From Wenzhouxiangella sp. (GTDB lineage: Bacteria > Pseudomonadota > Gammaproteobacteria > Xanthomonadales > Wenzhouxiangellaceae), in NCBI GenBank assembly GCA_007123575.1, contig SKKV01000164.1, positions 1-53,591 of the forward strand: a DNA stretch of 53,591 bases. The letters run 5' to 3'. The notes beneath the pieces are model-generated. The model made no database searches, had not been told where the DNA came from, and saw only the letters and a program-made list of their open reading frames with translations. Shown piece after piece: positions 1 to 53,591 of the stretch. Position 1 is the stretch's first letter. Every line of letters begins with the position of its first letter. A program made the translations under genes and the position numbers.

Positions 1-1
1 A

Positions 2-642
2 GACCTGACAGACCCTATCTGTAATGCATATTGTGAGATTCTAGGGATGAAAATTCCCGCTCCCGGTAACATTCCAGATGAGGCAGCTGGGTAACCGAAT
101 TATGTGAGGCAACACGACCGGCCAAAGTAATTGTCGCTCAATAACCGGAGATTCTCGATCACAGTGAATTTCTCGCGGCGCAAGGGCTTCGATCACAGAA
201 AGAAATTGAGCGTTGGTTCCTTGATTGGGAGCTTGCTCACTGTGATGCACCTCTAGAGCTTGATCAGTTCGGCTTGGAGCATTTGAAGTGGTACGAAAGC
301 AGTCAGGAGCCAGTTGCCCTCCTGCTTCTGCCTACGCGGAACGGCTGGGAGACATTGGCATATATCAACTGGTTCGCCTCTCAAGGCCGCAACAGTCAAA
401 TGCTTGTGGCCCTGTTGCGCGACTGGAATTGGAACTATGGGGCTGAGCTGGTAGCCCATTATGGAACCATGCTTCAACTTATTGTCGACAAGCCGCCCAG
501 ATCGATTGAAAAAGCATTCGAGCTTGCCTGGCAACAGCACGCCGTTGCGCAATGTACAACGATACTGCCGGGCGTCTCGCCACGTGACCATGCCCGAGCG
601 CTTTTGCAGACTGACAGATGGTTTCTTCACGAGCGGCCGTAA
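2..642 (+). pseudogene. Decayed DUF4253-domain protein gene (one frameshift, one in-frame stop; may extend beyond the left edge)
   Basis: The 274..642 ORF reads VALLLLPTRNGWE...LRDWNWNYGAELVAHYGTMLQLIVDKPPRSIEKAFELAWQQHA, like the DUF4253 core. The same frame is open upstream to a TAA at 142 and, beyond it, back to about 91 (VTELCEATRPAKVIVAQ*PEILDHSEF). The N-terminal part (MKIPAPGNIPDEAAG) is in another frame and joins near 88-91. Confidence 0.5.
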
Positions 643-774
643 TCAGCTCAACGACTAAGGTCTCAATCTGGTCTTTTAGACACCGAAAACGTGAGCTCGG
701 ATTGATCGTTCCGTCTGGGAGCAAAAGAGAATCTATGCGAATCAGTGGGCTCTGCCTACTCATACTTTAGTTCG

Positions 775-796
775 CATAATGTATATTATGTATAAT
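775..796 (+). promoter_or_regulatory. AT-rich overlapping palindromes (CATAATgtatATTATG / ATTATgtATAAT) containing a perfect -10 hexamer TATAAT
   Basis: Read directly: cataatgtatattatgtataat. Strongly AT-rich in a GC-rich context. Confidence 0.4.
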
Positions 797-852
797 TAAA
801 GGTGTGCATAGATGTTTGGCTTGGGGGCCTTTCAACCTGAGTGAGTGAATCA

Positions 853-874
853 GCCTGCCCCGTCAGGAGCAGGC
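853..874. terminator. GC-rich hairpin (GCCTGCcCC-gtca-GGaGCAGGC)
   Basis: 8 of 9 bp stem with a 4-nt loop. No clear T-tract, so terminator function is uncertain. Confidence 0.35.
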
Positions 875-907
875 TTAGGGGGTTTACGGCTCAGGGGGTT
901 TCCAGGC

Positions 908-1678
908 TCAGCCGCATTTTGAATAGCCGCAGGCCAGGCAGGTTTGGCAGCCGTCCAGCAGGATCATGGCTTTGGTGTTGCATTTGAAGCAAACGGTGGC
1001 CGAGGCCGGGTAGCTGGCCTCGCCTGGTTGGCTGACTGCGGCCGCTCCGTTTTCCGGGTTGTCTGAATCAGTCAGGTTTTTTTTTTCCGCCGACTGCTGC
1101 TGTTCGCGGGCTTCGAATTCAGCGCGCTTTTGCTCCAGCATGAGCTGCTGTTGCTCGCTCATTTCGTCGGGCTCCAGCAAGCCGATGCGCTTGAGGTGGT
1201 GTTCGACCACCGCGCCGATATCGGCGACGATGGATGGCACGAAGCGTCCGCCGGGCTTGAAATACCCACCCTTGGGATCGAACACGGCTTGCAGCTCTTC
1301 CGACAGGAACGTGACATCACCGCCCTTCCGAAACACGGCGGACATGACCCGGGTCAGGGCCACGATCCACTGGAAGTGGTCCATGTTCTTGGAGTTGATG
1401 AAGATTTCGAACGGGCGTCGCTGCTCGTGCTCGGTACCGGCGTTGAGGATGATGTCGTTGATGGTGACATACAGGGCGTGGTCGTCCAGCGGCGTACGGA
1501 TCTTGTAGGTGGCACCTTCCAGACACTCCATGCCTTCGGGCCGCTCGAGCTTTTCATGCATGCGGATGATCTCAGCCTTTTTGCTGACATTTTTCTCCGC
1601 CTTGGCAGCTTCTTCCTTTTTGGCGTCGCGGACCTGGTAGCCGACGATTTTCTTGTCAATGCGTACAGTCATGATCAA
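908..1678 (-). CDS. nrdJb: Class II ribonucleotide reductase small partner NrdJb-like (TSCPD region and C-terminal Cys-rich tail)
   Basis: 256 aa; ends CFKCNTKAMILLDGCQTCLACGYSKCG; overlaps the stop of the upstream large RNR subunit gene. Matches the split nrdJa/nrdJb arrangement known from Pseudomonas aeruginosa. Confidence 0.8.
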   Translation of the reverse strand: MIMTVRIDKKIVGYQVRDAKKEEAAKAEKNVSKKAEIIRMHEKLERPEGMECLEGATYKIRTPLDDHALYVTINDIILNAGTEHEQRRPFEIFINSKNMDHFQWIVALTRVMSAVFRKGGDVTFLSEELQAVFDPKGGYFKPGGRFVPSIVADIGAVVEHHLKRIGLLEPDEMSEQQQLMLEQKRAEFEAREQQQSAEKKNLTDSDNPENGAAAVSQPGEASYPASATVCFKCNTKAMILLDGCQTCLACGYSKCG

Positions 1679-4600
1679 AACTTCCCGTAGTAGCCTTCTT
1701 TAAGGGCGTCAAACAGATTGGCCGCGGTGTGGGTTTCGCCGTCGTACTCGACTTCCTCGTTACCCTTCAGCTCCATGGTTGAACCGTCTTCCAGTTCGAA
1801 CACGTAAGTGGTCGACTCAAGGTCTTTATCAGTGACCAGTACGCCCTGGAAGGCTTCGGGGTTGAAGCGGAAGGTGGTGCAGCCTTTCAGCCCTTGCTCC
1901 CAGGCAAACATGTAGATGTTCTTGAAGTCTTCGTAGGGGTAGTCGGTGGGCACGTTGGCGGTCTTGGAAATGGATGAATCGATCCACTTCTGCGCGGCGG
2001 CCTGGATGGCAACGTGCTCCTTGGGCGTGATGTTTTCAGCCGTGATGAAATAGTCCGGCAGCTGTTCTTCCGGATTTTCCGAATACGGCATGGCGGCAGG
2101 ATTGACCAGGGTTCGGTAAGCCAGCAGCTCGTAGGAGTAGACACTGACTTTCTCTTTACTCTTGCGCCCTTCCCTGATCACGTTGCGGTTGTAGTGATGG
2201 GCAAAGCTGGGCTCGATGCCGTTGGATGCGTTGTTGGCCAGCGACAGCGAGATGGTGCCGGTAGGCGCAATGGAGGTGTGGTGGGAGAAGCGGGCACCGG
2301 TTTCGGCCAGTCGGTCGACCAGCTCGGGCGCTACTTCGGCCACTTTCTGCATGTAGCGGCTGTAGCGCGCGTGCAGGATGCGGCCTGGTACGCGATCACC
2401 CGGCTTGTAGCCGTCGCGCGCCATTTCCGGGCGCAGCCTGAGCATTTGCGGCGTGACTTCGAAATCGTCGTTCATGATCGGTGCCGGGCCCTTCTCTTCG
2501 GCAAGTTCAAGCGCTACTTCCCATCCGGCCACGGCCATTTCGCGGGCCACGCGTTCAGTGAACTCCAGAGAATCACCGCGCCCGTACTGCTTGCGCAGCA
2601 TGGTCAGGGTTGAGCCTAAGCCTAAGAAACCCATGCCGTGGCGGCGTTTGTACTCGATTTCACGGCGCTGCTGTTCAAGCGGCAAGCCGTTGATTTCAAC
2701 CACGTTGTCGAGCATGCGGGTAAAGATCTTGACCGTGCGCCGGTATTCGTCCCAGTTGAACCGGGCCTTCTCGGTGAATGGCTCTTCCACGAACCGGGTC
2801 AGATTGACTGAACCGAGCAGGCAAGCGCCGTAGGCCGGAAGCGGCTGTTCGCCACAGTTGTGGGCATGCAGGCCGTTACCGTCAAAGGTGTTGATGCCGG
2901 GGATCTGGACGTCGTACACGTCTTCCACACCATCGTTTTCGATGCTGACGACACGGGCGACGAACCGCTCGCGATTCAGGCGTCGGACGTATCCACCGAG
3001 CAAGCCCTCAAGACGAGCCTGCTTGGCGCTGTCGTTAAAGCCGATTCTATCAAGGAAACGCTCAAGGTTTTCGCCGCTGATGACCAGTTCATGCTGAGCG
3101 CGGGTGGCGTAGTGACGCTGACCGCCCTGCCCGTCTGGTAGCAGCGCGGAGCCTGCAGCTCTGCGATCGCGGTAAATGCTTGAGGCAATGCCCAGGCGCA
3201 GCAGCATGCGCTGGACGGCTTCCAGGCAATCAAGGTTGGACTGGGACAGGCGAACACTCACGCCCTTGGTTTGCGTGCCTTGAACGCTGCCATCGGCATC
3301 GAACAGGCCGCGCAGGAAACCGCGATAAGCATTTGATGAGGCCTGTTCCAGCGCCGGGGTGATCGTTTTGTTGCCCGGCGAAATGCCCATGTCGGTGGCC
3401 AGATCACGCAAGGCGGCGGTTGACAGGCGAAACTCGTCTCGACCGGCAACATGCTGCCAGCCACGGAAATCGGCGCGGTGTGGCATGCTGCGCGCGGCCG
3501 TTTCGGCGGCAGCCATGACCGAATCAGCACCTGTGGCAATGGGATCTCCATTGACAGTCTTCGCCTCCTGCCAGACCGACAGCACGGCCTTATCAGCATT
3601 CAAGGTTCCGTCACCGACCAGCAGGCCGAGCAGGTAACCCTGGTTCTCATCCAGCGCTCCGTCCCAGTTCAGATCGGCACCATGATTGTTCAGCAATACC
3701 CGGTCGCCTGCTTGCAGCTGTCCGGCCTCGCACCACTCGGTATCCGTGCGGTAGCGGCTGAAATGGCTGACCCGTCGCACGCGGTGGTCGTGGGTCAGAC
3801 GGATCTTGTAGCCTTCGGCCGTTTGCAAACGCACTACTACGGACTTGGTTGCCGTGCGGAAAAAGCCCTGCGGGCCGCTGAGATGGGCCTTGCCGTCCAC
3901 GATTGCGCTGAACGGCTGGCCCAGCAGCGAGCTGACCTGGCGCGGGCCTCCGACGGTCTGGACCCAGGTATCGGCGGTTACGCACGGATTGGTCGCGCGG
4001 ATGTTTTCGCACCACCAGTTGTTGTTTTGTTCGTTGATGCGGTCGACCAGGACGAACCCGGGTTCGGCAAAGTCATAGGTCGAGGTCATGATCATGTTCC
4101 ACAGCCGCCGGGCTGGCACGGTCTTGTAGACGCGGCAAGCGACCAGGCCTTGTTCGTTTTCGACGTAGCCTGAGGTCGTTGGCCAGTCGCGCCAGATGAT
4201 CTTGGCCGGATCTGACAGGTCCAGTTCGTCGACCTCGCTTTCCAGGACAGGAAAGACCAGCGGCCAGTCTTTATCGTCGCGGACGGCGCGCAGGAAGTCG
4301 TCGGTGATCAGCAGCGAGCAGTTGAACTGGCGCAAGACACCGTTCTCGCGCTTGGCGCGGATAAAGTCGACGACGTCCGGGTGCGAGATGTCGAAGGTGG
4401 CCATCTGTGCGCCGCGGCGGCCACCGGCCGACGAAACCGTGAAGCACATCTTGTCGTAGATGTCCATGAACGACAGCGGGCCGGAGGTGTAGGCACCGGC
4501 ACCGGAGACGTAAGCGCCCTTGGGCCGCAAGGTGGAAAACTCGTAGCCGATGCCGCAGCCGGCTTTCAGGGTCAGGCCCGCTTCGTGGACCTTGCCCAGA

Positions 4601-4947
4601 ATGTCGTTCATCGAGTCACCGATGGTGCCCGACACGGTGCAGTTGATGGTCGAGGTGGCCGGCTTGTGGGCCAGGGCGCCGGCATTGGAGGTGATTCGCC
4701 CGGCCGGAATGGCACCGCGGCGCAGCGCCCAGAGAAACTCGCGATACCAGTGTTCTCGGGCATCACCGCCCTCCTCCACTTCGGCTAGCGCCCTGGCGAC
4801 GCGCTTGTAAGTGTCGTCGATCTCGACGTCGATGATTTCCCCCGTTTTTGACTTGAGGCGGTACTTCTTGTCCCAGATATCCAGCGATGCTTCCTGGAAA
4901 GCAATCTCGGGGAGTGCCTCAGTCAAGGCTTGTGCCGAAACGCTCAT
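1675..4947 (-). CDS. nrdJa: Adenosylcobalamin-dependent (class II) ribonucleoside-diphosphate reductase, catalytic part, intein-containing precursor
   Basis: 1090 aa. RNR motifs (AGRITSNAGA, CGIGYEFSTLRPKGA, NPC|GEQPLPAYGACLLGSVNLTRF, SLANNASNGIEPSFA) interrupted by a 376-aa intein. Confidence 0.93.
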   Translation of the reverse strand: MSVSAQALTEALPEIAFQEASLDIWDKKYRLKSKTGEIIDVEIDDTYKRVARALAEVEEGGDAREHWYREFLWALRRGAIPAGRITSNAGALAHKPATSTINCTVSGTIGDSMNDILGKVHEAGLTLKAGCGIGYEFSTLRPKGAYVSGAGAYTSGPLSFMDIYDKMCFTVSSAGGRRGAQMATFDISHPDVVDFIRAKRENGVLRQFNCSLLITDDFLRAVRDDKDWPLVFPVLESEVDELDLSDPAKIIWRDWPTTSGYVENEQGLVACRVYKTVPARRLWNMIMTSTYDFAEPGFVLVDRINEQNNNWWCENIRATNPCVTADTWVQTVGGPRQVSSLLGQPFSAIVDGKAHLSGPQGFFRTATKSVVVRLQTAEGYKIRLTHDHRVRRVSHFSRYRTDTEWCEAGQLQAGDRVLLNNHGADLNWDGALDENQGYLLGLLVGDGTLNADKAVLSVWQEAKTVNGDPIATGADSVMAAAETAARSMPHRADFRGWQHVAGRDEFRLSTAALRDLATDMGISPGNKTITPALEQASSNAYRGFLRGLFDADGSVQGTQTKGVSVRLSQSNLDCLEAVQRMLLRLGIASSIYRDRRAAGSALLPDGQGGQRHYATRAQHELVISGENLERFLDRIGFNDSAKQARLEGLLGGYVRRLNRERFVARVVSIENDGVEDVYDVQIPGINTFDGNGLHAHNCGEQPLPAYGACLLGSVNLTRFVEEPFTEKARFNWDEYRRTVKIFTRMLDNVVEINGLPLEQQRREIEYKRRHGMGFLGLGSTLTMLRKQYGRGDSLEFTERVAREMAVAGWEVALELAEEKGPAPIMNDDFEVTPQMLRLRPEMARDGYKPGDRVPGRILHARYSRYMQKVAEVAPELVDRLAETGARFSHHTSIAPTGTISLSLANNASNGIEPSFAHHYNRNVIREGRKSKEKVSVYSYELLAYRTLVNPAAMPYSENPEEQLPDYFITAENITPKEHVAIQAAAQKWIDSSISKTANVPTDYPYEDFKNIYMFAWEQGLKGCTTFRFNPEAFQGVLVTDKDLESTTYVFELEDGSTMELKGNEEVEYDGETHTAANLFDALKEGYYGKF
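2857..3984 (-). mobile_element. Intein with LAGLIDADG (DOD) homing endonuclease domain, in frame within nrdJa
   Basis: Starts CVTADTWVQT (Cys1). Block B-like RLTHDHRVRRV. DOD motifs LLGLLVGDGTL and LRGLFDADGSV. Ends VYDVQIPGINTFDGNGLHAHN followed by +1 Cys (CGEQPLP). 1128 nt, in frame. Confidence 0.93.
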
Positions 4948-4982
4948 GCCGCAACCTCTTGAAATTGGATGTTTGTTATAAG

Positions 4983-4991
4983 TTATCCACA
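4983..4991 (+). promoter_or_regulatory. DnaA box (TTATCCACA) upstream of nrdJ
   Basis: Exact match to TTATNCACA. A one-mismatch site TTACCCACA lies at 5006-5014. Confidence 0.5.
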
Positions 4992-5010
4992 GGTTGCTCA
5001 GTCACTTACC

Positions 5011-5024
5011 CACAACCTGTTGTG
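5011..5024. promoter_or_regulatory. NrdR-box-like palindrome (CACAACCTGTTGTG)
   Basis: Inverted repeat upstream of a ribonucleotide reductase gene; partner site 32 bp away. Confidence 0.6.
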
Positions 5025-5042
5025 CCCGATGCTAACACTAGG

Positions 5043-5056
5043 CACAATATCTTGTG
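5043..5056. promoter_or_regulatory. NrdR-box-like palindrome (CACAATATCTTGTG)
   Basis: Resembles the NrdR consensus acaCwAtATaTwGtgt; start-to-start spacing to the first site is 32 bp. Confidence 0.65.
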
Positions 5057-5101
5057 CCCGCAGCATACGATACGCGCTTGCGCACCGGGATTCAAGCAGA
5101 C

Positions 5102-5644
5102 ATGACTCAGACCCACGAATTTGCAACGCAGGCAACGGCTGACAGCTCGGATCAGGTCCCTGCCCTGCTCCATATCGTTCTTTACGAGCCGGAAATTCCG
5201 CCCAACACCGGCAATATCATTCGCCTGTGTGCCAACCTGCCGGCGCGGCTGCACCTGGTCGGCCCGCTGGGGTTTGTTCTTGACGACAAACGCCTGCGCC
5301 GCGCCGGGCTGGACCATACGGAGCGGAGTCGGGTGCACCAGTACAAGGCGCTGGATGACTGCATGGCAGCACTGGAGGGCTCGCGCTGGCTGGCATTTTC
5401 CACCCGCGCCGAGCGCTGCTACAGCGAATGTCAGTTCCAGGCTGGTGATGCGCTGTTGTTCGGGCCGGAAACGCGTGGCTTGCCGGGGGCGGTGTTGCAG
5501 CGCTTTGCGGCGGAATGCAGGCTGCGCATCCCGCAGCAGCCCAGTTCAAGAAGCCTGAATCTGTCGAATGCGGTGGCGGTCGCCGCCTTTGAGGCCTGGC
5601 GACAGATGAAGTTTGTCTTGCCCCCTACTCCGTCTCGCGCTTGA
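5102..5644 (+). CDS. trmL: tRNA (cytidine(34)-2'-O)-methyltransferase
   Basis: SpoU/TrmH motifs: LLHIVLYEPEIPPNTGNIIRLCANLPARLHLVGPLGF, LLFGPETRGLP, NLSNAVAVAAFEAWRQ. Start placed at MTQTHEF rather than 5054. Confidence 0.93.
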   Translation: MTQTHEFATQATADSSDQVPALLHIVLYEPEIPPNTGNIIRLCANLPARLHLVGPLGFVLDDKRLRRAGLDHTERSRVHQYKALDDCMAALEGSRWLAFSTRAERCYSECQFQAGDALLFGPETRGLPGAVLQRFAAECRLRIPQQPSSRSLNLSNAVAVAAFEAWRQMKFVLPPTPSRA

Positions 5645-6626
5645 TATCGCGTTCCATCAGCTTGGTAACGCCGGTGCGGGCGCTCCAGCCCTTGAACAGG
5701 ATGCCATGAACCTGTTCGGTAATTGGCATTTCCACGCCCATGCGCTCGGCCAGACGCATGGTTTCCTCGGCAGTCTTGATGCCCTCGACCACTTGGCCAA
5801 TCTCGGCCACGGCTTGTTCGATGGTTTGACCGCGCCCCAGGGCCAGCCCCAGTCGGCGATTGCGTGACAGGTCGCCGGTGCAGGTCAGAACCAGATCGCC
5901 GATGCCGGCCAGGCCCATCAGGGTGCGCGGGTCGGCCTTGAGTGCCTTGCCCAGGCGCATGGTTTCGGCCAGCCCACGGGTGATCAGGGCGGCCCGGGTG
6001 TTCGCACCAAGCGACATGCCGTCGGCCATGCCGCAGGCCACCGCCAGCACGTTCTTGATCGCTCCACCCAGTTCGGCGCCGACCAGGTCGGCGGTGTAGT
6101 AGGCGCGAAAGCCGGAGCCGTGCAACAATGCGGCCCAGGTGGCGCCAAAATCCGGCGTGCTGGCGGCCACGGTGACCGCAGTTGGCAGTCCGGCAGCAAC
6201 ATCCCTGGCAAAAGAAGGCCCGGTAACCAGGGCCAGCGGCATGTCGGATCCCAGGTGTTCTTCGACCACCTCGTGCAGCAGGCGACCGTTGCCGGGCTCA
6301 AAACCCTTGGTCGCCCAGGCCAGGCCGCTATCCTCGCTGACGTAGGGCTGAATTTGCTTCAGCGTTTCCGGAAAGGCGTGCGAGGGCGTGACGATCAAGA
6401 ATCGCTGCGCGTTGGCAAGTGCCGCGTCGAGATCAGCGGTGACGGTGATGTTGCTGGCCAGTGGGAATTCCGGCAGATAGCGCCGGTTGAGGCGTTGCCG
6501 CTGCATTTGCCCGGCCTGTTCGGCATCGCGTGCCCACAGGCTGACCTCGTGGTTCAGGCGGGCAAGTTGCATGGCCAGGGCGGTCCCCCAGGAACCGGCC
6601 CCGAGCACGGCAACGCGCGAGCTCAC
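5625..6626 (-). CDS. gpsA: Glycerol-3-phosphate dehydrogenase [NAD(P)+]
   Basis: N-terminal VAVLGAGSWGTALAMQLARLNHEVSLWARD; GGAIKNVLAVACGMADG; ADPRTLMGLAGIGDLVLTCT. Confidence 0.96.
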   Translation of the reverse strand: MSSRVAVLGAGSWGTALAMQLARLNHEVSLWARDAEQAGQMQRQRLNRRYLPEFPLASNITVTADLDAALANAQRFLIVTPSHAFPETLKQIQPYVSEDSGLAWATKGFEPGNGRLLHEVVEEHLGSDMPLALVTGPSFARDVAAGLPTAVTVAASTPDFGATWAALLHGSGFRAYYTADLVGAELGGAIKNVLAVACGMADGMSLGANTRAALITRGLAETMRLGKALKADPRTLMGLAGIGDLVLTCTGDLSRNRRLGLALGRGQTIEQAVAEIGQVVEGIKTAEETMRLAERMGVEMPITEQVHGILFKGWSARTGVTKLMERDIKRETE

Positions 6627-7129
6627 TGCTCGCTTTCTCCGGCATTCTGCTGCCTGGCCTGCGCTTCAGCCATGCGCTGGCGGAATACGGCTTCGAAATT
6701 GATCGGCTGAATCGGCGGCAGGTAAAAGCCACCGGCCTGGACCATATTTGATACCTGGGTGCGGTTGTAGGGGAACAGCACGTTCGGGCACAGTACGTTG
6801 ATGACGTAGGGCATCTGGTCGTTGCTGAATCCGGCGAACTGGAACAGACCGCCATACTGCACTTCGCAGATGAACGCGGTCTTGTCGGCCTGCTTGGCGG
6901 TCACGGTGACGGTGAGCACCACTTCCCAGCGGTCGTCGCTGATCTGGTTGGTGCGCTGGCCCAGGTTGAGGTTGATGTCGGGCTGGCCCTGGGACTGCTC
7001 GAGTTCGGTGGGCGAAAGGGCTTCGAAGGAAGCATCCTTCAGAAACACGTGCTGTACCACCATCTGCGCGCCCTGCTGCTGCTCGCCAGGTTGTGCGGCG
7101 GCTTCCGGGGTTTGGTTTTCGTCTGCCAT
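6623..7129 (-). CDS. secB: Protein-export chaperone SecB
   Basis: QHVFLKDASFEALSP...VVLTVTVTAKQADKTAFICEVQYGGLFQFAGF; next to gpsA. Confidence 0.95.
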   Translation of the reverse strand: MADENQTPEAAAQPGEQQQGAQMVVQHVFLKDASFEALSPTELEQSQGQPDINLNLGQRTNQISDDRWEVVLTVTVTAKQADKTAFICEVQYGGLFQFAGFSNDQMPYVINVLCPNVLFPYNRTQVSNMVQAGGFYLPPIQPINFEAVFRQRMAEAQARQQNAGESEQ

Positions 7130-7167
7130 GTCTTGGTCAATCCTGTTTGGTCAAAAGTTGTAAATGA

Positions 7168-7692
7168 TTAAGGTGATTGTTCTTCGCTAGCTTGTTCGGC
7201 ACTTGCCTTTTCTTTCTTGCGCGGCTTGCCGGCAGGTGTCTTGCGGTCTTTCTTCTTGGCCGAGCCTTTGTGGCGGCTGACCGGCTGCTGGTCAGCTACC
7301 CACTGGGTCAGTCCGCCGGCCAGCACGTAAACCTGGGTAAAGCCGAGCCCAACCAGCTTGTTGGCGATGGCCGGCGAAGCCTGGCCATTCTTGCAGTACA
7401 CCAGCACCGGGCGCTCGCGCTGCTTGAGCAGTTCCTTGTTGCCGGCCTCGACCCGCGACAAGGTGATATTGACCGCGTTGATGATGTGGCCCTTGGCATA
7501 GTCACCGCTGCTGGAGGCATCGATGATCAGCGGGTCTTCGCGATTGATCAGGCGCACGGCTTCGGCGCTGCTCAGCTCTTTCCATTTGCGGGCCAGCCGG
7601 GCAAATTCCCAAGCCAGCCAGGCGATGAGCACGGCAACGAACAGGCCGGACAGAATCAGATTGTTGCCGATGAACTCGAGGAACTGTTCCAT
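7168..7692 (-). CDS. Membrane-anchored rhodanese-like domain protein (YibN-like)
   Basis: N-terminal TM, then LIIDASSSGDYAKGHIINAVNI...VLVYCKNGQASPAIANKLVGLGF; context as in yibN-secB-gpsA. Start placed at MEQFLEF. Confidence 0.85.
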   Translation of the reverse strand: MEQFLEFIGNNLILSGLFVAVLIAWLAWEFARLARKWKELSSAEAVRLINREDPLIIDASSSGDYAKGHIINAVNITLSRVEAGNKELLKQRERPVLVYCKNGQASPAIANKLVGLGFTQVYVLAGGLTQWVADQQPVSRHKGSAKKKDRKTPAGKPRKKEKASAEQASEEQSP

Positions 7693-7894
7693 GTGAGGAT
7701 GTAGCAAACCAAAGCCCGCCATTATCCAAGAATTCGGCTGCTGATGCCAGCCGCGCTACCAACATCAGCGATCAGTTAATATTGCGGCGTGTGTTTGATG
7801 TGTTTTGTGGCTCCCAGGAACTGAATGTTTCACTTTTAATAGCTCCTTTAGCCTCCTGATTTACCAGTATTTCCTTCTTGAGATCAACCCCGGT

Positions 7895-9427
7895 ATGGAT
7901 GCCATGAGTCGAAAAAATCCGCTTACTCTTCTGATTCTGGATGGCTGGGGCCATCGCGAAGCCGCTGCCGACAACGCCATCAGCACTGGCAACACGCCGA
8001 ACTGGGATCGGCTCTGGGCTCAGTGTCCGCACGGCCTTTTGCAGACATCCGGCGAAGCCGTTGGACTGCCGGAGGGGCAGATGGGCAACTCCGAGGTTGG
8101 TCACATGAATATCGGGGCCGGACGGATCGTCTACCAGGAGCTGACCCGGATCAGCAAGGCCGTTAAAAGCGAGGAATTGCCTGACAACCCGGCCCTGCTG
8201 GAAGGTTTGTCGGCAGTCGCCTCATCAGGCGGCAGGGTTCATGTCATGGGGCTGCTGTCGCCAGGCGGCGTGCACAGCCATGAAGATCATTTCCTGGCCA
8301 TCGTTGACATGGCCGCAAAAAGTACGGCGCGAGAAGTGCTGGTGCACGCTTTTCTGGATGGTCGCGATACGCCGCCGCGCAGTGCCGAGCCATCGATGAA
8401 GCGTCTCGAAGCGTTATTGGCCGACTTGCCCAAGGCCAGCCTGGCCTCGGTCAGCGGTCGTTATTACGCGATGGATCGAGACCAGCGCTGGGACCGGGTG
8501 GAGCGGGCCTGGCATGCCATTGTCGACAGTAAGGCAGACTATCAAGCTGATTCAGGCTCGGAAGCCCTGTCTGCCGCCTACGAACGCGGTGAAGACGATG
8601 AGTTCGTGCAGCCAACGTTGGTCGGCGCGCCCAGCCCGATGGAAGATGGCGACGTCGTGATCTTCATCAACTTCCGCGCGGATCGGGCCCGACAGCTTGG
8701 CCAAGCCCTGGCAGCGCTCGACTTTGATGGTTTCCAGGCGCGGCGCCCGCAGCTTGCGGCACTGGTGACCATGACCAGCTACCAGGATGATTTGCCGGCC
8801 CTGGTTGCTTTTCCGCCGACGCGCATGCAGGATCTGTTCGGCGAGGTTCTTGCCCGCAACAATCTCAAGCAGCTGCGCATTGCCGAAACGGAAAAGTACG
8901 CCCACGTCACCTATTTCTTCAACGGCGGCGAGGAAACCGTGTTTGATGGCGAGGAACGGGTGCTGATCCCCTCCCCCAAAGTGGCGACTTACGATCTCAA
9001 GCCGGAGATGAGCGCGCCGGACCTGACCAAACGTTTGGTGGAGTCGATCGAAGGTGGCGAGTTCGACGTGATCGTGGCCAACGTGGCCAACCCGGACATG
9101 GTCGGCCACTCGGGCAAGTTCGAAGCCGCTGTGGCCGCCGTCGAGGCGGTGGATGAGCTGCTTGGGGCCGTGGTCGAGGCGACCGGCAAGGTCGATGGCG
9201 AGCTACTGATCACCGCCGATCATGGCAACGTCGAGCAAATGACCGATCCGAGCAATGGTCAGGCGCATACGGCCCACACCACCAACCCGGTGCCGCTGGT
9301 CTACGTCGGCTCGCGCGAGCTGCAGTTGGCCGAACAGGGCAGCCTGCGCGACCTGGCACCCACCATGCTGTATCTGCTTGGCCTGGATGCGCCGGAGGCA
9401 ATGAGCGGTCGGTCGCTGGTGAACTGA
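7895..9427 (+). CDS. gpmI: 2,3-bisphosphoglycerate-independent phosphoglycerate mutase
   Basis: LTLLILDGWGHREAAADNAISTGNTPNWD; QMGNSEVGHMNIGAGRIVYQELTRI; TADHGNVEQM. Confidence 0.96.
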   Translation: MDAMSRKNPLTLLILDGWGHREAAADNAISTGNTPNWDRLWAQCPHGLLQTSGEAVGLPEGQMGNSEVGHMNIGAGRIVYQELTRISKAVKSEELPDNPALLEGLSAVASSGGRVHVMGLLSPGGVHSHEDHFLAIVDMAAKSTAREVLVHAFLDGRDTPPRSAEPSMKRLEALLADLPKASLASVSGRYYAMDRDQRWDRVERAWHAIVDSKADYQADSGSEALSAAYERGEDDEFVQPTLVGAPSPMEDGDVVIFINFRADRARQLGQALAALDFDGFQARRPQLAALVTMTSYQDDLPALVAFPPTRMQDLFGEVLARNNLKQLRIAETEKYAHVTYFFNGGEETVFDGEERVLIPSPKVATYDLKPEMSAPDLTKRLVESIEGGEFDVIVANVANPDMVGHSGKFEAAVAAVEAVDELLGAVVEATGKVDGELLITADHGNVEQMTDPSNGQAHTAHTTNPVPLVYVGSRELQLAEQGSLRDLAPTMLYLLGLDAPEAMSGRSLVN

Positions 9428-9441
9428 CTTAGCTGGCCGGC

Positions 9442-10602
9442 GTGGGCAAACTCGGTCTTGCATTGTCACTGGCGGCCGCTGCCTGGCTGGCGGCCTGGCC
9501 AGTGCCCGTCGTGCTGGCCGACACCCCTGATCGCGAAGAACTGGAGGTGCAACTCGAGGAAATGCGCGATCAGATCGAAGCCATTCGCCAGCGCCTGGGC
9601 GCGGCGTTGGGCGAGCGCGATGAGGTGCTCGATCAGCTGGCCGACAGCGAACGCGCGGTCTCAGCTGCCGAGCGCGCGCGCCGGCAGACCCTGACCCTGA
9701 TCGAAAACCAGCGCTCGGAACTGGCGCGTCTGAATGCCGAACAGGAAGCATTGCAGGCCGAGGTCGAGTCCAACAGCCAGATTCTGGCCAGCCAGCTGGC
9801 CATCGCCTATCGCCAGGGCAACCCTTCCCGTCTGCGCCTGGTGCTGGGCCAGGACGACCCGCGTCCGATCACGCGCAGCCTGTCCTACCACGGCTACCTG
9901 ACCCGTTCGCGGTTGCGGGCTATCGATCAACTAATCAGCACGGTCGATGCGCTGGAAGTCAACCGCCAGGCGGTGATCGAGCGCCAGGCCGAACTTGAAC
10001 TATTGGCCGATCGCCAGCAGCAGGATATTGACCGGATGGAGCAGGCCCGGAATGAAAGGCAACAGGCGCTGGCCCGGCTGGAACAGAGAATTCGCACGCG
10101 TCAGGAGGAGTTGGCGGCACTCGAGAGCGCGGCGGCGGAACTGGCCGAGCTGATAGGCGAGCTGGCCCAGGCTCTGGCCGATATTCCGCCCGAGGTCGAA
10201 GTGACACCCATTGCCGACTTGCGCGGGCAACTGCCGCCGCCGCTGCAGACCGCCCGGGTTCGGCGCCGCTTCGGAGAGCGCCGCACCGGCGACCTGGTCT
10301 GGAACGGCTGGCTGTTCGAAGCCCCGGCCGGCACCGAGGTGCTGGCCGTGGCATACGGGCGGGTTGCCTATGCCGATTGGCTGCGTGGCTACGGCCTGAT
10401 CCTGATCCTTGAGCACGGCGATGGTTTCATGTCGCTGTACGCCCACAACGAGGCGCTGCTGCGCGATGTTGGCGACTGGGTGCGGCCTTCAGACGTGATC
10501 GCCACGGTGGGTGATTCAGGCGGCACCGGGCAGACCGGCCTGTACTTCGAACTTCGGCGCGATGGCCAGCCGATCAACCCGGCCGGCTGGATTCGACAGT
10601 GA
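9442..10602 (+). CDS. envC: EnvC-like murein hydrolase activator (coiled coil plus degenerate M23/LytM domain)
   Basis: Signal peptide, long coiled coil, C-terminal LytM-like GYGLILILEHGDGFMSLYAHNEALLRDVGDWV...GLYFELRRDGQPINPAGW. Confidence 0.85.
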   Translation: MGKLGLALSLAAAAWLAAWPVPVVLADTPDREELEVQLEEMRDQIEAIRQRLGAALGERDEVLDQLADSERAVSAAERARRQTLTLIENQRSELARLNAEQEALQAEVESNSQILASQLAIAYRQGNPSRLRLVLGQDDPRPITRSLSYHGYLTRSRLRAIDQLISTVDALEVNRQAVIERQAELELLADRQQQDIDRMEQARNERQQALARLEQRIRTRQEELAALESAAAELAELIGELAQALADIPPEVEVTPIADLRGQLPPPLQTARVRRRFGERRTGDLVWNGWLFEAPAGTEVLAVAYGRVAYADWLRGYGLILILEHGDGFMSLYAHNEALLRDVGDWVRPSDVIATVGDSGGTGQTGLYFELRRDGQPINPAGWIRQ

Positions 10603-10659
10603 ATTGAAACCGAAAAAATGGTAGATTCCTCGGTCCGATCTCCGTAACGGCTCCGGCTG

Positions 10660-11862
10660 ATGACTGCCGATCTCTTCCAGGCTGCGCGCACCTTAATGCA
10701 GACAACGCTAGCGACCCTGCTCGCCTTGAGCCTGACGCTTGGGGCAGGAACCGCGCGCGCTTCCCAGGTTGGCCTGGAAGACCTGCGCGCCTTCGCCGAT
10801 GCCTGGGGCTACATCAAGTCTTACCACGTCGATGCCATCGACGACCGCACCCTGCTAGAAGCCGCCATTCGCGGCATGCTCTCTGAGTTGGATGAGCACT
10901 CTGCCTGGCTCGGCAACGACGATTTCCGACAGGTCGAAGAGCAGGCTTCCGGCCGCTACGGCGGCCTGGGCATTCGAATCGCCATTCAGGAAGACCACCT
11001 GCAGATTGTCGATGCAATGGGCGATTCGCCGGCCAAGCGAGCCGGCCTGCTGCCTGGCGATCGGATTATTGCCATCGACGATGAAGCGCTGGATTCGGCC
11101 AATACCGGCCAGGCGAGCAACTGGTTGCGCGGCCGGCCGGGCACTGAAGTGGCCCTGACGGTGGTTCGCGACGGCGAGGATGAACCGCTGCAATTCGCCC
11201 TGCGCCGGGAAATCATCCGTCAAAGCAGCGTTACCCTGGACCTGTTGCCCGAGGACTATGCGCTGGTCCGGATTCGCCAGTTCCAGCAGAACACGGCGCG
11301 CGAGCTCGACGACATTCTCAGCATGTTGCAGCGCAGTGAGACCCCGCCTGCCGGTCTAGTGCTTGATTTGAGAGATAACCCGGGCGGCATGCTGCAGTCG
11401 GCAGTTGCCGTGGCTGACCGGTTCCTGGCCAGCAAGCTGGTGGTTTACACGGAAAGCCGCGACCCTGAAGAAAACATGCAGTTATCGACCAGCCCGGCGC
11501 AGCGCCTGGCCGATGTGCCCATGGTGGTGCTGGTTAACCGCGCCTCGGCCTCGGCCTCCGAGATCGTCGCCGGCGCCCTGCAAGACCACGGTCGAGCCGT
11601 GGTCCTTGGTGAGTCCACTTACGGCAAAGGCTCGGTCCAGACGGTGTGGCCGCTGCGAAACGGTGGTGGCATTCGGCTGACCACGGCCCGGTATTTCACC
11701 CCTTCCGGACGCGCGATCGAAGCTAACGGCATCGAGCCCGACGTGATTGCTGCCGCCAACCGCCAGCCTGACCCGGAAACCGGGCAGGACCCCCTGGTCC
11801 AGGAGGCCATCACGCTGTTCCGCAGCGCCCGGCGCCTCAATCGCCTCGGCCAGGATCAATAG
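10660..11862 (+). CDS. S41-family C-terminal processing peptidase with PDZ domain
   Basis: PDZ GLGIRIAIQEDHLQIVDAMGDSPAKRAGLLPGDRI; protease core NRASASASEIVAGALQDHGRAVVLGESTYGKGSVQ. Confidence 0.92.
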   Translation: MTADLFQAARTLMQTTLATLLALSLTLGAGTARASQVGLEDLRAFADAWGYIKSYHVDAIDDRTLLEAAIRGMLSELDEHSAWLGNDDFRQVEEQASGRYGGLGIRIAIQEDHLQIVDAMGDSPAKRAGLLPGDRIIAIDDEALDSANTGQASNWLRGRPGTEVALTVVRDGEDEPLQFALRREIIRQSSVTLDLLPEDYALVRIRQFQQNTARELDDILSMLQRSETPPAGLVLDLRDNPGGMLQSAVAVADRFLASKLVVYTESRDPEENMQLSTSPAQRLADVPMVVLVNRASASASEIVAGALQDHGRAVVLGESTYGKGSVQTVWPLRNGGGIRLTTARYFTPSGRAIEANGIEPDVIAAANRQPDPETGQDPLVQEAITLFRSARRLNRLGQDQ

Positions 11863-12660
11863 ATGCGCTTTTACAGGGGGATTGTTGGGCTCATGCTGCT
11901 CTGTTTTGGCGCCGCGGCCATGGCCGAGGGGCCGCGCATTGCCATCGTGATGGATGATCTGGGCTACCAGGAATTCCTCGACCAGGCGATCATGGGGCTG
12001 GACCGGCGAGTAGTGGTTGCCATTATTCCGGAAGCGCCGGCAGCAAAGCGCTTGGCTCGGCAGGCCAGGTATCAGCAGCGCGAGGTGCTTGTACACCTGC
12101 CTCTGGCCGGCATGTACCAGGACAACTGCGAGCCGGCGCTGACCTGCATGGGGCTGGATTGGCCGGCAGAAAAGGTTACTGAACATCTGACCCGGGCGCT
12201 GGCCCGAGTCGAGGGCGCGGTAGGCATCAATAACCATCAGGGCAGCCGATTTACCCGTGATCGCCGCGCCGTTGCCGGCTTGATTCACGGGCTTAAGGAA
12301 ATCAACGAGACCGGCCAGCACAATCTGTTCGTGCTCGATAGCCGAACCGCCCCCGATACGGTGCTGGAAAGAGAGGCGCTGGACGCCGGCCTGGCGGCAA
12401 CGCGCCGGCACGTATTCCTGGATCACTACGTCGATCCGGTTCAGATTGAACAGGCCTGGAATCAGCTGCTGGCCATGGCCCGGTCCCGCGGCTCGGCGGT
12501 GGCTATTGGCCATCCGCACCGCGAAACTATTGCCTTTCTCAAAGAAGCGCTGCCGCAGCTCGAAGAACAGGGCATCGAGCTGGTGCCGGTTTCGTCGCTG
12601 ACCCGGCGACGCTCACTGGTCACCGGGCTGGACGAACCGGCCTACCCCGCCTCGCGATAG
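11863..12660 (+). CDS. Divergent polysaccharide deacetylase family protein (YibQ-like)
   Basis: IAIVMDDLGYQEFLDQAIMGLDRRVVVAIIPEAP...VGINNHQGSRFT; downstream of envC-ctp as in related operons. Confidence 0.85.
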   Translation: MRFYRGIVGLMLLCFGAAAMAEGPRIAIVMDDLGYQEFLDQAIMGLDRRVVVAIIPEAPAAKRLARQARYQQREVLVHLPLAGMYQDNCEPALTCMGLDWPAEKVTEHLTRALARVEGAVGINNHQGSRFTRDRRAVAGLIHGLKEINETGQHNLFVLDSRTAPDTVLEREALDAGLAATRRHVFLDHYVDPVQIEQAWNQLLAMARSRGSAVAIGHPHRETIAFLKEALPQLEEQGIELVPVSSLTRRRSLVTGLDEPAYPASR

Positions 12661-13568
12661 CCGAAAACCGGATCAAGCTGGTCGGCAATTTGCTGGTCTA
12701 CCCAGGCCAGAATGTCCGGATCCAGGTCGTCCCGGTAGCCGCCGACCTGGGCGCGCCGGACCTTGCGCATTTCCGGGTCACTGGTGCTGCGTAGCTTCAG
12801 TGAGTTGTTGCTGAAGTAGTTATTGCTTTCCAGCTTGCGCATGTTGTCGAAATCACCAAAGGCGACCGTGCTGGCAATTTCTTCGTCGGTGAAGGGGGCG
12901 CCGATGAAGTCGGCGATGCGCCTCAAGGTTGCCGCGGTATCGTGGCGCAGGTCTTCGTAGCGCACGATCAGGGCATCATCGCGGTCCTTGAGCTGGCCGG
13001 CCCAGAAGTTGTGATAGCGAATCAGCCACGGCAGCCCGAAATCGGGATGGCGGATGAAGTCCTCGCGCGTGATGTCCGCTCGGTCGATGGCGTTGGTGGC
13101 CTCCCATTCCAGCAGTTCACGCTTGAAGCGCTTGGTGCGCTTGGTGTACTGGATATACCAGCTGACCACGATATCGCCTGGGTGGCGCGCCACGAACAAG
13201 GTTTTCTTGCCGGCCAGGCGCGGTGAGTTCTCTTCGAACAGTTCACCAACGACTTTTTCCCAGCTGGCCGTGCCGTTGGTAATGGCCCAGCGCGGCAGCT
13301 CGCTGTTCTGACGGGCCAGCTCGTCGGACTTGAACACCCGGCGCTCGGAAATGCCGTAGTGCTGGGCATACAGGTGGGTCAGCATGGCGCGCAACCAGGT
13401 GCCGCCGGTTTTTGGATGCCGGATCATCAGCAGATTGGCCTTGTCGAGAAGGCGAAGCTGCAGTTTTTTCAGCCAGCGGTAGCGCAGCTTGACGCGCGGG
13501 CCATGGGGCAACGGGGCAGTCAGCACCAGGATGGTCCAGTGCAGACCGCGATCAATACTCAAGACCAC
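12642..13568 (-). CDS. Sulfotransferase-domain protein
   Basis: 5'-PSB-like LLMIRHPKTGGTWLRAMLTHLY; 3'-PB-like LFVARHPGDIVVSWYIQYTKRTKRF; LIVRYEDLRHDTAATLRRIADFIG. Confidence 0.8.
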   Translation of the reverse strand: MVLSIDRGLHWTILVLTAPLPHGPRVKLRYRWLKKLQLRLLDKANLLMIRHPKTGGTWLRAMLTHLYAQHYGISERRVFKSDELARQNSELPRWAITNGTASWEKVVGELFEENSPRLAGKKTLFVARHPGDIVVSWYIQYTKRTKRFKRELLEWEATNAIDRADITREDFIRHPDFGLPWLIRYHNFWAGQLKDRDDALIVRYEDLRHDTAATLRRIADFIGAPFTDEEIASTVAFGDFDNMRKLESNNYFSNNSLKLRSTSDPEMRKVRRAQVGGYRDDLDPDILAWVDQQIADQLDPVFGYREAG

Positions 13569-13608
13569 GGAAGTTCAGGCTCCATCAAGACAGAGGTTCA
13601 GGATCGTG

Positions 13609-13632
13609 CGGGGGCCGCAAGTGCGGCCCCCG
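13609..13632. terminator. Perfect 10-bp GC hairpin CGGGGGCCGC-AAGT-GCGGCCCCCG
   Basis: Just downstream of the stop of the AbgT gene (minus strand). No T-run. Confidence 0.45.
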
Positions 13633-13645
13633 TTAGTATGGAAAG

Positions 13646-15268
13646 TTAAGCCGGCGGATAGGTATAGCTGGCCTGCAGGCCCAGCGGCAGCCCGATGGTC
13701 CAGTACAGCAACAGGAACAGCGTCCAGACGATGGACAGGGCGATCGCATACGGCAGCATCATCGAAATCAGGGTGCCGATGCCGGCATCCTTGAAGTAGC
13801 GCTTGCAGAAGACCACGATCAGCGGGAAGTACGGCAGCAAGGGCGTGACGATGTTGGAGGTCGAGTCACCGACTCGGTAAGCGGCCTGGGTCAGCTCCGG
13901 CGAAATGCCCAACTGCATCAGCATCGGTACGAAAATCGGGGCAATGATCAGCCACTTGGCCGAGGCCGAGCCAACGAACAGATTGACGAACATGGTCAGG
14001 CCGATGATGCCGACGATGGTCAGCTGGGCCGGCAGGTTCAAGGCCTGCAGGAAATCAGCCCCGTTGACCGCCACCAGAATGCCCAGGTTGGAGCTTGAAA
14101 AGGCGGCAATGAACTGGGCGGCGAAGAAGGCCATGACAATGTAGTAGCCCATCGATTCCATGGCCTTGGTCATGCCGGCAATGATGTCCTTGTGGCCATC
14201 AATGGTTCCGGCCACGTACCCATAGACAATGCCCGGAATCAAGAAAAGGATGAAGATCAGCGGCACGATCGAGCGCATCACCGGGGCACCGAATGAGGTG
14301 ATGCTCTGGAACATGGTCAGATCCGGATTGGGGTCGCGCAGCGGCGAGCCCGGCAGCCCGACGGCCACGGCCAGCAAAATCAGCGACAGCACGATGCTGG
14401 TCATCGCCCAGAACAGGCCGCGGCTTTCTTTGTCGGACAGGGCTTCCATTTTCGGCATGTCCGACATGTCGCCGTCTACCGGCGTGTCTTTCACCAACCG
14501 CGGCTCAATCACCTTGTCGGTCAGCCACCAGCCCACGCCAATCACCACCAGGCTGGAGGCAGCCATGAAGAACCAGTTAGCCAGCGGGTTGACGAACAGG
14601 CTGGGATCCAGCACGCGGCCGGCTTCCTCGGTAATGCCGGCGAGCATGGGATCAATCGCCGAGGGAATGAAGTTGGCCGAGAAGCCGCCCGAAACCCCGG
14701 CAAACGCCGCGGCGATGCCGGCCAGCGGGTGCCTGCCGGCGGCATAGAACAACACCGCGCCCAGTGGGATGACGACCACGTACCCCGCATCGGCCGCGGT
14801 GTGACTGATGATGGCCACCAGGATCAGCATCGGCGTCAGCAGCCGGACCGAGGTCATGCCCAGCAGCTTGCGCAGGCCGGCGTTGACAAAGCCTGTGTGT
14901 TCGGCCACGCCCACGCCCAGCAGGGCAACCAGAACAATCCCCAGCGGTGCGAAATTGACAAAGACCGAGACCATGTTGACCAGGAAGTCGGCCATCGCCG
15001 AGCCAGACAACTGGTTGATGACCTGGATGTTTTCGCCGGTGCTCGGATGCACGGCGCTGAACTGGATCGGCGCCAGGATGGCCGACAGCACCCAGACAAC
15101 GATCATCAGCAGGAAGAACAGGACGGCCGGGTCAGGCAGCTTGTTGCCAACCACCTCGATCACGTTCAAGGCACGTTCGAGCATGGTCCGCTCGCCTGGC
15201 AGTACCTTGTGCAAATCAGGGTTGGGGCTGGATTCGGGAGTGTTGCCCCCGTTGTTTTTTTCGTTCAT
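13646..15268 (-). CDS. AbgT-family transporter
   Basis: 540 aa multi-TM: NVIEVVGNKLPDPAVLFFLLMIVVWVLSAI...GGFSANFIPSAIDPMLAGITEEAG...LNLPAQLTIVGIIGLTMFVNLFVGSASAKWLIIAPIFVPM. Confidence 0.92.
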   Translation of the reverse strand: MNEKNNGGNTPESSPNPDLHKVLPGERTMLERALNVIEVVGNKLPDPAVLFFLLMIVVWVLSAILAPIQFSAVHPSTGENIQVINQLSGSAMADFLVNMVSVFVNFAPLGIVLVALLGVGVAEHTGFVNAGLRKLLGMTSVRLLTPMLILVAIISHTAADAGYVVVIPLGAVLFYAAGRHPLAGIAAAFAGVSGGFSANFIPSAIDPMLAGITEEAGRVLDPSLFVNPLANWFFMAASSLVVIGVGWWLTDKVIEPRLVKDTPVDGDMSDMPKMEALSDKESRGLFWAMTSIVLSLILLAVAVGLPGSPLRDPNPDLTMFQSITSFGAPVMRSIVPLIFILFLIPGIVYGYVAGTIDGHKDIIAGMTKAMESMGYYIVMAFFAAQFIAAFSSSNLGILVAVNGADFLQALNLPAQLTIVGIIGLTMFVNLFVGSASAKWLIIAPIFVPMLMQLGISPELTQAAYRVGDSTSNIVTPLLPYFPLIVVFCKRYFKDAGIGTLISMMLPYAIALSIVWTLFLLLYWTIGLPLGLQASYTYPPA

Positions 15269-15295
15269 GAGGTTATCCGTGCCTTGCGGTGGTTG

Positions 15296-15889
15296 TTATT
15301 CGTGACCCCAGGGGGCCGGCGGCGGATCAATTACTTCGATCAAGTTAAACTCGACGCGCAGATGGCGGCCTAGCCGGGTCAGACCATAGGCGAAATGCTC
15401 ACCCGGCCGAATGTCCATGTACCAGATGTTGGTCACCGAGCCCTCCAGACCGCCGTTGAGAAACAGCAGCCGGGAGTAATCGTCGACCGGAAACACCTGG
15501 CGCCAAGACCTGCCCGGATCGGTGGTATGGCCGCCATACCAGCTCATTGCTTCCTCTTTGCCGTTGTCATGGCGGTGGTCATGCTTGAGCCGAATGCCGC
15601 CGTCGAAACGAGTTAGAACCCAGGTCCGCGAGCGGTTTTCGCCCACGTGCAGCGGGATCTGGATTTCCCGCTCTGAGCATTGACGAACGTGCATGACCAA
15701 ACGCTCCGGCAGCCAGCCGGCGTCTATCGTTTCGTCATAGGAAACGAGCTGACCGGCAAAGGCCTTGCCGCACAGTTTGGACAAGGCCTGCCAAAAATCG
15801 TCCTGAGGTGATTCGGGATAAGTTGCGCCAGCATTGGCGGCAAAAAACAAGAAAATCGCAAAGAAAATCGAACTCAGTTTGCTTGGCAT
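15296..15889 (-). CDS. Secreted conserved hypothetical protein
   Basis: Signal peptide (MPSKLSSIFFAIFLFFAANAGAT), then LCGKAFAGQLVS...LVMHVRQCSEREIQIPLHVGENRSRTWVLTRFDGGIRLKHDHRHDNG. Confidence 0.7.
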   Translation of the reverse strand: MPSKLSSIFFAIFLFFAANAGATYPESPQDDFWQALSKLCGKAFAGQLVSYDETIDAGWLPERLVMHVRQCSEREIQIPLHVGENRSRTWVLTRFDGGIRLKHDHRHDNGKEEAMSWYGGHTTDPGRSWRQVFPVDDYSRLLFLNGGLEGSVTNIWYMDIRPGEHFAYGLTRLGRHLRVEFNLIEVIDPPPAPWGHE

Positions 15890-15975
15890 GACTAAGGCCG
15901 CTGAACTTGAAACGCGGCCAACCTTAGCACAGCCCCGCCCTGCCGGCCATAGCCTATCCCCGTGGCAATGCGGGT

Positions 15976-16296
15976 TCAGCGCTTGCGGCGCGGCCCGTCC
16001 AGGGGTAGCGGGGTGACTTTTTCGCCCGAGCTTGAGTCCCGGATGACGCAGGTACCGCGCTTTTTGACCTGTTCGACGCGAATCACGGCGTGCATCGGCA
16101 CGTGCAGGACCTCAACATCGTCAAACTCCTCGCGCAGCTTTTCCTCGGTGGGATCGATGACTACCGAGTCATCAGTCTCGAAAACCAGTTCGGAGATTTC
16201 GATAAAGCCGTAGGAAAGATCGCTACCGCTGACCTTTTTGCAGAACAGCTCGTAGACCTTGCCCTGGTTGAGGAAACACACCTTGAACATATTCAA
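15976..16296 (-). CDS. DUF1820-family protein
   Basis: FKVCFLNQGKVYELFCKKVSGSDLSYGFIEISELVFETDDSVVIDPTEEKLREEF. Confidence 0.8.
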   Translation of the reverse strand: MNMFKVCFLNQGKVYELFCKKVSGSDLSYGFIEISELVFETDDSVVIDPTEEKLREEFDDVEVLHVPMHAVIRVEQVKKRGTCVIRDSSSGEKVTPLPLDGPRRKR

Positions 16297-17006
16297 TCAT
16301 CCCTGAATTCATATCGGATGCTGCCGGGTAAAACCCGCAGCAGCATGGCAGCCAGCAGCCCGAGCAGAAAGCCTGCCACGTGCGCCGACCAGGCAACGGT
16401 TTCAGACATGGGGCCAAACACGGTGTAGAGCAAATGCAGCGTGAACCATGAGCCTATCACCAGCAGCGCCGGTATCCTGGCAAATTGCAGGTATAGGCCG
16501 AGCGGAATCCACAGACCCATGCGGCGAGTGGGGAACAGCCCTAGATAAACGCCGATAATGGCCGAAACACCACCGCTGGCCCCAACCACCAGCAGATCGG
16601 AGCCATCCAGGCGCCAAGCGACGTGCAGGTTGGCCAGGCCGCCCAGCAGCAAAAAAAGCAGGGCAAAACGCCAATGTCCAATCGCGCGCTCCACGGCAAT
16701 ACCGAACACCCACAGGTACGCCAAGTTGCCCGTCAGATGCAACCAGTCGGCATGCATGAACAGGGCCGTGACCAGGCCAAAGACATCAGCGTCCAGCCAC
16801 TCTCGCGGCGGCCGCGAGTCGAGCACACCAATGACGGCATCGGGGCGAAACCCCCAGAAATGCAGCCAGGCTTCGCCACTGGCTGGGCCAAGCAGCACCA
16901 GGCTGAGCTTGATCGTCAGGCAGATAAGGCAAAAGGCGACCAGCATCCAAGGCCAGCGCGCCTCGCGGCGACGCCGGAAGCTCTGCAGCCGCAAAGCCTG
17001 ATTCAC
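16293..17006 (-). CDS. Rhomboid-family intramembrane serine protease
   Basis: Multi-TM with HADWLHLTGNLAYLWVFG, GASGGVSAIIGVYLGLFP (Ser motif) and WSAHVAGFLLG (catalytic His). Confidence 0.88.
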   Translation of the reverse strand: MNQALRLQSFRRRREARWPWMLVAFCLICLTIKLSLVLLGPASGEAWLHFWGFRPDAVIGVLDSRPPREWLDADVFGLVTALFMHADWLHLTGNLAYLWVFGIAVERAIGHWRFALLFLLLGGLANLHVAWRLDGSDLLVVGASGGVSAIIGVYLGLFPTRRMGLWIPLGLYLQFARIPALLVIGSWFTLHLLYTVFGPMSETVAWSAHVAGFLLGLLAAMLLRVLPGSIRYEFRDD

Positions 17007-18046
17007 GGCTCAAGCAGGAAACGGTAATCCCGAAAATCCACCACGGCGCCTTCGCGCCTGATATCGACCAGTCGGGCACCTTGACCAAGCTGGTCACCAA
17101 CCACGAAGCGCTCACCGTTGACCAGGACGAACCGCTGCGCCTCATCGGCTGAGTAAACGTGAATGGTCAGGCGCAGCTCCGGCATGTTGCGGCGGATGGA
17201 TAACGGCAGCTCCCAGGCGCGAACGTACTCGGCCGCTGTTCCGGACGGCCGCCAGGGCTCACCAGGTTCCTGAACGGTTTCCGGTACCGTCGCTGTGGCC
17301 GGGGTGCGCTCGGTCGGCGCGGCCCGCTCGCGGACCCGCGCCGCCAATCTCTCGGCTTCGGCCGCTTCTCGCGCCCTGACCTGCTCCGACGTACGCTCGT
17401 ATTCTCGGCGTTGCGCTTCAGCCTCTGCCACTTGACGTTCAATTTCGGCTACCCGGGCCGGATCGATGGGCACTTGGCGCCGTCGCTGCGGCACGCCGGG
17501 TGACCTGGCCTCAGCCTCCGGCGCCGCCTCGGCCACCTCGCCCTCCTGGGCCAGGCGTCGGGCCAGTTCAGCTTCGATTTCATCGGGATCTGAGATGATA
17601 CGCTCGCGCGGCAGGGCACGGTCCATGGGGGCTTCGTCGGAATCGGCCTGTCGCTCAGGCCGGGATCGTTCTGCCGGTGCGCGAGCTTCCCGCTCCGTGC
17701 GACCAACCGACGGCGGCTCAGATACGCCCACCAAGGCCTGGTCGATGAGCGGTGGGGGCACGACCCTGTCGGCCAGCAGCGGACGATCGGCCGAAATGAC
17801 AGCATCACTCGGCGCTGATCCTGTCCATTGCGCAACCTGGCCGGAGATCAGGTCGCGTCCGATCCAGCCGCAGGCCACCACGACCAGCACTGCCACCACC
17901 AGCATGGCGATGCCCAGCCAGCGGCCAGGCCCGAAACCTGGATACCTGGAGCCCTCCCCGCCGCTCGGCGCACGGCTCAGATCCGGGCCCTCGTTACGAT
18001 GGCGGCGCGCTTCTGACTTTCGCAGTGCATCAAGAATGAATGACAC
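17003..18046 (-). CDS. gspB: General secretion pathway protein B-like (GspB C-terminal domain)
   Basis: Starts MSFILDALRKSEARRHR; C-terminal LPLSIRRNMPELRLTIHVYSADEAQRFVLVNGERFVVGDQL; next to gspA/exeA. Confidence 0.85.
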   Translation of the reverse strand: MSFILDALRKSEARRHRNEGPDLSRAPSGGEGSRYPGFGPGRWLGIAMLVVAVLVVVACGWIGRDLISGQVAQWTGSAPSDAVISADRPLLADRVVPPPLIDQALVGVSEPPSVGRTEREARAPAERSRPERQADSDEAPMDRALPRERIISDPDEIEAELARRLAQEGEVAEAAPEAEARSPGVPQRRRQVPIDPARVAEIERQVAEAEAQRREYERTSEQVRAREAAEAERLAARVRERAAPTERTPATATVPETVQEPGEPWRPSGTAAEYVRAWELPLSIRRNMPELRLTIHVYSADEAQRFVLVNGERFVVGDQLGQGARLVDIRREGAVVDFRDYRFLLEP

Positions 18047-18051
18047 GCTTA

Positions 18052-19596
18052 CTAAACTCCGTCGTGGTTGGTCACAAGGATGGGTCCACCGAGGTGTGGC
18101 ACCTTGAGAAACAATCGCGTTTCCGGCCCGATCATGCCATCAGCGCCAATCCCGTGGTAGCGCTGAAAGTCAGTAACCCAGCGTTGAAACGCTTCATCAT
18201 ATCGGTCATCGCGCTCACCAGTCCAGCGCGGTTCGGAGACAGCCTCGGCAAGCATTTTCATGCGCTTGACCTCCTCACCGCTGTCACCGCGGCGCAGGAT
18301 GCTGCCGTCGTCTGGCCAGGCAACCAGGAACTCACCCAGCCAGCGTCGGTCGAGGTGATGCAGCGGCGCGCGGTAGTCCTGGCCTTGGTGGCGCAGAATC
18401 AGATGGTTGTTTTCTATCCCGCTGAGGAATACGTAGGTGTCCTCAGGTTCGGACAAACGCAGGATGACCGGCAGTCCAAGCTGTTCTATGTAACCCCAAC
18501 TTCCGCGCTTGCTCAGGCAGGCGACTCGCTCCCGAGGCTCGCCTTGGCAGGCAGCGCTGATCTCAGCGGTAAACAAACCCGGCCAGGCGCTGGCCATTTC
18601 GGTAAAGGCCGAGCGCTGGCTGGCATCCTCCAGCATGGACACCCAGGCCGGAAGCGAAGGTGCCGGATCGGCCTCTTCAGTCTGGATCATCATCCAGCCG
18701 AGCAAGCCGCCGCCCAGCAGGACCGCCACCACCACTGAGGCAGCCAGGGCGCTGCGCAGCCAGCCGGTGCCTTCATCCCAGTCGTCACCGGCCACCTCAC
18801 GGGCTGCAGCGTAGACGGTGTGGCGATCGATCTTTTCAATCTCGTGGGCGTAACCCGCCATCAAGGCGCGGTCGGCGATGATATTGATCAGCCTCGGTAC
18901 GCCGTCGGATGACCGGTACAAGGCCTTCAAAGCGTTACTAGTAAACGGGCAGCGCGGCGCCCCGGCCACGGCCAGCCGGTGGCGCACATATTGTTCGGTT
19001 TCGCTCTCGTTCAAAGGGTCCAGGTGGTAGCGGGCGGTAATGCGCTGGGCTAGCTGGCGCAGTTCCGGCCGGGCCAGGAGCAGCCTGAGCTCGGGCTGGC
19101 CGAGAAGTATGATCTGGAGGAGCTTGTCGGTGGCGGTTTCCAGGTTGGTCAGCAGCCGCACCTGCTCCAGGCACTCGCGGCTCATGTTCTGCGCTTCGTC
19201 GATGATCAGGACCACCCGTTCGCCTTCGGCATGCTGCTCCAACAGGTAGCGGTTGAGACGGTCCTGCAGCTTTTGCAGACTTTGCCCGGCACCGTCAACC
19301 TTGATTTCAAGTTCGACGCAGATCGCCCGCAGCAGCTCGGGCGGGCTGAGCATGGGGTTGAGGATCAGCGCCACCCGAGTTTTGTCGGGCACTTGCTCCA
19401 GAACCAGCCGGCACAGGGTGGTCTTGCCGGTGCCCACCTCGCCGGTGAGCTGGACAAAGCCACCGCTGCCGCCGCGACCGACGCCGAACAGCAAATGAGC
19501 CAGCGCATCCTGGTGGCGCTGACTCAAGTAAACGAAGCGCGGATTCGGAGTGATCGAAAACGGGCGCTCGTCCAGGCCATAGTAATTCTCATACAT
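18052..19596 (-). CDS. gspA: ExeA/GspA-like AAA+ ATPase with peptidoglycan-binding domain
   Basis: MYENYYGLDERPFSITPNPRFVYLSQRHQDALAHLLFGV; Walker A GEVGTGKTTLCR; Walker B VVLIIDEAQNMS; C-terminal VTDFQRYHGIGADGMIGPETRLFL. Confidence 0.9.
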   Translation of the reverse strand: MYENYYGLDERPFSITPNPRFVYLSQRHQDALAHLLFGVGRGGSGGFVQLTGEVGTGKTTLCRLVLEQVPDKTRVALILNPMLSPPELLRAICVELEIKVDGAGQSLQKLQDRLNRYLLEQHAEGERVVLIIDEAQNMSRECLEQVRLLTNLETATDKLLQIILLGQPELRLLLARPELRQLAQRITARYHLDPLNESETEQYVRHRLAVAGAPRCPFTSNALKALYRSSDGVPRLINIIADRALMAGYAHEIEKIDRHTVYAAAREVAGDDWDEGTGWLRSALAASVVVAVLLGGGLLGWMMIQTEEADPAPSLPAWVSMLEDASQRSAFTEMASAWPGLFTAEISAACQGEPRERVACLSKRGSWGYIEQLGLPVILRLSEPEDTYVFLSGIENNHLILRHQGQDYRAPLHHLDRRWLGEFLVAWPDDGSILRRGDSGEEVKRMKMLAEAVSEPRWTGERDDRYDEAFQRWVTDFQRYHGIGADGMIGPETRLFLKVPHLGGPILVTNHDGV

Positions 19597-19677
19597 GCGC
19601 GGCTATCCGACTGCTTTTTCCGGGGGCCTGACGCCTGAAAGAATGGTCATGAACAAGACTGCCTGAGAATTTACCTG

Positions 19678-22600
19678 TCAGTCTGACAACGCCAGCAAAG
19701 AAGCGTTGCCCCCAACTGCGGCGGTATTGACGGTCAGGGTGCGCTCAGTGCACATCCGGTGCAGGTAGTGCGGGCCGCCGGCCTTTGGACCGGTGCCTGA
19801 CAGGCCCTCGCCGCCAAACGGCTGAACGCCAACCACGGCACCAGTCATGTTGCGGTTGATGTAGGCGTTGCCGACCTTGACCCGGCTGGCGATGTAGTCC
19901 TGGACCCGGTCAATGCGGCTGTGCACGCCCAGGGTCAGGCCAAAGCCGGTGCCGTTGATGGCATCGATCAGCGCATCAAGCTGCTTGCTGCGATAGCGCA
20001 GCACGTGCAGCACAGGACCGAATACCTCGCCGGTCAGGCGATCGATACTGTCGATCTCATAAGCGCAGGGGGCAAACCAGTGCCCCGGCGGCAGGTCGTC
20101 GGGTAATGCTACCCGGGCAATCAGCCTGGCCTCGCGTTCCATGCGTTCGACATGTTCGTTGAGCATGCGCAGCTGCCCGGCATCAATCACCGGGCCAACA
20201 TCGGTCACCAGCAGTCCGGGATCGCCGAGCTTGATCTCGGCCATGGCGCCGGCCAGCATGGTCAGCACATGATCGGCAATGTCGGACTGCAGGCACAGAA
20301 TGCGCAGCGCCGAGCAGCGTTGGCCGGCGCTGAAGAAGGCTGACTGGATTACGTCCCTGACAACCTGCTCGGGCAAGGCCGAGGAGTCGACAATCATTGC
20401 GTTCTGACCGCCAGTCTCGGCAATCAGGGTGGCCAATGGCGCATCACGCCCGGCCAGGCTGCGGTTGATCAGCCGAGCGGTATCGGTGGAGCCGGTGAAG
20501 GCAACGCCGGCCACGCGCGGGTCCCGGGTCAGGGCGGCACCTGTCTTGCCGTCGCCGGGCAGGCAGAACAGGACATTGTCAGGCACGCCAGCCGCGCGCA
20601 GCAGCTCGATGGCCCGGTGGGCAATCAGCGGTGTTTGCTCGGCCGGCTTGGCGATGACTGTATTGCCGGTGACCAGGGCGGCGGCCACCTGCCCGGTAAA
20701 AATGGCCAGAGGGAAATTCCACGGGCTGATGCAAACAAACAAGCCCTTGCCGTGCAGGCTGATCTGGTTGCGCTCACCGGTGGGTCCGTTGAGGACTTTA
20801 GGTTCGCCCATTGATTCGCGGGCACGGGCCGCGTAGTAGCGGCAGAAGTCGGCGGCCTCGCGGACTTCGGCAATGCCGTCCTTGAGCGACTTGCCGGCTT
20901 CGCGCACACAAAGGGCCATCAGCTCCGGACCATTTTCTTCGAGCGCATCGGCAAAGCGGTCGAGAATGGCTGCTCTCTCCTCGACGCCACGCTTGTCCCA
21001 GGCCGGCTGGGCAGCGTGAGCCGCGGCGATCACCTCGCCAATGCAGTCCGGGTGCGTTGCAAACACCGTCCCGGCTTGGCGGTCGAGATTGGCCGGCTGG
21101 GCCAGGCTGGATTTGTCACCGGACCGGACGCAGTCGCCACCGATCGGGGCCGCCTGCCAGGGCTGGCTGCCAAAACTGTCCATCTCGGCCTTCAACTCTG
21201 CCATTTGTATCCGATCGGCAAAATTGAGACCGGCAGAATTACGACGGTCTGCGCCATAAAGCGCGCGCGGCAGCGGGATTTGTGGGTGACGGATGCTGTC
21301 CAGCGCCTGGACCTGGGCGATCGGATCGTTGACGACCTCCTCTGCCGGCAGCTTTTCATCCACGATCCGGTTCACAAAAGAGGTGTTGGCGCCATTTTCA
21401 AGCAGGCGGCGGACCAGGTAAGGCAACAGGTCCTTGTGATTGCCGACCGGCGCATAGACGCGACAGGCATCGTTGTAGCCATCGTTGTCCAGCACCTCTT
21501 CATATAACTCCCTGCCCATGCCGTGCAGGCGCTGGTACTCGTAGTCGCGCTGGGCTCCGGCCATTTCCGAGATGGCGGCAATGGTGTGGGCGTTGTGGGT
21601 TGCGAACTGCGGATAAAAAGCATCGGCGTTGGCCAGCAGCAGCTTGGCGCAGGCCAGGTAAGACAGGTCGGTGTTGCATTTGCGAGTAAACACCGGGTAA
21701 TCGTCATGCCCTTCGACCTGGGCGAACTTGATCTCGGTATCCCAGTAGGCGCCCTTGACCAGGCGTATCGGAATTCGGTGGCCACTGCCCCGGGCCCGGT
21801 CGGCCAGCCATTCGATCGCCGCCCAGGCCCGTTTCTGGTAAGCCTGCAATGCCAGGCCGAAGCCATCCCAGCCGGCCAGCGCCGGGTCACTCAACACCTG
21901 TTCGAACACGCGCAACGACAGGGTCAGACGCTCTGCCTCTTCGGCATCGACAGTCAGCGCAATGCCTTGCGCCTTGGCCAGTTTGGCCAGATCGAGCAGC
22001 ACGGGTGCCAGTTCGTCGAGCACACGGGTCAGCTTGGCGTGTTCGTAACGCGGATGCAGGGCCGACAGCTTGACCGAGATACTGGGCGCGGCGAACACGT
22101 CCGCGTTGTCGGTGCTCTCACCGATGGCTCGAATTGCGTTCTCGTAGGCCCGGCGGTAGCGGGCAGCGTCTTCGGCGGTCAGCGCTGCCTCGCCGAGCAT
22201 GTCGAACGAATAGCGGTAGCGGCGGTTGCCTTTCTTGCGCGAGCGATCCAGGGCGGCCTTGATATTGCGCCCCATGACGTACTGGTGGCCCATGATGCGC
22301 ATGGCCTGGCGAATGGCCAGACGCACGACCGGCTCGCCGGATTTGTTGGCAATTCTGGCCAGGGTGGCACCCACATCGCGCTTGGTGCTGCTGCCCACGC
22401 GCACCAGCTTGCCGGTCAGCATCAGGCCCCAGGTCGAAGCATTGACGAACAGCGAGTCGCTTTTGCCAAGGTGCGATTCCCAGTTGGCGTCGGACAGCTT
22501 GTCGGAAATCAGCTTTTCGGCGGTGTCACTATCAGGAATTCTTAAAAGCGCCTCGGCCAGGCACATCAGGACGACCCCCTCTTCCGACGACAGGTCGTAC

Positions 22601-22836
22601 TCGCGCATGAACGCTTCCATGGCGCCAGCGTCGCGGCTGCGCTGGCGGACCCGTTCCACCAGGCTCAGGGCCTTAGCCTGAATCCGGGACTGCGACTGGT
22701 CCTCAAGAGCGCACTGGTCGATCAGAAAGCGAACCTGGTCGGTTTCGTCCACCGACCAGTCTTGCTCGAGTGCCGCGGTTAAGCGATCATCCGCGTCGGC
22801 TTGAGTGATGACAAATTGCTGACCCGAGTTGCCCAT
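19678..22836 (-). CDS. putA: Bifunctional proline dehydrogenase / L-glutamate gamma-semialdehyde dehydrogenase
   Basis: PRODH: SVKLSALHPRYEHAK, RIPIRLVKGAYWDTEIK. P5CDH: FVCISPWNFPLAIFTGQVAAALVTGNTVIAKPAEQTPLIA, AGQRCSALR. Start placed at MGNSGQQF; the ORF extends to 22959. Confidence 0.95.
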   Translation of the reverse strand: MGNSGQQFVITQADADDRLTAALEQDWSVDETDQVRFLIDQCALEDQSQSRIQAKALSLVERVRQRSRDAGAMEAFMREYDLSSEEGVVLMCLAEALLRIPDSDTAEKLISDKLSDANWESHLGKSDSLFVNASTWGLMLTGKLVRVGSSTKRDVGATLARIANKSGEPVVRLAIRQAMRIMGHQYVMGRNIKAALDRSRKKGNRRYRYSFDMLGEAALTAEDAARYRRAYENAIRAIGESTDNADVFAAPSISVKLSALHPRYEHAKLTRVLDELAPVLLDLAKLAKAQGIALTVDAEEAERLTLSLRVFEQVLSDPALAGWDGFGLALQAYQKRAWAAIEWLADRARGSGHRIPIRLVKGAYWDTEIKFAQVEGHDDYPVFTRKCNTDLSYLACAKLLLANADAFYPQFATHNAHTIAAISEMAGAQRDYEYQRLHGMGRELYEEVLDNDGYNDACRVYAPVGNHKDLLPYLVRRLLENGANTSFVNRIVDEKLPAEEVVNDPIAQVQALDSIRHPQIPLPRALYGADRRNSAGLNFADRIQMAELKAEMDSFGSQPWQAAPIGGDCVRSGDKSSLAQPANLDRQAGTVFATHPDCIGEVIAAAHAAQPAWDKRGVEERAAILDRFADALEENGPELMALCVREAGKSLKDGIAEVREAADFCRYYAARARESMGEPKVLNGPTGERNQISLHGKGLFVCISPWNFPLAIFTGQVAAALVTGNTVIAKPAEQTPLIAHRAIELLRAAGVPDNVLFCLPGDGKTGAALTRDPRVAGVAFTGSTDTARLINRSLAGRDAPLATLIAETGGQNAMIVDSSALPEQVVRDVIQSAFFSAGQRCSALRILCLQSDIADHVLTMLAGAMAEIKLGDPGLLVTDVGPVIDAGQLRMLNEHVERMEREARLIARVALPDDLPPGHWFAPCAYEIDSIDRLTGEVFGPVLHVLRYRSKQLDALIDAINGTGFGLTLGVHSRIDRVQDYIASRVKVGNAYINRNMTGAVVGVQPFGGEGLSGTGPKAGGPHYLHRMCTERTLTVNTAAVGGNASLLALSD

Positions 22837-23064
22837 AATATGGTCCGTGAAAACTTGGCGCTTAGTAAAGGTCGAAAGTGTAACGCAGGCTGCCCTGAGG
22901 CGCTGCAAAGTGCGAATGCGTTCGAGCGTGGCCAAGTCAGAATCGGCGCGCACGCTCACCGATCATGTTGGTCCGAGTGAAGGAATTTCTTTGCCGCGAT
23001 ATATCGCCATCGGCTACAATATGCGTTCTTTCGCAGTGCCGATCAAGCATGGCCTACCGCAAAA

Positions 23065-23559
23065 GTGATCGAAGTTGCGGACAACCCGGAAGCACCGGGC
23101 AACAGTATTATCGAAGCCAAGTCAAACCTGTCGATGTCGCTCGATCGACTGGCCGTTTTTTTCCTGTTTTTGAGCTCGGTAACCTTGTTGGCAGCTTTAT
23201 TCCCGCTCATCATGGGACTGTGGCCGGTGATGTTGATCGCCATCGTGCACCTGCTGATCGTTGGCTGGTGCTTGCGGTTGGCCTGGCGGGGAAACTGGGC
23301 GCGGGAACGATTGCTGGTCGGCCCCGACGACTTGATAGTAGAACATTATGAGCTGCGCCGCCGTAGTCGGCGATCCTGGCCGGCGGCGTGGGTACGGGTG
23401 GACATAGTACAAGCCGCTCTCGGTGAAGCCCGGGTGGTCTTGCGCTGTAAGGGTGAAGCGCAGCAAATCGGCGCGTTTCTCCCGGTCAATGAGCGGTTGG
23501 AACTGGCGCGCGCACTCAGGCAAAGCCTCGCTAAGCTTACCGCGCTGAGAAACTATTGA
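23065..23559 (+). CDS. DUF2244-domain membrane protein
   Basis: SMSLDRLAVFFLFLSSVTLLAALFPLIMGLWPVMLIAIVHLLIVGWCLRLAWRGN...ERLLVGPDDLIVEHY; upstream of coxB. Confidence 0.8.
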   Translation: MIEVADNPEAPGNSIIEAKSNLSMSLDRLAVFFLFLSSVTLLAALFPLIMGLWPVMLIAIVHLLIVGWCLRLAWRGNWARERLLVGPDDLIVEHYELRRRSRRSWPAAWVRVDIVQAALGEARVVLRCKGEAQQIGAFLPVNERLELARALRQSLAKLTALRNY

Positions 23560-24719
23560 TGACAGGTGATTCGAGGATGAAGAGAACCAACGAACTGATT
23601 GTAGCGCTGGCCGTACTGGCCGTCATCACGGTGATAACGTGGGGCGTTTTTGCCGTCGGTGACAACATGCCGCGCGGCGTTACGCCATACAGCCAGGACG
23701 TCTACCAATTGCATAACACCATCCTGGCGATCGTGACCGTGATCGGCGTTCTGGTTTTCACCGCCATGTTCACTTCGATTGTGGTGCACCGCAGATCCAA
23801 AGGATATGAGCCTGCCCGCTTCAGCCACTCAACCAAGGCTGAAGTCATCTGGACCTCTATTCCCATCCTAATCCTGGTAGTTATGGCAGTGCCGGCAACC
23901 CGCGTGCTGATCGATATGGAGGATTCTGGCGGCGCCGAGATGAACATCAAAATCACCGGTTATCAGTGGCTATGGCGTTACGAATACCTGGAAGATGAGA
24001 TCAGCTTCTTTTCAGCTCTTGACCGGGCCAGCAACCAGGCTCGCCAGATCGGCTCAGGCATCAATCCCCGCGACGTAGACAATTATCTGCTTGAAGTGGA
24101 TAACCGGCTCGTCGTGCCGGTGAACACCCGGATCCGGTTTCTGCTGACCGCCGACGACGTAATCCATTCCTGGTGGGTGCCGGACCTGGGCTGGAAGCGC
24201 GACGCCATCCCCGGGATGGTCAACGAGGCCTGGACCTACATCATGGAAGAAGGCGTCTACCGCGGCCAATGTGCCGAACTGTGCGGCAAGGATCACGGGT
24301 TTATGCCGATCGTGGTCGAAGCCGTGTCTCGTGAGGAATACGATGCCTGGGTCGCCAGCCAGCGCCAGGGTATGGCCGATGCTGCCCATGATGCTGCTCG
24401 GCTGTGGACCCGGGACGAGCTGATGGATCGCGGTGCCAACGTTTACCAGGCCCAGTGCGCAGCATGCCATCAGCCCGATGGCAGCGGCCTGGAGCCGGCT
24501 TTCCCAGCGCTGGCTCGGAATGGGGCGCCCACCGGCGAACTGAATAGTCATCTGGATGTTGTGATGCACGGCCGTGAAGGCACAGCCATGACCGGTTTTG
24601 GCAGCCGCTTAGAGCCCCAGGATATTGCCGCAGCACTGACCTACACGCGCAACGCTTGGAGCGAGGAAGAAGGTGAGGTCGTGCAACCGGCGACGATCGC
24701 AGAATTGAATCAGGGCTGA
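23556..24719 (+). CDS. coxB: Cytochrome c oxidase subunit II with C-terminal cytochrome c domain
   Basis: CuA motif GQCAELCGKDHGFMPIVVEA; haem motif CAACHQPDGSG. Confidence 0.96.
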   Translation: MMTGDSRMKRTNELIVALAVLAVITVITWGVFAVGDNMPRGVTPYSQDVYQLHNTILAIVTVIGVLVFTAMFTSIVVHRRSKGYEPARFSHSTKAEVIWTSIPILILVVMAVPATRVLIDMEDSGGAEMNIKITGYQWLWRYEYLEDEISFFSALDRASNQARQIGSGINPRDVDNYLLEVDNRLVVPVNTRIRFLLTADDVIHSWWVPDLGWKRDAIPGMVNEAWTYIMEEGVYRGQCAELCGKDHGFMPIVVEAVSREEYDAWVASQRQGMADAAHDAARLWTRDELMDRGANVYQAQCAACHQPDGSGLEPAFPALARNGAPTGELNSHLDVVMHGREGTAMTGFGSRLEPQDIAAALTYTRNAWSEEEGEVVQPATIAELNQG

Positions 24720-24749
24720 ACAGAGCAGGCCAAGACAAGGATTTAGACA

Positions 24750-26363
24750 ATGAGTCAAGAAACCACCGCGCATCACGACGACCACCACGCACACCATCCC
24801 ACCGGCATGGCTCGTTGGGTATTTTCGACCAATCACAAGGAAATCGGGACGATGTACCTGATTTTCTCGCTGGCCATGTTCCTGGTCGGCGGCGCCATGG
24901 CGCTGGTGATCCGGGCAGAGCTGTTTGCCCCGGGCCTGCAGCTGGTCAATCCCGAGTTCTTCAACCAGATGACCACCATGCACGCGCTGGTGATGATCTT
25001 CGGCGCCGTGATGCCTGCCTTCGTCGGCCTGGCCAACTGGATGGTGCCGCTGATGATCGGCGCGCCGGACATGGCCCTGCCGCGAATGAACAACTGGTCG
25101 TTCTGGATCCTGCCGTTCGCCTTTACCCTGCTGTTGATGACCCTGTTCATGCCCTCCGGCGGGCCGGCGTCCGGCTGGACGCTGTATCCGCCGCTGTCGC
25201 TGCAGGGTGGCAACAGCCTGGCATTTGTGATTCTCGCTATCCACTTGATGGGAATCTCTTCCATCATGGGCGCGATCAATATCATTGCCACGATCCTGAA
25301 CATGCGCGCGCCGGGCATGACCCTGCTGCGCATGCCGCTGTTCGTCTGGACCTGGCTGATCACCGCATTCCTGTTGATTGCGGTCATGCCTGTTCTGGCC
25401 GGTGCGGTGACCATGCTATTGACGGACCGCTTCTTCGGCACCAGCTTCTTCAACGCCGCCGGTGGCGGCGATCCGGTGCTTTACCAGCATATTTTCTGGT
25501 TCTTCGGGCACCCCGAGGTCTACATTCTGATTCTGCCGGCCTTCGGTATTGTTTCCGAAATTATCCCGACCTTCTCGCGCAAGCGGCTGTTTGGCTACAC
25601 CTCGATGGTCTATGCCACGGCATCAATCGCGTTTTTGTCATTCATTGTCTGGGCCCACCACATGTTCACCGTTGGCATGCCGCTGGGCGCCATGCTGTTT
25701 TTCATGTATGCAACAATGGTGATCGCGGTACCGACCGGGGTGAAAATATTCAACTGGATCGCGACCATGTGGCGGGGCTCGATGAGCTTCGAGACGCCGA
25801 TGCTGTTTGCCCTTGGCTTTGTCGTGCTGTTCACGATTGGCGGTTTGTCGGGCCTGATGCTCGCGATCGTTCCGGCCAACTTCCAGTATCACGACACCTA
25901 TTTCGTGGTTGCTCATTTCCACTACGTCCTGGTGACCGGCGCGGTCTTCGCGATCATGGCAGCGGTGTACTACTGGCTGCCGAAGTGGACCGGTCACATG
26001 TACAACGAGAAGCTGGGCAAGATTCACTTCTGGTGGTCCACGATCTGGGTGAATGTATTGTTCTTCCCGCAGCACTACCTGGGCTTGGCCGGCATGCCGC
26101 GCCGTATTCCAGACTATGCGGTGCAGTTCACCGAGTTCAACATGATTTCGTCGATCGGCGGCTTCATGTACGGTTTCGGCCAGCTGTTGTTCGTTTACAT
26201 CATCTGGCAGTGCGTGCGCGGCGGCGAGACGGCAAACGCCCAGGTCTGGGAAGGCGCGCGTGGCCTGGAATGGACTGTTCCATCACCTGCCCCGCTGCAT
26301 ACCTTCGACACGCCGCCGCTGGTTGATGACAGCGTGGCTGTGCATAAGGACAACCTGAGCTGA
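24750..26363 (+). CDS. coxA: Cytochrome c oxidase subunit I
   Basis: [68 protein letters not shown]. Confidence 0.98.
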
Positions 26364-26377
26364 TCCTGGTTGGCGCT

Positions 26378-26515
26378 GTGAATCCTGGTGATAAAGAAGG
26401 CCGTGGCGATCGACGTCGCGGCGTGTTGCGCACGGCCTTCATTCTCCTGGCCATCGTGGTGGCAATTTATGCCATCTTCGTTGGCCGCGGTGTTTACAAC
26501 TACTTCATGACATGA
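26378..26515 (+). CDS. Small single-TM protein, candidate cytochrome oxidase small assembly protein
   Basis: GTG-start reading VNPGDKEGRGDRRRGVLRTAFILLAIVVAIYAIFVGRGVYNYFMT* (45 codons). Its stop overlaps the ctaG start codon (ATGacATGA). Absent from the ORF track, apparently because of its length. Confidence 0.6.
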   Translation: MNPGDKEGRGDRRRGVLRTAFILLAIVVAIYAIFVGRGVYNYFMT

Positions 26516-27072
26516 GTGAGTCTGTCCGAAAAAGACCCTGGCAAACAGTGGCTGGCCTTTGCATGCTGGCCATGGCGATGTTCGGGTTTGGTTATCTGTT
26601 GGTGCCGCTATACGAGAAGTTTTGTGAAATTACCGGCATTGGCGGGCGCACCGGTGGCGCAATGGTCGAGGCCGAACTGAGTAGTGAGATCGACCACGAT
26701 AGAACCGTGCGCGTTCAATTCGTTTCCACGGTTAACTCGGCCCTGCCCTGGCGCTTCGAGCCAACCGAGCGCTTTATGGATGTGCATCCCGGCAAGCTCT
26801 ACGAGACAAAATACATCGCCTACAATCGTGCCGATCATGCAGTTGTTGCCCAGGCGGTGCCCAGTGTCTCGCCGGGCCGGGCGGCGCTGTTTTTCAACAA
26901 GACCGAGTGTTTCTGTTTCACCGAGCAACTGCTCAGCCCTGGGGAGTCACGTGACATGCCAGTCAGGTTTGTCGTCGATCCCAATCTGCCTGACCGGGTC
27001 GACCTGGTCACGCTGTCCTATATCATTTACAAGAACGATGAAGCCACCGCGGTTCTGGCTGCGGTGAACTGA
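26512..27072 (+). CDS. ctaG: Cytochrome c oxidase assembly protein CtaG/Cox11
   Basis: FGYLLVPLYEKFCEITGIGGRTGG; FFNKTECFCFTEQLLSPGESRDMPVRFVVDP. Confidence 0.95.
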   Translation: MSESVRKRPWQTVAGLCMLAMAMFGFGYLLVPLYEKFCEITGIGGRTGGAMVEAELSSEIDHDRTVRVQFVSTVNSALPWRFEPTERFMDVHPGKLYETKYIAYNRADHAVVAQAVPSVSPGRAALFFNKTECFCFTEQLLSPGESRDMPVRFVVDPNLPDRVDLVTLSYIIYKNDEATAVLAAVN

Positions 27073-27093
27073 TAGCAAGGGAGCTTTCGTAAC

Positions 27094-27954
27094 ATGGCAC
27101 AAAGCAGCTATTTCGTACCCAGTACAGCCAAATGGCCGATTGTCGGTTCGGTTGGCCTGTTCTTTTTTGCCCTCGGTGCGGCCAACTGGCTGAACCAGGG
27201 CGCGTCCGGGCCTTGGTTATTTGCCATTGGTGTCGCCATTATTCTGCTGATGATGTTTGGCTGGTTTGCCGATGTAGTTCGGGAGTCACAGGCGGGCCTG
27301 TACAATGAGGCGGTCGATACCTCGTTCCGGCACGGCATGATCTGGTTCATCTTCTCCGAGGTGATGTTCTTTGCCGCTTTCTTCGGCGCGCTGTTCTACG
27401 CCAGGATGTTCTCGGTGCCATGGTTGGGTGGCGAAGGCACTGGTGCCATGACCAATGCCCTGCTCTATCCCAGCTTCGAGGCCGTCTGGCCAACCCACGG
27501 ACCGGCCCAGCTGGGCGGCGATTTTCAGACCATTCCGGGCTTTGGCCTGCCGCTGCTTAACACCCTGATTCTGCTGACCTCCGGCGTGACCATCACGATG
27601 GCGCACTGGGCCTTGAAGCGCGCCCAACGCGGTGCGCTGATCGTCTGGATGATTGCAACCATCGTGCTGGCCTGCATCTTCCTGAGCATTCAGAGCTACG
27701 AGTACGTCCATGCATATCGTGATCTGGGCCTGACCCTGGGCTCGGGTATCTATGGCTCGACTTTCTTCATGCTGACCGGATTCCACGGCCTGCACGTGAT
27801 TATTGGCACGATCATCCTGATTATCGTCACGCTGCGCTGCGCCTTTGGTCATTTCACCAAGAAGAATCACTTCGCGTTCGAGGCCGGTGCCTGGTACTGG
27901 CACTTTGTCGACGTGGTCTGGCTGGGTCTGTTTATCTTTGTCTACGTGGTCTAA
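27094..27954 (+). CDS. coxC: Cytochrome c oxidase subunit III
   Basis: HGMIWFIFSEVMFFAAFFGALFYAR; FFMLTGFHGLHVIIGTI; GAWYWHFVDVVWLGLFIFVYV. Confidence 0.97.
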   Translation: MAQSSYFVPSTAKWPIVGSVGLFFFALGAANWLNQGASGPWLFAIGVAIILLMMFGWFADVVRESQAGLYNEAVDTSFRHGMIWFIFSEVMFFAAFFGALFYARMFSVPWLGGEGTGAMTNALLYPSFEAVWPTHGPAQLGGDFQTIPGFGLPLLNTLILLTSGVTITMAHWALKRAQRGALIVWMIATIVLACIFLSIQSYEYVHAYRDLGLTLGSGIYGSTFFMLTGFHGLHVIIGTIILIIVTLRCAFGHFTKKNHFAFEAGAWYWHFVDVVWLGLFIFVYVV

Positions 27955-27979
27955 CCTGCCAAGCGTTAGCTTCCCCTCT

Positions 27980-30900
27980 TCAGCCCGTGGCCAAGGCTGC
28001 GGGCTTTCTTTCTCGCCAGACCATGGCGCCAGCCTGTTCCTGCGTGCAAAGCACGCCCTCGGCACGCAGCTTGGCCAGAGCGGCCGTGGTGCGCGTTGGC
28101 GCCAGGCCCAGTTCCACGGCCAGCTTTTCCGCGACCAGTTTGCCGTGCAGGCGGCATCGGCCCAGCAGCAGACGGCTCAAAGCTTCGTCCGGGTCTGCGG
28201 CTGGAACAGGTTTCAATCCGACCGGCAATAATGGCTGCAGGCGTGCATCAGGCCAGACCGCCAGCGCCTCGCTCAAACGCTCGATATGTACCCAGAGGCA
28301 CTTACCTGAGGCCAAGTGCAGGCTGACCGCTGATCGAGATCTGATCAGCTTCATGAATGCCGCGCCCAGGGCCTGACGCTCGGCCTCGGCCGGCAGCAGG
28401 TAGCCGGCTGCCAGCAGCTGTTGTTCGAAGCGGTCGCTGCTCAAGACTGGCGCTGCGGCGGAAGTGGACCGTGACGGTCGAGAGGGCGCTCGATCCGGGT
28501 GCTGCTCAAAGCTTCGGGTGCGCCGCTCTTCGGCCGCCGCAGGGTCGAGAAAGCTGTTGCGCGGCGCATGCACCAGGGCCATGGCCAGGGGCGAGGGCTG
28601 GTCGGTGTCGCGCGCGTGCACATCAACCAGCCCCTGCTCTATATGTCGGTACAAGCGCTCCAGGCCAGCCAGGTCCAGGTATTCATCCAGGCAGTCCTTG
28701 AGCGCTTGTTCAACCAGCGGATGGTCGGGCACCCGGCGCTCGCCGCTCAGATTTTCCAGGCAGGCCAGCTGATCGGGAAAGATCCTGGCGATCAGGTTTT
28801 CGGTCTGATTGCGTTGCACCTGGGCCGGAATACGGCCCTGGAAGTCGCGTCGCTGGATGGCCATTGCGGTGTTTGCGCACCAGCGCAGCCGGGTCTGGAA
28901 AATGGGCGTGTCCAGCATGGCTTGTACCAGCAAATCCTTGAGCTGGCTGGCTTTCAGCCAGCCGATGACCTGGTCGAGGTCAAAGCTGTGCACGGCTCCC
29001 AAGGAAATCAGAATGCCGTTGTCGGTGGCCGCGGCCTGCAGTTCGAAATTGAAACCGCGGCAAAACCGCTTGCGCAAGGCCAGGCCCCAGGCCCGATTGA
29101 GGCGGGCACCGAACAGGCTGTGAATGACCAGGTGCTGATCGCCGGAGGGGTCGAAGAACCGCTCCAGCACGATGGTCTGGTCATCCGGCAAGCGGCCCAG
29201 GCTGGCTCGGCTTAGGGCCAGGCAGTCGGAAAGCTGCGGATCAGGCGGCAGGCGACCGCGATTGGCGGCGCGCAACAGCGCGCTGACTTGGCGGGAGAGA
29301 CTGTTGCTGCGGCCGTTGCCGTCACCAAACCAGAACGGCAGGTTGGGCGTTTCATCCCCGGCATCTTCAACTTCCACCCTGCCTGGCAGAACGCGCAGAA
29401 TGCGCCAGTGCTGGCCACCCAGCTGGAGGATTTGTCCGGGCGAGGACTCGAAAGCAAATTCCTCGTCCAGCTTGCCCAGGCGAAGGTGCTGGCGCGGTGC
29501 CACGACCTCGTATTCGAACCACTCCGGTATCGTGCCGGCGTTGAGCAGGGCCATGCTGGCGATTCCTGGAGAAGCCGCGATGCGGTCGGGACCTAGCCGG
29601 GTAACTGGCCCACGGCCTGTTTCCCGGCCCGGCACGAAGCCGTCGTGGAGCATGGCAACCAGCTTGTCGAGGCTGGCGCGATGCAGCTTGCGCCAGGGAT
29701 GAGCCCGCGATGCCAGGCGGTGAATTTCGTCCAGGTCCTCATGGCCGGCGGCAGCCATGGCCACGATGTGCTGGCACAGCACGTCCAGCGGCGCCCGGCA
29801 GGGAACGAGTGCATCGACCTGGCCCTGGCCCAGAGCGGCGGCCAGGCCCTGCCAGTCAAGCAGGTCGGACAGGGTCAGCGGAAAGGCGTGCAGACGTGGC
29901 ACGGCATCGGGCCGATGCCGGGCCCTGCCGGCCCGCTGCCGGGCCTGGTTGATGCTGCGCGGCGCGCCAAGCTGGCAAACCCGGTCCAGGATGCCGATGT
30001 CGATGCCCAGCTCCAGCGAGGATGAGCAAACCACAACCTTGATCCGGCCCTGTTTCAGCCCCTGCTCGACCGCTTCACGGCGTTCGCGACCAACGCTGCC
30101 GTGATGGACGGCCAGGCTGTCCGGCGGCAGCCGCTCGTCGAGCATGGCCGCGACCTGCTCGACCTGGGAGCGGGTGTTGCAGAACACCAGCATGGTCCCG
30201 GGCAGTTCGGCCAGCTCGCCCAGGCGGCCGGCGACATGAGCCCAATGGGCACTATGAGCAAACGAACCCAGCGGGCAATCGGGTATTTCCATCCTGAGCT
30301 CAGGTGCCACGCCGCCCTGATCGCCGGCAATCTGGCAGGGCCGCCCCGCCCCGGACAGAAAACCGGCCACCAGGCGTCGCGGCCTGGCCGTGGCCGACAG
30401 CCCCACCCGCTGCAGCGGCGCGCCGGTCAGATGCTGCAGCCTCTCCAGCGACAGGGCCAGGTGGGCCCCGCGCTTGTTGTCGACCAGGGCATGAATCTCG
30501 TCAACGATAACGCCGCGCACCCGCCTGAGCATGCTGCGGCCACCGCGGCTGCCCAGCAGCACATACAAGCTCTCCGGCGTGGTCAGCAGAATGTCGGGCG
30601 GTGAACGGCGCTGAGCGGCCCGCTCCCGGGCGCTGGTGTCGCCGGTGCGTAGCCCGATGCGCAGGGTTTGCTGGTCGTCGGGCGCGAGACTGGCCAGCCC
30701 GGCGAGACAATCCTCGACGCCGGCCGCCATATCGCGCGACAGCGCCCGCAGCGGCGACACGTAAAGCAGTGACACGGCACCCGGGCAGCCGCCGGCTGGC
30801 AAGCGACCAATCAGCGGCAGCCAGGCGGCCAGCGATTTACCGCTGCCCGTGGAGCCCGTCACCAGCACATTGCCGCCTCGGGCAATCAGTGGCCAGGCTT

Positions 30901-31006
30901 CAGCCTGCACGGTTGTTGGTTGGCCGTAGCGCTCATCGAACCATTGCCTGATTCGCGGCGGCAGAGCGGTTTCCGGCGCCGGCTGCTCGCTGGCCGTTAC
31001 GCTCAC
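27980..31006 (-). CDS. Lhr-like DEAD/DEAH-box ATP-dependent helicase
   Basis: Walker A LVTGSTGSGKSLAAWLP; ILLTTPESLYVLL; VIVDEIHALVDNKRGAHLALSLERL; VVCSSSLELGIDIGILDRVCQLGAPRSINQARQRAGRARH. Confidence 0.88.
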   Translation of the reverse strand: MSVTASEQPAPETALPPRIRQWFDERYGQPTTVQAEAWPLIARGGNVLVTGSTGSGKSLAAWLPLIGRLPAGGCPGAVSLLYVSPLRALSRDMAAGVEDCLAGLASLAPDDQQTLRIGLRTGDTSARERAAQRRSPPDILLTTPESLYVLLGSRGGRSMLRRVRGVIVDEIHALVDNKRGAHLALSLERLQHLTGAPLQRVGLSATARPRRLVAGFLSGAGRPCQIAGDQGGVAPELRMEIPDCPLGSFAHSAHWAHVAGRLGELAELPGTMLVFCNTRSQVEQVAAMLDERLPPDSLAVHHGSVGRERREAVEQGLKQGRIKVVVCSSSLELGIDIGILDRVCQLGAPRSINQARQRAGRARHRPDAVPRLHAFPLTLSDLLDWQGLAAALGQGQVDALVPCRAPLDVLCQHIVAMAAAGHEDLDEIHRLASRAHPWRKLHRASLDKLVAMLHDGFVPGRETGRGPVTRLGPDRIAASPGIASMALLNAGTIPEWFEYEVVAPRQHLRLGKLDEEFAFESSPGQILQLGGQHWRILRVLPGRVEVEDAGDETPNLPFWFGDGNGRSNSLSRQVSALLRAANRGRLPPDPQLSDCLALSRASLGRLPDDQTIVLERFFDPSGDQHLVIHSLFGARLNRAWGLALRKRFCRGFNFELQAAATDNGILISLGAVHSFDLDQVIGWLKASQLKDLLVQAMLDTPIFQTRLRWCANTAMAIQRRDFQGRIPAQVQRNQTENLIARIFPDQLACLENLSGERRVPDHPLVEQALKDCLDEYLDLAGLERLYRHIEQGLVDVHARDTDQPSPLAMALVHAPRNSFLDPAAAEERRTRSFEQHPDRAPSRPSRSTSAAAPVLSSDRFEQQLLAAGYLLPAEAERQALGAAFMKLIRSRSAVSLHLASGKCLWVHIERLSEALAVWPDARLQPLLPVGLKPVPAADPDEALSRLLLGRCRLHGKLVAEKLAVELGLAPTRTTAALAKLRAEGVLCTQEQAGAMVWRERKPAALATG
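27982..28012 (+). terminator. Candidate rho-independent terminator downstream of coxC
   Basis: AGCCCG-tggccaaggctg-CGGGCT followed by ttcttt; lies inside the 3' end of the convergent helicase gene. Confidence 0.5.
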
Positions 31007-31479
31007 TGGCCGACCACGTCTTCCCAGCTCGCCGAGATCAACATCCAGTCCGAGCCTTCGCGCCGCCAGCCGGTGGAGACGCGGTACCAGCGGCCTCGTT
31101 CGGGAATCAGCCCGCTACCGCCGGTAACAATGACCTGGAATTCGGCGCTGGCCCGGTCTTCACCGTGCAGCTCGACCGAAAAGTCGTGAATGCGGGCGCG
31201 TAGGCGTTCATGGGCGCGCATTTCGCGCTGCAGCAGCAGTCGTACCCCCCTGGGGTCCAGGTTCCAGGTTTCGGCGCTGAAATCATCGGCCAGGGGCGCC
31301 ATGACCGCCCGCACGTTGCGGTCGGCCAGCCCTTCTGCCATGTCATCGAGGCGCTGGCGGATCTGTTCTTCGTCGGGTGCGGGTGGTGCGCAGCCGGTCA
31401 ACACGAGCGCAAGCAAGGCCAGCAGCACGAGCAGGCCGGTGATGGCCGATAAAGGGCCTTGCCAGGGCCGGGCCGTCAT
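31003..31479 (-). CDS. Hypothetical lipoprotein
   Basis: Lipobox-like LVLLALLALVLTGCAPP; C-terminal WYRVSTGWRREGSDWMLISASW (SnoaL/NTF2-like appearance). Confidence 0.65.
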   Translation of the reverse strand: MTARPWQGPLSAITGLLVLLALLALVLTGCAPPAPDEEQIRQRLDDMAEGLADRNVRAVMAPLADDFSAETWNLDPRGVRLLLQREMRAHERLRARIHDFSVELHGEDRASAEFQVIVTGGSGLIPERGRWYRVSTGWRREGSDWMLISASWEDVVGQ

Positions 31480-33389
31480 TCTTCGGCCAGGTAGCTTTCC
31501 AGCAGGCGCCCGGCGACGACAATCAGATCGTATTCGGTCACCAGGCCGACCAGCTTGCCGTCTTCCAGCACTGGCAGACAGCTCAAGCGTTTTTCGCGCA
31601 TCAGGCGGATGGCCTCGACGGTCGTTGTATCCGGACTGACCGAGACCGGGTTGGGGTGCATGATGTCACGCACCATGGTGCTCTGATCCATCTTGCCGCC
31701 GCGGGCAACCAGGCGCAGCAGCTGGCGATGTGAAACCAGGCCCAGCAGCTGGCCGGAGTCATCCTCGACCGGTACGTGTCTGACGTAGCGCCATTCCATC
31801 AGGCTGGCGGCGAAGTCAACGATATCGTCGGGGCGCACGGTGAACAGGTCGGTAGCCATGAATTGACCCACGGTGCGATAGCTGTCGCGCCAGTCCTGGC
31901 TGCGGCAGAACTCGGCCAACTCCCAGTCGGCAATGGGCTTGCCCGACTGCTGTTGCTCGACCATGCTGCTGGTCAAGGCCCGCAGGCACTCATGCGCGCT
32001 GCCCTGCCCGCGCATGTTCTCCAGCGATTCCAGCTGCCAGCGGGCGCCGGTGCGACGCCGCTCGACGCGTTTTTGCACGGCGCCCAGGTACCTGTCGATG
32101 TCGTCGCCGTCGATGCCGGCTTCGGCCAGGCCCTCCCGGGCCAACGGCAGGAGGATATCCAGCACCAGCTCCTGGGCGGTCATCTGGCGTTCGTCGAACC
32201 AGACCTGCTGGGCGCGGATGCCTTCGCGGGCGGCAGCCATGAAGTTGGATTTCACGTCAGAAAAGTTCAGGTGTTCGCGGATATCCTCGACTGACCGCGA
32301 CAGCTTGGCCATCATGCCGAAGAAGAACGCCGAATTGCCGATTTCGTCAAGCACGGTCGGGCCGGAGGGAATGACCCGGTTTTCAATCCGCAGGTGCGGT
32401 TTGCCGTTGTCGGAAATGCCGTAGCAGGCGCGGTTCCAGCGGTACACGGTGCCGTTGTGCAGGCGCAGGGCATTGAGCTTGGGCACCTCGCCACGAGCCA
32501 CCATGCCAATCGGGTCTTCTTCGAATTCGGTGGTCAGAATGACCCGGAAGCGGGCAATGTCTTCCTTGAAGATTTCAATGACGGATTCATCGATCCAGCT
32601 GTCGCCGAAGTGGACCCGGGGCTTGTGGCCGCGCGCCGCATGCGCCTCGGAACGAGCGTCGATGGAGTGTTCGAACACGGCGATCCGGCTTTCGTGCCAC
32701 AGCCGCTTGCCCAGCAGAATCGGTGAGTTGACCGAGGCGGCAAGCAGCGGGCCGGTTACGGCCTGGGCTATGTTGTACAGGTGGGCGAACTCTTCCGGCC
32801 CAACCTGAAAGTGAATCTGGAAGCTGGTATTACAGGCCTCCAGCATCAGGTTGTCATGATTGAAATTGAGCTGGTCGATGCCCTTGATCGAAATCTGGAA
32901 ATTGCTGCCGCGCAGACGCAGCAGGGCTTCGTTCAGGGCGAAATACCGTGCCGTGGGAACGATCGCATCAAGGCTCAAATGCTCACGGGTCAGGGTCGGC
33001 AGAATCCCGACCAGGGCAATCTTGCTGCCTACCTCGCCGGCCTTGGAGCGGGCGATCTGCACGACCTCGTTGGTTTCCGCCTCGAGCTGGCGCAGGCAGT
33101 CGCCACCGAGAGCCAGGGGTGACAGGTTGGCCTCGAGGTTGAACAGGCCTAGTTCATGGGTAAATCGCGGATCCTCCATGCGCTCCAGTATCTGCATGGC
33201 AGTCAGGGCCGGTCTGGCCGCGCGATCGACCAGGAACATTTCCTGTTCGGCGCCGATTCGACGGACGCCGGATTCGAACATGCCCTTTTGATGCATGTCT
33301 TCCAGCGCCCGCACTTCGTCGAGCAAGGCCTTCATGAATGCGCGGCGAGTGTTCTCGTCGCTGGTTTGTTGTACGTTTTGTTCGCCCAT
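31476..33389 (-). CDS. Glutamate-cysteine ligase (GCS2)-family protein fused to C-terminal CBS domains
   Basis: GVRRIGAEQEMFLVD...FNLEANLSPLALGGDCLRQLEAETNEV...LHNGTVYRWNRACYGISDNGKPHLRIENRVIPSGPT; CBS pair MATDLFTVRPDDIVDFAASLM and VRDIMHPNPVSVSPDTTTVEAIRLMREKRLSCLPVLEDGKLVGLVTEYDLI. The ORF N-terminal extension to 34337 runs antisense to fadD and is excluded. Confidence 0.82.
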   Translation of the reverse strand: MGEQNVQQTSDENTRRAFMKALLDEVRALEDMHQKGMFESGVRRIGAEQEMFLVDRAARPALTAMQILERMEDPRFTHELGLFNLEANLSPLALGGDCLRQLEAETNEVVQIARSKAGEVGSKIALVGILPTLTREHLSLDAIVPTARYFALNEALLRLRGSNFQISIKGIDQLNFNHDNLMLEACNTSFQIHFQVGPEEFAHLYNIAQAVTGPLLAASVNSPILLGKRLWHESRIAVFEHSIDARSEAHAARGHKPRVHFGDSWIDESVIEIFKEDIARFRVILTTEFEEDPIGMVARGEVPKLNALRLHNGTVYRWNRACYGISDNGKPHLRIENRVIPSGPTVLDEIGNSAFFFGMMAKLSRSVEDIREHLNFSDVKSNFMAAAREGIRAQQVWFDERQMTAQELVLDILLPLAREGLAEAGIDGDDIDRYLGAVQKRVERRRTGARWQLESLENMRGQGSAHECLRALTSSMVEQQQSGKPIADWELAEFCRSQDWRDSYRTVGQFMATDLFTVRPDDIVDFAASLMEWRYVRHVPVEDDSGQLLGLVSHRQLLRLVARGGKMDQSTMVRDIMHPNPVSVSPDTTTVEAIRLMREKRLSCLPVLEDGKLVGLVTEYDLIVVAGRLLESYLAEE

Positions 33390-33554
33390 CTGGTCCGTCG
33401 TCCTGGCCGCGCCATCGGTTTTGGCGATGATATACGTCAAGGGCCCGACGGGCAAACTCCAGGTCTGCTGGCTGAGCCCGCTTGTGTCGGCGCTCAAGCT
33501 ATGCCAAGCTTGGATTGGTAGTCCTCCAAAGATCAAATACAAGGGTAGAAAAAT

Positions 33555-35243
33555 ATGTCCGAAAAGCCGTGGCTTGACCAATATCCGGCCAATGTGCCTG
33601 CCGAAGTCGACATGAACGAGTTCGCTTCGGTGGTCGAGGTCATTGAAAAGAGTTGTCGGGAATATGCAGACAAGGTGGCCTACGTCAATTTTGGCGCCAC
33701 CTTGACCTATGCCCAGGTCGACCAGTACAGCCGGGCCTTTGGCGCCAGGCTGCAGGCCCTGGGCCTGAATCCGGGCGACCGCATCGCCATCATGATGCCG
33801 AACGTCCTGCAGTACCCCATCGCCGTGTTTGGTGCCCTGCGAGCCGGGCTGGTGGTCGTGAACACCAACCCGCTCTACACCGCCCGAGAGCTGAAGCACC
33901 AGCTCAAGGATTCCGGTGCCCGCGCCATCGTCATCATCGAGAATTTTGCCAACGTCCTCGAAGCCGTGATTGACGATACCGATGTCGAGCACGTCATTCT
34001 GACCACCATGGGCGATATGGTCGGCTTTCCGAAGGGCGCGATCATGAATTTCGTCCTGCGTTACGTCAAGAAGATGGTGCCCAAATTCAATCTTCCCGAT
34101 GCCATCCCGTTCAAGCGTGTACTGGCCGACGGCGGCAATGCCGAGCTGAAGCCAGCCAAGTTGGGCCATGATGACCTGGCCTTTTTGCAATACACCGGCG
34201 GTACGACCGGGGTCTCCAAGGGGGCAATGCTGACCCATGGCAACATGGTGGCCAACATGCAGCAGTCCTCGGCCTGGCTGGGCGATCGGGTCAGCCCGGG
34301 CAAGGAAACCATCATTACCGCCCTGCCTCTTTATCACATCTTTGCTTTAACAGCTAACTGCCTGGTATTCCTGAAGTTTGGTGGACGCAATGTGCTGATC
34401 ACCAACCCGCGCGATATGCCGGGCTTTATCAAGGAGCTGTCGAACGTCGATTTCACCGCCATTACCGGGGTGAATACCCTTTTCAATGGCTTGCTCAACA
34501 CGCCCGGCTTCAATGATCTTGATTTTTCCAACCTGCGCATGACCTTAGGCGGCGGCATGGCCGTGCAGCGCGCGGTAGCGGAGAAATGGAAAAAAGTGAC
34601 CGGTGTGCCCCTGATCGAGGCCTACGGCTTGACCGAAACCTCGCCGGCGGCGTGCATCAACCCGATGGACCTGACCGACTACAACGGTGCCATTGGCCTG
34701 CCGATTTCGTCGACCGAATGCCGGGTCATCGACCCCGATGGCAATCCGCAGCCGGTGGGCGAAACCGGGGAGCTGTGCGTCAAGGGTCCGCAGGTGATGA
34801 AGGGCTACTGGAATCGCCCGGAGGAGACGGCCAAGGTGCTCGACGATGAGGGTTGGTTGAAGACCGGCGACATGGCCAAGATGGATGAGCAGGGCTTTTT
34901 CTACATCGTTGATCGCAAGAAGGACATGATCCTGGTTTCCGGCTTCAACGTCTATCCGAACGAAATCGAGGATGTGGTCGCTGCCCACCCGAAAGTGCTG
35001 GAAGTCGGCGCCATTGGCGCACCCGACGAAAAGTCCGGCGAAGTGGTCAAGGTGGTGGTTGTCCGCAAGGATGAAACCCTGACGGTGAAGGAAGTGCGCG
35101 AGCACTGCCGCAAGGAGCTGACCGGCTATAAGGTGCCCAAGTACGTCGAGTTCGTCGACGAACTGCCCAAGACCAACGTCGGCAAGATCCTCAGGCGCGA
35201 GCTGCGCGATCAGTTTGGCGAGCCGCGCAGCTCGGAGGGCTAA
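33555..35243 (+). CDS. fadD: Long-chain fatty-acid--CoA ligase
   Basis: AMP-binding motif [58 protein letters not shown]. Confidence 0.95.
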
Positions 35244-36322
35244 AAATCTGGCTCATTTCTGCTGCTATCAAGGATGGTTTCCAGGGCCGGCTGGGCGTCG
35301 AGGCTGCTGACACCGACGCCAACCAGGCGCACCGCGAAGGCGCTGCGCCATTCGGCCCAGCTTTCCAGGAGTTGGCAGGCAGTGGCGCCAATCAGCTCGG
35401 CACTCTGGGTATAGCCCGGTAGCGAACTGCTGCGAGTCAGCGTGGAAAAGTTGCTGGAGCGCAGTTTCAGGGTGACGGTCCGGGCATAAAGGCCCTTGCT
35501 TGTCAGCGTTTCTGCCACCTGCCCGGCCTGGGCCTTGAGCACCGGCCGCAGCGATTCCAGCGTGGTGTGGTCCTGGCTGAAGGTGTTTTCCTGGCTGATT
35601 GACCGGCGTACCCGGCTTGACTTGACCGGCCGGTCGTCAATGCCGGCCGCGCGCCGGGCAAGCTCTGGCCCTTGTGACCCAAACAGCTCGACCAATAGCT
35701 CGTCGGCCGTGCGCCTGAGCTGCCCTGCGGTGTAGATGCCCGCATCATGCAGCTTGCTGGCACTGCGCGGCCCAATGCCCGGTAGACGCCGGATTGGCAG
35801 CGGATCAAGAAAGCGCTGGGTATCCTCGAACGGCACCAGGACAAAGCCATCCGGCTTGTCGTAGTCGGAGGCCAACTTGGCCAGTAGCTTGTTATGGGCC
35901 ATGCCCACCGAAGCTGTCAGACCGCAGACCTGGCCGATTTCCCGCTTGATGGCCCGACCGATCTGCTCCAGCCCGCGGTCAGGACCGACGGCCGCGCTGA
36001 CATCGAGAAAGGCCTCATCCAGGCTCAGGCCCTCGACCAGCTCGGTATGGCGTCGGAAAATATTGAAGATCTCTGCTGATACTTCACGGTAGCGGGCGAA
36101 CCGCGATTTGACGAATACGCCCTGCGGGCACAGCCGGCGTGCGACCACGCCGGGCATGGCCGAGCGCACCCCGTATTGACGCGCCTCGTAGCTGGCCGCA
36201 GCGACCACGCCGCGATGACTGCCGCCACCCACCATCACCGGACGTCCGCGCAGGGCCGGATCATCGTGCTGCTCGACGCTGGCAAAGAAAGCGTCCATGT
36301 CAACATGAATAATGGCGCGCAT
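35240..36322 (-). CDS. dinB: DNA polymerase IV
   Basis: [84 protein letters not shown]. Confidence 0.96.
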
Positions 36323-36378
36323 GCCCGGTCCGAAATAACCTCTTGTTGATTGAAGACAAAAAACCCAAGATCTTTGGT

Positions 36379-36446
36379 ACGCAAAGAACTCAGGCAGCCA
36401 AGCAATAGAAGCGCTTCAAAACCTTTGCTGCTTCGCTGCTTTGCGT
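36379..36446. repeat. Inverted pair of 8-bp-period ACGC(N)AAG-type repeats
   Basis: Minus strand of 36422-36446 reads ACGCAAAG|CAGCGAAG|CAGCAAAG|G. A degenerate opposite copy ACGCAAAG|aactcagg|CAGCCAAG starts at 36379. Confidence 0.55.
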
Positions 36447-36544
36447 CCAAAAGGTTTTTATGCTTCGACAGCGGTCACTGGACTGAGCTATACCACCCCA
36501 CGGATTGTGCCATGCAGTCGGCACGGGGCGGTTAACATGCACCG

Positions 36545-37696
36545 ATGGCATCCAATCCTTTGAATGCGGCAGCGGCGGCCGAGCTGTTTCCGGTTATTCG
36601 CCGTCATACCTGGTTGAACCATGCGGCTATTTCGCCCTGGCCCGAGCCGGTCAGCAAGGCCATGCGGGATTTCGTGGCTGACAATGCCAGCCAGGGGCCG
36701 CTGGGCTACGGGCGCTGGCTGCAGGTCGAGCAGCGCTTGCGCGAGCGAGCGCCGGGCCTGTTTGCTCAGGAACATCCCGATGACATTGCGCTGCTGCCCA
36801 ATACCAGCGCCGGCCTTAACCGCGTTGCGCGCGGCCTGGACTGGCGCGAAGGCGACAGCGTCGTATTCATGGCCGATGATTTTCCTTCGAACCGCTTGCC
36901 TTGGCAGGGTTTGGGCCGGTTGGGTGTGCAACCGCGCCCGGTCAGCCTGGATGCCCATGACCCGGAACGCTCCCTGATCGCCGCCATGGGCCCCAGCACG
37001 CGCCTGCTCGCCGTTTCATCGGTGCACTATGAAACGGGGCTCAGGCTCGATCTGACGCGCCTGGGCGAGGCCTGCAGCCGCCATGGCGTGCTGTTTTGCA
37101 TTGACGCCATCCAGCATCTCGGTGCCCTGCCGCTGGACGTGGACCAGGTTCAGGCCGATTTCGTGGTGGGTGGTTCGCACAAATGGCTGTTGGCACCGGA
37201 AGGACTAGCCGTGTTCTGGAGCCGGCCGGAAGCGCGTGCCCTGCTGGAGGTGGTCGAGCCGGGCTGGCGAATGTTTGCCGATCCGTTCAATTTTGCCCGC
37301 GCTGACTGGACCGCGCCGGCTTCGGCCCGACGCTTTGAACCGGGCACGCTCAATACTGCGGCCATTCACGGCCTCGAGGCCTCGATTTCGCTGCTGCTCG
37401 AACACGGGCTGGACCAGATCGGTTCGGCACTGCTGGACAGAACCGATCTGCTGACCGAGGCGCTGGAGTCGGTGCCGGGGATCTGGCTGACCAGTCCGGT
37501 GGAACGGGAGCGCCGCGCCGGTATCGTCAGCCTGGTCATAGACGGCATGGATTCGGACCGGGCCCTGGCCCAGCTCACGCTCAATGGCATTCATGCGGCT
37601 ATTCGCGGCCGCTGCCTGCGCCTGTCGCCACATTTCTACACCCCGATCGAGCAGCTCGAAGCCACCATCGAGGTCATCCGGAAACTGGCGAAATAG
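36545..37696 (+). CDS. Class V aminotransferase (PLP-dependent)
   Basis: WLNHAAISPWP; LLPNTSAGLNRVARGL; GVLFCIDAIQHLGALPLDVDQVQADFVVGGSHKWLLAPEGLAVFW. Confidence 0.88.
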   Translation: MASNPLNAAAAAELFPVIRRHTWLNHAAISPWPEPVSKAMRDFVADNASQGPLGYGRWLQVEQRLRERAPGLFAQEHPDDIALLPNTSAGLNRVARGLDWREGDSVVFMADDFPSNRLPWQGLGRLGVQPRPVSLDAHDPERSLIAAMGPSTRLLAVSSVHYETGLRLDLTRLGEACSRHGVLFCIDAIQHLGALPLDVDQVQADFVVGGSHKWLLAPEGLAVFWSRPEARALLEVVEPGWRMFADPFNFARADWTAPASARRFEPGTLNTAAIHGLEASISLLLEHGLDQIGSALLDRTDLLTEALESVPGIWLTSPVERERRAGIVSLVIDGMDSDRALAQLTLNGIHAAIRGRCLRLSPHFYTPIEQLEATIEVIRKLAK

Positions 37697-37709
37697 TTGC
37701 TGGGGGTGC

Positions 37710-38048
37710 TCAGATCGTACGGGTCGGGCGGTCGGACTCCAGCATGCCGGCCAAGAGCGAGCTGATCGTTGCGTTGGCCTGGGTGCCTTCAGGGCTGTCG
37801 GTGAACTGAACGCCGACGCCGCTGCTGATGCTGTGCTGGGAGCCGGCCGGGGTGATCCAGGCCACCTTGCCCGGAATGGCGATGCGCTCCTCGCCAAGCA
37901 GGCTGAGCAGGATCAACACCTCATCGCCGAGCTTGAAATTCTTCTTCGTTGGCACGAACAGCCCGCCGTTGATCAGAAACGGCATGAAGGCGGCGTACAG
38001 CTCTTGCTTGGTTTCGATGTTGTAGGAGAGTATGCCTTTCTGTGCCAT
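37710..38048 (-). CDS. pilZ: PilZ-domain protein, type IV pilus-associated PilZ
   Basis: 112 aa: ILSYNIETKQELYAAFMPFLINGGLFVPTKKNFKLGDEVLILLSLLGEERIAIPGKVAWITP; next to holB. Confidence 0.9.
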   Translation of the reverse strand: MAQKGILSYNIETKQELYAAFMPFLINGGLFVPTKKNFKLGDEVLILLSLLGEERIAIPGKVAWITPAGSQHSISSGVGVQFTDSPEGTQANATISSLLAGMLESDRPTRTI

Positions 38049-38052
38049 CGGT

Positions 38053-39018
38053 TCAGCGTTCCGGAGTAAAGGAGCGGGCCCATTCTAGCAGCCATTTGCC
38101 GATCAACAAGTCATGGCGGACCGCGCTGCTGGCCATGCGGCGGCCGGCCAGCGCCTGCTCCCAGAGTCTGGCCAGCCGTTCCGGGGCCACGGGCCTAGGC
38201 AGCCGAAAGCCTTCGGGCAGAGCGTCGCCGCGCATGCCCTGGGCCTGGCGCATGAAGGCTGCCATCCAGGTTGACAGCCAGTGCCAGCTCGACTCCGGCT
38301 GGGCATGCCAATCTTCCCCGGCAATGGCCGAGACTGGACCGCCGGAGGCGACCTTGAGCAGGCCGTCGAGAATCTGCTGGCCGTGTTCGAGGCCGTTGTC
38401 GGCCAGCAAGGCGCTGGCAGCCAGCGGCGCCCCGGCGGCCAGGGTCAGAATTCGGGCGCGATCGGCCTGGTCAAGCTCAGGGTGGCGTTCGGCCATCCAG
38501 GCGGACGCCGCATCCGGTTCGGGTGGCCGAATGACAATCTTCTGACAGCGGCTGCGAATGGTTGCCGGCAGCCGCCCGGGCTGATGGCTGACCAGGATCA
38601 GCCAGGCGTTCTCGGCCGGCTCTTCCAGGGTCTTCAAAAGCGCGTTGGCGGCATTGCGGTTCATTGCCTCGGCCGGCTCGATCAGGCCGACCCGGTTGGG
38701 CCCGATGCGGGGCGTGAGCTGCAGGCTGGCGATCAGGCCACGTACATTGTCGACCGGAATTTCCTTTTTGTCTTCCGGAATGGCCAGGCGGAAGCTGTCC
38801 GGGTGAGAACCGCTCGCCAGCAGCTCGCAGGAGCGGCACTTGCCGCAGGGGGCTTCGCCGGCGGGCGCCAGGCACAGCACGCGTGCCAGCAGCCACTCGG
38901 CCAGCGCCCGTTTGCCAAGCCCGGCCGGCCCACAAATTAGCGGGGCATGGCCCAATCGCTCAGTCACGTTGGCCTGTTCCAGGCGTTGCTGAACCGCTTC
39001 CATCCAGGGCAGGGTCAT
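38053..39018 (-). CDS. holB: DNA polymerase III subunit delta'
   Basis: LICGPAGLGKRALAEWLL; zinc-type CGKCRSCELLASGSHPD; NRNAANALLKTLEEPAENAWLILVSHQPGRLPATIRSRCQ. Confidence 0.95.
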   Translation of the reverse strand: MTLPWMEAVQQRLEQANVTERLGHAPLICGPAGLGKRALAEWLLARVLCLAPAGEAPCGKCRSCELLASGSHPDSFRLAIPEDKKEIPVDNVRGLIASLQLTPRIGPNRVGLIEPAEAMNRNAANALLKTLEEPAENAWLILVSHQPGRLPATIRSRCQKIVIRPPEPDAASAWMAERHPELDQADRARILTLAAGAPLAASALLADNGLEHGQQILDGLLKVASGGPVSAIAGEDWHAQPESSWHWLSTWMAAFMRQAQGMRGDALPEGFRLPRPVAPERLARLWEQALAGRRMASSAVRHDLLIGKWLLEWARSFTPER

Positions 39019-39641
39019 GCCAGTCGTTCCTCGAGTATCCGGGTGATCTGTCGATGCACCTCATCAATGTCCTGGCTGGCATCGATGACGGCGAAACGAT
39101 TCGGTTCAGACCGGGCAAGGTCCAGGTAAGTGCTGCGAACGCGCTCTAGAAAGTCGCTGCGAGTCTGTTCGAATCGGTCAGGGCCATGCCCGCGACCGGC
39201 CACGCGCGCCATGCCGATTTCAACCGGCACGTCCAGCACCAGGGTGAGATCGGGTTCGAGGTCGGGATGCACCAGCTTGGCCAGCGCGTTGACCTGGTTC
39301 ATGCCAAGCTCGCGGCCGCCGCCCTGGTAGGCGCGGCTGGCATCGGTGAAACGATCGCACAGTACATCTTTGCCGGCCGCCAGCGCCGGACGGATGACCC
39401 GGGCCAGGTTTTCTGTTCGAGCGGCAAACATCAGCAAGGCCTCGGTGATGGGCTCGATATCGCCTGTGGCCGGATCCAGCAGCACGGCCCGGATCCGTTC
39501 GGCGGCAGCCGTACCGCCCGGCTCCCGGGTCCGCACTACTTCGCGTCCGCGGTCGCTGAGCCAGTCGACGATGCAGTTGACCGCGCTGGTCTTGCCCGCG
39601 CCCTCCCCGCCTTCCAGGGTAATGAAGCGACCTCGGCTCAT
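39015..39641 (-). CDS. tmk: Thymidylate kinase
   Basis: GRFITLEGGEGAGKTSAV; TREPGGTAAAERIRAVLL; DRFTDASRAYQGGGR. Confidence 0.96.
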   Translation of the reverse strand: MSRGRFITLEGGEGAGKTSAVNCIVDWLSDRGREVVRTREPGGTAAAERIRAVLLDPATGDIEPITEALLMFAARTENLARVIRPALAAGKDVLCDRFTDASRAYQGGGRELGMNQVNALAKLVHPDLEPDLTLVLDVPVEIGMARVAGRGHGPDRFEQTRSDFLERVRSTYLDLARSEPNRFAVIDASQDIDEVHRQITRILEERLA

Positions 39642-40642
39642 CGGCGCCCTCGGATGTAGCGATTGACGGCCCGGTTGTGCTCTTCCAGGGTGTCGGAAAA
39701 GTGGTGACTACCGTCTCCCCGGGCAACGAAATACAAGGCCGTGCCGGGCGCCGGGTTGGCGGCTGCCTCCAGCGACGGGCGGCCGGGCAAGGCGATGGCG
39801 GTCGGCGGCAAGCCGTGGCGGGTGTAGGTGTTCCAGGGGTGATCGATGCGCAAATGCGCGCGCAGCAGGCGGCCGTCGAAGTCATCGCCCATACCGTAAA
39901 TCACGGTTGGATCGGTCTGCAGCCGCATCCCCAGTTCGAGGCGGCGAGCAAACACGCCTGATACCTTGGCCCGCTCGCCGGCCTGACCGGTTTCGCGTTC
40001 GATGATCGAGGCCATCACCAGCAGCTCCTCGGGGCTGTTCAGCGGCAGGTCCACCTGACGATTGGCCCAGATATCTTCCAGGGCCGCGTTCATGTCGGCG
40101 AAAGCTCTTTGCAACAAATCCAGATCCGAGCCAGGCCGGGTGAAAAAGTAAGTTTCCGGCAGGAAGCGGCCCTCGGCAGCACAGTTCTCGCAGCCGAGGC
40201 GTTGCATCAGTTCGTCGTCGTCCAGCATCGCGGTAAGCTGGCGCAGGCGTGGATCAGCCGCCAGCGCTTCACGCAGGCGGGCCGTGGTCCAGCCTTCAAC
40301 GATGGTAAAACGGTGCTCCACCGCCCTGCCCGACTCGAGGACGCGAACCAGCTCTTCCAGCCGCATGCCAGGCGCTATCCGGTACTCGCCAGCGCGCAGT
40401 GCAGGGGCGTGCAAGCGCCGCCACAACTGCCAGTGCCAGAGATTTGCGTTGGCCAGGCCCAGGTGCTCAAGCTGGCGTACCAGGCCTGGAAAGCTGGTGC
40501 CGCTGGGCAGCCACAGGACCAGCTCGCTGTCCGGATTGACCGGCTGGTCGACGAAGCGTTGCCAGTCTTGCACCAGCCAGGCAGCTGCCAGCGCCAGGCC
40601 AATTCCCAGGATCGCGAACAGGGCTAGCAGTTTGCGCATCAT
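39638..40642 (-). CDS. mltG: Endolytic murein transglycosylase
   Basis: YleG/MltG pattern: LEGRFLPETYFF-like AEGRFLPETYFFTRPGS; LLVMASIIERETGQAGERAKVSGVFARRLELGMRLQTDPTVIYG. Confidence 0.95.
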   Translation of the reverse strand: MMRKLLALFAILGIGLALAAAWLVQDWQRFVDQPVNPDSELVLWLPSGTSFPGLVRQLEHLGLANANLWHWQLWRRLHAPALRAGEYRIAPGMRLEELVRVLESGRAVEHRFTIVEGWTTARLREALAADPRLRQLTAMLDDDELMQRLGCENCAAEGRFLPETYFFTRPGSDLDLLQRAFADMNAALEDIWANRQVDLPLNSPEELLVMASIIERETGQAGERAKVSGVFARRLELGMRLQTDPTVIYGMGDDFDGRLLRAHLRIDHPWNTYTRHGLPPTAIALPGRPSLEAAANPAPGTALYFVARGDGSHHFSDTLEEHNRAVNRYIRGRR

Positions 40643-41448
40643 TACCAGAAAAGGTCTATCCAGAGTTGCCGCAACGCGCGACAGCGCGATGAGAAGGTCA
40701 GCGGCCGGCCATCCAGCGAACGCGCCTGGCGCGGGCCGGCCACGGAGTTTACCACCACGATGGAGCGCGCTGAAGCCAGCAGATCGGCGTCAACTGGCCG
40801 CGTCTCAATCCTGATTTCCGGACGCGCCATCAGCCACGCCAGACCAACGCCGTCGACACCGGCATTGGTTTCCGGCGTGACCAAATTTCCGTCGATATCC
40901 AAAACCAGATTGGATGCGATTGCCTCGACCAGGCAGCCTTGCGCATTGAACAGCAGCGCTTCGTCGCAGTGCTTGCCAACGCATTCGCGCGCGGCCAGCA
41001 CCTGTTCCAGGCGGTTGCAATGCTTGAGTCCTGCCAGCGGCGAGTCGGTGGCCAGGCGCAGGCTGGCGGTACACAGACTAAGGCCCTCGCTGCGGACCTG
41101 CTCCAGATCGGCCGGCCAGGGCCGGGACTGTACGATCAGGCGGGGCTGGGCGTCTGGATCGGGCCAGTAGGCCCGACCGCCGCTGCCGCGGCTCAGCTGA
41201 ATGCGCACCACTGCCATATCCTGCCCCGAGCTTGCCTGCCTTGCCTGGGCAAGAACGAAATTCGGGTCCGGACAGGTCAGTCCAAGCACGTCGCAGCCCT
41301 TGGCGAAGCGCTGCCAGTGCAGGTCCCACAGCGGTGCCTGGCCATGGCGAAAAGCGACCGTCTCGAACAGACCGTCGCCGTAGAGGAGCGATCGATCGGT
41401 GGCTGGAACGGTGTCCTGCGGTTGTCCGTTGACCAGGATGGTGCTCAC
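40642..41448 (-). CDS. pabC: Aminodeoxychorismate lyase
   Basis: DRSLLYGDGLFETVAFRHGQAPLWDLHWQR; GLKHCNRLEQVLAARECVGKHCDEALLFNAQGCLVEAIASNLVL. Confidence 0.92.
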   Translation of the reverse strand: MSTILVNGQPQDTVPATDRSLLYGDGLFETVAFRHGQAPLWDLHWQRFAKGCDVLGLTCPDPNFVLAQARQASSGQDMAVVRIQLSRGSGGRAYWPDPDAQPRLIVQSRPWPADLEQVRSEGLSLCTASLRLATDSPLAGLKHCNRLEQVLAARECVGKHCDEALLFNAQGCLVEAIASNLVLDIDGNLVTPETNAGVDGVGLAWLMARPEIRIETRPVDADLLASARSIVVVNSVAGPRQARSLDGRPLTFSSRCRALRQLWIDLFW

Positions 41449-42782
41449 GCTGACAGCGCCCGTAGTAGGCCGCGCGCCTTGGCTTCGGTTTCGGCCAGCT
41501 CGGCGGCCGGCTCGGAATCGGCTACGATGCCGGCACCGGTGCGGAAGCTGAGGCGTGATCCGTTCACGACCATGCTGCGAATCAGGATATTCAGATCCAA
41601 ATGGCCATCATGGCCCAGGTAGCCCATTGCGCCGGTGTAGAAGCCGCGCCCGTGCTGCTCGAGTTCGGCGATGATTTCCATGCAGCGCACTTTCGGGCAG
41701 CCGGTGATGGTGCCGCCGGGAAAGACCGCGGCAATCACGTCGGCCGCGTGTGTGCCCGGCCGCAGACGACCGCGCACGTTGGAAACGATGTGATGAACAT
41801 GGGCGTAGCTTTCGATCACCATCAGTTCATCAACTTCGACCGATCCAGCCTGGCAGACACGACCGAGGTCGTTGCGTTCCAGGTCAATCAGCATGATGTG
41901 CTCGGCGCGCTCCTTGGGATGGGCGATCAGCTCCTCGGAAAGCCCCAGATCCTGGTCAGCGGAGCTGCCGCGCGGACGGGTGCCGGCAATCGGTCGGGTC
42001 TGAACCTGGTCGCCGCGGACTTCGACCAGTCGCTCTGGCGAAGAGCTCAGCACTGTGCCACCGGGCAGGCGTGCCAGGCCGGCAAACGGCGCCGGATTGT
42101 TCTGGCTGAGCAGTTCGTGAATCGTGGCGGGATCAATCGTCTCGCCAGCCTGCCCTACCCAACCGCGCGACAAGTTGACCTGGAATACATCGCCATCCAG
42201 GATCCATTCCTGGATTTGCTCGACACCGCGCATGAAGTCGCTACCCGGCTCGGCCCGCAGCTCAAGGGCCAGCGCCGAGTGACGGGCGGATTGTGGTGAC
42301 GAGTGGGAGGGAGCGATCGATACGCGGGCGCGCTCCAGCGCTGAATCCGACTCGGCCGCCAACCAGCTCTGCCCAGAGTCGTGATCAATCAGAATGGCGG
42401 CCGGGCAGTGCTCCGCCAGTGCGACCGGCAGACCGTCCCGGGCCGGCGGCAGCTTCAGCGTCGGTTCGATTTCGCCGATCAGCTCGTAGCCTAAGTAGAT
42501 AAACCAGCCGCCGGCAAAAGGCACTTCCAGTGACCGATCAGGCACGGATGGTGGCCCTGTCCAGTCGCGCAGGCGGGCCAGAAAGCGCTCACCGTGGCCG
42601 GGACCGTTCAGACCGTTCTGATCGAGCGTCAGGACTGGACCCTCGGCGAACAGCAGTATCGACCAGCGGGCCAGTTGGCCACCACGCGAAGAGCTGGCCA
42701 GCAGGTACGGCCAGTTATCCGGCCTGGCCCGGTGAATGGCAACCAGGTCTGGCGTTACCTCAAGCGGAGTCAGGCAAGCCAA
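41445..42782 (-). CDS. pabB: Aminodeoxychorismate synthase component I
   Basis: DVFQVNLSRG; PFAGLARLPGGTVLSSSPERLVEVRGDQVQTRPIAGTRPRG; ERAEHIMLIDLERNDLGRVC; FPGGTITGCPKVRCMEII. Confidence 0.93.
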   Translation of the reverse strand: MACLTPLEVTPDLVAIHRARPDNWPYLLASSSRGGQLARWSILLFAEGPVLTLDQNGLNGPGHGERFLARLRDWTGPPSVPDRSLEVPFAGGWFIYLGYELIGEIEPTLKLPPARDGLPVALAEHCPAAILIDHDSGQSWLAAESDSALERARVSIAPSHSSPQSARHSALALELRAEPGSDFMRGVEQIQEWILDGDVFQVNLSRGWVGQAGETIDPATIHELLSQNNPAPFAGLARLPGGTVLSSSPERLVEVRGDQVQTRPIAGTRPRGSSADQDLGLSEELIAHPKERAEHIMLIDLERNDLGRVCQAGSVEVDELMVIESYAHVHHIVSNVRGRLRPGTHAADVIAAVFPGGTITGCPKVRCMEIIAELEQHGRGFYTGAMGYLGHDGHLDLNILIRSMVVNGSRLSFRTGAGIVADSEPAAELAETEAKARGLLRALSA

Positions 42783-42804
42783 GGTCTAAGACGCGAACGG
42801 AGGT

Positions 42805-44052
42805 TCAGCCGAAGCGGCGCATCAACAGAGAGCCGTTGGTGCCCCCAAAGCCGAAGGAATTCGACAGCGCATAATCGACCTGTACTTCGCGCGCCTGATG
42901 CGGCACCAGGTCCAACCCCTGACATTCCGGATCGGGCTGGTCCAGATTGATGGTCGGCGGAATGACGCCGTCGCGCAAGGCCAGGACGCTGATCACGGCC
43001 TCGATGCCGCCGGCCGCGCCCAGCAGGTGACCGGTCATTGACTTCGTCGAGCTGATCATCAGCTTGTCGCAGTGCTGGCCAAAAACGCTGCGGATGGCTT
43101 CGCACTCAGCTCGATCGCCGACCTGGGTCGACGTGCCGTGGGCATTGATATAACCCACATCGCTGGCATCGATGCCCGCATCCTTGATCGCACTGGCCAT
43201 GCAGCGTGCCGCGCCTTCGCCGCCGTCCGGCGGTGAAGTGATGTGGTAAGCATCGGCACTGCGTCCGTAGCCGACCAATTCGGCGTAGATGCGCGCGCCA
43301 CGCCTGCGAGCGTGCTCCAGCTCTTCAACGACAACCACGCCGGCACCGTTGCTGAGCACGAATCCATCGCGGTCAACGTCCCAAGGGCGGCTGGCCCGTT
43401 CCGGGTCATCGTTTCTGGTCGACAAGGCGCGGGCCGCGGTAAAGCCGCCGTAAGCGGTGGGCGTAGTGCCGTATTCAGCCCCACCGGCAACCATGACATC
43501 GGCATCACCGTAGGCGATCATTCGCGCCGCCTCGCCAATGCAATGCGTGGCCGTGGTGCAGGCGGTGACGATAGACAGGTTCGGCCCCTTGAATCCGTAG
43601 CGGATCGAGATGTTGCCGGCGATCATGTTGATGATGCAGCCGGGGACGAAGAACGGCGAAATTCGCCGCGGACCACTGTCCAGGTAAATCTGGTAGGTCT
43701 TTTCGATGGTTTCAATACCACCGATGCCGGAGCCGACGGCCAGGCCGAAACGCTCCGCGCTGCTGGGCTGGGCTTCCAGCCCGGCATCTTCGATGGCTTG
43801 AATGCAAGCCGCCATGCCGTAATGGATAAACGGGTCGGACTTCCGGGCCTCTTTTGGAGACAGGTAGCGGTCCAGGTCAAAATCCCGGACCTCACCGGCA
43901 ATCCGAGCGCTGAAGCGCTCGGCATCGAAAGCGGTCAAGGGTCCTATGCCACTGCGCCCGTTACGTATGGCGTCCCAGGCGCTGGGCACATCGTTGCCGA
44001 CGGGCGTGACGCAGCCCAAGCCGGTGACCACGATTCGACGATCACCGCGCAT
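42805..44052 (-). CDS. fabF: Beta-ketoacyl-ACP synthase II
   Basis: VVTGLGCVTPVGNDVPSAWDAIRNGRSGIGP; VTACTTATHCIGEAARMI; NAHGTSTQVGD; TKSMTGHLLGAAGGIEAV. Confidence 0.97.
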   Translation of the reverse strand: MRGDRRIVVTGLGCVTPVGNDVPSAWDAIRNGRSGIGPLTAFDAERFSARIAGEVRDFDLDRYLSPKEARKSDPFIHYGMAACIQAIEDAGLEAQPSSAERFGLAVGSGIGGIETIEKTYQIYLDSGPRRISPFFVPGCIINMIAGNISIRYGFKGPNLSIVTACTTATHCIGEAARMIAYGDADVMVAGGAEYGTTPTAYGGFTAARALSTRNDDPERASRPWDVDRDGFVLSNGAGVVVVEELEHARRRGARIYAELVGYGRSADAYHITSPPDGGEGAARCMASAIKDAGIDASDVGYINAHGTSTQVGDRAECEAIRSVFGQHCDKLMISSTKSMTGHLLGAAGGIEAVISVLALRDGVIPPTINLDQPDPECQGLDLVPHQAREVQVDYALSNSFGFGGTNGSLLMRRFG

Positions 44053-44108
44053 GCTGCCGCTCCGGCCGAGTAATCGACACGATACCCTGGTTCATCGACA
44101 AGCGTCCT

Positions 44109-44348
44109 TTACTGATCGACGTTGCTCTTGATGTAGTCAATCGCCTGCTGAACGCTGGTGATCTTCTCGGCCTCTTCGTCCGGAATCTCGCATTCGAACT
44201 CTTCTTCCAGCGCCATCACCAGTTCGACGGTGTCCAAAGAGTCTGCTCCCAGATCATCAACGAAGGAAGCGCTGGGAGTGACTTCCTCTTCCTTGACACC
44301 CAGCTGCTCGATAACGATTTTCTTGACGCGATCTTCAATACTGCTCAT
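44109..44348 (-). CDS. acpP: Acyl carrier protein
   Basis: [63 protein letters not shown]. Confidence 0.98.
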
Positions 44349-44509
44349 TGTTGCTTGTCCTCTAGAGAAGGGTTTTTCAAAGCCGCCACATTGTAGTGAA
44401 GTCGAGACGGCTTCGCCAGTTTGAACATGAAGCAGGCGAATGGCCCTTGTGCTTCCCGAAATAGTGAAAATGTATTTTTATTAGTATGTTAATAACGACT
44501 CATGACAAA

Positions 44510-45262
44510 TCATGTCATGTACATGCCGCCGTTGACATGCACCGTCTGGCCGGTAATGTAGGCCCCGCCCGGTCCAGCCAGAAAGCCGACGCAGGCAGCG
44601 ATGTCCGATGGCTCACCAAGACGTCCCAGAGGGATTGTACCCTTTAGACGGTCGCGCTGGGTCTCGTCCAGTGCCCGAGTCATATCCGTGTCGATAAATC
44701 CGGGCGCAATCACGTTCGCCGTAATGCCGCGCGCCCCCAGTTCGTGAGCCACGGCGCGCGAAAAGCCCGCCAGGCCGGCCTTGGCCGCACAGTAGTTGGC
44801 TTGGCCCGGGTTGCCGGCGTAGCCGACCACCGAAGAAATGCCGATGATGCGACCGAAGCGAGCCTTCAGCATGCCGCGCAGGCAGGCCCGGGTCACACGC
44901 ATCGCGCCGCGCAGGTTGGTATCCAGCACATCATCCCAGTCCTCGTCTTTCATGCGCATCAAGAGCTGGTCGCGAGTGATGGCGGCATTATTGACCAGGA
45001 TGGCGATCGGGCCGGCCTGGCCGGAGACCTCGGCGACGGTCGCGGCGATGGCTTCGCCGTCGGTCACGTTCAGGACCAGACCGCAACCGGCGCCCAGGGA
45101 CTCACTGATGGCCTCGGCGCCGCCTTCGGTTGTGGCCGTGCCGAACACCTCGGCCCCGAGTTCTTTCAGCCACAAAGCGGTGGCATGCCCGATGCCGCGG
45201 CTGGCGCCTGTCACCAGGGCGCACTTTCCGTCCAGGCGATAGCTGTCAATTGCACTCATCAA
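44510..45262 (-). CDS. fabG: 3-oxoacyl-ACP reductase
   Basis: CALVTGASRGIGHATALWL; LVNNAAITRDQLLMRMKDEDWDDVLDTNLRG; YCAAKAGLAGFSRAVAHELGARGITANVIAPGFIDTDMT. Confidence 0.97.
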   Translation of the reverse strand: MMSAIDSYRLDGKCALVTGASRGIGHATALWLKELGAEVFGTATTEGGAEAISESLGAGCGLVLNVTDGEAIAATVAEVSGQAGPIAILVNNAAITRDQLLMRMKDEDWDDVLDTNLRGAMRVTRACLRGMLKARFGRIIGISSVVGYAGNPGQANYCAAKAGLAGFSRAVAHELGARGITANVIAPGFIDTDMTRALDETQRDRLKGTIPLGRLGEPSDIAACVGFLAGPGGAYITGQTVHVNGGMYMT

Positions 45263-45306
45263 GATTCTCCTGTGAAACTGTTGGTGAGACTCAGGCCACC
45301 GCCTGC

Positions 45307-46254
45307 TCAGGACGCCGTCGACTTAAGCTCGCCAACGGCGCTTTCGATCAGGTCGGGCTGCTCCAGCGCCACCCACTTGATGCTGCGGTCGATGCGCCGG
45401 CCAAGACCGGACAATACGCGACCCGGCCCGCACTCGGCCATGGCAACCGTGCCCTGCCCAATCAGGGTCTGGATTGATTCGGTCCAGCGTACCGGCGAGT
45501 GAAGCTGGGCTACCAGCGCTTGGCGAATGGATTGCGGATCATCGTGCCGCTGCACGTCGGCGTTATGCAGCACGGGAATTTCAGGAGCGCGAACCTCGAC
45601 CGCGGTCAGCACTTCGGCCAGGGCCTCGGCGGCGCTACGCATTAGCGGACTGTGCGAAGGCACGCTGACCGGCAGGATCATGGCTCGCTTGGCGCCGGCA
45701 TCGCGGCACTTGTGCATGGCACGCTCGACGGCCGCGGCGTTGCCGGCGATCACGATCTGGCCCGGAGAATTGAAGTTGGCCGGGGCCACGACCTGGTCTT
45801 CCGCAGCTTCCCGGCAGATTGCGGCAACGACCTCGTCATCGAGCCCCAGAACGGCGGCCATGGCACCATCGCCCTCAGGCACGGCCTGCTGCATCAGGCG
45901 GCCGCGCTCGGCAACCACGCGCACCGCATCCTCGAAGGCCAGTGCGCCGGCTGCGACCAACGCTGAATACTCGCCCAGGCTATGCCCGGCGAGAATGGCA
46001 GGCGTAGGACCGTCCAGCGCCTGCCAGACGCGCCAAACGGCAATGCCGCCGGCCAGCATCGCTGGCTGGGTCAGTTCGGTACGGTTGAGTTCTTCGACCG
46101 GTCCATCCTTGACCAGTGTCCACAGATCGGTGCCCAGCACCAGGCTGGCTTGATCGAAGGTTTCACGAACCTGACCATGTGACGCTGCCAGATCGGCCAG
46201 CATGCCGACCGACTGCGATCCCTGGCCCGGAAACAACAGGGCTAGTTGAGACAT
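45307..46254 (-). CDS. fabD: Malonyl-CoA-ACP transacylase
   Basis: LALLFPGQGSQSVGML; ILAGHSLGEYSALVAAGALAFEDAVRVVAERGRLMQQAVPEGDGAMAAVLG. Confidence 0.97.
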   Translation of the reverse strand: MSQLALLFPGQGSQSVGMLADLAASHGQVRETFDQASLVLGTDLWTLVKDGPVEELNRTELTQPAMLAGGIAVWRVWQALDGPTPAILAGHSLGEYSALVAAGALAFEDAVRVVAERGRLMQQAVPEGDGAMAAVLGLDDEVVAAICREAAEDQVVAPANFNSPGQIVIAGNAAAVERAMHKCRDAGAKRAMILPVSVPSHSPLMRSAAEALAEVLTAVEVRAPEIPVLHNADVQRHDDPQSIRQALVAQLHSPVRWTESIQTLIGQGTVAMAECGPGRVLSGLGRRIDRSIKWVALEQPDLIESAVGELKSTAS

Positions 46255-46341
46255 GTTCCCTCTGCTTTTCGCTTTATAGTGAGTTTATGGGTTACTCGCG
46301 GCGTCAGCTTGATCGTCAGAGAAGATTGAACGTCTCTGAAT

Positions 46342-47307
46342 TCAGTAAACGATAAGGGCTGCGCCCCAGGTAAAGCCGCCACCGAAGGCTTCCAGAAGCA
46401 GCTTTTCTCCGCGCTGAACGCGACCGGAGCGAATGGCATGATCCAGCGCCAGCGGCACCGAGGCTGCCGAGGTATTGCCGTGGCGGTCGACGGTGACGAT
46501 GACCTGGTCCATCGACATCTGCAGTTTCTTGGCGGTGGCCTTGATGATACGCAGGTTGGCCTGGTGCGGAATCAACCAGTCTAAGTCCGTTTTCTCCAAC
46601 TGGTTCGCCGCCAGGGTTTCGTCGACGATGCGGCCCAGGGTATTGACCGCGACCTTGAACACCTCATTGCCGCGCATGCTGACCCGAACGCCGCCGTCAG
46701 GCTCGGCTTTGAAACCGCTGGATACACCAACGTCGGTCTTCAGCAGATCGCCATAGCCGCCGTTGGCGTGGATATGTGTCGACAGAATGCCCGGCTCGTT
46801 GTCGGCGCAGAGCACGGCCGCGCCGGCACCATCGCCGAACAACACGCAGGTGCCGCGATCATTCCAGTCGAGAATCCGGGTCAGGGTCTCGGCCCCGACC
46901 ACCAGTACGCGCTTGGCGGTGCCTGCCCGGATGAACTGATCGGCCACGGAAAGCGCGTAGATAAACCCGGAACAGGCGGCATTGACGTCGAACGCACCGC
47001 ACTCGCCAAGCCCCAGGCGATGTTGCAACAGGCAGGCCGTGGAGGGGAACACCAGGTCTGGGGTTGTCGTGCCTACGATCAGCAAATCGATCTCGGAAGG
47101 CTTGACGCCGGCGGCTTCCAGCGCACGCAATGCAGCCTGTTCGGCCAGATCGCCGGTGGTCTGGCCGTCAGCGGCCACTCGACGCTCGCAGATGCCGGTG
47201 CGCTCGCGAATCCACTGGTCCGAGGTGTCGACCATGGTTTCCAGTTCACGATTGGTAAGCACCCTGTCGGGCAAGTAACTTCCGGTACCGGCAATACGTG
47301 CGTACAT
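46342..47307 (-). CDS. fabH: Beta-ketoacyl-ACP synthase III
   Basis: [83 protein letters not shown]. Confidence 0.97.
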
Positions 47308-47389
47308 TCCGGTCAAACTCCCATTTGGCGATTGCTTGGTTGCATGATCAAAGCGCTAGAACTGGCGTAGATAGGATCCCGGTTGCTGT

Positions 47390-48385
47390 TCAGTAGCTCG
47401 AGAGCAGCTGTTGCTCCAGGCGGCTGATCATGTCGCCTTTGACCTGAAGCGCGGCCAGTTCGAGCGCCCGGGCAAAGCCTCGGGCGCAGGTGCCACCGTG
47501 ACTCTTGATCACCGTGCCGCGCACACCCAGCATTGGCGCTCCATTATGCCGTGCCGGCTCCAGGCTGTCATGCAGACCCTTCAGGCGGCCCTTGGCCATC
47601 CAGCCGCACAAGCTTCCTTGAAACGTCGACTTGATCCGTGAAAACAGCAGCTTGACCGAGCCTTCCGCGCTTTTCAACAACACGTTACCGGCAAAACCAT
47701 CGCAGACGACCAGGTCGACGCGGCCGGTAAACACCTGGTCGGCCTCAATGAAGCCGGCATAGTCCAGGCTGCTGTCTTCATCGATCAGGCGCGCTGCTTC
47801 GCGAATCACATCTGGGCCCTTGCCGGGCTCGGTGCCCACGTTGAGCAGGCCAATGCGCGGCTTTTCGCCTTCAATGACCGTGCAGGCGACGTTGCCAAGC
47901 TGGGCGAATTCGAGCAGCCGGCGAGCATCTACGTGCAGGTTGGCACCCAGGTCCAGCATCCAGACCGGGCGGCCCAGGGAAGGAATGGCGGCCATCAGCG
48001 CGGGGCGCTCAACGCCGGGAAGCGTGCCCAGCAAATGGCGCGACAAGGCCATCAGGGCACCGGTGCTGCCGCCGCTCACAACCGCGTCGGCCTCGCCTTC
48101 CTTGACCATCTCCAATGCGCGCCACATGGTGCTGCCGCGACCGCGGCGAATCGCGCCGGCAGCGTTCATATCAGCCGGTAAAGCCAGATCGCAAGGGATG
48201 ATATCGACTGCCCGGTCAGACAGACGGCTGGCTAGATGCCCGGCGGTACTGGCTTCGGCCAGCACCTTCGCGCTCAATTCCGGCTGCCGGGCCAGCGTCT
48301 GCTTGATGGCGTCGACAATGACGTCGAAGCCGCCGTCAGTGCCGGCGGCATCGATGGCAATGCTAAGCCGCGCTTGCCCGGTCAT
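47390..48385 (-). CDS. plsX: Phosphate acyltransferase
   Basis: GEADAVVSGGSTGALMALSRHLLGTLPGVERPALMAAIPS; LDLGANLHVDARRLLEFAQLG; VGTEPGKGPDVIREA. Confidence 0.93.
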   Translation of the reverse strand: MTGQARLSIAIDAAGTDGGFDVIVDAIKQTLARQPELSAKVLAEASTAGHLASRLSDRAVDIIPCDLALPADMNAAGAIRRGRGSTMWRALEMVKEGEADAVVSGGSTGALMALSRHLLGTLPGVERPALMAAIPSLGRPVWMLDLGANLHVDARRLLEFAQLGNVACTVIEGEKPRIGLLNVGTEPGKGPDVIREAARLIDEDSSLDYAGFIEADQVFTGRVDLVVCDGFAGNVLLKSAEGSVKLLFSRIKSTFQGSLCGWMAKGRLKGLHDSLEPARHNGAPMLGVRGTVIKSHGGTCARGFARALELAALQVKGDMISRLEQQLLSSY

Positions 48386-48398
48386 GGAAACTCAGGGC

Positions 48399-48608
48399 TT
48401 ATCCCTGGACTTCTTCTTCGTCGTCTTCGAACTCAGGGGCCACTTCAATGACCTGACGGCCACGATAGAAGCCTTCCGGCGACACGTGGTGACGACGATG
48501 GGTTTCGCCGGTTGCTGCTTCTTCCGACAGTGTCGGGGCCGACAGACTGTCGTGCGAACGACGCATGCCGCGCTTTGACGGGGTTTTACGATTTTGTTGA
48601 ACAGCCAT
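48399..48608 (-). CDS. rpmF: 50S ribosomal protein L32
   Basis: [54 protein letters not shown]. Confidence 0.97.
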
Positions 48609-48631
48609 GATCCGTACTCCAGAACGATCAA

Positions 48632-49138
48632 TTAGGTTTCGCGTTTCTTTCTCAATTCGGCCAGCACTTCAAATGGCCGCTGGGTTTCTTCCTGTATCGC
48701 TTCGGCCTGCCCTACCGGGCTTGAATCCGGATCAACCGGAACCAGCGGCAAGCCAAGCAAGACTTCCTCTTCAACCAGGCCGGCCAGTGCCAGACGCTGG
48801 TCGGGGCAAAGGACCGGCTCGTAATCATCGGGCAGCGCTTCGGCCTCATTTTCACTCGCCACAACACCGACCACCGATTGACTTTCGAGCGGCTGGGCAA
48901 ACACCTTCAAGGTCCGCTGACAACGCATCGGCACCGATCCGGAAATTGCCACATCCACTTTGACCTGACGCAATTCGTTGCGCGAAAAGGCCACGGTAAA
49001 ATCGATTTCGTGATCGTCGTTGGCAACAACCAGGTCGGCAACGCGCGGCATACGCGCTAGCGGCATGGTTCCAGCGAACTCCCGGCGGGCCGAAGCGGCC
49101 CGATCCGGATTCACCCAATCGGGAAAGTCTCGCGACAT
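48632..49138 (-). CDS. yceD: YceD/DUF177 family protein
   Basis: Position upstream of rpm[55 protein letters not shown]. Confidence 0.88.
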
Positions 49139-49218
49139 AAGCCGCCCATTATATCATTGACTTACAGCGATCCACAATAACGATGGGCTTTAAAGCCCCA
49201 ACGTATCAAGGAGTCTTC

Positions 49219-49800
49219 ATGCCAGCCCTGATTCTTGCCTCCGGCTCGGTCTATCGCCGACAGATGCTGACCCGTCTGGACCTGGATTTCGACGTCATCC
49301 CGGCCAATATCGACGAATCTGCCCGGCCAGGAGAAGGCGGTCAGGCCCTGGCCGAGCGACTGAGCCTGGAGAAAGCGCTGGCCGTGGCCGGAAACTACCC
49401 GGAGGCGGTGGTCATCGGCGCCGATCAGGTCGCCGAGTGCGGCGACAGGCTGCTGGGAAAGCCCGGCACGGCCGAGCGGGCCAGGGAGCAGCTGGCCCTG
49501 GTAAGCGGTCAGACAGTGGTCTTCCACAGCGCCATGACAATGGTTCGAGGCACGCAGCGCGCGCAGGCCGTGGTACCGACAACCCTGAAGATGCGGGCGC
49601 TCAGCCCAGAGCGCATCGCTGCCTACGTGGCGCGCGACAAGCCGTTTGACTGTGCCGGCGCCATGCGCAGCGAGTCGTTTGGCGTTGCCATGGTCGAAAG
49701 CATTGAAAGCGACGACCCCACCGCCTTGATCGGGCTGCCGCTGATCCGCTGCGTGCAGATGCTCGAGCAATTCGGAATCGACTGCCTCGGCGCCGGGTAA
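49219..49800 (+). CDS. maf: Maf-family nucleotide pyrophosphatase (YceF-like)
   Basis: PALILASGSVYRRQMLTRLDLDFDVIPANIDES; VIGADQVAECGDRLLGKPGT; AGAMRSESFGVAMVESIESDDPTALIGLPL. AAGGAG Shine-Dalgarno at this start. Confidence 0.94.
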   Translation: MPALILASGSVYRRQMLTRLDLDFDVIPANIDESARPGEGGQALAERLSLEKALAVAGNYPEAVVIGADQVAECGDRLLGKPGTAERAREQLALVSGQTVVFHSAMTMVRGTQRAQAVVPTTLKMRALSPERIAAYVARDKPFDCAGAMRSESFGVAMVESIESDDPTALIGLPLIRCVQMLEQFGIDCLGAG

Positions 49801-49818
49801 TGTTAGACTGGAGCGGTA

Positions 49819-49958
49819 TTATTAAACCGGCAACGAAATACCTACGGTATTCGTTGCGCGGCATTTGCGGCGCATGTCCGCAAATGCCTTCGCTTCGCGA
49901 CCCCGGCCGTTCCGGCCGGGCATTAACCCGGCAACCTGTTTGGTTGCCGGGTTAATAA
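49819..49958. repeat. 140-bp element with about 16-bp terminal inverted repeats (15/16 match) and four consecutive hairpins
   Basis: TIR ttattaaaccggcaac / gttgccgggttaataa. Hairpins at 49830-49857, 49860-49888 (perfect 11 bp), 49902-49920 (7 bp) and 49922-49956 (perfect 15 bp). Confidence 0.7.
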
Positions 49959-50018
49959 AACCTCGGGTCCGGTGGAAATTCGGGCCTGACCATACGCACC
50001 TGAATGGAGTAATGCTGG

Positions 50019-52019
50019 ATGGCATCGGAAACTGCAGGATCGAACGGCTGGAAACACTGGCGCCTGGAATCCGATATCGACAAGGTCGCCTGGCTGTACA
50101 TCGACCGCGGCGACGAGAAGGTCAACAGCCTGGGCACGGAAGTGCTGGCCGAATTCGAACAAATCATCAGCCGACTGGAAAGCGAAAAGCCGACCGGCCT
50201 GGTCCTGATGTCGGGCAAAGCGCGCAATTTTATCGTCGGCGCCGATGTACGCGAATTCGACGCGACTGACAACGTTGCCGAGCTCGAGGAAAACGTGCGC
50301 AAGGTTCACGGCCTGTTTCAGCGCGTCGAGGACCTGCCTTTCCCCACCGTGGTTGCCTTCGAAGGCTACTGCCTGGGAGGCGGGCTGGAGCTGTCGCTGT
50401 GCTTCGACTGGCGTATCGCCCTGGACGCGGATCACACCCGGGTCGGGTTCCCCGAAGTCAACCTCGGGATTTTTCCAGGCTTTGGCGGCTCGGGCCGCTC
50501 GATCAAGGCCATGGGCGGGCTGAATGCCATGCAGATCATGCTGACCGGCAAGATGCTCAGGGCGCGGCCGGCCAAGGCGATGGGCTTGATCAACCAGACC
50601 GTGGACAAGCATGGTTCACTGCGCTGGGCGGCCCGTAACGCGGTGCTCAAGAAAAAGCGTGCCCCGAAGCCGCCGCTGAAGGCGCGCCTGACCACCTTGG
50701 GCCCGGTCCGCAAGTTTCTGGCTGGACAGATGCGCAAGCAGGTCGGCCGCAAGGCCAGGCGCGAACACTACCCGGCGCCGTATGAACTGATCGACGCGTT
50801 CGAGGCCAGCGGCAACTCGCAGGCCGCGATGATCCGGGCAGAAGGTGACAAGGTGCCGCGCCTGCTGGCCGGCGATACGTCACGCAATCTGAGGCGTGTT
50901 TTCCGGTTAATGGAAGAACTCAAGGCCCAGGGCAAGCGCAGCGATTTCAAGGCCCGGCGCGTGCATGTGATCGGCGCCGGCGTGATGGGTGGCGACATTG
51001 CTGCCTGGTGCGCGGTGCGCGGCCTGGAGGTCACCCTGCAGGACCGCGAGCTGAAATACATCGAGCCGGCGCTGAAACGCGCCAAGAGCCTGTTCAAGCG
51101 TCGCTTGAAGAAACCCGAAGCCGTGGCTGCGGCACAGTCCCGCCTGGTCGCCGATGTCGACGGCCAGGGGGTCAAGCGCGCCGACGTGATCATCGAGGCC
51201 ATTTACGAAAACCGCGACGCCAAGCGCGAGCTGTTCGAAAAGCTCAAGCCGGACCTGCAGCCCCATACCCTGTTAGCCACCAATACCTCGGCCATCCCGC
51301 TGGCCGAGCTGTCCGACGTATTCGACGATCCCAGCCGGCTCATCGGCCTGCACTTTTTCAACCCGGTGGCGCAGATGCCGCTGGTTGAAATTGTCTACGA
51401 CGAAAAATCCAACCCGGACCGGGTCAACGACGGCTCCAGTTTTGCCACCCAGATCGGCAAGTACGCGTTGCCGGTCACCTCAACTCCCGGATTTCTGGTC
51501 AATCGCGTGCTGGCGCCCTACATGCGTAATGCCATGGCCCTGCATCGCGAGGGCACGCCGCGCGAGGCCATCGACAAGGCCGCCGAGCAGTTCGGCATGC
51601 CGATGGGCCCGGTTGAGCTGGCCGACACCGTCGGCCTTGACGTGGGCCTGGGCGTGATTGAAACCCTGATGGGTGAAAGTGCGGCCGAGGACAAGAAAGT
51701 GCTGGAAAAAATGGTCAAGGCCGGCAAGAAGGGCAAGAAGACCGGCGAAGGCTTTTACCGCTGGAAGAAAGGCAAGCCGCAGCGCGATCCAAAGGCCCAC
51801 GAAGGCCATGATCTGGATGCACTGGCGGCCAAGCTGATGCAACCCTACTTTGACGAGTGCAAGGCCTGCCTGGCCGACGAGGTCGTCGAGTCCGCCGACC
51901 TGCTCGATGCCGGCATGATCTTCGGAACCGGCTTTGCGCCATTCCGGGGCGGCCCCCTGCACTACCTTGAATCCCGTGACGGCACGACCGGCACAACCGA
52001 CAACGAGGAGTCTTCCTGA
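50019..52019 (+). CDS. fadJ: Fatty-acid oxidation multifunctional enzyme, enoyl-CoA hydratase/3-hydroxyacyl-CoA dehydrogenase (FadJ-like)
   Basis: Crotonase part FPTVVAFEGYCLGGGLELSLCFDWRIALDADHTRVGFPEVNLGIFPGFGGSGR; HAD part VHVIGAGVMGGDIAAWCAVRGLEVTLQDRE; ATNTSAIPLAEL; IGLHFFNPVAQMPLVEIV. Confidence 0.92.
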   Translation: MASETAGSNGWKHWRLESDIDKVAWLYIDRGDEKVNSLGTEVLAEFEQIISRLESEKPTGLVLMSGKARNFIVGADVREFDATDNVAELEENVRKVHGLFQRVEDLPFPTVVAFEGYCLGGGLELSLCFDWRIALDADHTRVGFPEVNLGIFPGFGGSGRSIKAMGGLNAMQIMLTGKMLRARPAKAMGLINQTVDKHGSLRWAARNAVLKKKRAPKPPLKARLTTLGPVRKFLAGQMRKQVGRKARREHYPAPYELIDAFEASGNSQAAMIRAEGDKVPRLLAGDTSRNLRRVFRLMEELKAQGKRSDFKARRVHVIGAGVMGGDIAAWCAVRGLEVTLQDRELKYIEPALKRAKSLFKRRLKKPEAVAAAQSRLVADVDGQGVKRADVIIEAIYENRDAKRELFEKLKPDLQPHTLLATNTSAIPLAELSDVFDDPSRLIGLHFFNPVAQMPLVEIVYDEKSNPDRVNDGSSFATQIGKYALPVTSTPGFLVNRVLAPYMRNAMALHREGTPREAIDKAAEQFGMPMGPVELADTVGLDVGLGVIETLMGESAAEDKKVLEKMVKAGKKGKKTGEGFYRWKKGKPQRDPKAHEGHDLDALAAKLMQPYFDECKACLADEVVESADLLDAGMIFGTGFAPFRGGPLHYLESRDGTTGTTDNEESS

Positions 52020-53299
52020 TGTCTGAGACAAGTCTGCGCAAGATCGCCATCATCGGCGGCAGCCGCATTCCGTTCTGCCGATCCAACTCGCTGTATGCCG
52101 ATCAGACCAACCTGGACATGCTGTCGGCAGCCATCCAGGGCGTGGTTGACCGGTTCGGTCTGGAAGGCAAGCAGATTGACCAGGTACTGGCCGGTGCGGT
52201 CACGACCCATTCCAAGGACTGGAACCTGGCCCGAGAAGCCGTCTTGTCGACCAGCCTGTCGCCGCTGACCTCGGCAATAACCATGCAACAAGCCTGCGGT
52301 ACCAGCCTGCAGGGTGCCTTGCTTGCGGGCAGCCAGATTGCTGCCGGTGACATCGATTGCGCGATCGTTGGCGGCACCGACACCACCAGCGATGCACCGG
52401 TGGTCTTCCAGCGTCGTTTCGCGCAGCGCCTGATCAAGCTCTCTCGCGCCCGTTCCCTGGGACAGAAGCTGGGCGCGTTCAAAGGCTTTTCCTTCGGCGA
52501 GTTGAAGCCGCAGCCGCCGCGCAACAGCGAACCGCGCACCGGCTTGTCGATGGGCCAGCACTGCGAGCGCATGGCCAAGGAATGGGAGATCGGCCGCGCC
52601 GAGCAGGACGAGTTGGCCCTGGAAAGCCACCAGCGGGCAGCCGCTGCCTGGGAATCCGGGTTTTTTGACGACCTGGTCATCTCTCACGGTGGCGTTGTGC
52701 GCGATAACAACGTGCGCCCGGACAGCAGCCTGGACAAGCTTTCCAGCCTGAAGCCGGCTTTCGATCGCAAGCACGGCAGCCTCACCGCCGGTAACTCGTC
52801 CAGCCTGACCGACGGTGCCGCCGCGGTGCTGCTGGCCTCCGAGGACTGGGCAAAGAAAAACGACCTGCCGGTCACGGCTTGGCTGACCTTCGGCCGCACG
52901 GCTTCAGTGGATTTCGTCAACAAGGATGAAGGCCTGCTGATGGCGCCGGCCGTAGCCGTGGCTGAAATGCTGACCCGGGCCAATCTGAAGCTGCAGGATT
53001 TCGACTTCTACGAAATCCACGAAGCTTTTGCCGCCCAGGTGCTGTGCACGCTCAAGGCCTGGGAGTCAGAGCGTTTCTGTCGCGAGCGCCTGGGCCTGGA
53101 CGGCGCGCTGGGCAGCATCGACCGTTCGAAGATGAACGTCCGCGGCGGCTCGGTGGCCATCGGCCATCCCTTTGCCGCCACCGGCGCGCGCATCCTGTCG
53201 ACCCTGGCCGCTATCCTCGAAGAAGCCGGCTCCGGCCGCGGTCTGATCTCCATCTGCACCGCCGGCGGCATGGGCGTCTCAGCCATCGTCGAGCGCTGA
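52019..53299 (+). CDS. fadI: Acetyl-CoA C-acyltransferase, thiolase (FadI-like)
   Basis: QQACGTSLQGALLAGSQIAAGDIDCAIVGGTDTTS; YEIHEAFAAQVLCTL; NVRGGSVAIGHPFAATGAR; ICTAGGMGVSAIVE. Overlaps the fadJ stop. Confidence 0.92.
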   Translation: MSETSLRKIAIIGGSRIPFCRSNSLYADQTNLDMLSAAIQGVVDRFGLEGKQIDQVLAGAVTTHSKDWNLAREAVLSTSLSPLTSAITMQQACGTSLQGALLAGSQIAAGDIDCAIVGGTDTTSDAPVVFQRRFAQRLIKLSRARSLGQKLGAFKGFSFGELKPQPPRNSEPRTGLSMGQHCERMAKEWEIGRAEQDELALESHQRAAAAWESGFFDDLVISHGGVVRDNNVRPDSSLDKLSSLKPAFDRKHGSLTAGNSSSLTDGAAAVLLASEDWAKKNDLPVTAWLTFGRTASVDFVNKDEGLLMAPAVAVAEMLTRANLKLQDFDFYEIHEAFAAQVLCTLKAWESERFCRERLGLDGALGSIDRSKMNVRGGSVAIGHPFAATGARILSTLAAILEEAGSGRGLISICTAGGMGVSAIVER

Positions 53300-53336
53300 A
53301 GCCCACCTGCCCTTTTGGCGAACAGGCTTCTTTTCG
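53298..53336 (+). terminator. Candidate terminator downstream of the thiolase gene
   Basis: GAAGCC...GGCTTC followed by ttttcg; starts at the thiolase stop codon. Confidence 0.4.
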
Positions 53337-53365
53337 TCGATTGTGGAAAAGATAAAATCTTCATC

Positions 53366-53390
53366 ACGCAAAGACGCCAAGACGCGAAGG
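53366..53390 (+). repeat. Triple 8-bp tandem ACGCAAAG|ACGCCAAG|ACGCGAAG
   Basis: Read directly; same period and consensus as the minus-strand copy at 36422-36446. Confidence 0.7.
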
Positions 53391-53431
53391 AAAAGAACGA
53401 GTGGTCCTTCAATCTAATAGTTTAGGGTTCA

Positions 53432-53529
53432 GTTGGTCTGTCAGCGTTCAGGGCAAGGCGCGGCTCGCAGTGAATGGCCGTAGCCCTTCACAAGAGCCGG
53501 AACGCAGCCATGGACGCTGACAGGCCAAC
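53432..53529. repeat. About 98-bp nested imperfect palindrome (ERIC/REP-like structured intergenic element)
   Basis: Outer stem GTTGGtCTGTCAGCGT / ACGCTGACAGgCCAAC (16 bp, one G.T); inner stems CGGCTC/GAGCCG, GTGAA/TTCAC and GGC-cgta-GCC. Confidence 0.65.
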
Positions 53530-53591
53530 CCTTCGGGCGCTCCTGTGGCACTCCGCTGCAGGGCAGGCAACGCAGGCTTTGCGGTTTCGAG

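Follow-up and report, generated by a model that had tools for sequence, protein, structure and literature searches.

A hairpin-rich repeat upstream of fadJ in Wenzhouxiangella is very probably a non-autonomous MITE of the IS630 group

The window, by which we mean the whole stretch of 53,591 nucleotides analysed here, belongs to a Wenzhouxiangella sp. MAG of 2.84 Mb in 307 contigs (83% complete). Near its right end lie maf and a fadJ-type gene, which by their Pfam domains flank a palindromic element and share a strand, just as the preliminary description of this DNA had reported; a thiolase gene comes after fadJ. The features of this locus are the following.

49183..49800, plus strand: maf (PF02545, E 6e-49)
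49801..49809, plus strand: promoter-like box TGTTAGACT, its position conserved in relatives (TGRTAARCT); putative promoter
49820..49821, no strand: left TA target-site duplication, a single TA in empty orthologous sites
49822..49955, plus strand: MITE proper, TTAAACCGG...CCGGGTTAA, 134 bp; TIR pattern matches at 49822-49834 and 49943-49955, bounds from a 53-copy alignment and empty sites
49822..49850, plus strand: left end, IS630-derived (25/29 bp, 86%, by blastn against the IS in genome G028)
49830..49857, plus strand: hairpin 1 (one bulge), the inner part of the left end and an inverted copy thereof
49860..49888, plus strand: hairpin 2, perfect in the window copy; a widespread subfamily has TGTAGG in place of the 3' arm
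49902..49920, plus strand: hairpin 3, CCCGGCC-GGCCGGG, read from sequence and fold
49923..49955, plus strand: hairpin 4, a 33-bp palindrome (stem 49922-49956) of two IS630 ends head to head with a 5-nt loop
49928..49955, minus strand: right end, IS630-derived (28 bp at 86% by blastn against the same IS; 18/20 of the first 20 bp)
49956..49957, no strand: right TA target-site duplication
49990..50009, plus strand: fadJ leader with ribosome-binding site, CCATACGCACCTGAATGGAG, just before fadJ in most relatives
50019..52019, plus strand: fadJ-type enoyl-CoA hydratase / 3-hydroxyacyl-CoA dehydrogenase (PF00378, PF02737, PF00725)

The TIRs (49819-49834 and 49943-49958) and the four hairpins were all present in the window sequence where they had previously been placed. 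The folding energy of the element was -97 kcal/mol, as compared to -62.3 +/- 4.1 for shuffled sequences (z = -8.55), and none of 200 dinucleotide shuffles folded as well. Two details had to be revised. The 140 bp first delimited are indeed a TIR-bounded block, but the true element runs from 49822 to 49955 with the ends TTAAACC...GGGTTAA, and the outer TA dinucleotides are the target duplication. The left TIR can compete for pairing, as had been suggested; however, hairpin 4 itself supplies the right TIR as its 3' arm, so that the “alternative fold” amounts to a single competition, in which the left TIR and the 5' arm of hairpin 4 vie for that 3' arm, and not to several. The window element carries no transposase gene.

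In relatives, the conserved box (for example TGATAAGCTA or GGTAAACT) precedes CCATACGCACCTGAATGGAG and fadJ by anything from a few bases to some tens, and the maf-fadJ gap was without the element in all 27 relatives that have the two genes adjacent. Since the element is 3' of this box, it probably lies in the fadJ 5'UTR and is transcribed there. A sigma-70 consensus scan called no promoter at the TGTTAGACT box or in the element, and a scan of 49700-50100 for intrinsic terminators (a GC stem followed by a T run) found none. The segment CCATACGCACCTGAATGGAG (49990-50009) is strongly conserved across the genus; in it a CCAT..ATGG inverted repeat accompanies the ribosome-binding site, and it might serve as an operator or a small regulatory leader.

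A BLASTN search, the check originally recommended for this element, returned multiple copies in its own genome and in relatives, and empty sites were found as well. The own genome gave 22 matches to a 181-bp query, of which nine spanned 119-181 bp with 87-100% identity, and 16 of 61 relatives contained the element. With a covariance model (CM) built from 53 copies, we obtained matches in 15 of the 30 genomes of the genus and, elsewhere in the family, in 2 of 7. Counts reached 38 in one genome (others had, for example, 30, 20 and 19), and some of the matches were weak or partial. The only CM match outside the family, in G039, was weak (E 2e-4), as were the single matches in G002 and G026. Almost all of the named matches from GTDB genomes were to Wenzhouxiangella or Wenzhouxiangellaceae MAGs, and several matching MAGs seem, going by isolate names, to come from soda-lake sediment projects. 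No match was obtained in the plasmids searched, and among viral contigs there were 17 pattern matches, none with the element, which we regard as chance. A literature search returned no paper combining Wenzhouxiangella and MITE as whole words.

The copies differ in form. One common subfamily, the TGTAGG variant, has a disrupted hairpin 2, a shorter form passes from hairpin 3 straight into GGGTTAA (L063, L077 and L078), and hairpin 4 occurs alone as TA-flanked 33-bp solo copies in G016 (L251) and G020 (L240). At 134 bp, the window element is short (<300 bp), non-coding and multi-copy, as a MITE is.

Several further observations concern neighboring repeats and contigs. One contig binned as Gemmatimonadetes (L044, SLSF01000105.1) holds two MITE copies and is probably a mis-binned Wenzhouxiangella contig. 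At ~905-1015 of L021 (G000:C53), a left hairpin of unrelated sequence, starting TATTAAGGCAGTTCTGAAC.., is coupled to a right end resembling hairpin 4; this may be a further MITE family, one with mixed ends. Another dispersed repeat, likewise palindromic (GTAGCCCGGCCCAACGTGGCCGGGGACCATGCT), sits beside the MITE copy at L010 (G000:C271) and has many matches in G006, G016 and G023; with its GTAG foot it looks like a RAYT-type REP element. Finally, a short tandem-like repeat of the GGTTTACGGTTTACGGG type forms arrays with a 14-bp step in several genomes of the genus (e.g. G026:C32:13729-13825 and G014:C81:6470-6538).

Searches of relatives with joined flanks yielded empty orthologous sites for other copies. 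At site C168, G006 and G014 are empty (CAATAACT) and G000 is occupied (CAA-TA-[element]-TA-ACT). At site C52, G016 is empty (GGCGGCTAACG, GGCGGC-TAA) and G000 is occupied (GGCGGTTA-[TTAA..TTAA]-TAACA). For the window copy, no base-exact junction could be read from the orthologous maf-fadJ gaps because the intergenic spacer has diverged, and these other sites were used instead. Among 55 full copies, TA was present on the left of 40, on the right of 47 and on both sides of 37, with 18 not intact on both sides. The targets were mainly TTAA, TTAG, CTAA and CTAG, i.e. mostly TTAR/CTAR. Insertion at TA with duplication of the TA is the behaviour of the IS630 family (PMC2170065).

Solo and reversed forms were found at some of the same sites. 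Site C76 is empty in G016, while in G006 only a solo hairpin 4 is left there; at site C271, G006 likewise has a solo hairpin 4, with a loop orientation that differs from the G000 copy. The same TA of site C168 carries full elements of different subfamilies and opposite orientation in G000 (L012 766-905) and G029 (L210 1462-1601). Deletion between direct repeats, namely the left TIR and the 5' arm of hairpin 4, could account for solo forms. The loop orientation at C271 and the reversed element in G029 suggest that independent re-insertion or in-place inversion probably also occurs.

An autonomous IS630-family element with matching ends was found in G028, a congeneric, complete genome. One copy (L278 1205-2300, 1096 bp) encodes an intact 345-aa transposase, which NCBIfam NF033545 assigns to the IS630 family (E 2e-71, above cut-off), and a protein search found four intact copies in this genome. 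The ends of this copy, L278, read TTAACCCGGCAAYCAAATAG (TTAACCCGGCAACCAAATAG and TTAACCCGGCAATCAAATAG), with TA outside. The window element agrees with these ends at 17 and 18 of 20 bp, and at 86% over its left 29 bp and right 28 bp. In nearly all of the 55 copies, 15-20 of the last 20 bp agree with the IS; as background, just 4 of 50,000 window positions reach a match of at least 14/20 to the IS end. A second IS630 copy, with inverted ends TATTAACCCGGCATC... and ...GTACCGGGTTAATA, is present in G033 (L097), a genome that also has the MITE; its transposase has one internal stop. An IS630 element in G019 (L096) was rejected as a partner on account of its different inverted ends (AATAAAGCCTCAT). 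PF13358 is nearly absent from MITE-bearing genomes, the best partner sits in a genome without the MITE, and the window's own MAG, 83% complete, yielded no IS630 gene.

We conclude with high confidence that the element is a non-autonomous MITE belonging to the IS630 (Tc1/mariner-like) group and, as far as this search reached, restricted to the Wenzhouxiangellaceae, and that one of its copies landed before fadJ. Of the candidates offered in the preliminary description, this is the MITE-type mobile element, which is now supported by the number of its copies, by orthologous sites that lack it, by the TA duplications and by an autonomous IS630 sharing its ends. Sequence comparison shows repetition, insertion, TA duplication and ends in common with an IS630, while mobilisation in trans, transcription at fadJ and the lack of any regulatory role of its own are what we infer. 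In this model, an IS630-family transposase encoded elsewhere would bind the ends (TTAAnCCGGCAAY..), cut the element out and insert it at a TA, mostly within TTAR or CTAR, where the TA would be duplicated. Both ends are IS ends, each followed by an inverted copy of itself to give hairpins 1 and 4, and hairpin 4 alone is a minimal 33-bp element. The window copy inserted downstream of the promoter-like box and ahead of the fadJ leader, where it is probably transcribed and adds a structured segment to the 5'UTR. The MITE family is new, its kind already known, and a likely autonomous partner has been identified for it.

Where the ends abut genes, the insertions show a bias in reading frame. In 25 of 34 gene-abutting ends the duplicated TA occupied codon positions 1-2 of a TAA or TAG stop, as compared to 1/3 expected (p = 1.9e-6, a guide only, since the genomes that supplied the ends are related and the genes were called heuristically). 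An end TA|TTAA within TAA or TAG gives TAT TAA, which adds one tyrosine and restores termination; this is directly visible at site C52, where the orthologue ends ..MNWLGG* in G016 and ..MNWLGGY* in G000. The simplest cause of the excess is selection against other insertions. It could also be speculated that the element and its IS exploit stop codons as a safe harbour, with ends maybe maintained by this benefit and a palindromic self-copy that permits shrinkage to the 33-bp solo form, although we think this rather unlikely. The pattern provides a testable idea for the harmlessness of a TA-targeting element in GC-rich genomes.

The preliminary description had also proposed a regulatory RNA leader for the beta-oxidation pair, i.e. 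a structured cis-regulatory RNA under selection for control of fadJ and of the thiolase gene behind it. The position between a conserved promoter-like box and a conserved fadJ leader and the very stable fold would fit this proposal, and so would the covariation of hairpin pairs among copies (55 double-change cells versus 19 +/- 3 in shuffles), for which a covariance analysis had been advised. However, this covariation comes mainly from two changes in hairpin 4, inherited within subfamilies and situated in the duplicated IS ends. Moreover, mismatches between arms are as often G.T (56) as A.C (55, the other strand's G.U); a preference for G.T would be expected if selection acted on a single RNA strand, and the parity, with no strand asymmetry, argues for palindromy at the DNA level. 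The absence of the element from every orthologous maf-fadJ gap speaks against a conserved control element, as do the other copies, which lie beside unrelated genes in both orientations. All 50 copies classified with a simple codon-score gene caller were intergenic, 18 in convergent gaps and 4 in divergent ones (p = 0.004). No Rfam family reached threshold; at a low threshold the best were M23 (21.1 bits) and Pseudomon-groES (18.5 bits), both far below their gathering scores. A dedicated leader is therefore highly unlikely, and the candidate is only incidentally true of the element's position. A milder proposal is compatible with the MITE interpretation: as transcribed RNA, the element might have secondary effects on host mRNA cleavage or stability, and might alter fadJ expression as a long structured 5'UTR. 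Its location downstream of the conserved box and the precedents of ERIC and Correia elements (PMC2229807, PMC3049150) lend this some plausibility, whereas the element contains no terminator or promoter pattern and its pairing shows no strand preference; we regard such effects as possible but somewhat doubtful.

The REP type had been named alongside the MITE. Read as a REP/BIME element that a RAYT (TnpA-REP) transposase mobilises, it would fit the existence of short palindromes both alone and in composites. Nevertheless, the TA duplication and the IS630-like ends on both sides contradict this reading and make it superfluous. The element lacks a GTAG/GGAG foot, and these genomes seem to have a GTAG-type REP that is distinct from it; we consider RAYT-driven movement extremely improbable. 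As for the null case, a single-copy strong terminator accompanied by chance palindromes, its probability is negligible in view of the copy number, the homologues across the family, the fold (z = -8.6) and the lack of any terminator pattern.

These results describe a MITE family and its likely IS630 partner for a little-studied gammaproteobacterial family. They explain why hairpins recur in these MAGs, and also several of the contig breaks there, and they prevent mis-annotation of the element as RNA.

The closest known systems are other short repeats linked to insertion sequences. MITEPlu5 of Photorhabdus and ERIC (MITEEc1) are proposed MITEs similar to “CCC-type” IS630 elements (PMC6267812). 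Like the window element, they are many-copy repeats with TA duplication, strong secondary structure and IS630-resembling ends that carry CCC near the terminus, at 123-127 bp versus 134 bp here; for ERIC, the likeness is one of description. They differ in host family, and the window element has four separate hairpins and ends with inverted self-copies. RUP of Streptococcus pneumoniae, a proposed IS630-related MITE (PMC2229807), is likewise described in the cited passages as short and non-autonomous, with a TA target and TIRs that match an IS630 of its host species, IS630-Spn1 (PMC2229807, PMC3049150). RUP is 107 bp, of high copy number and from another host phylum, and those passages describe no duplicated inner ends. 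The IS630/Tc1-mariner insertion sequences themselves, IS630 and ISY100 among them, share the TA target and its duplication (PMC2170065); going by a title which that paper cites, IS630 prefers CTAG, as compared to TTAR/CTAR here. Unlike them, the window element has no transposase gene. Finally, BOX of S. pneumoniae resembles the present family in that the repeat ends provide the stop codon of the adjacent gene (36 genes there; PMC3049150). BOX, however, is linked to the ends of ISSpn2 and not to IS630 (PMC3049150), whereas the TA|TTAA of the window family regenerates the stop exactly in TAA/TAG.
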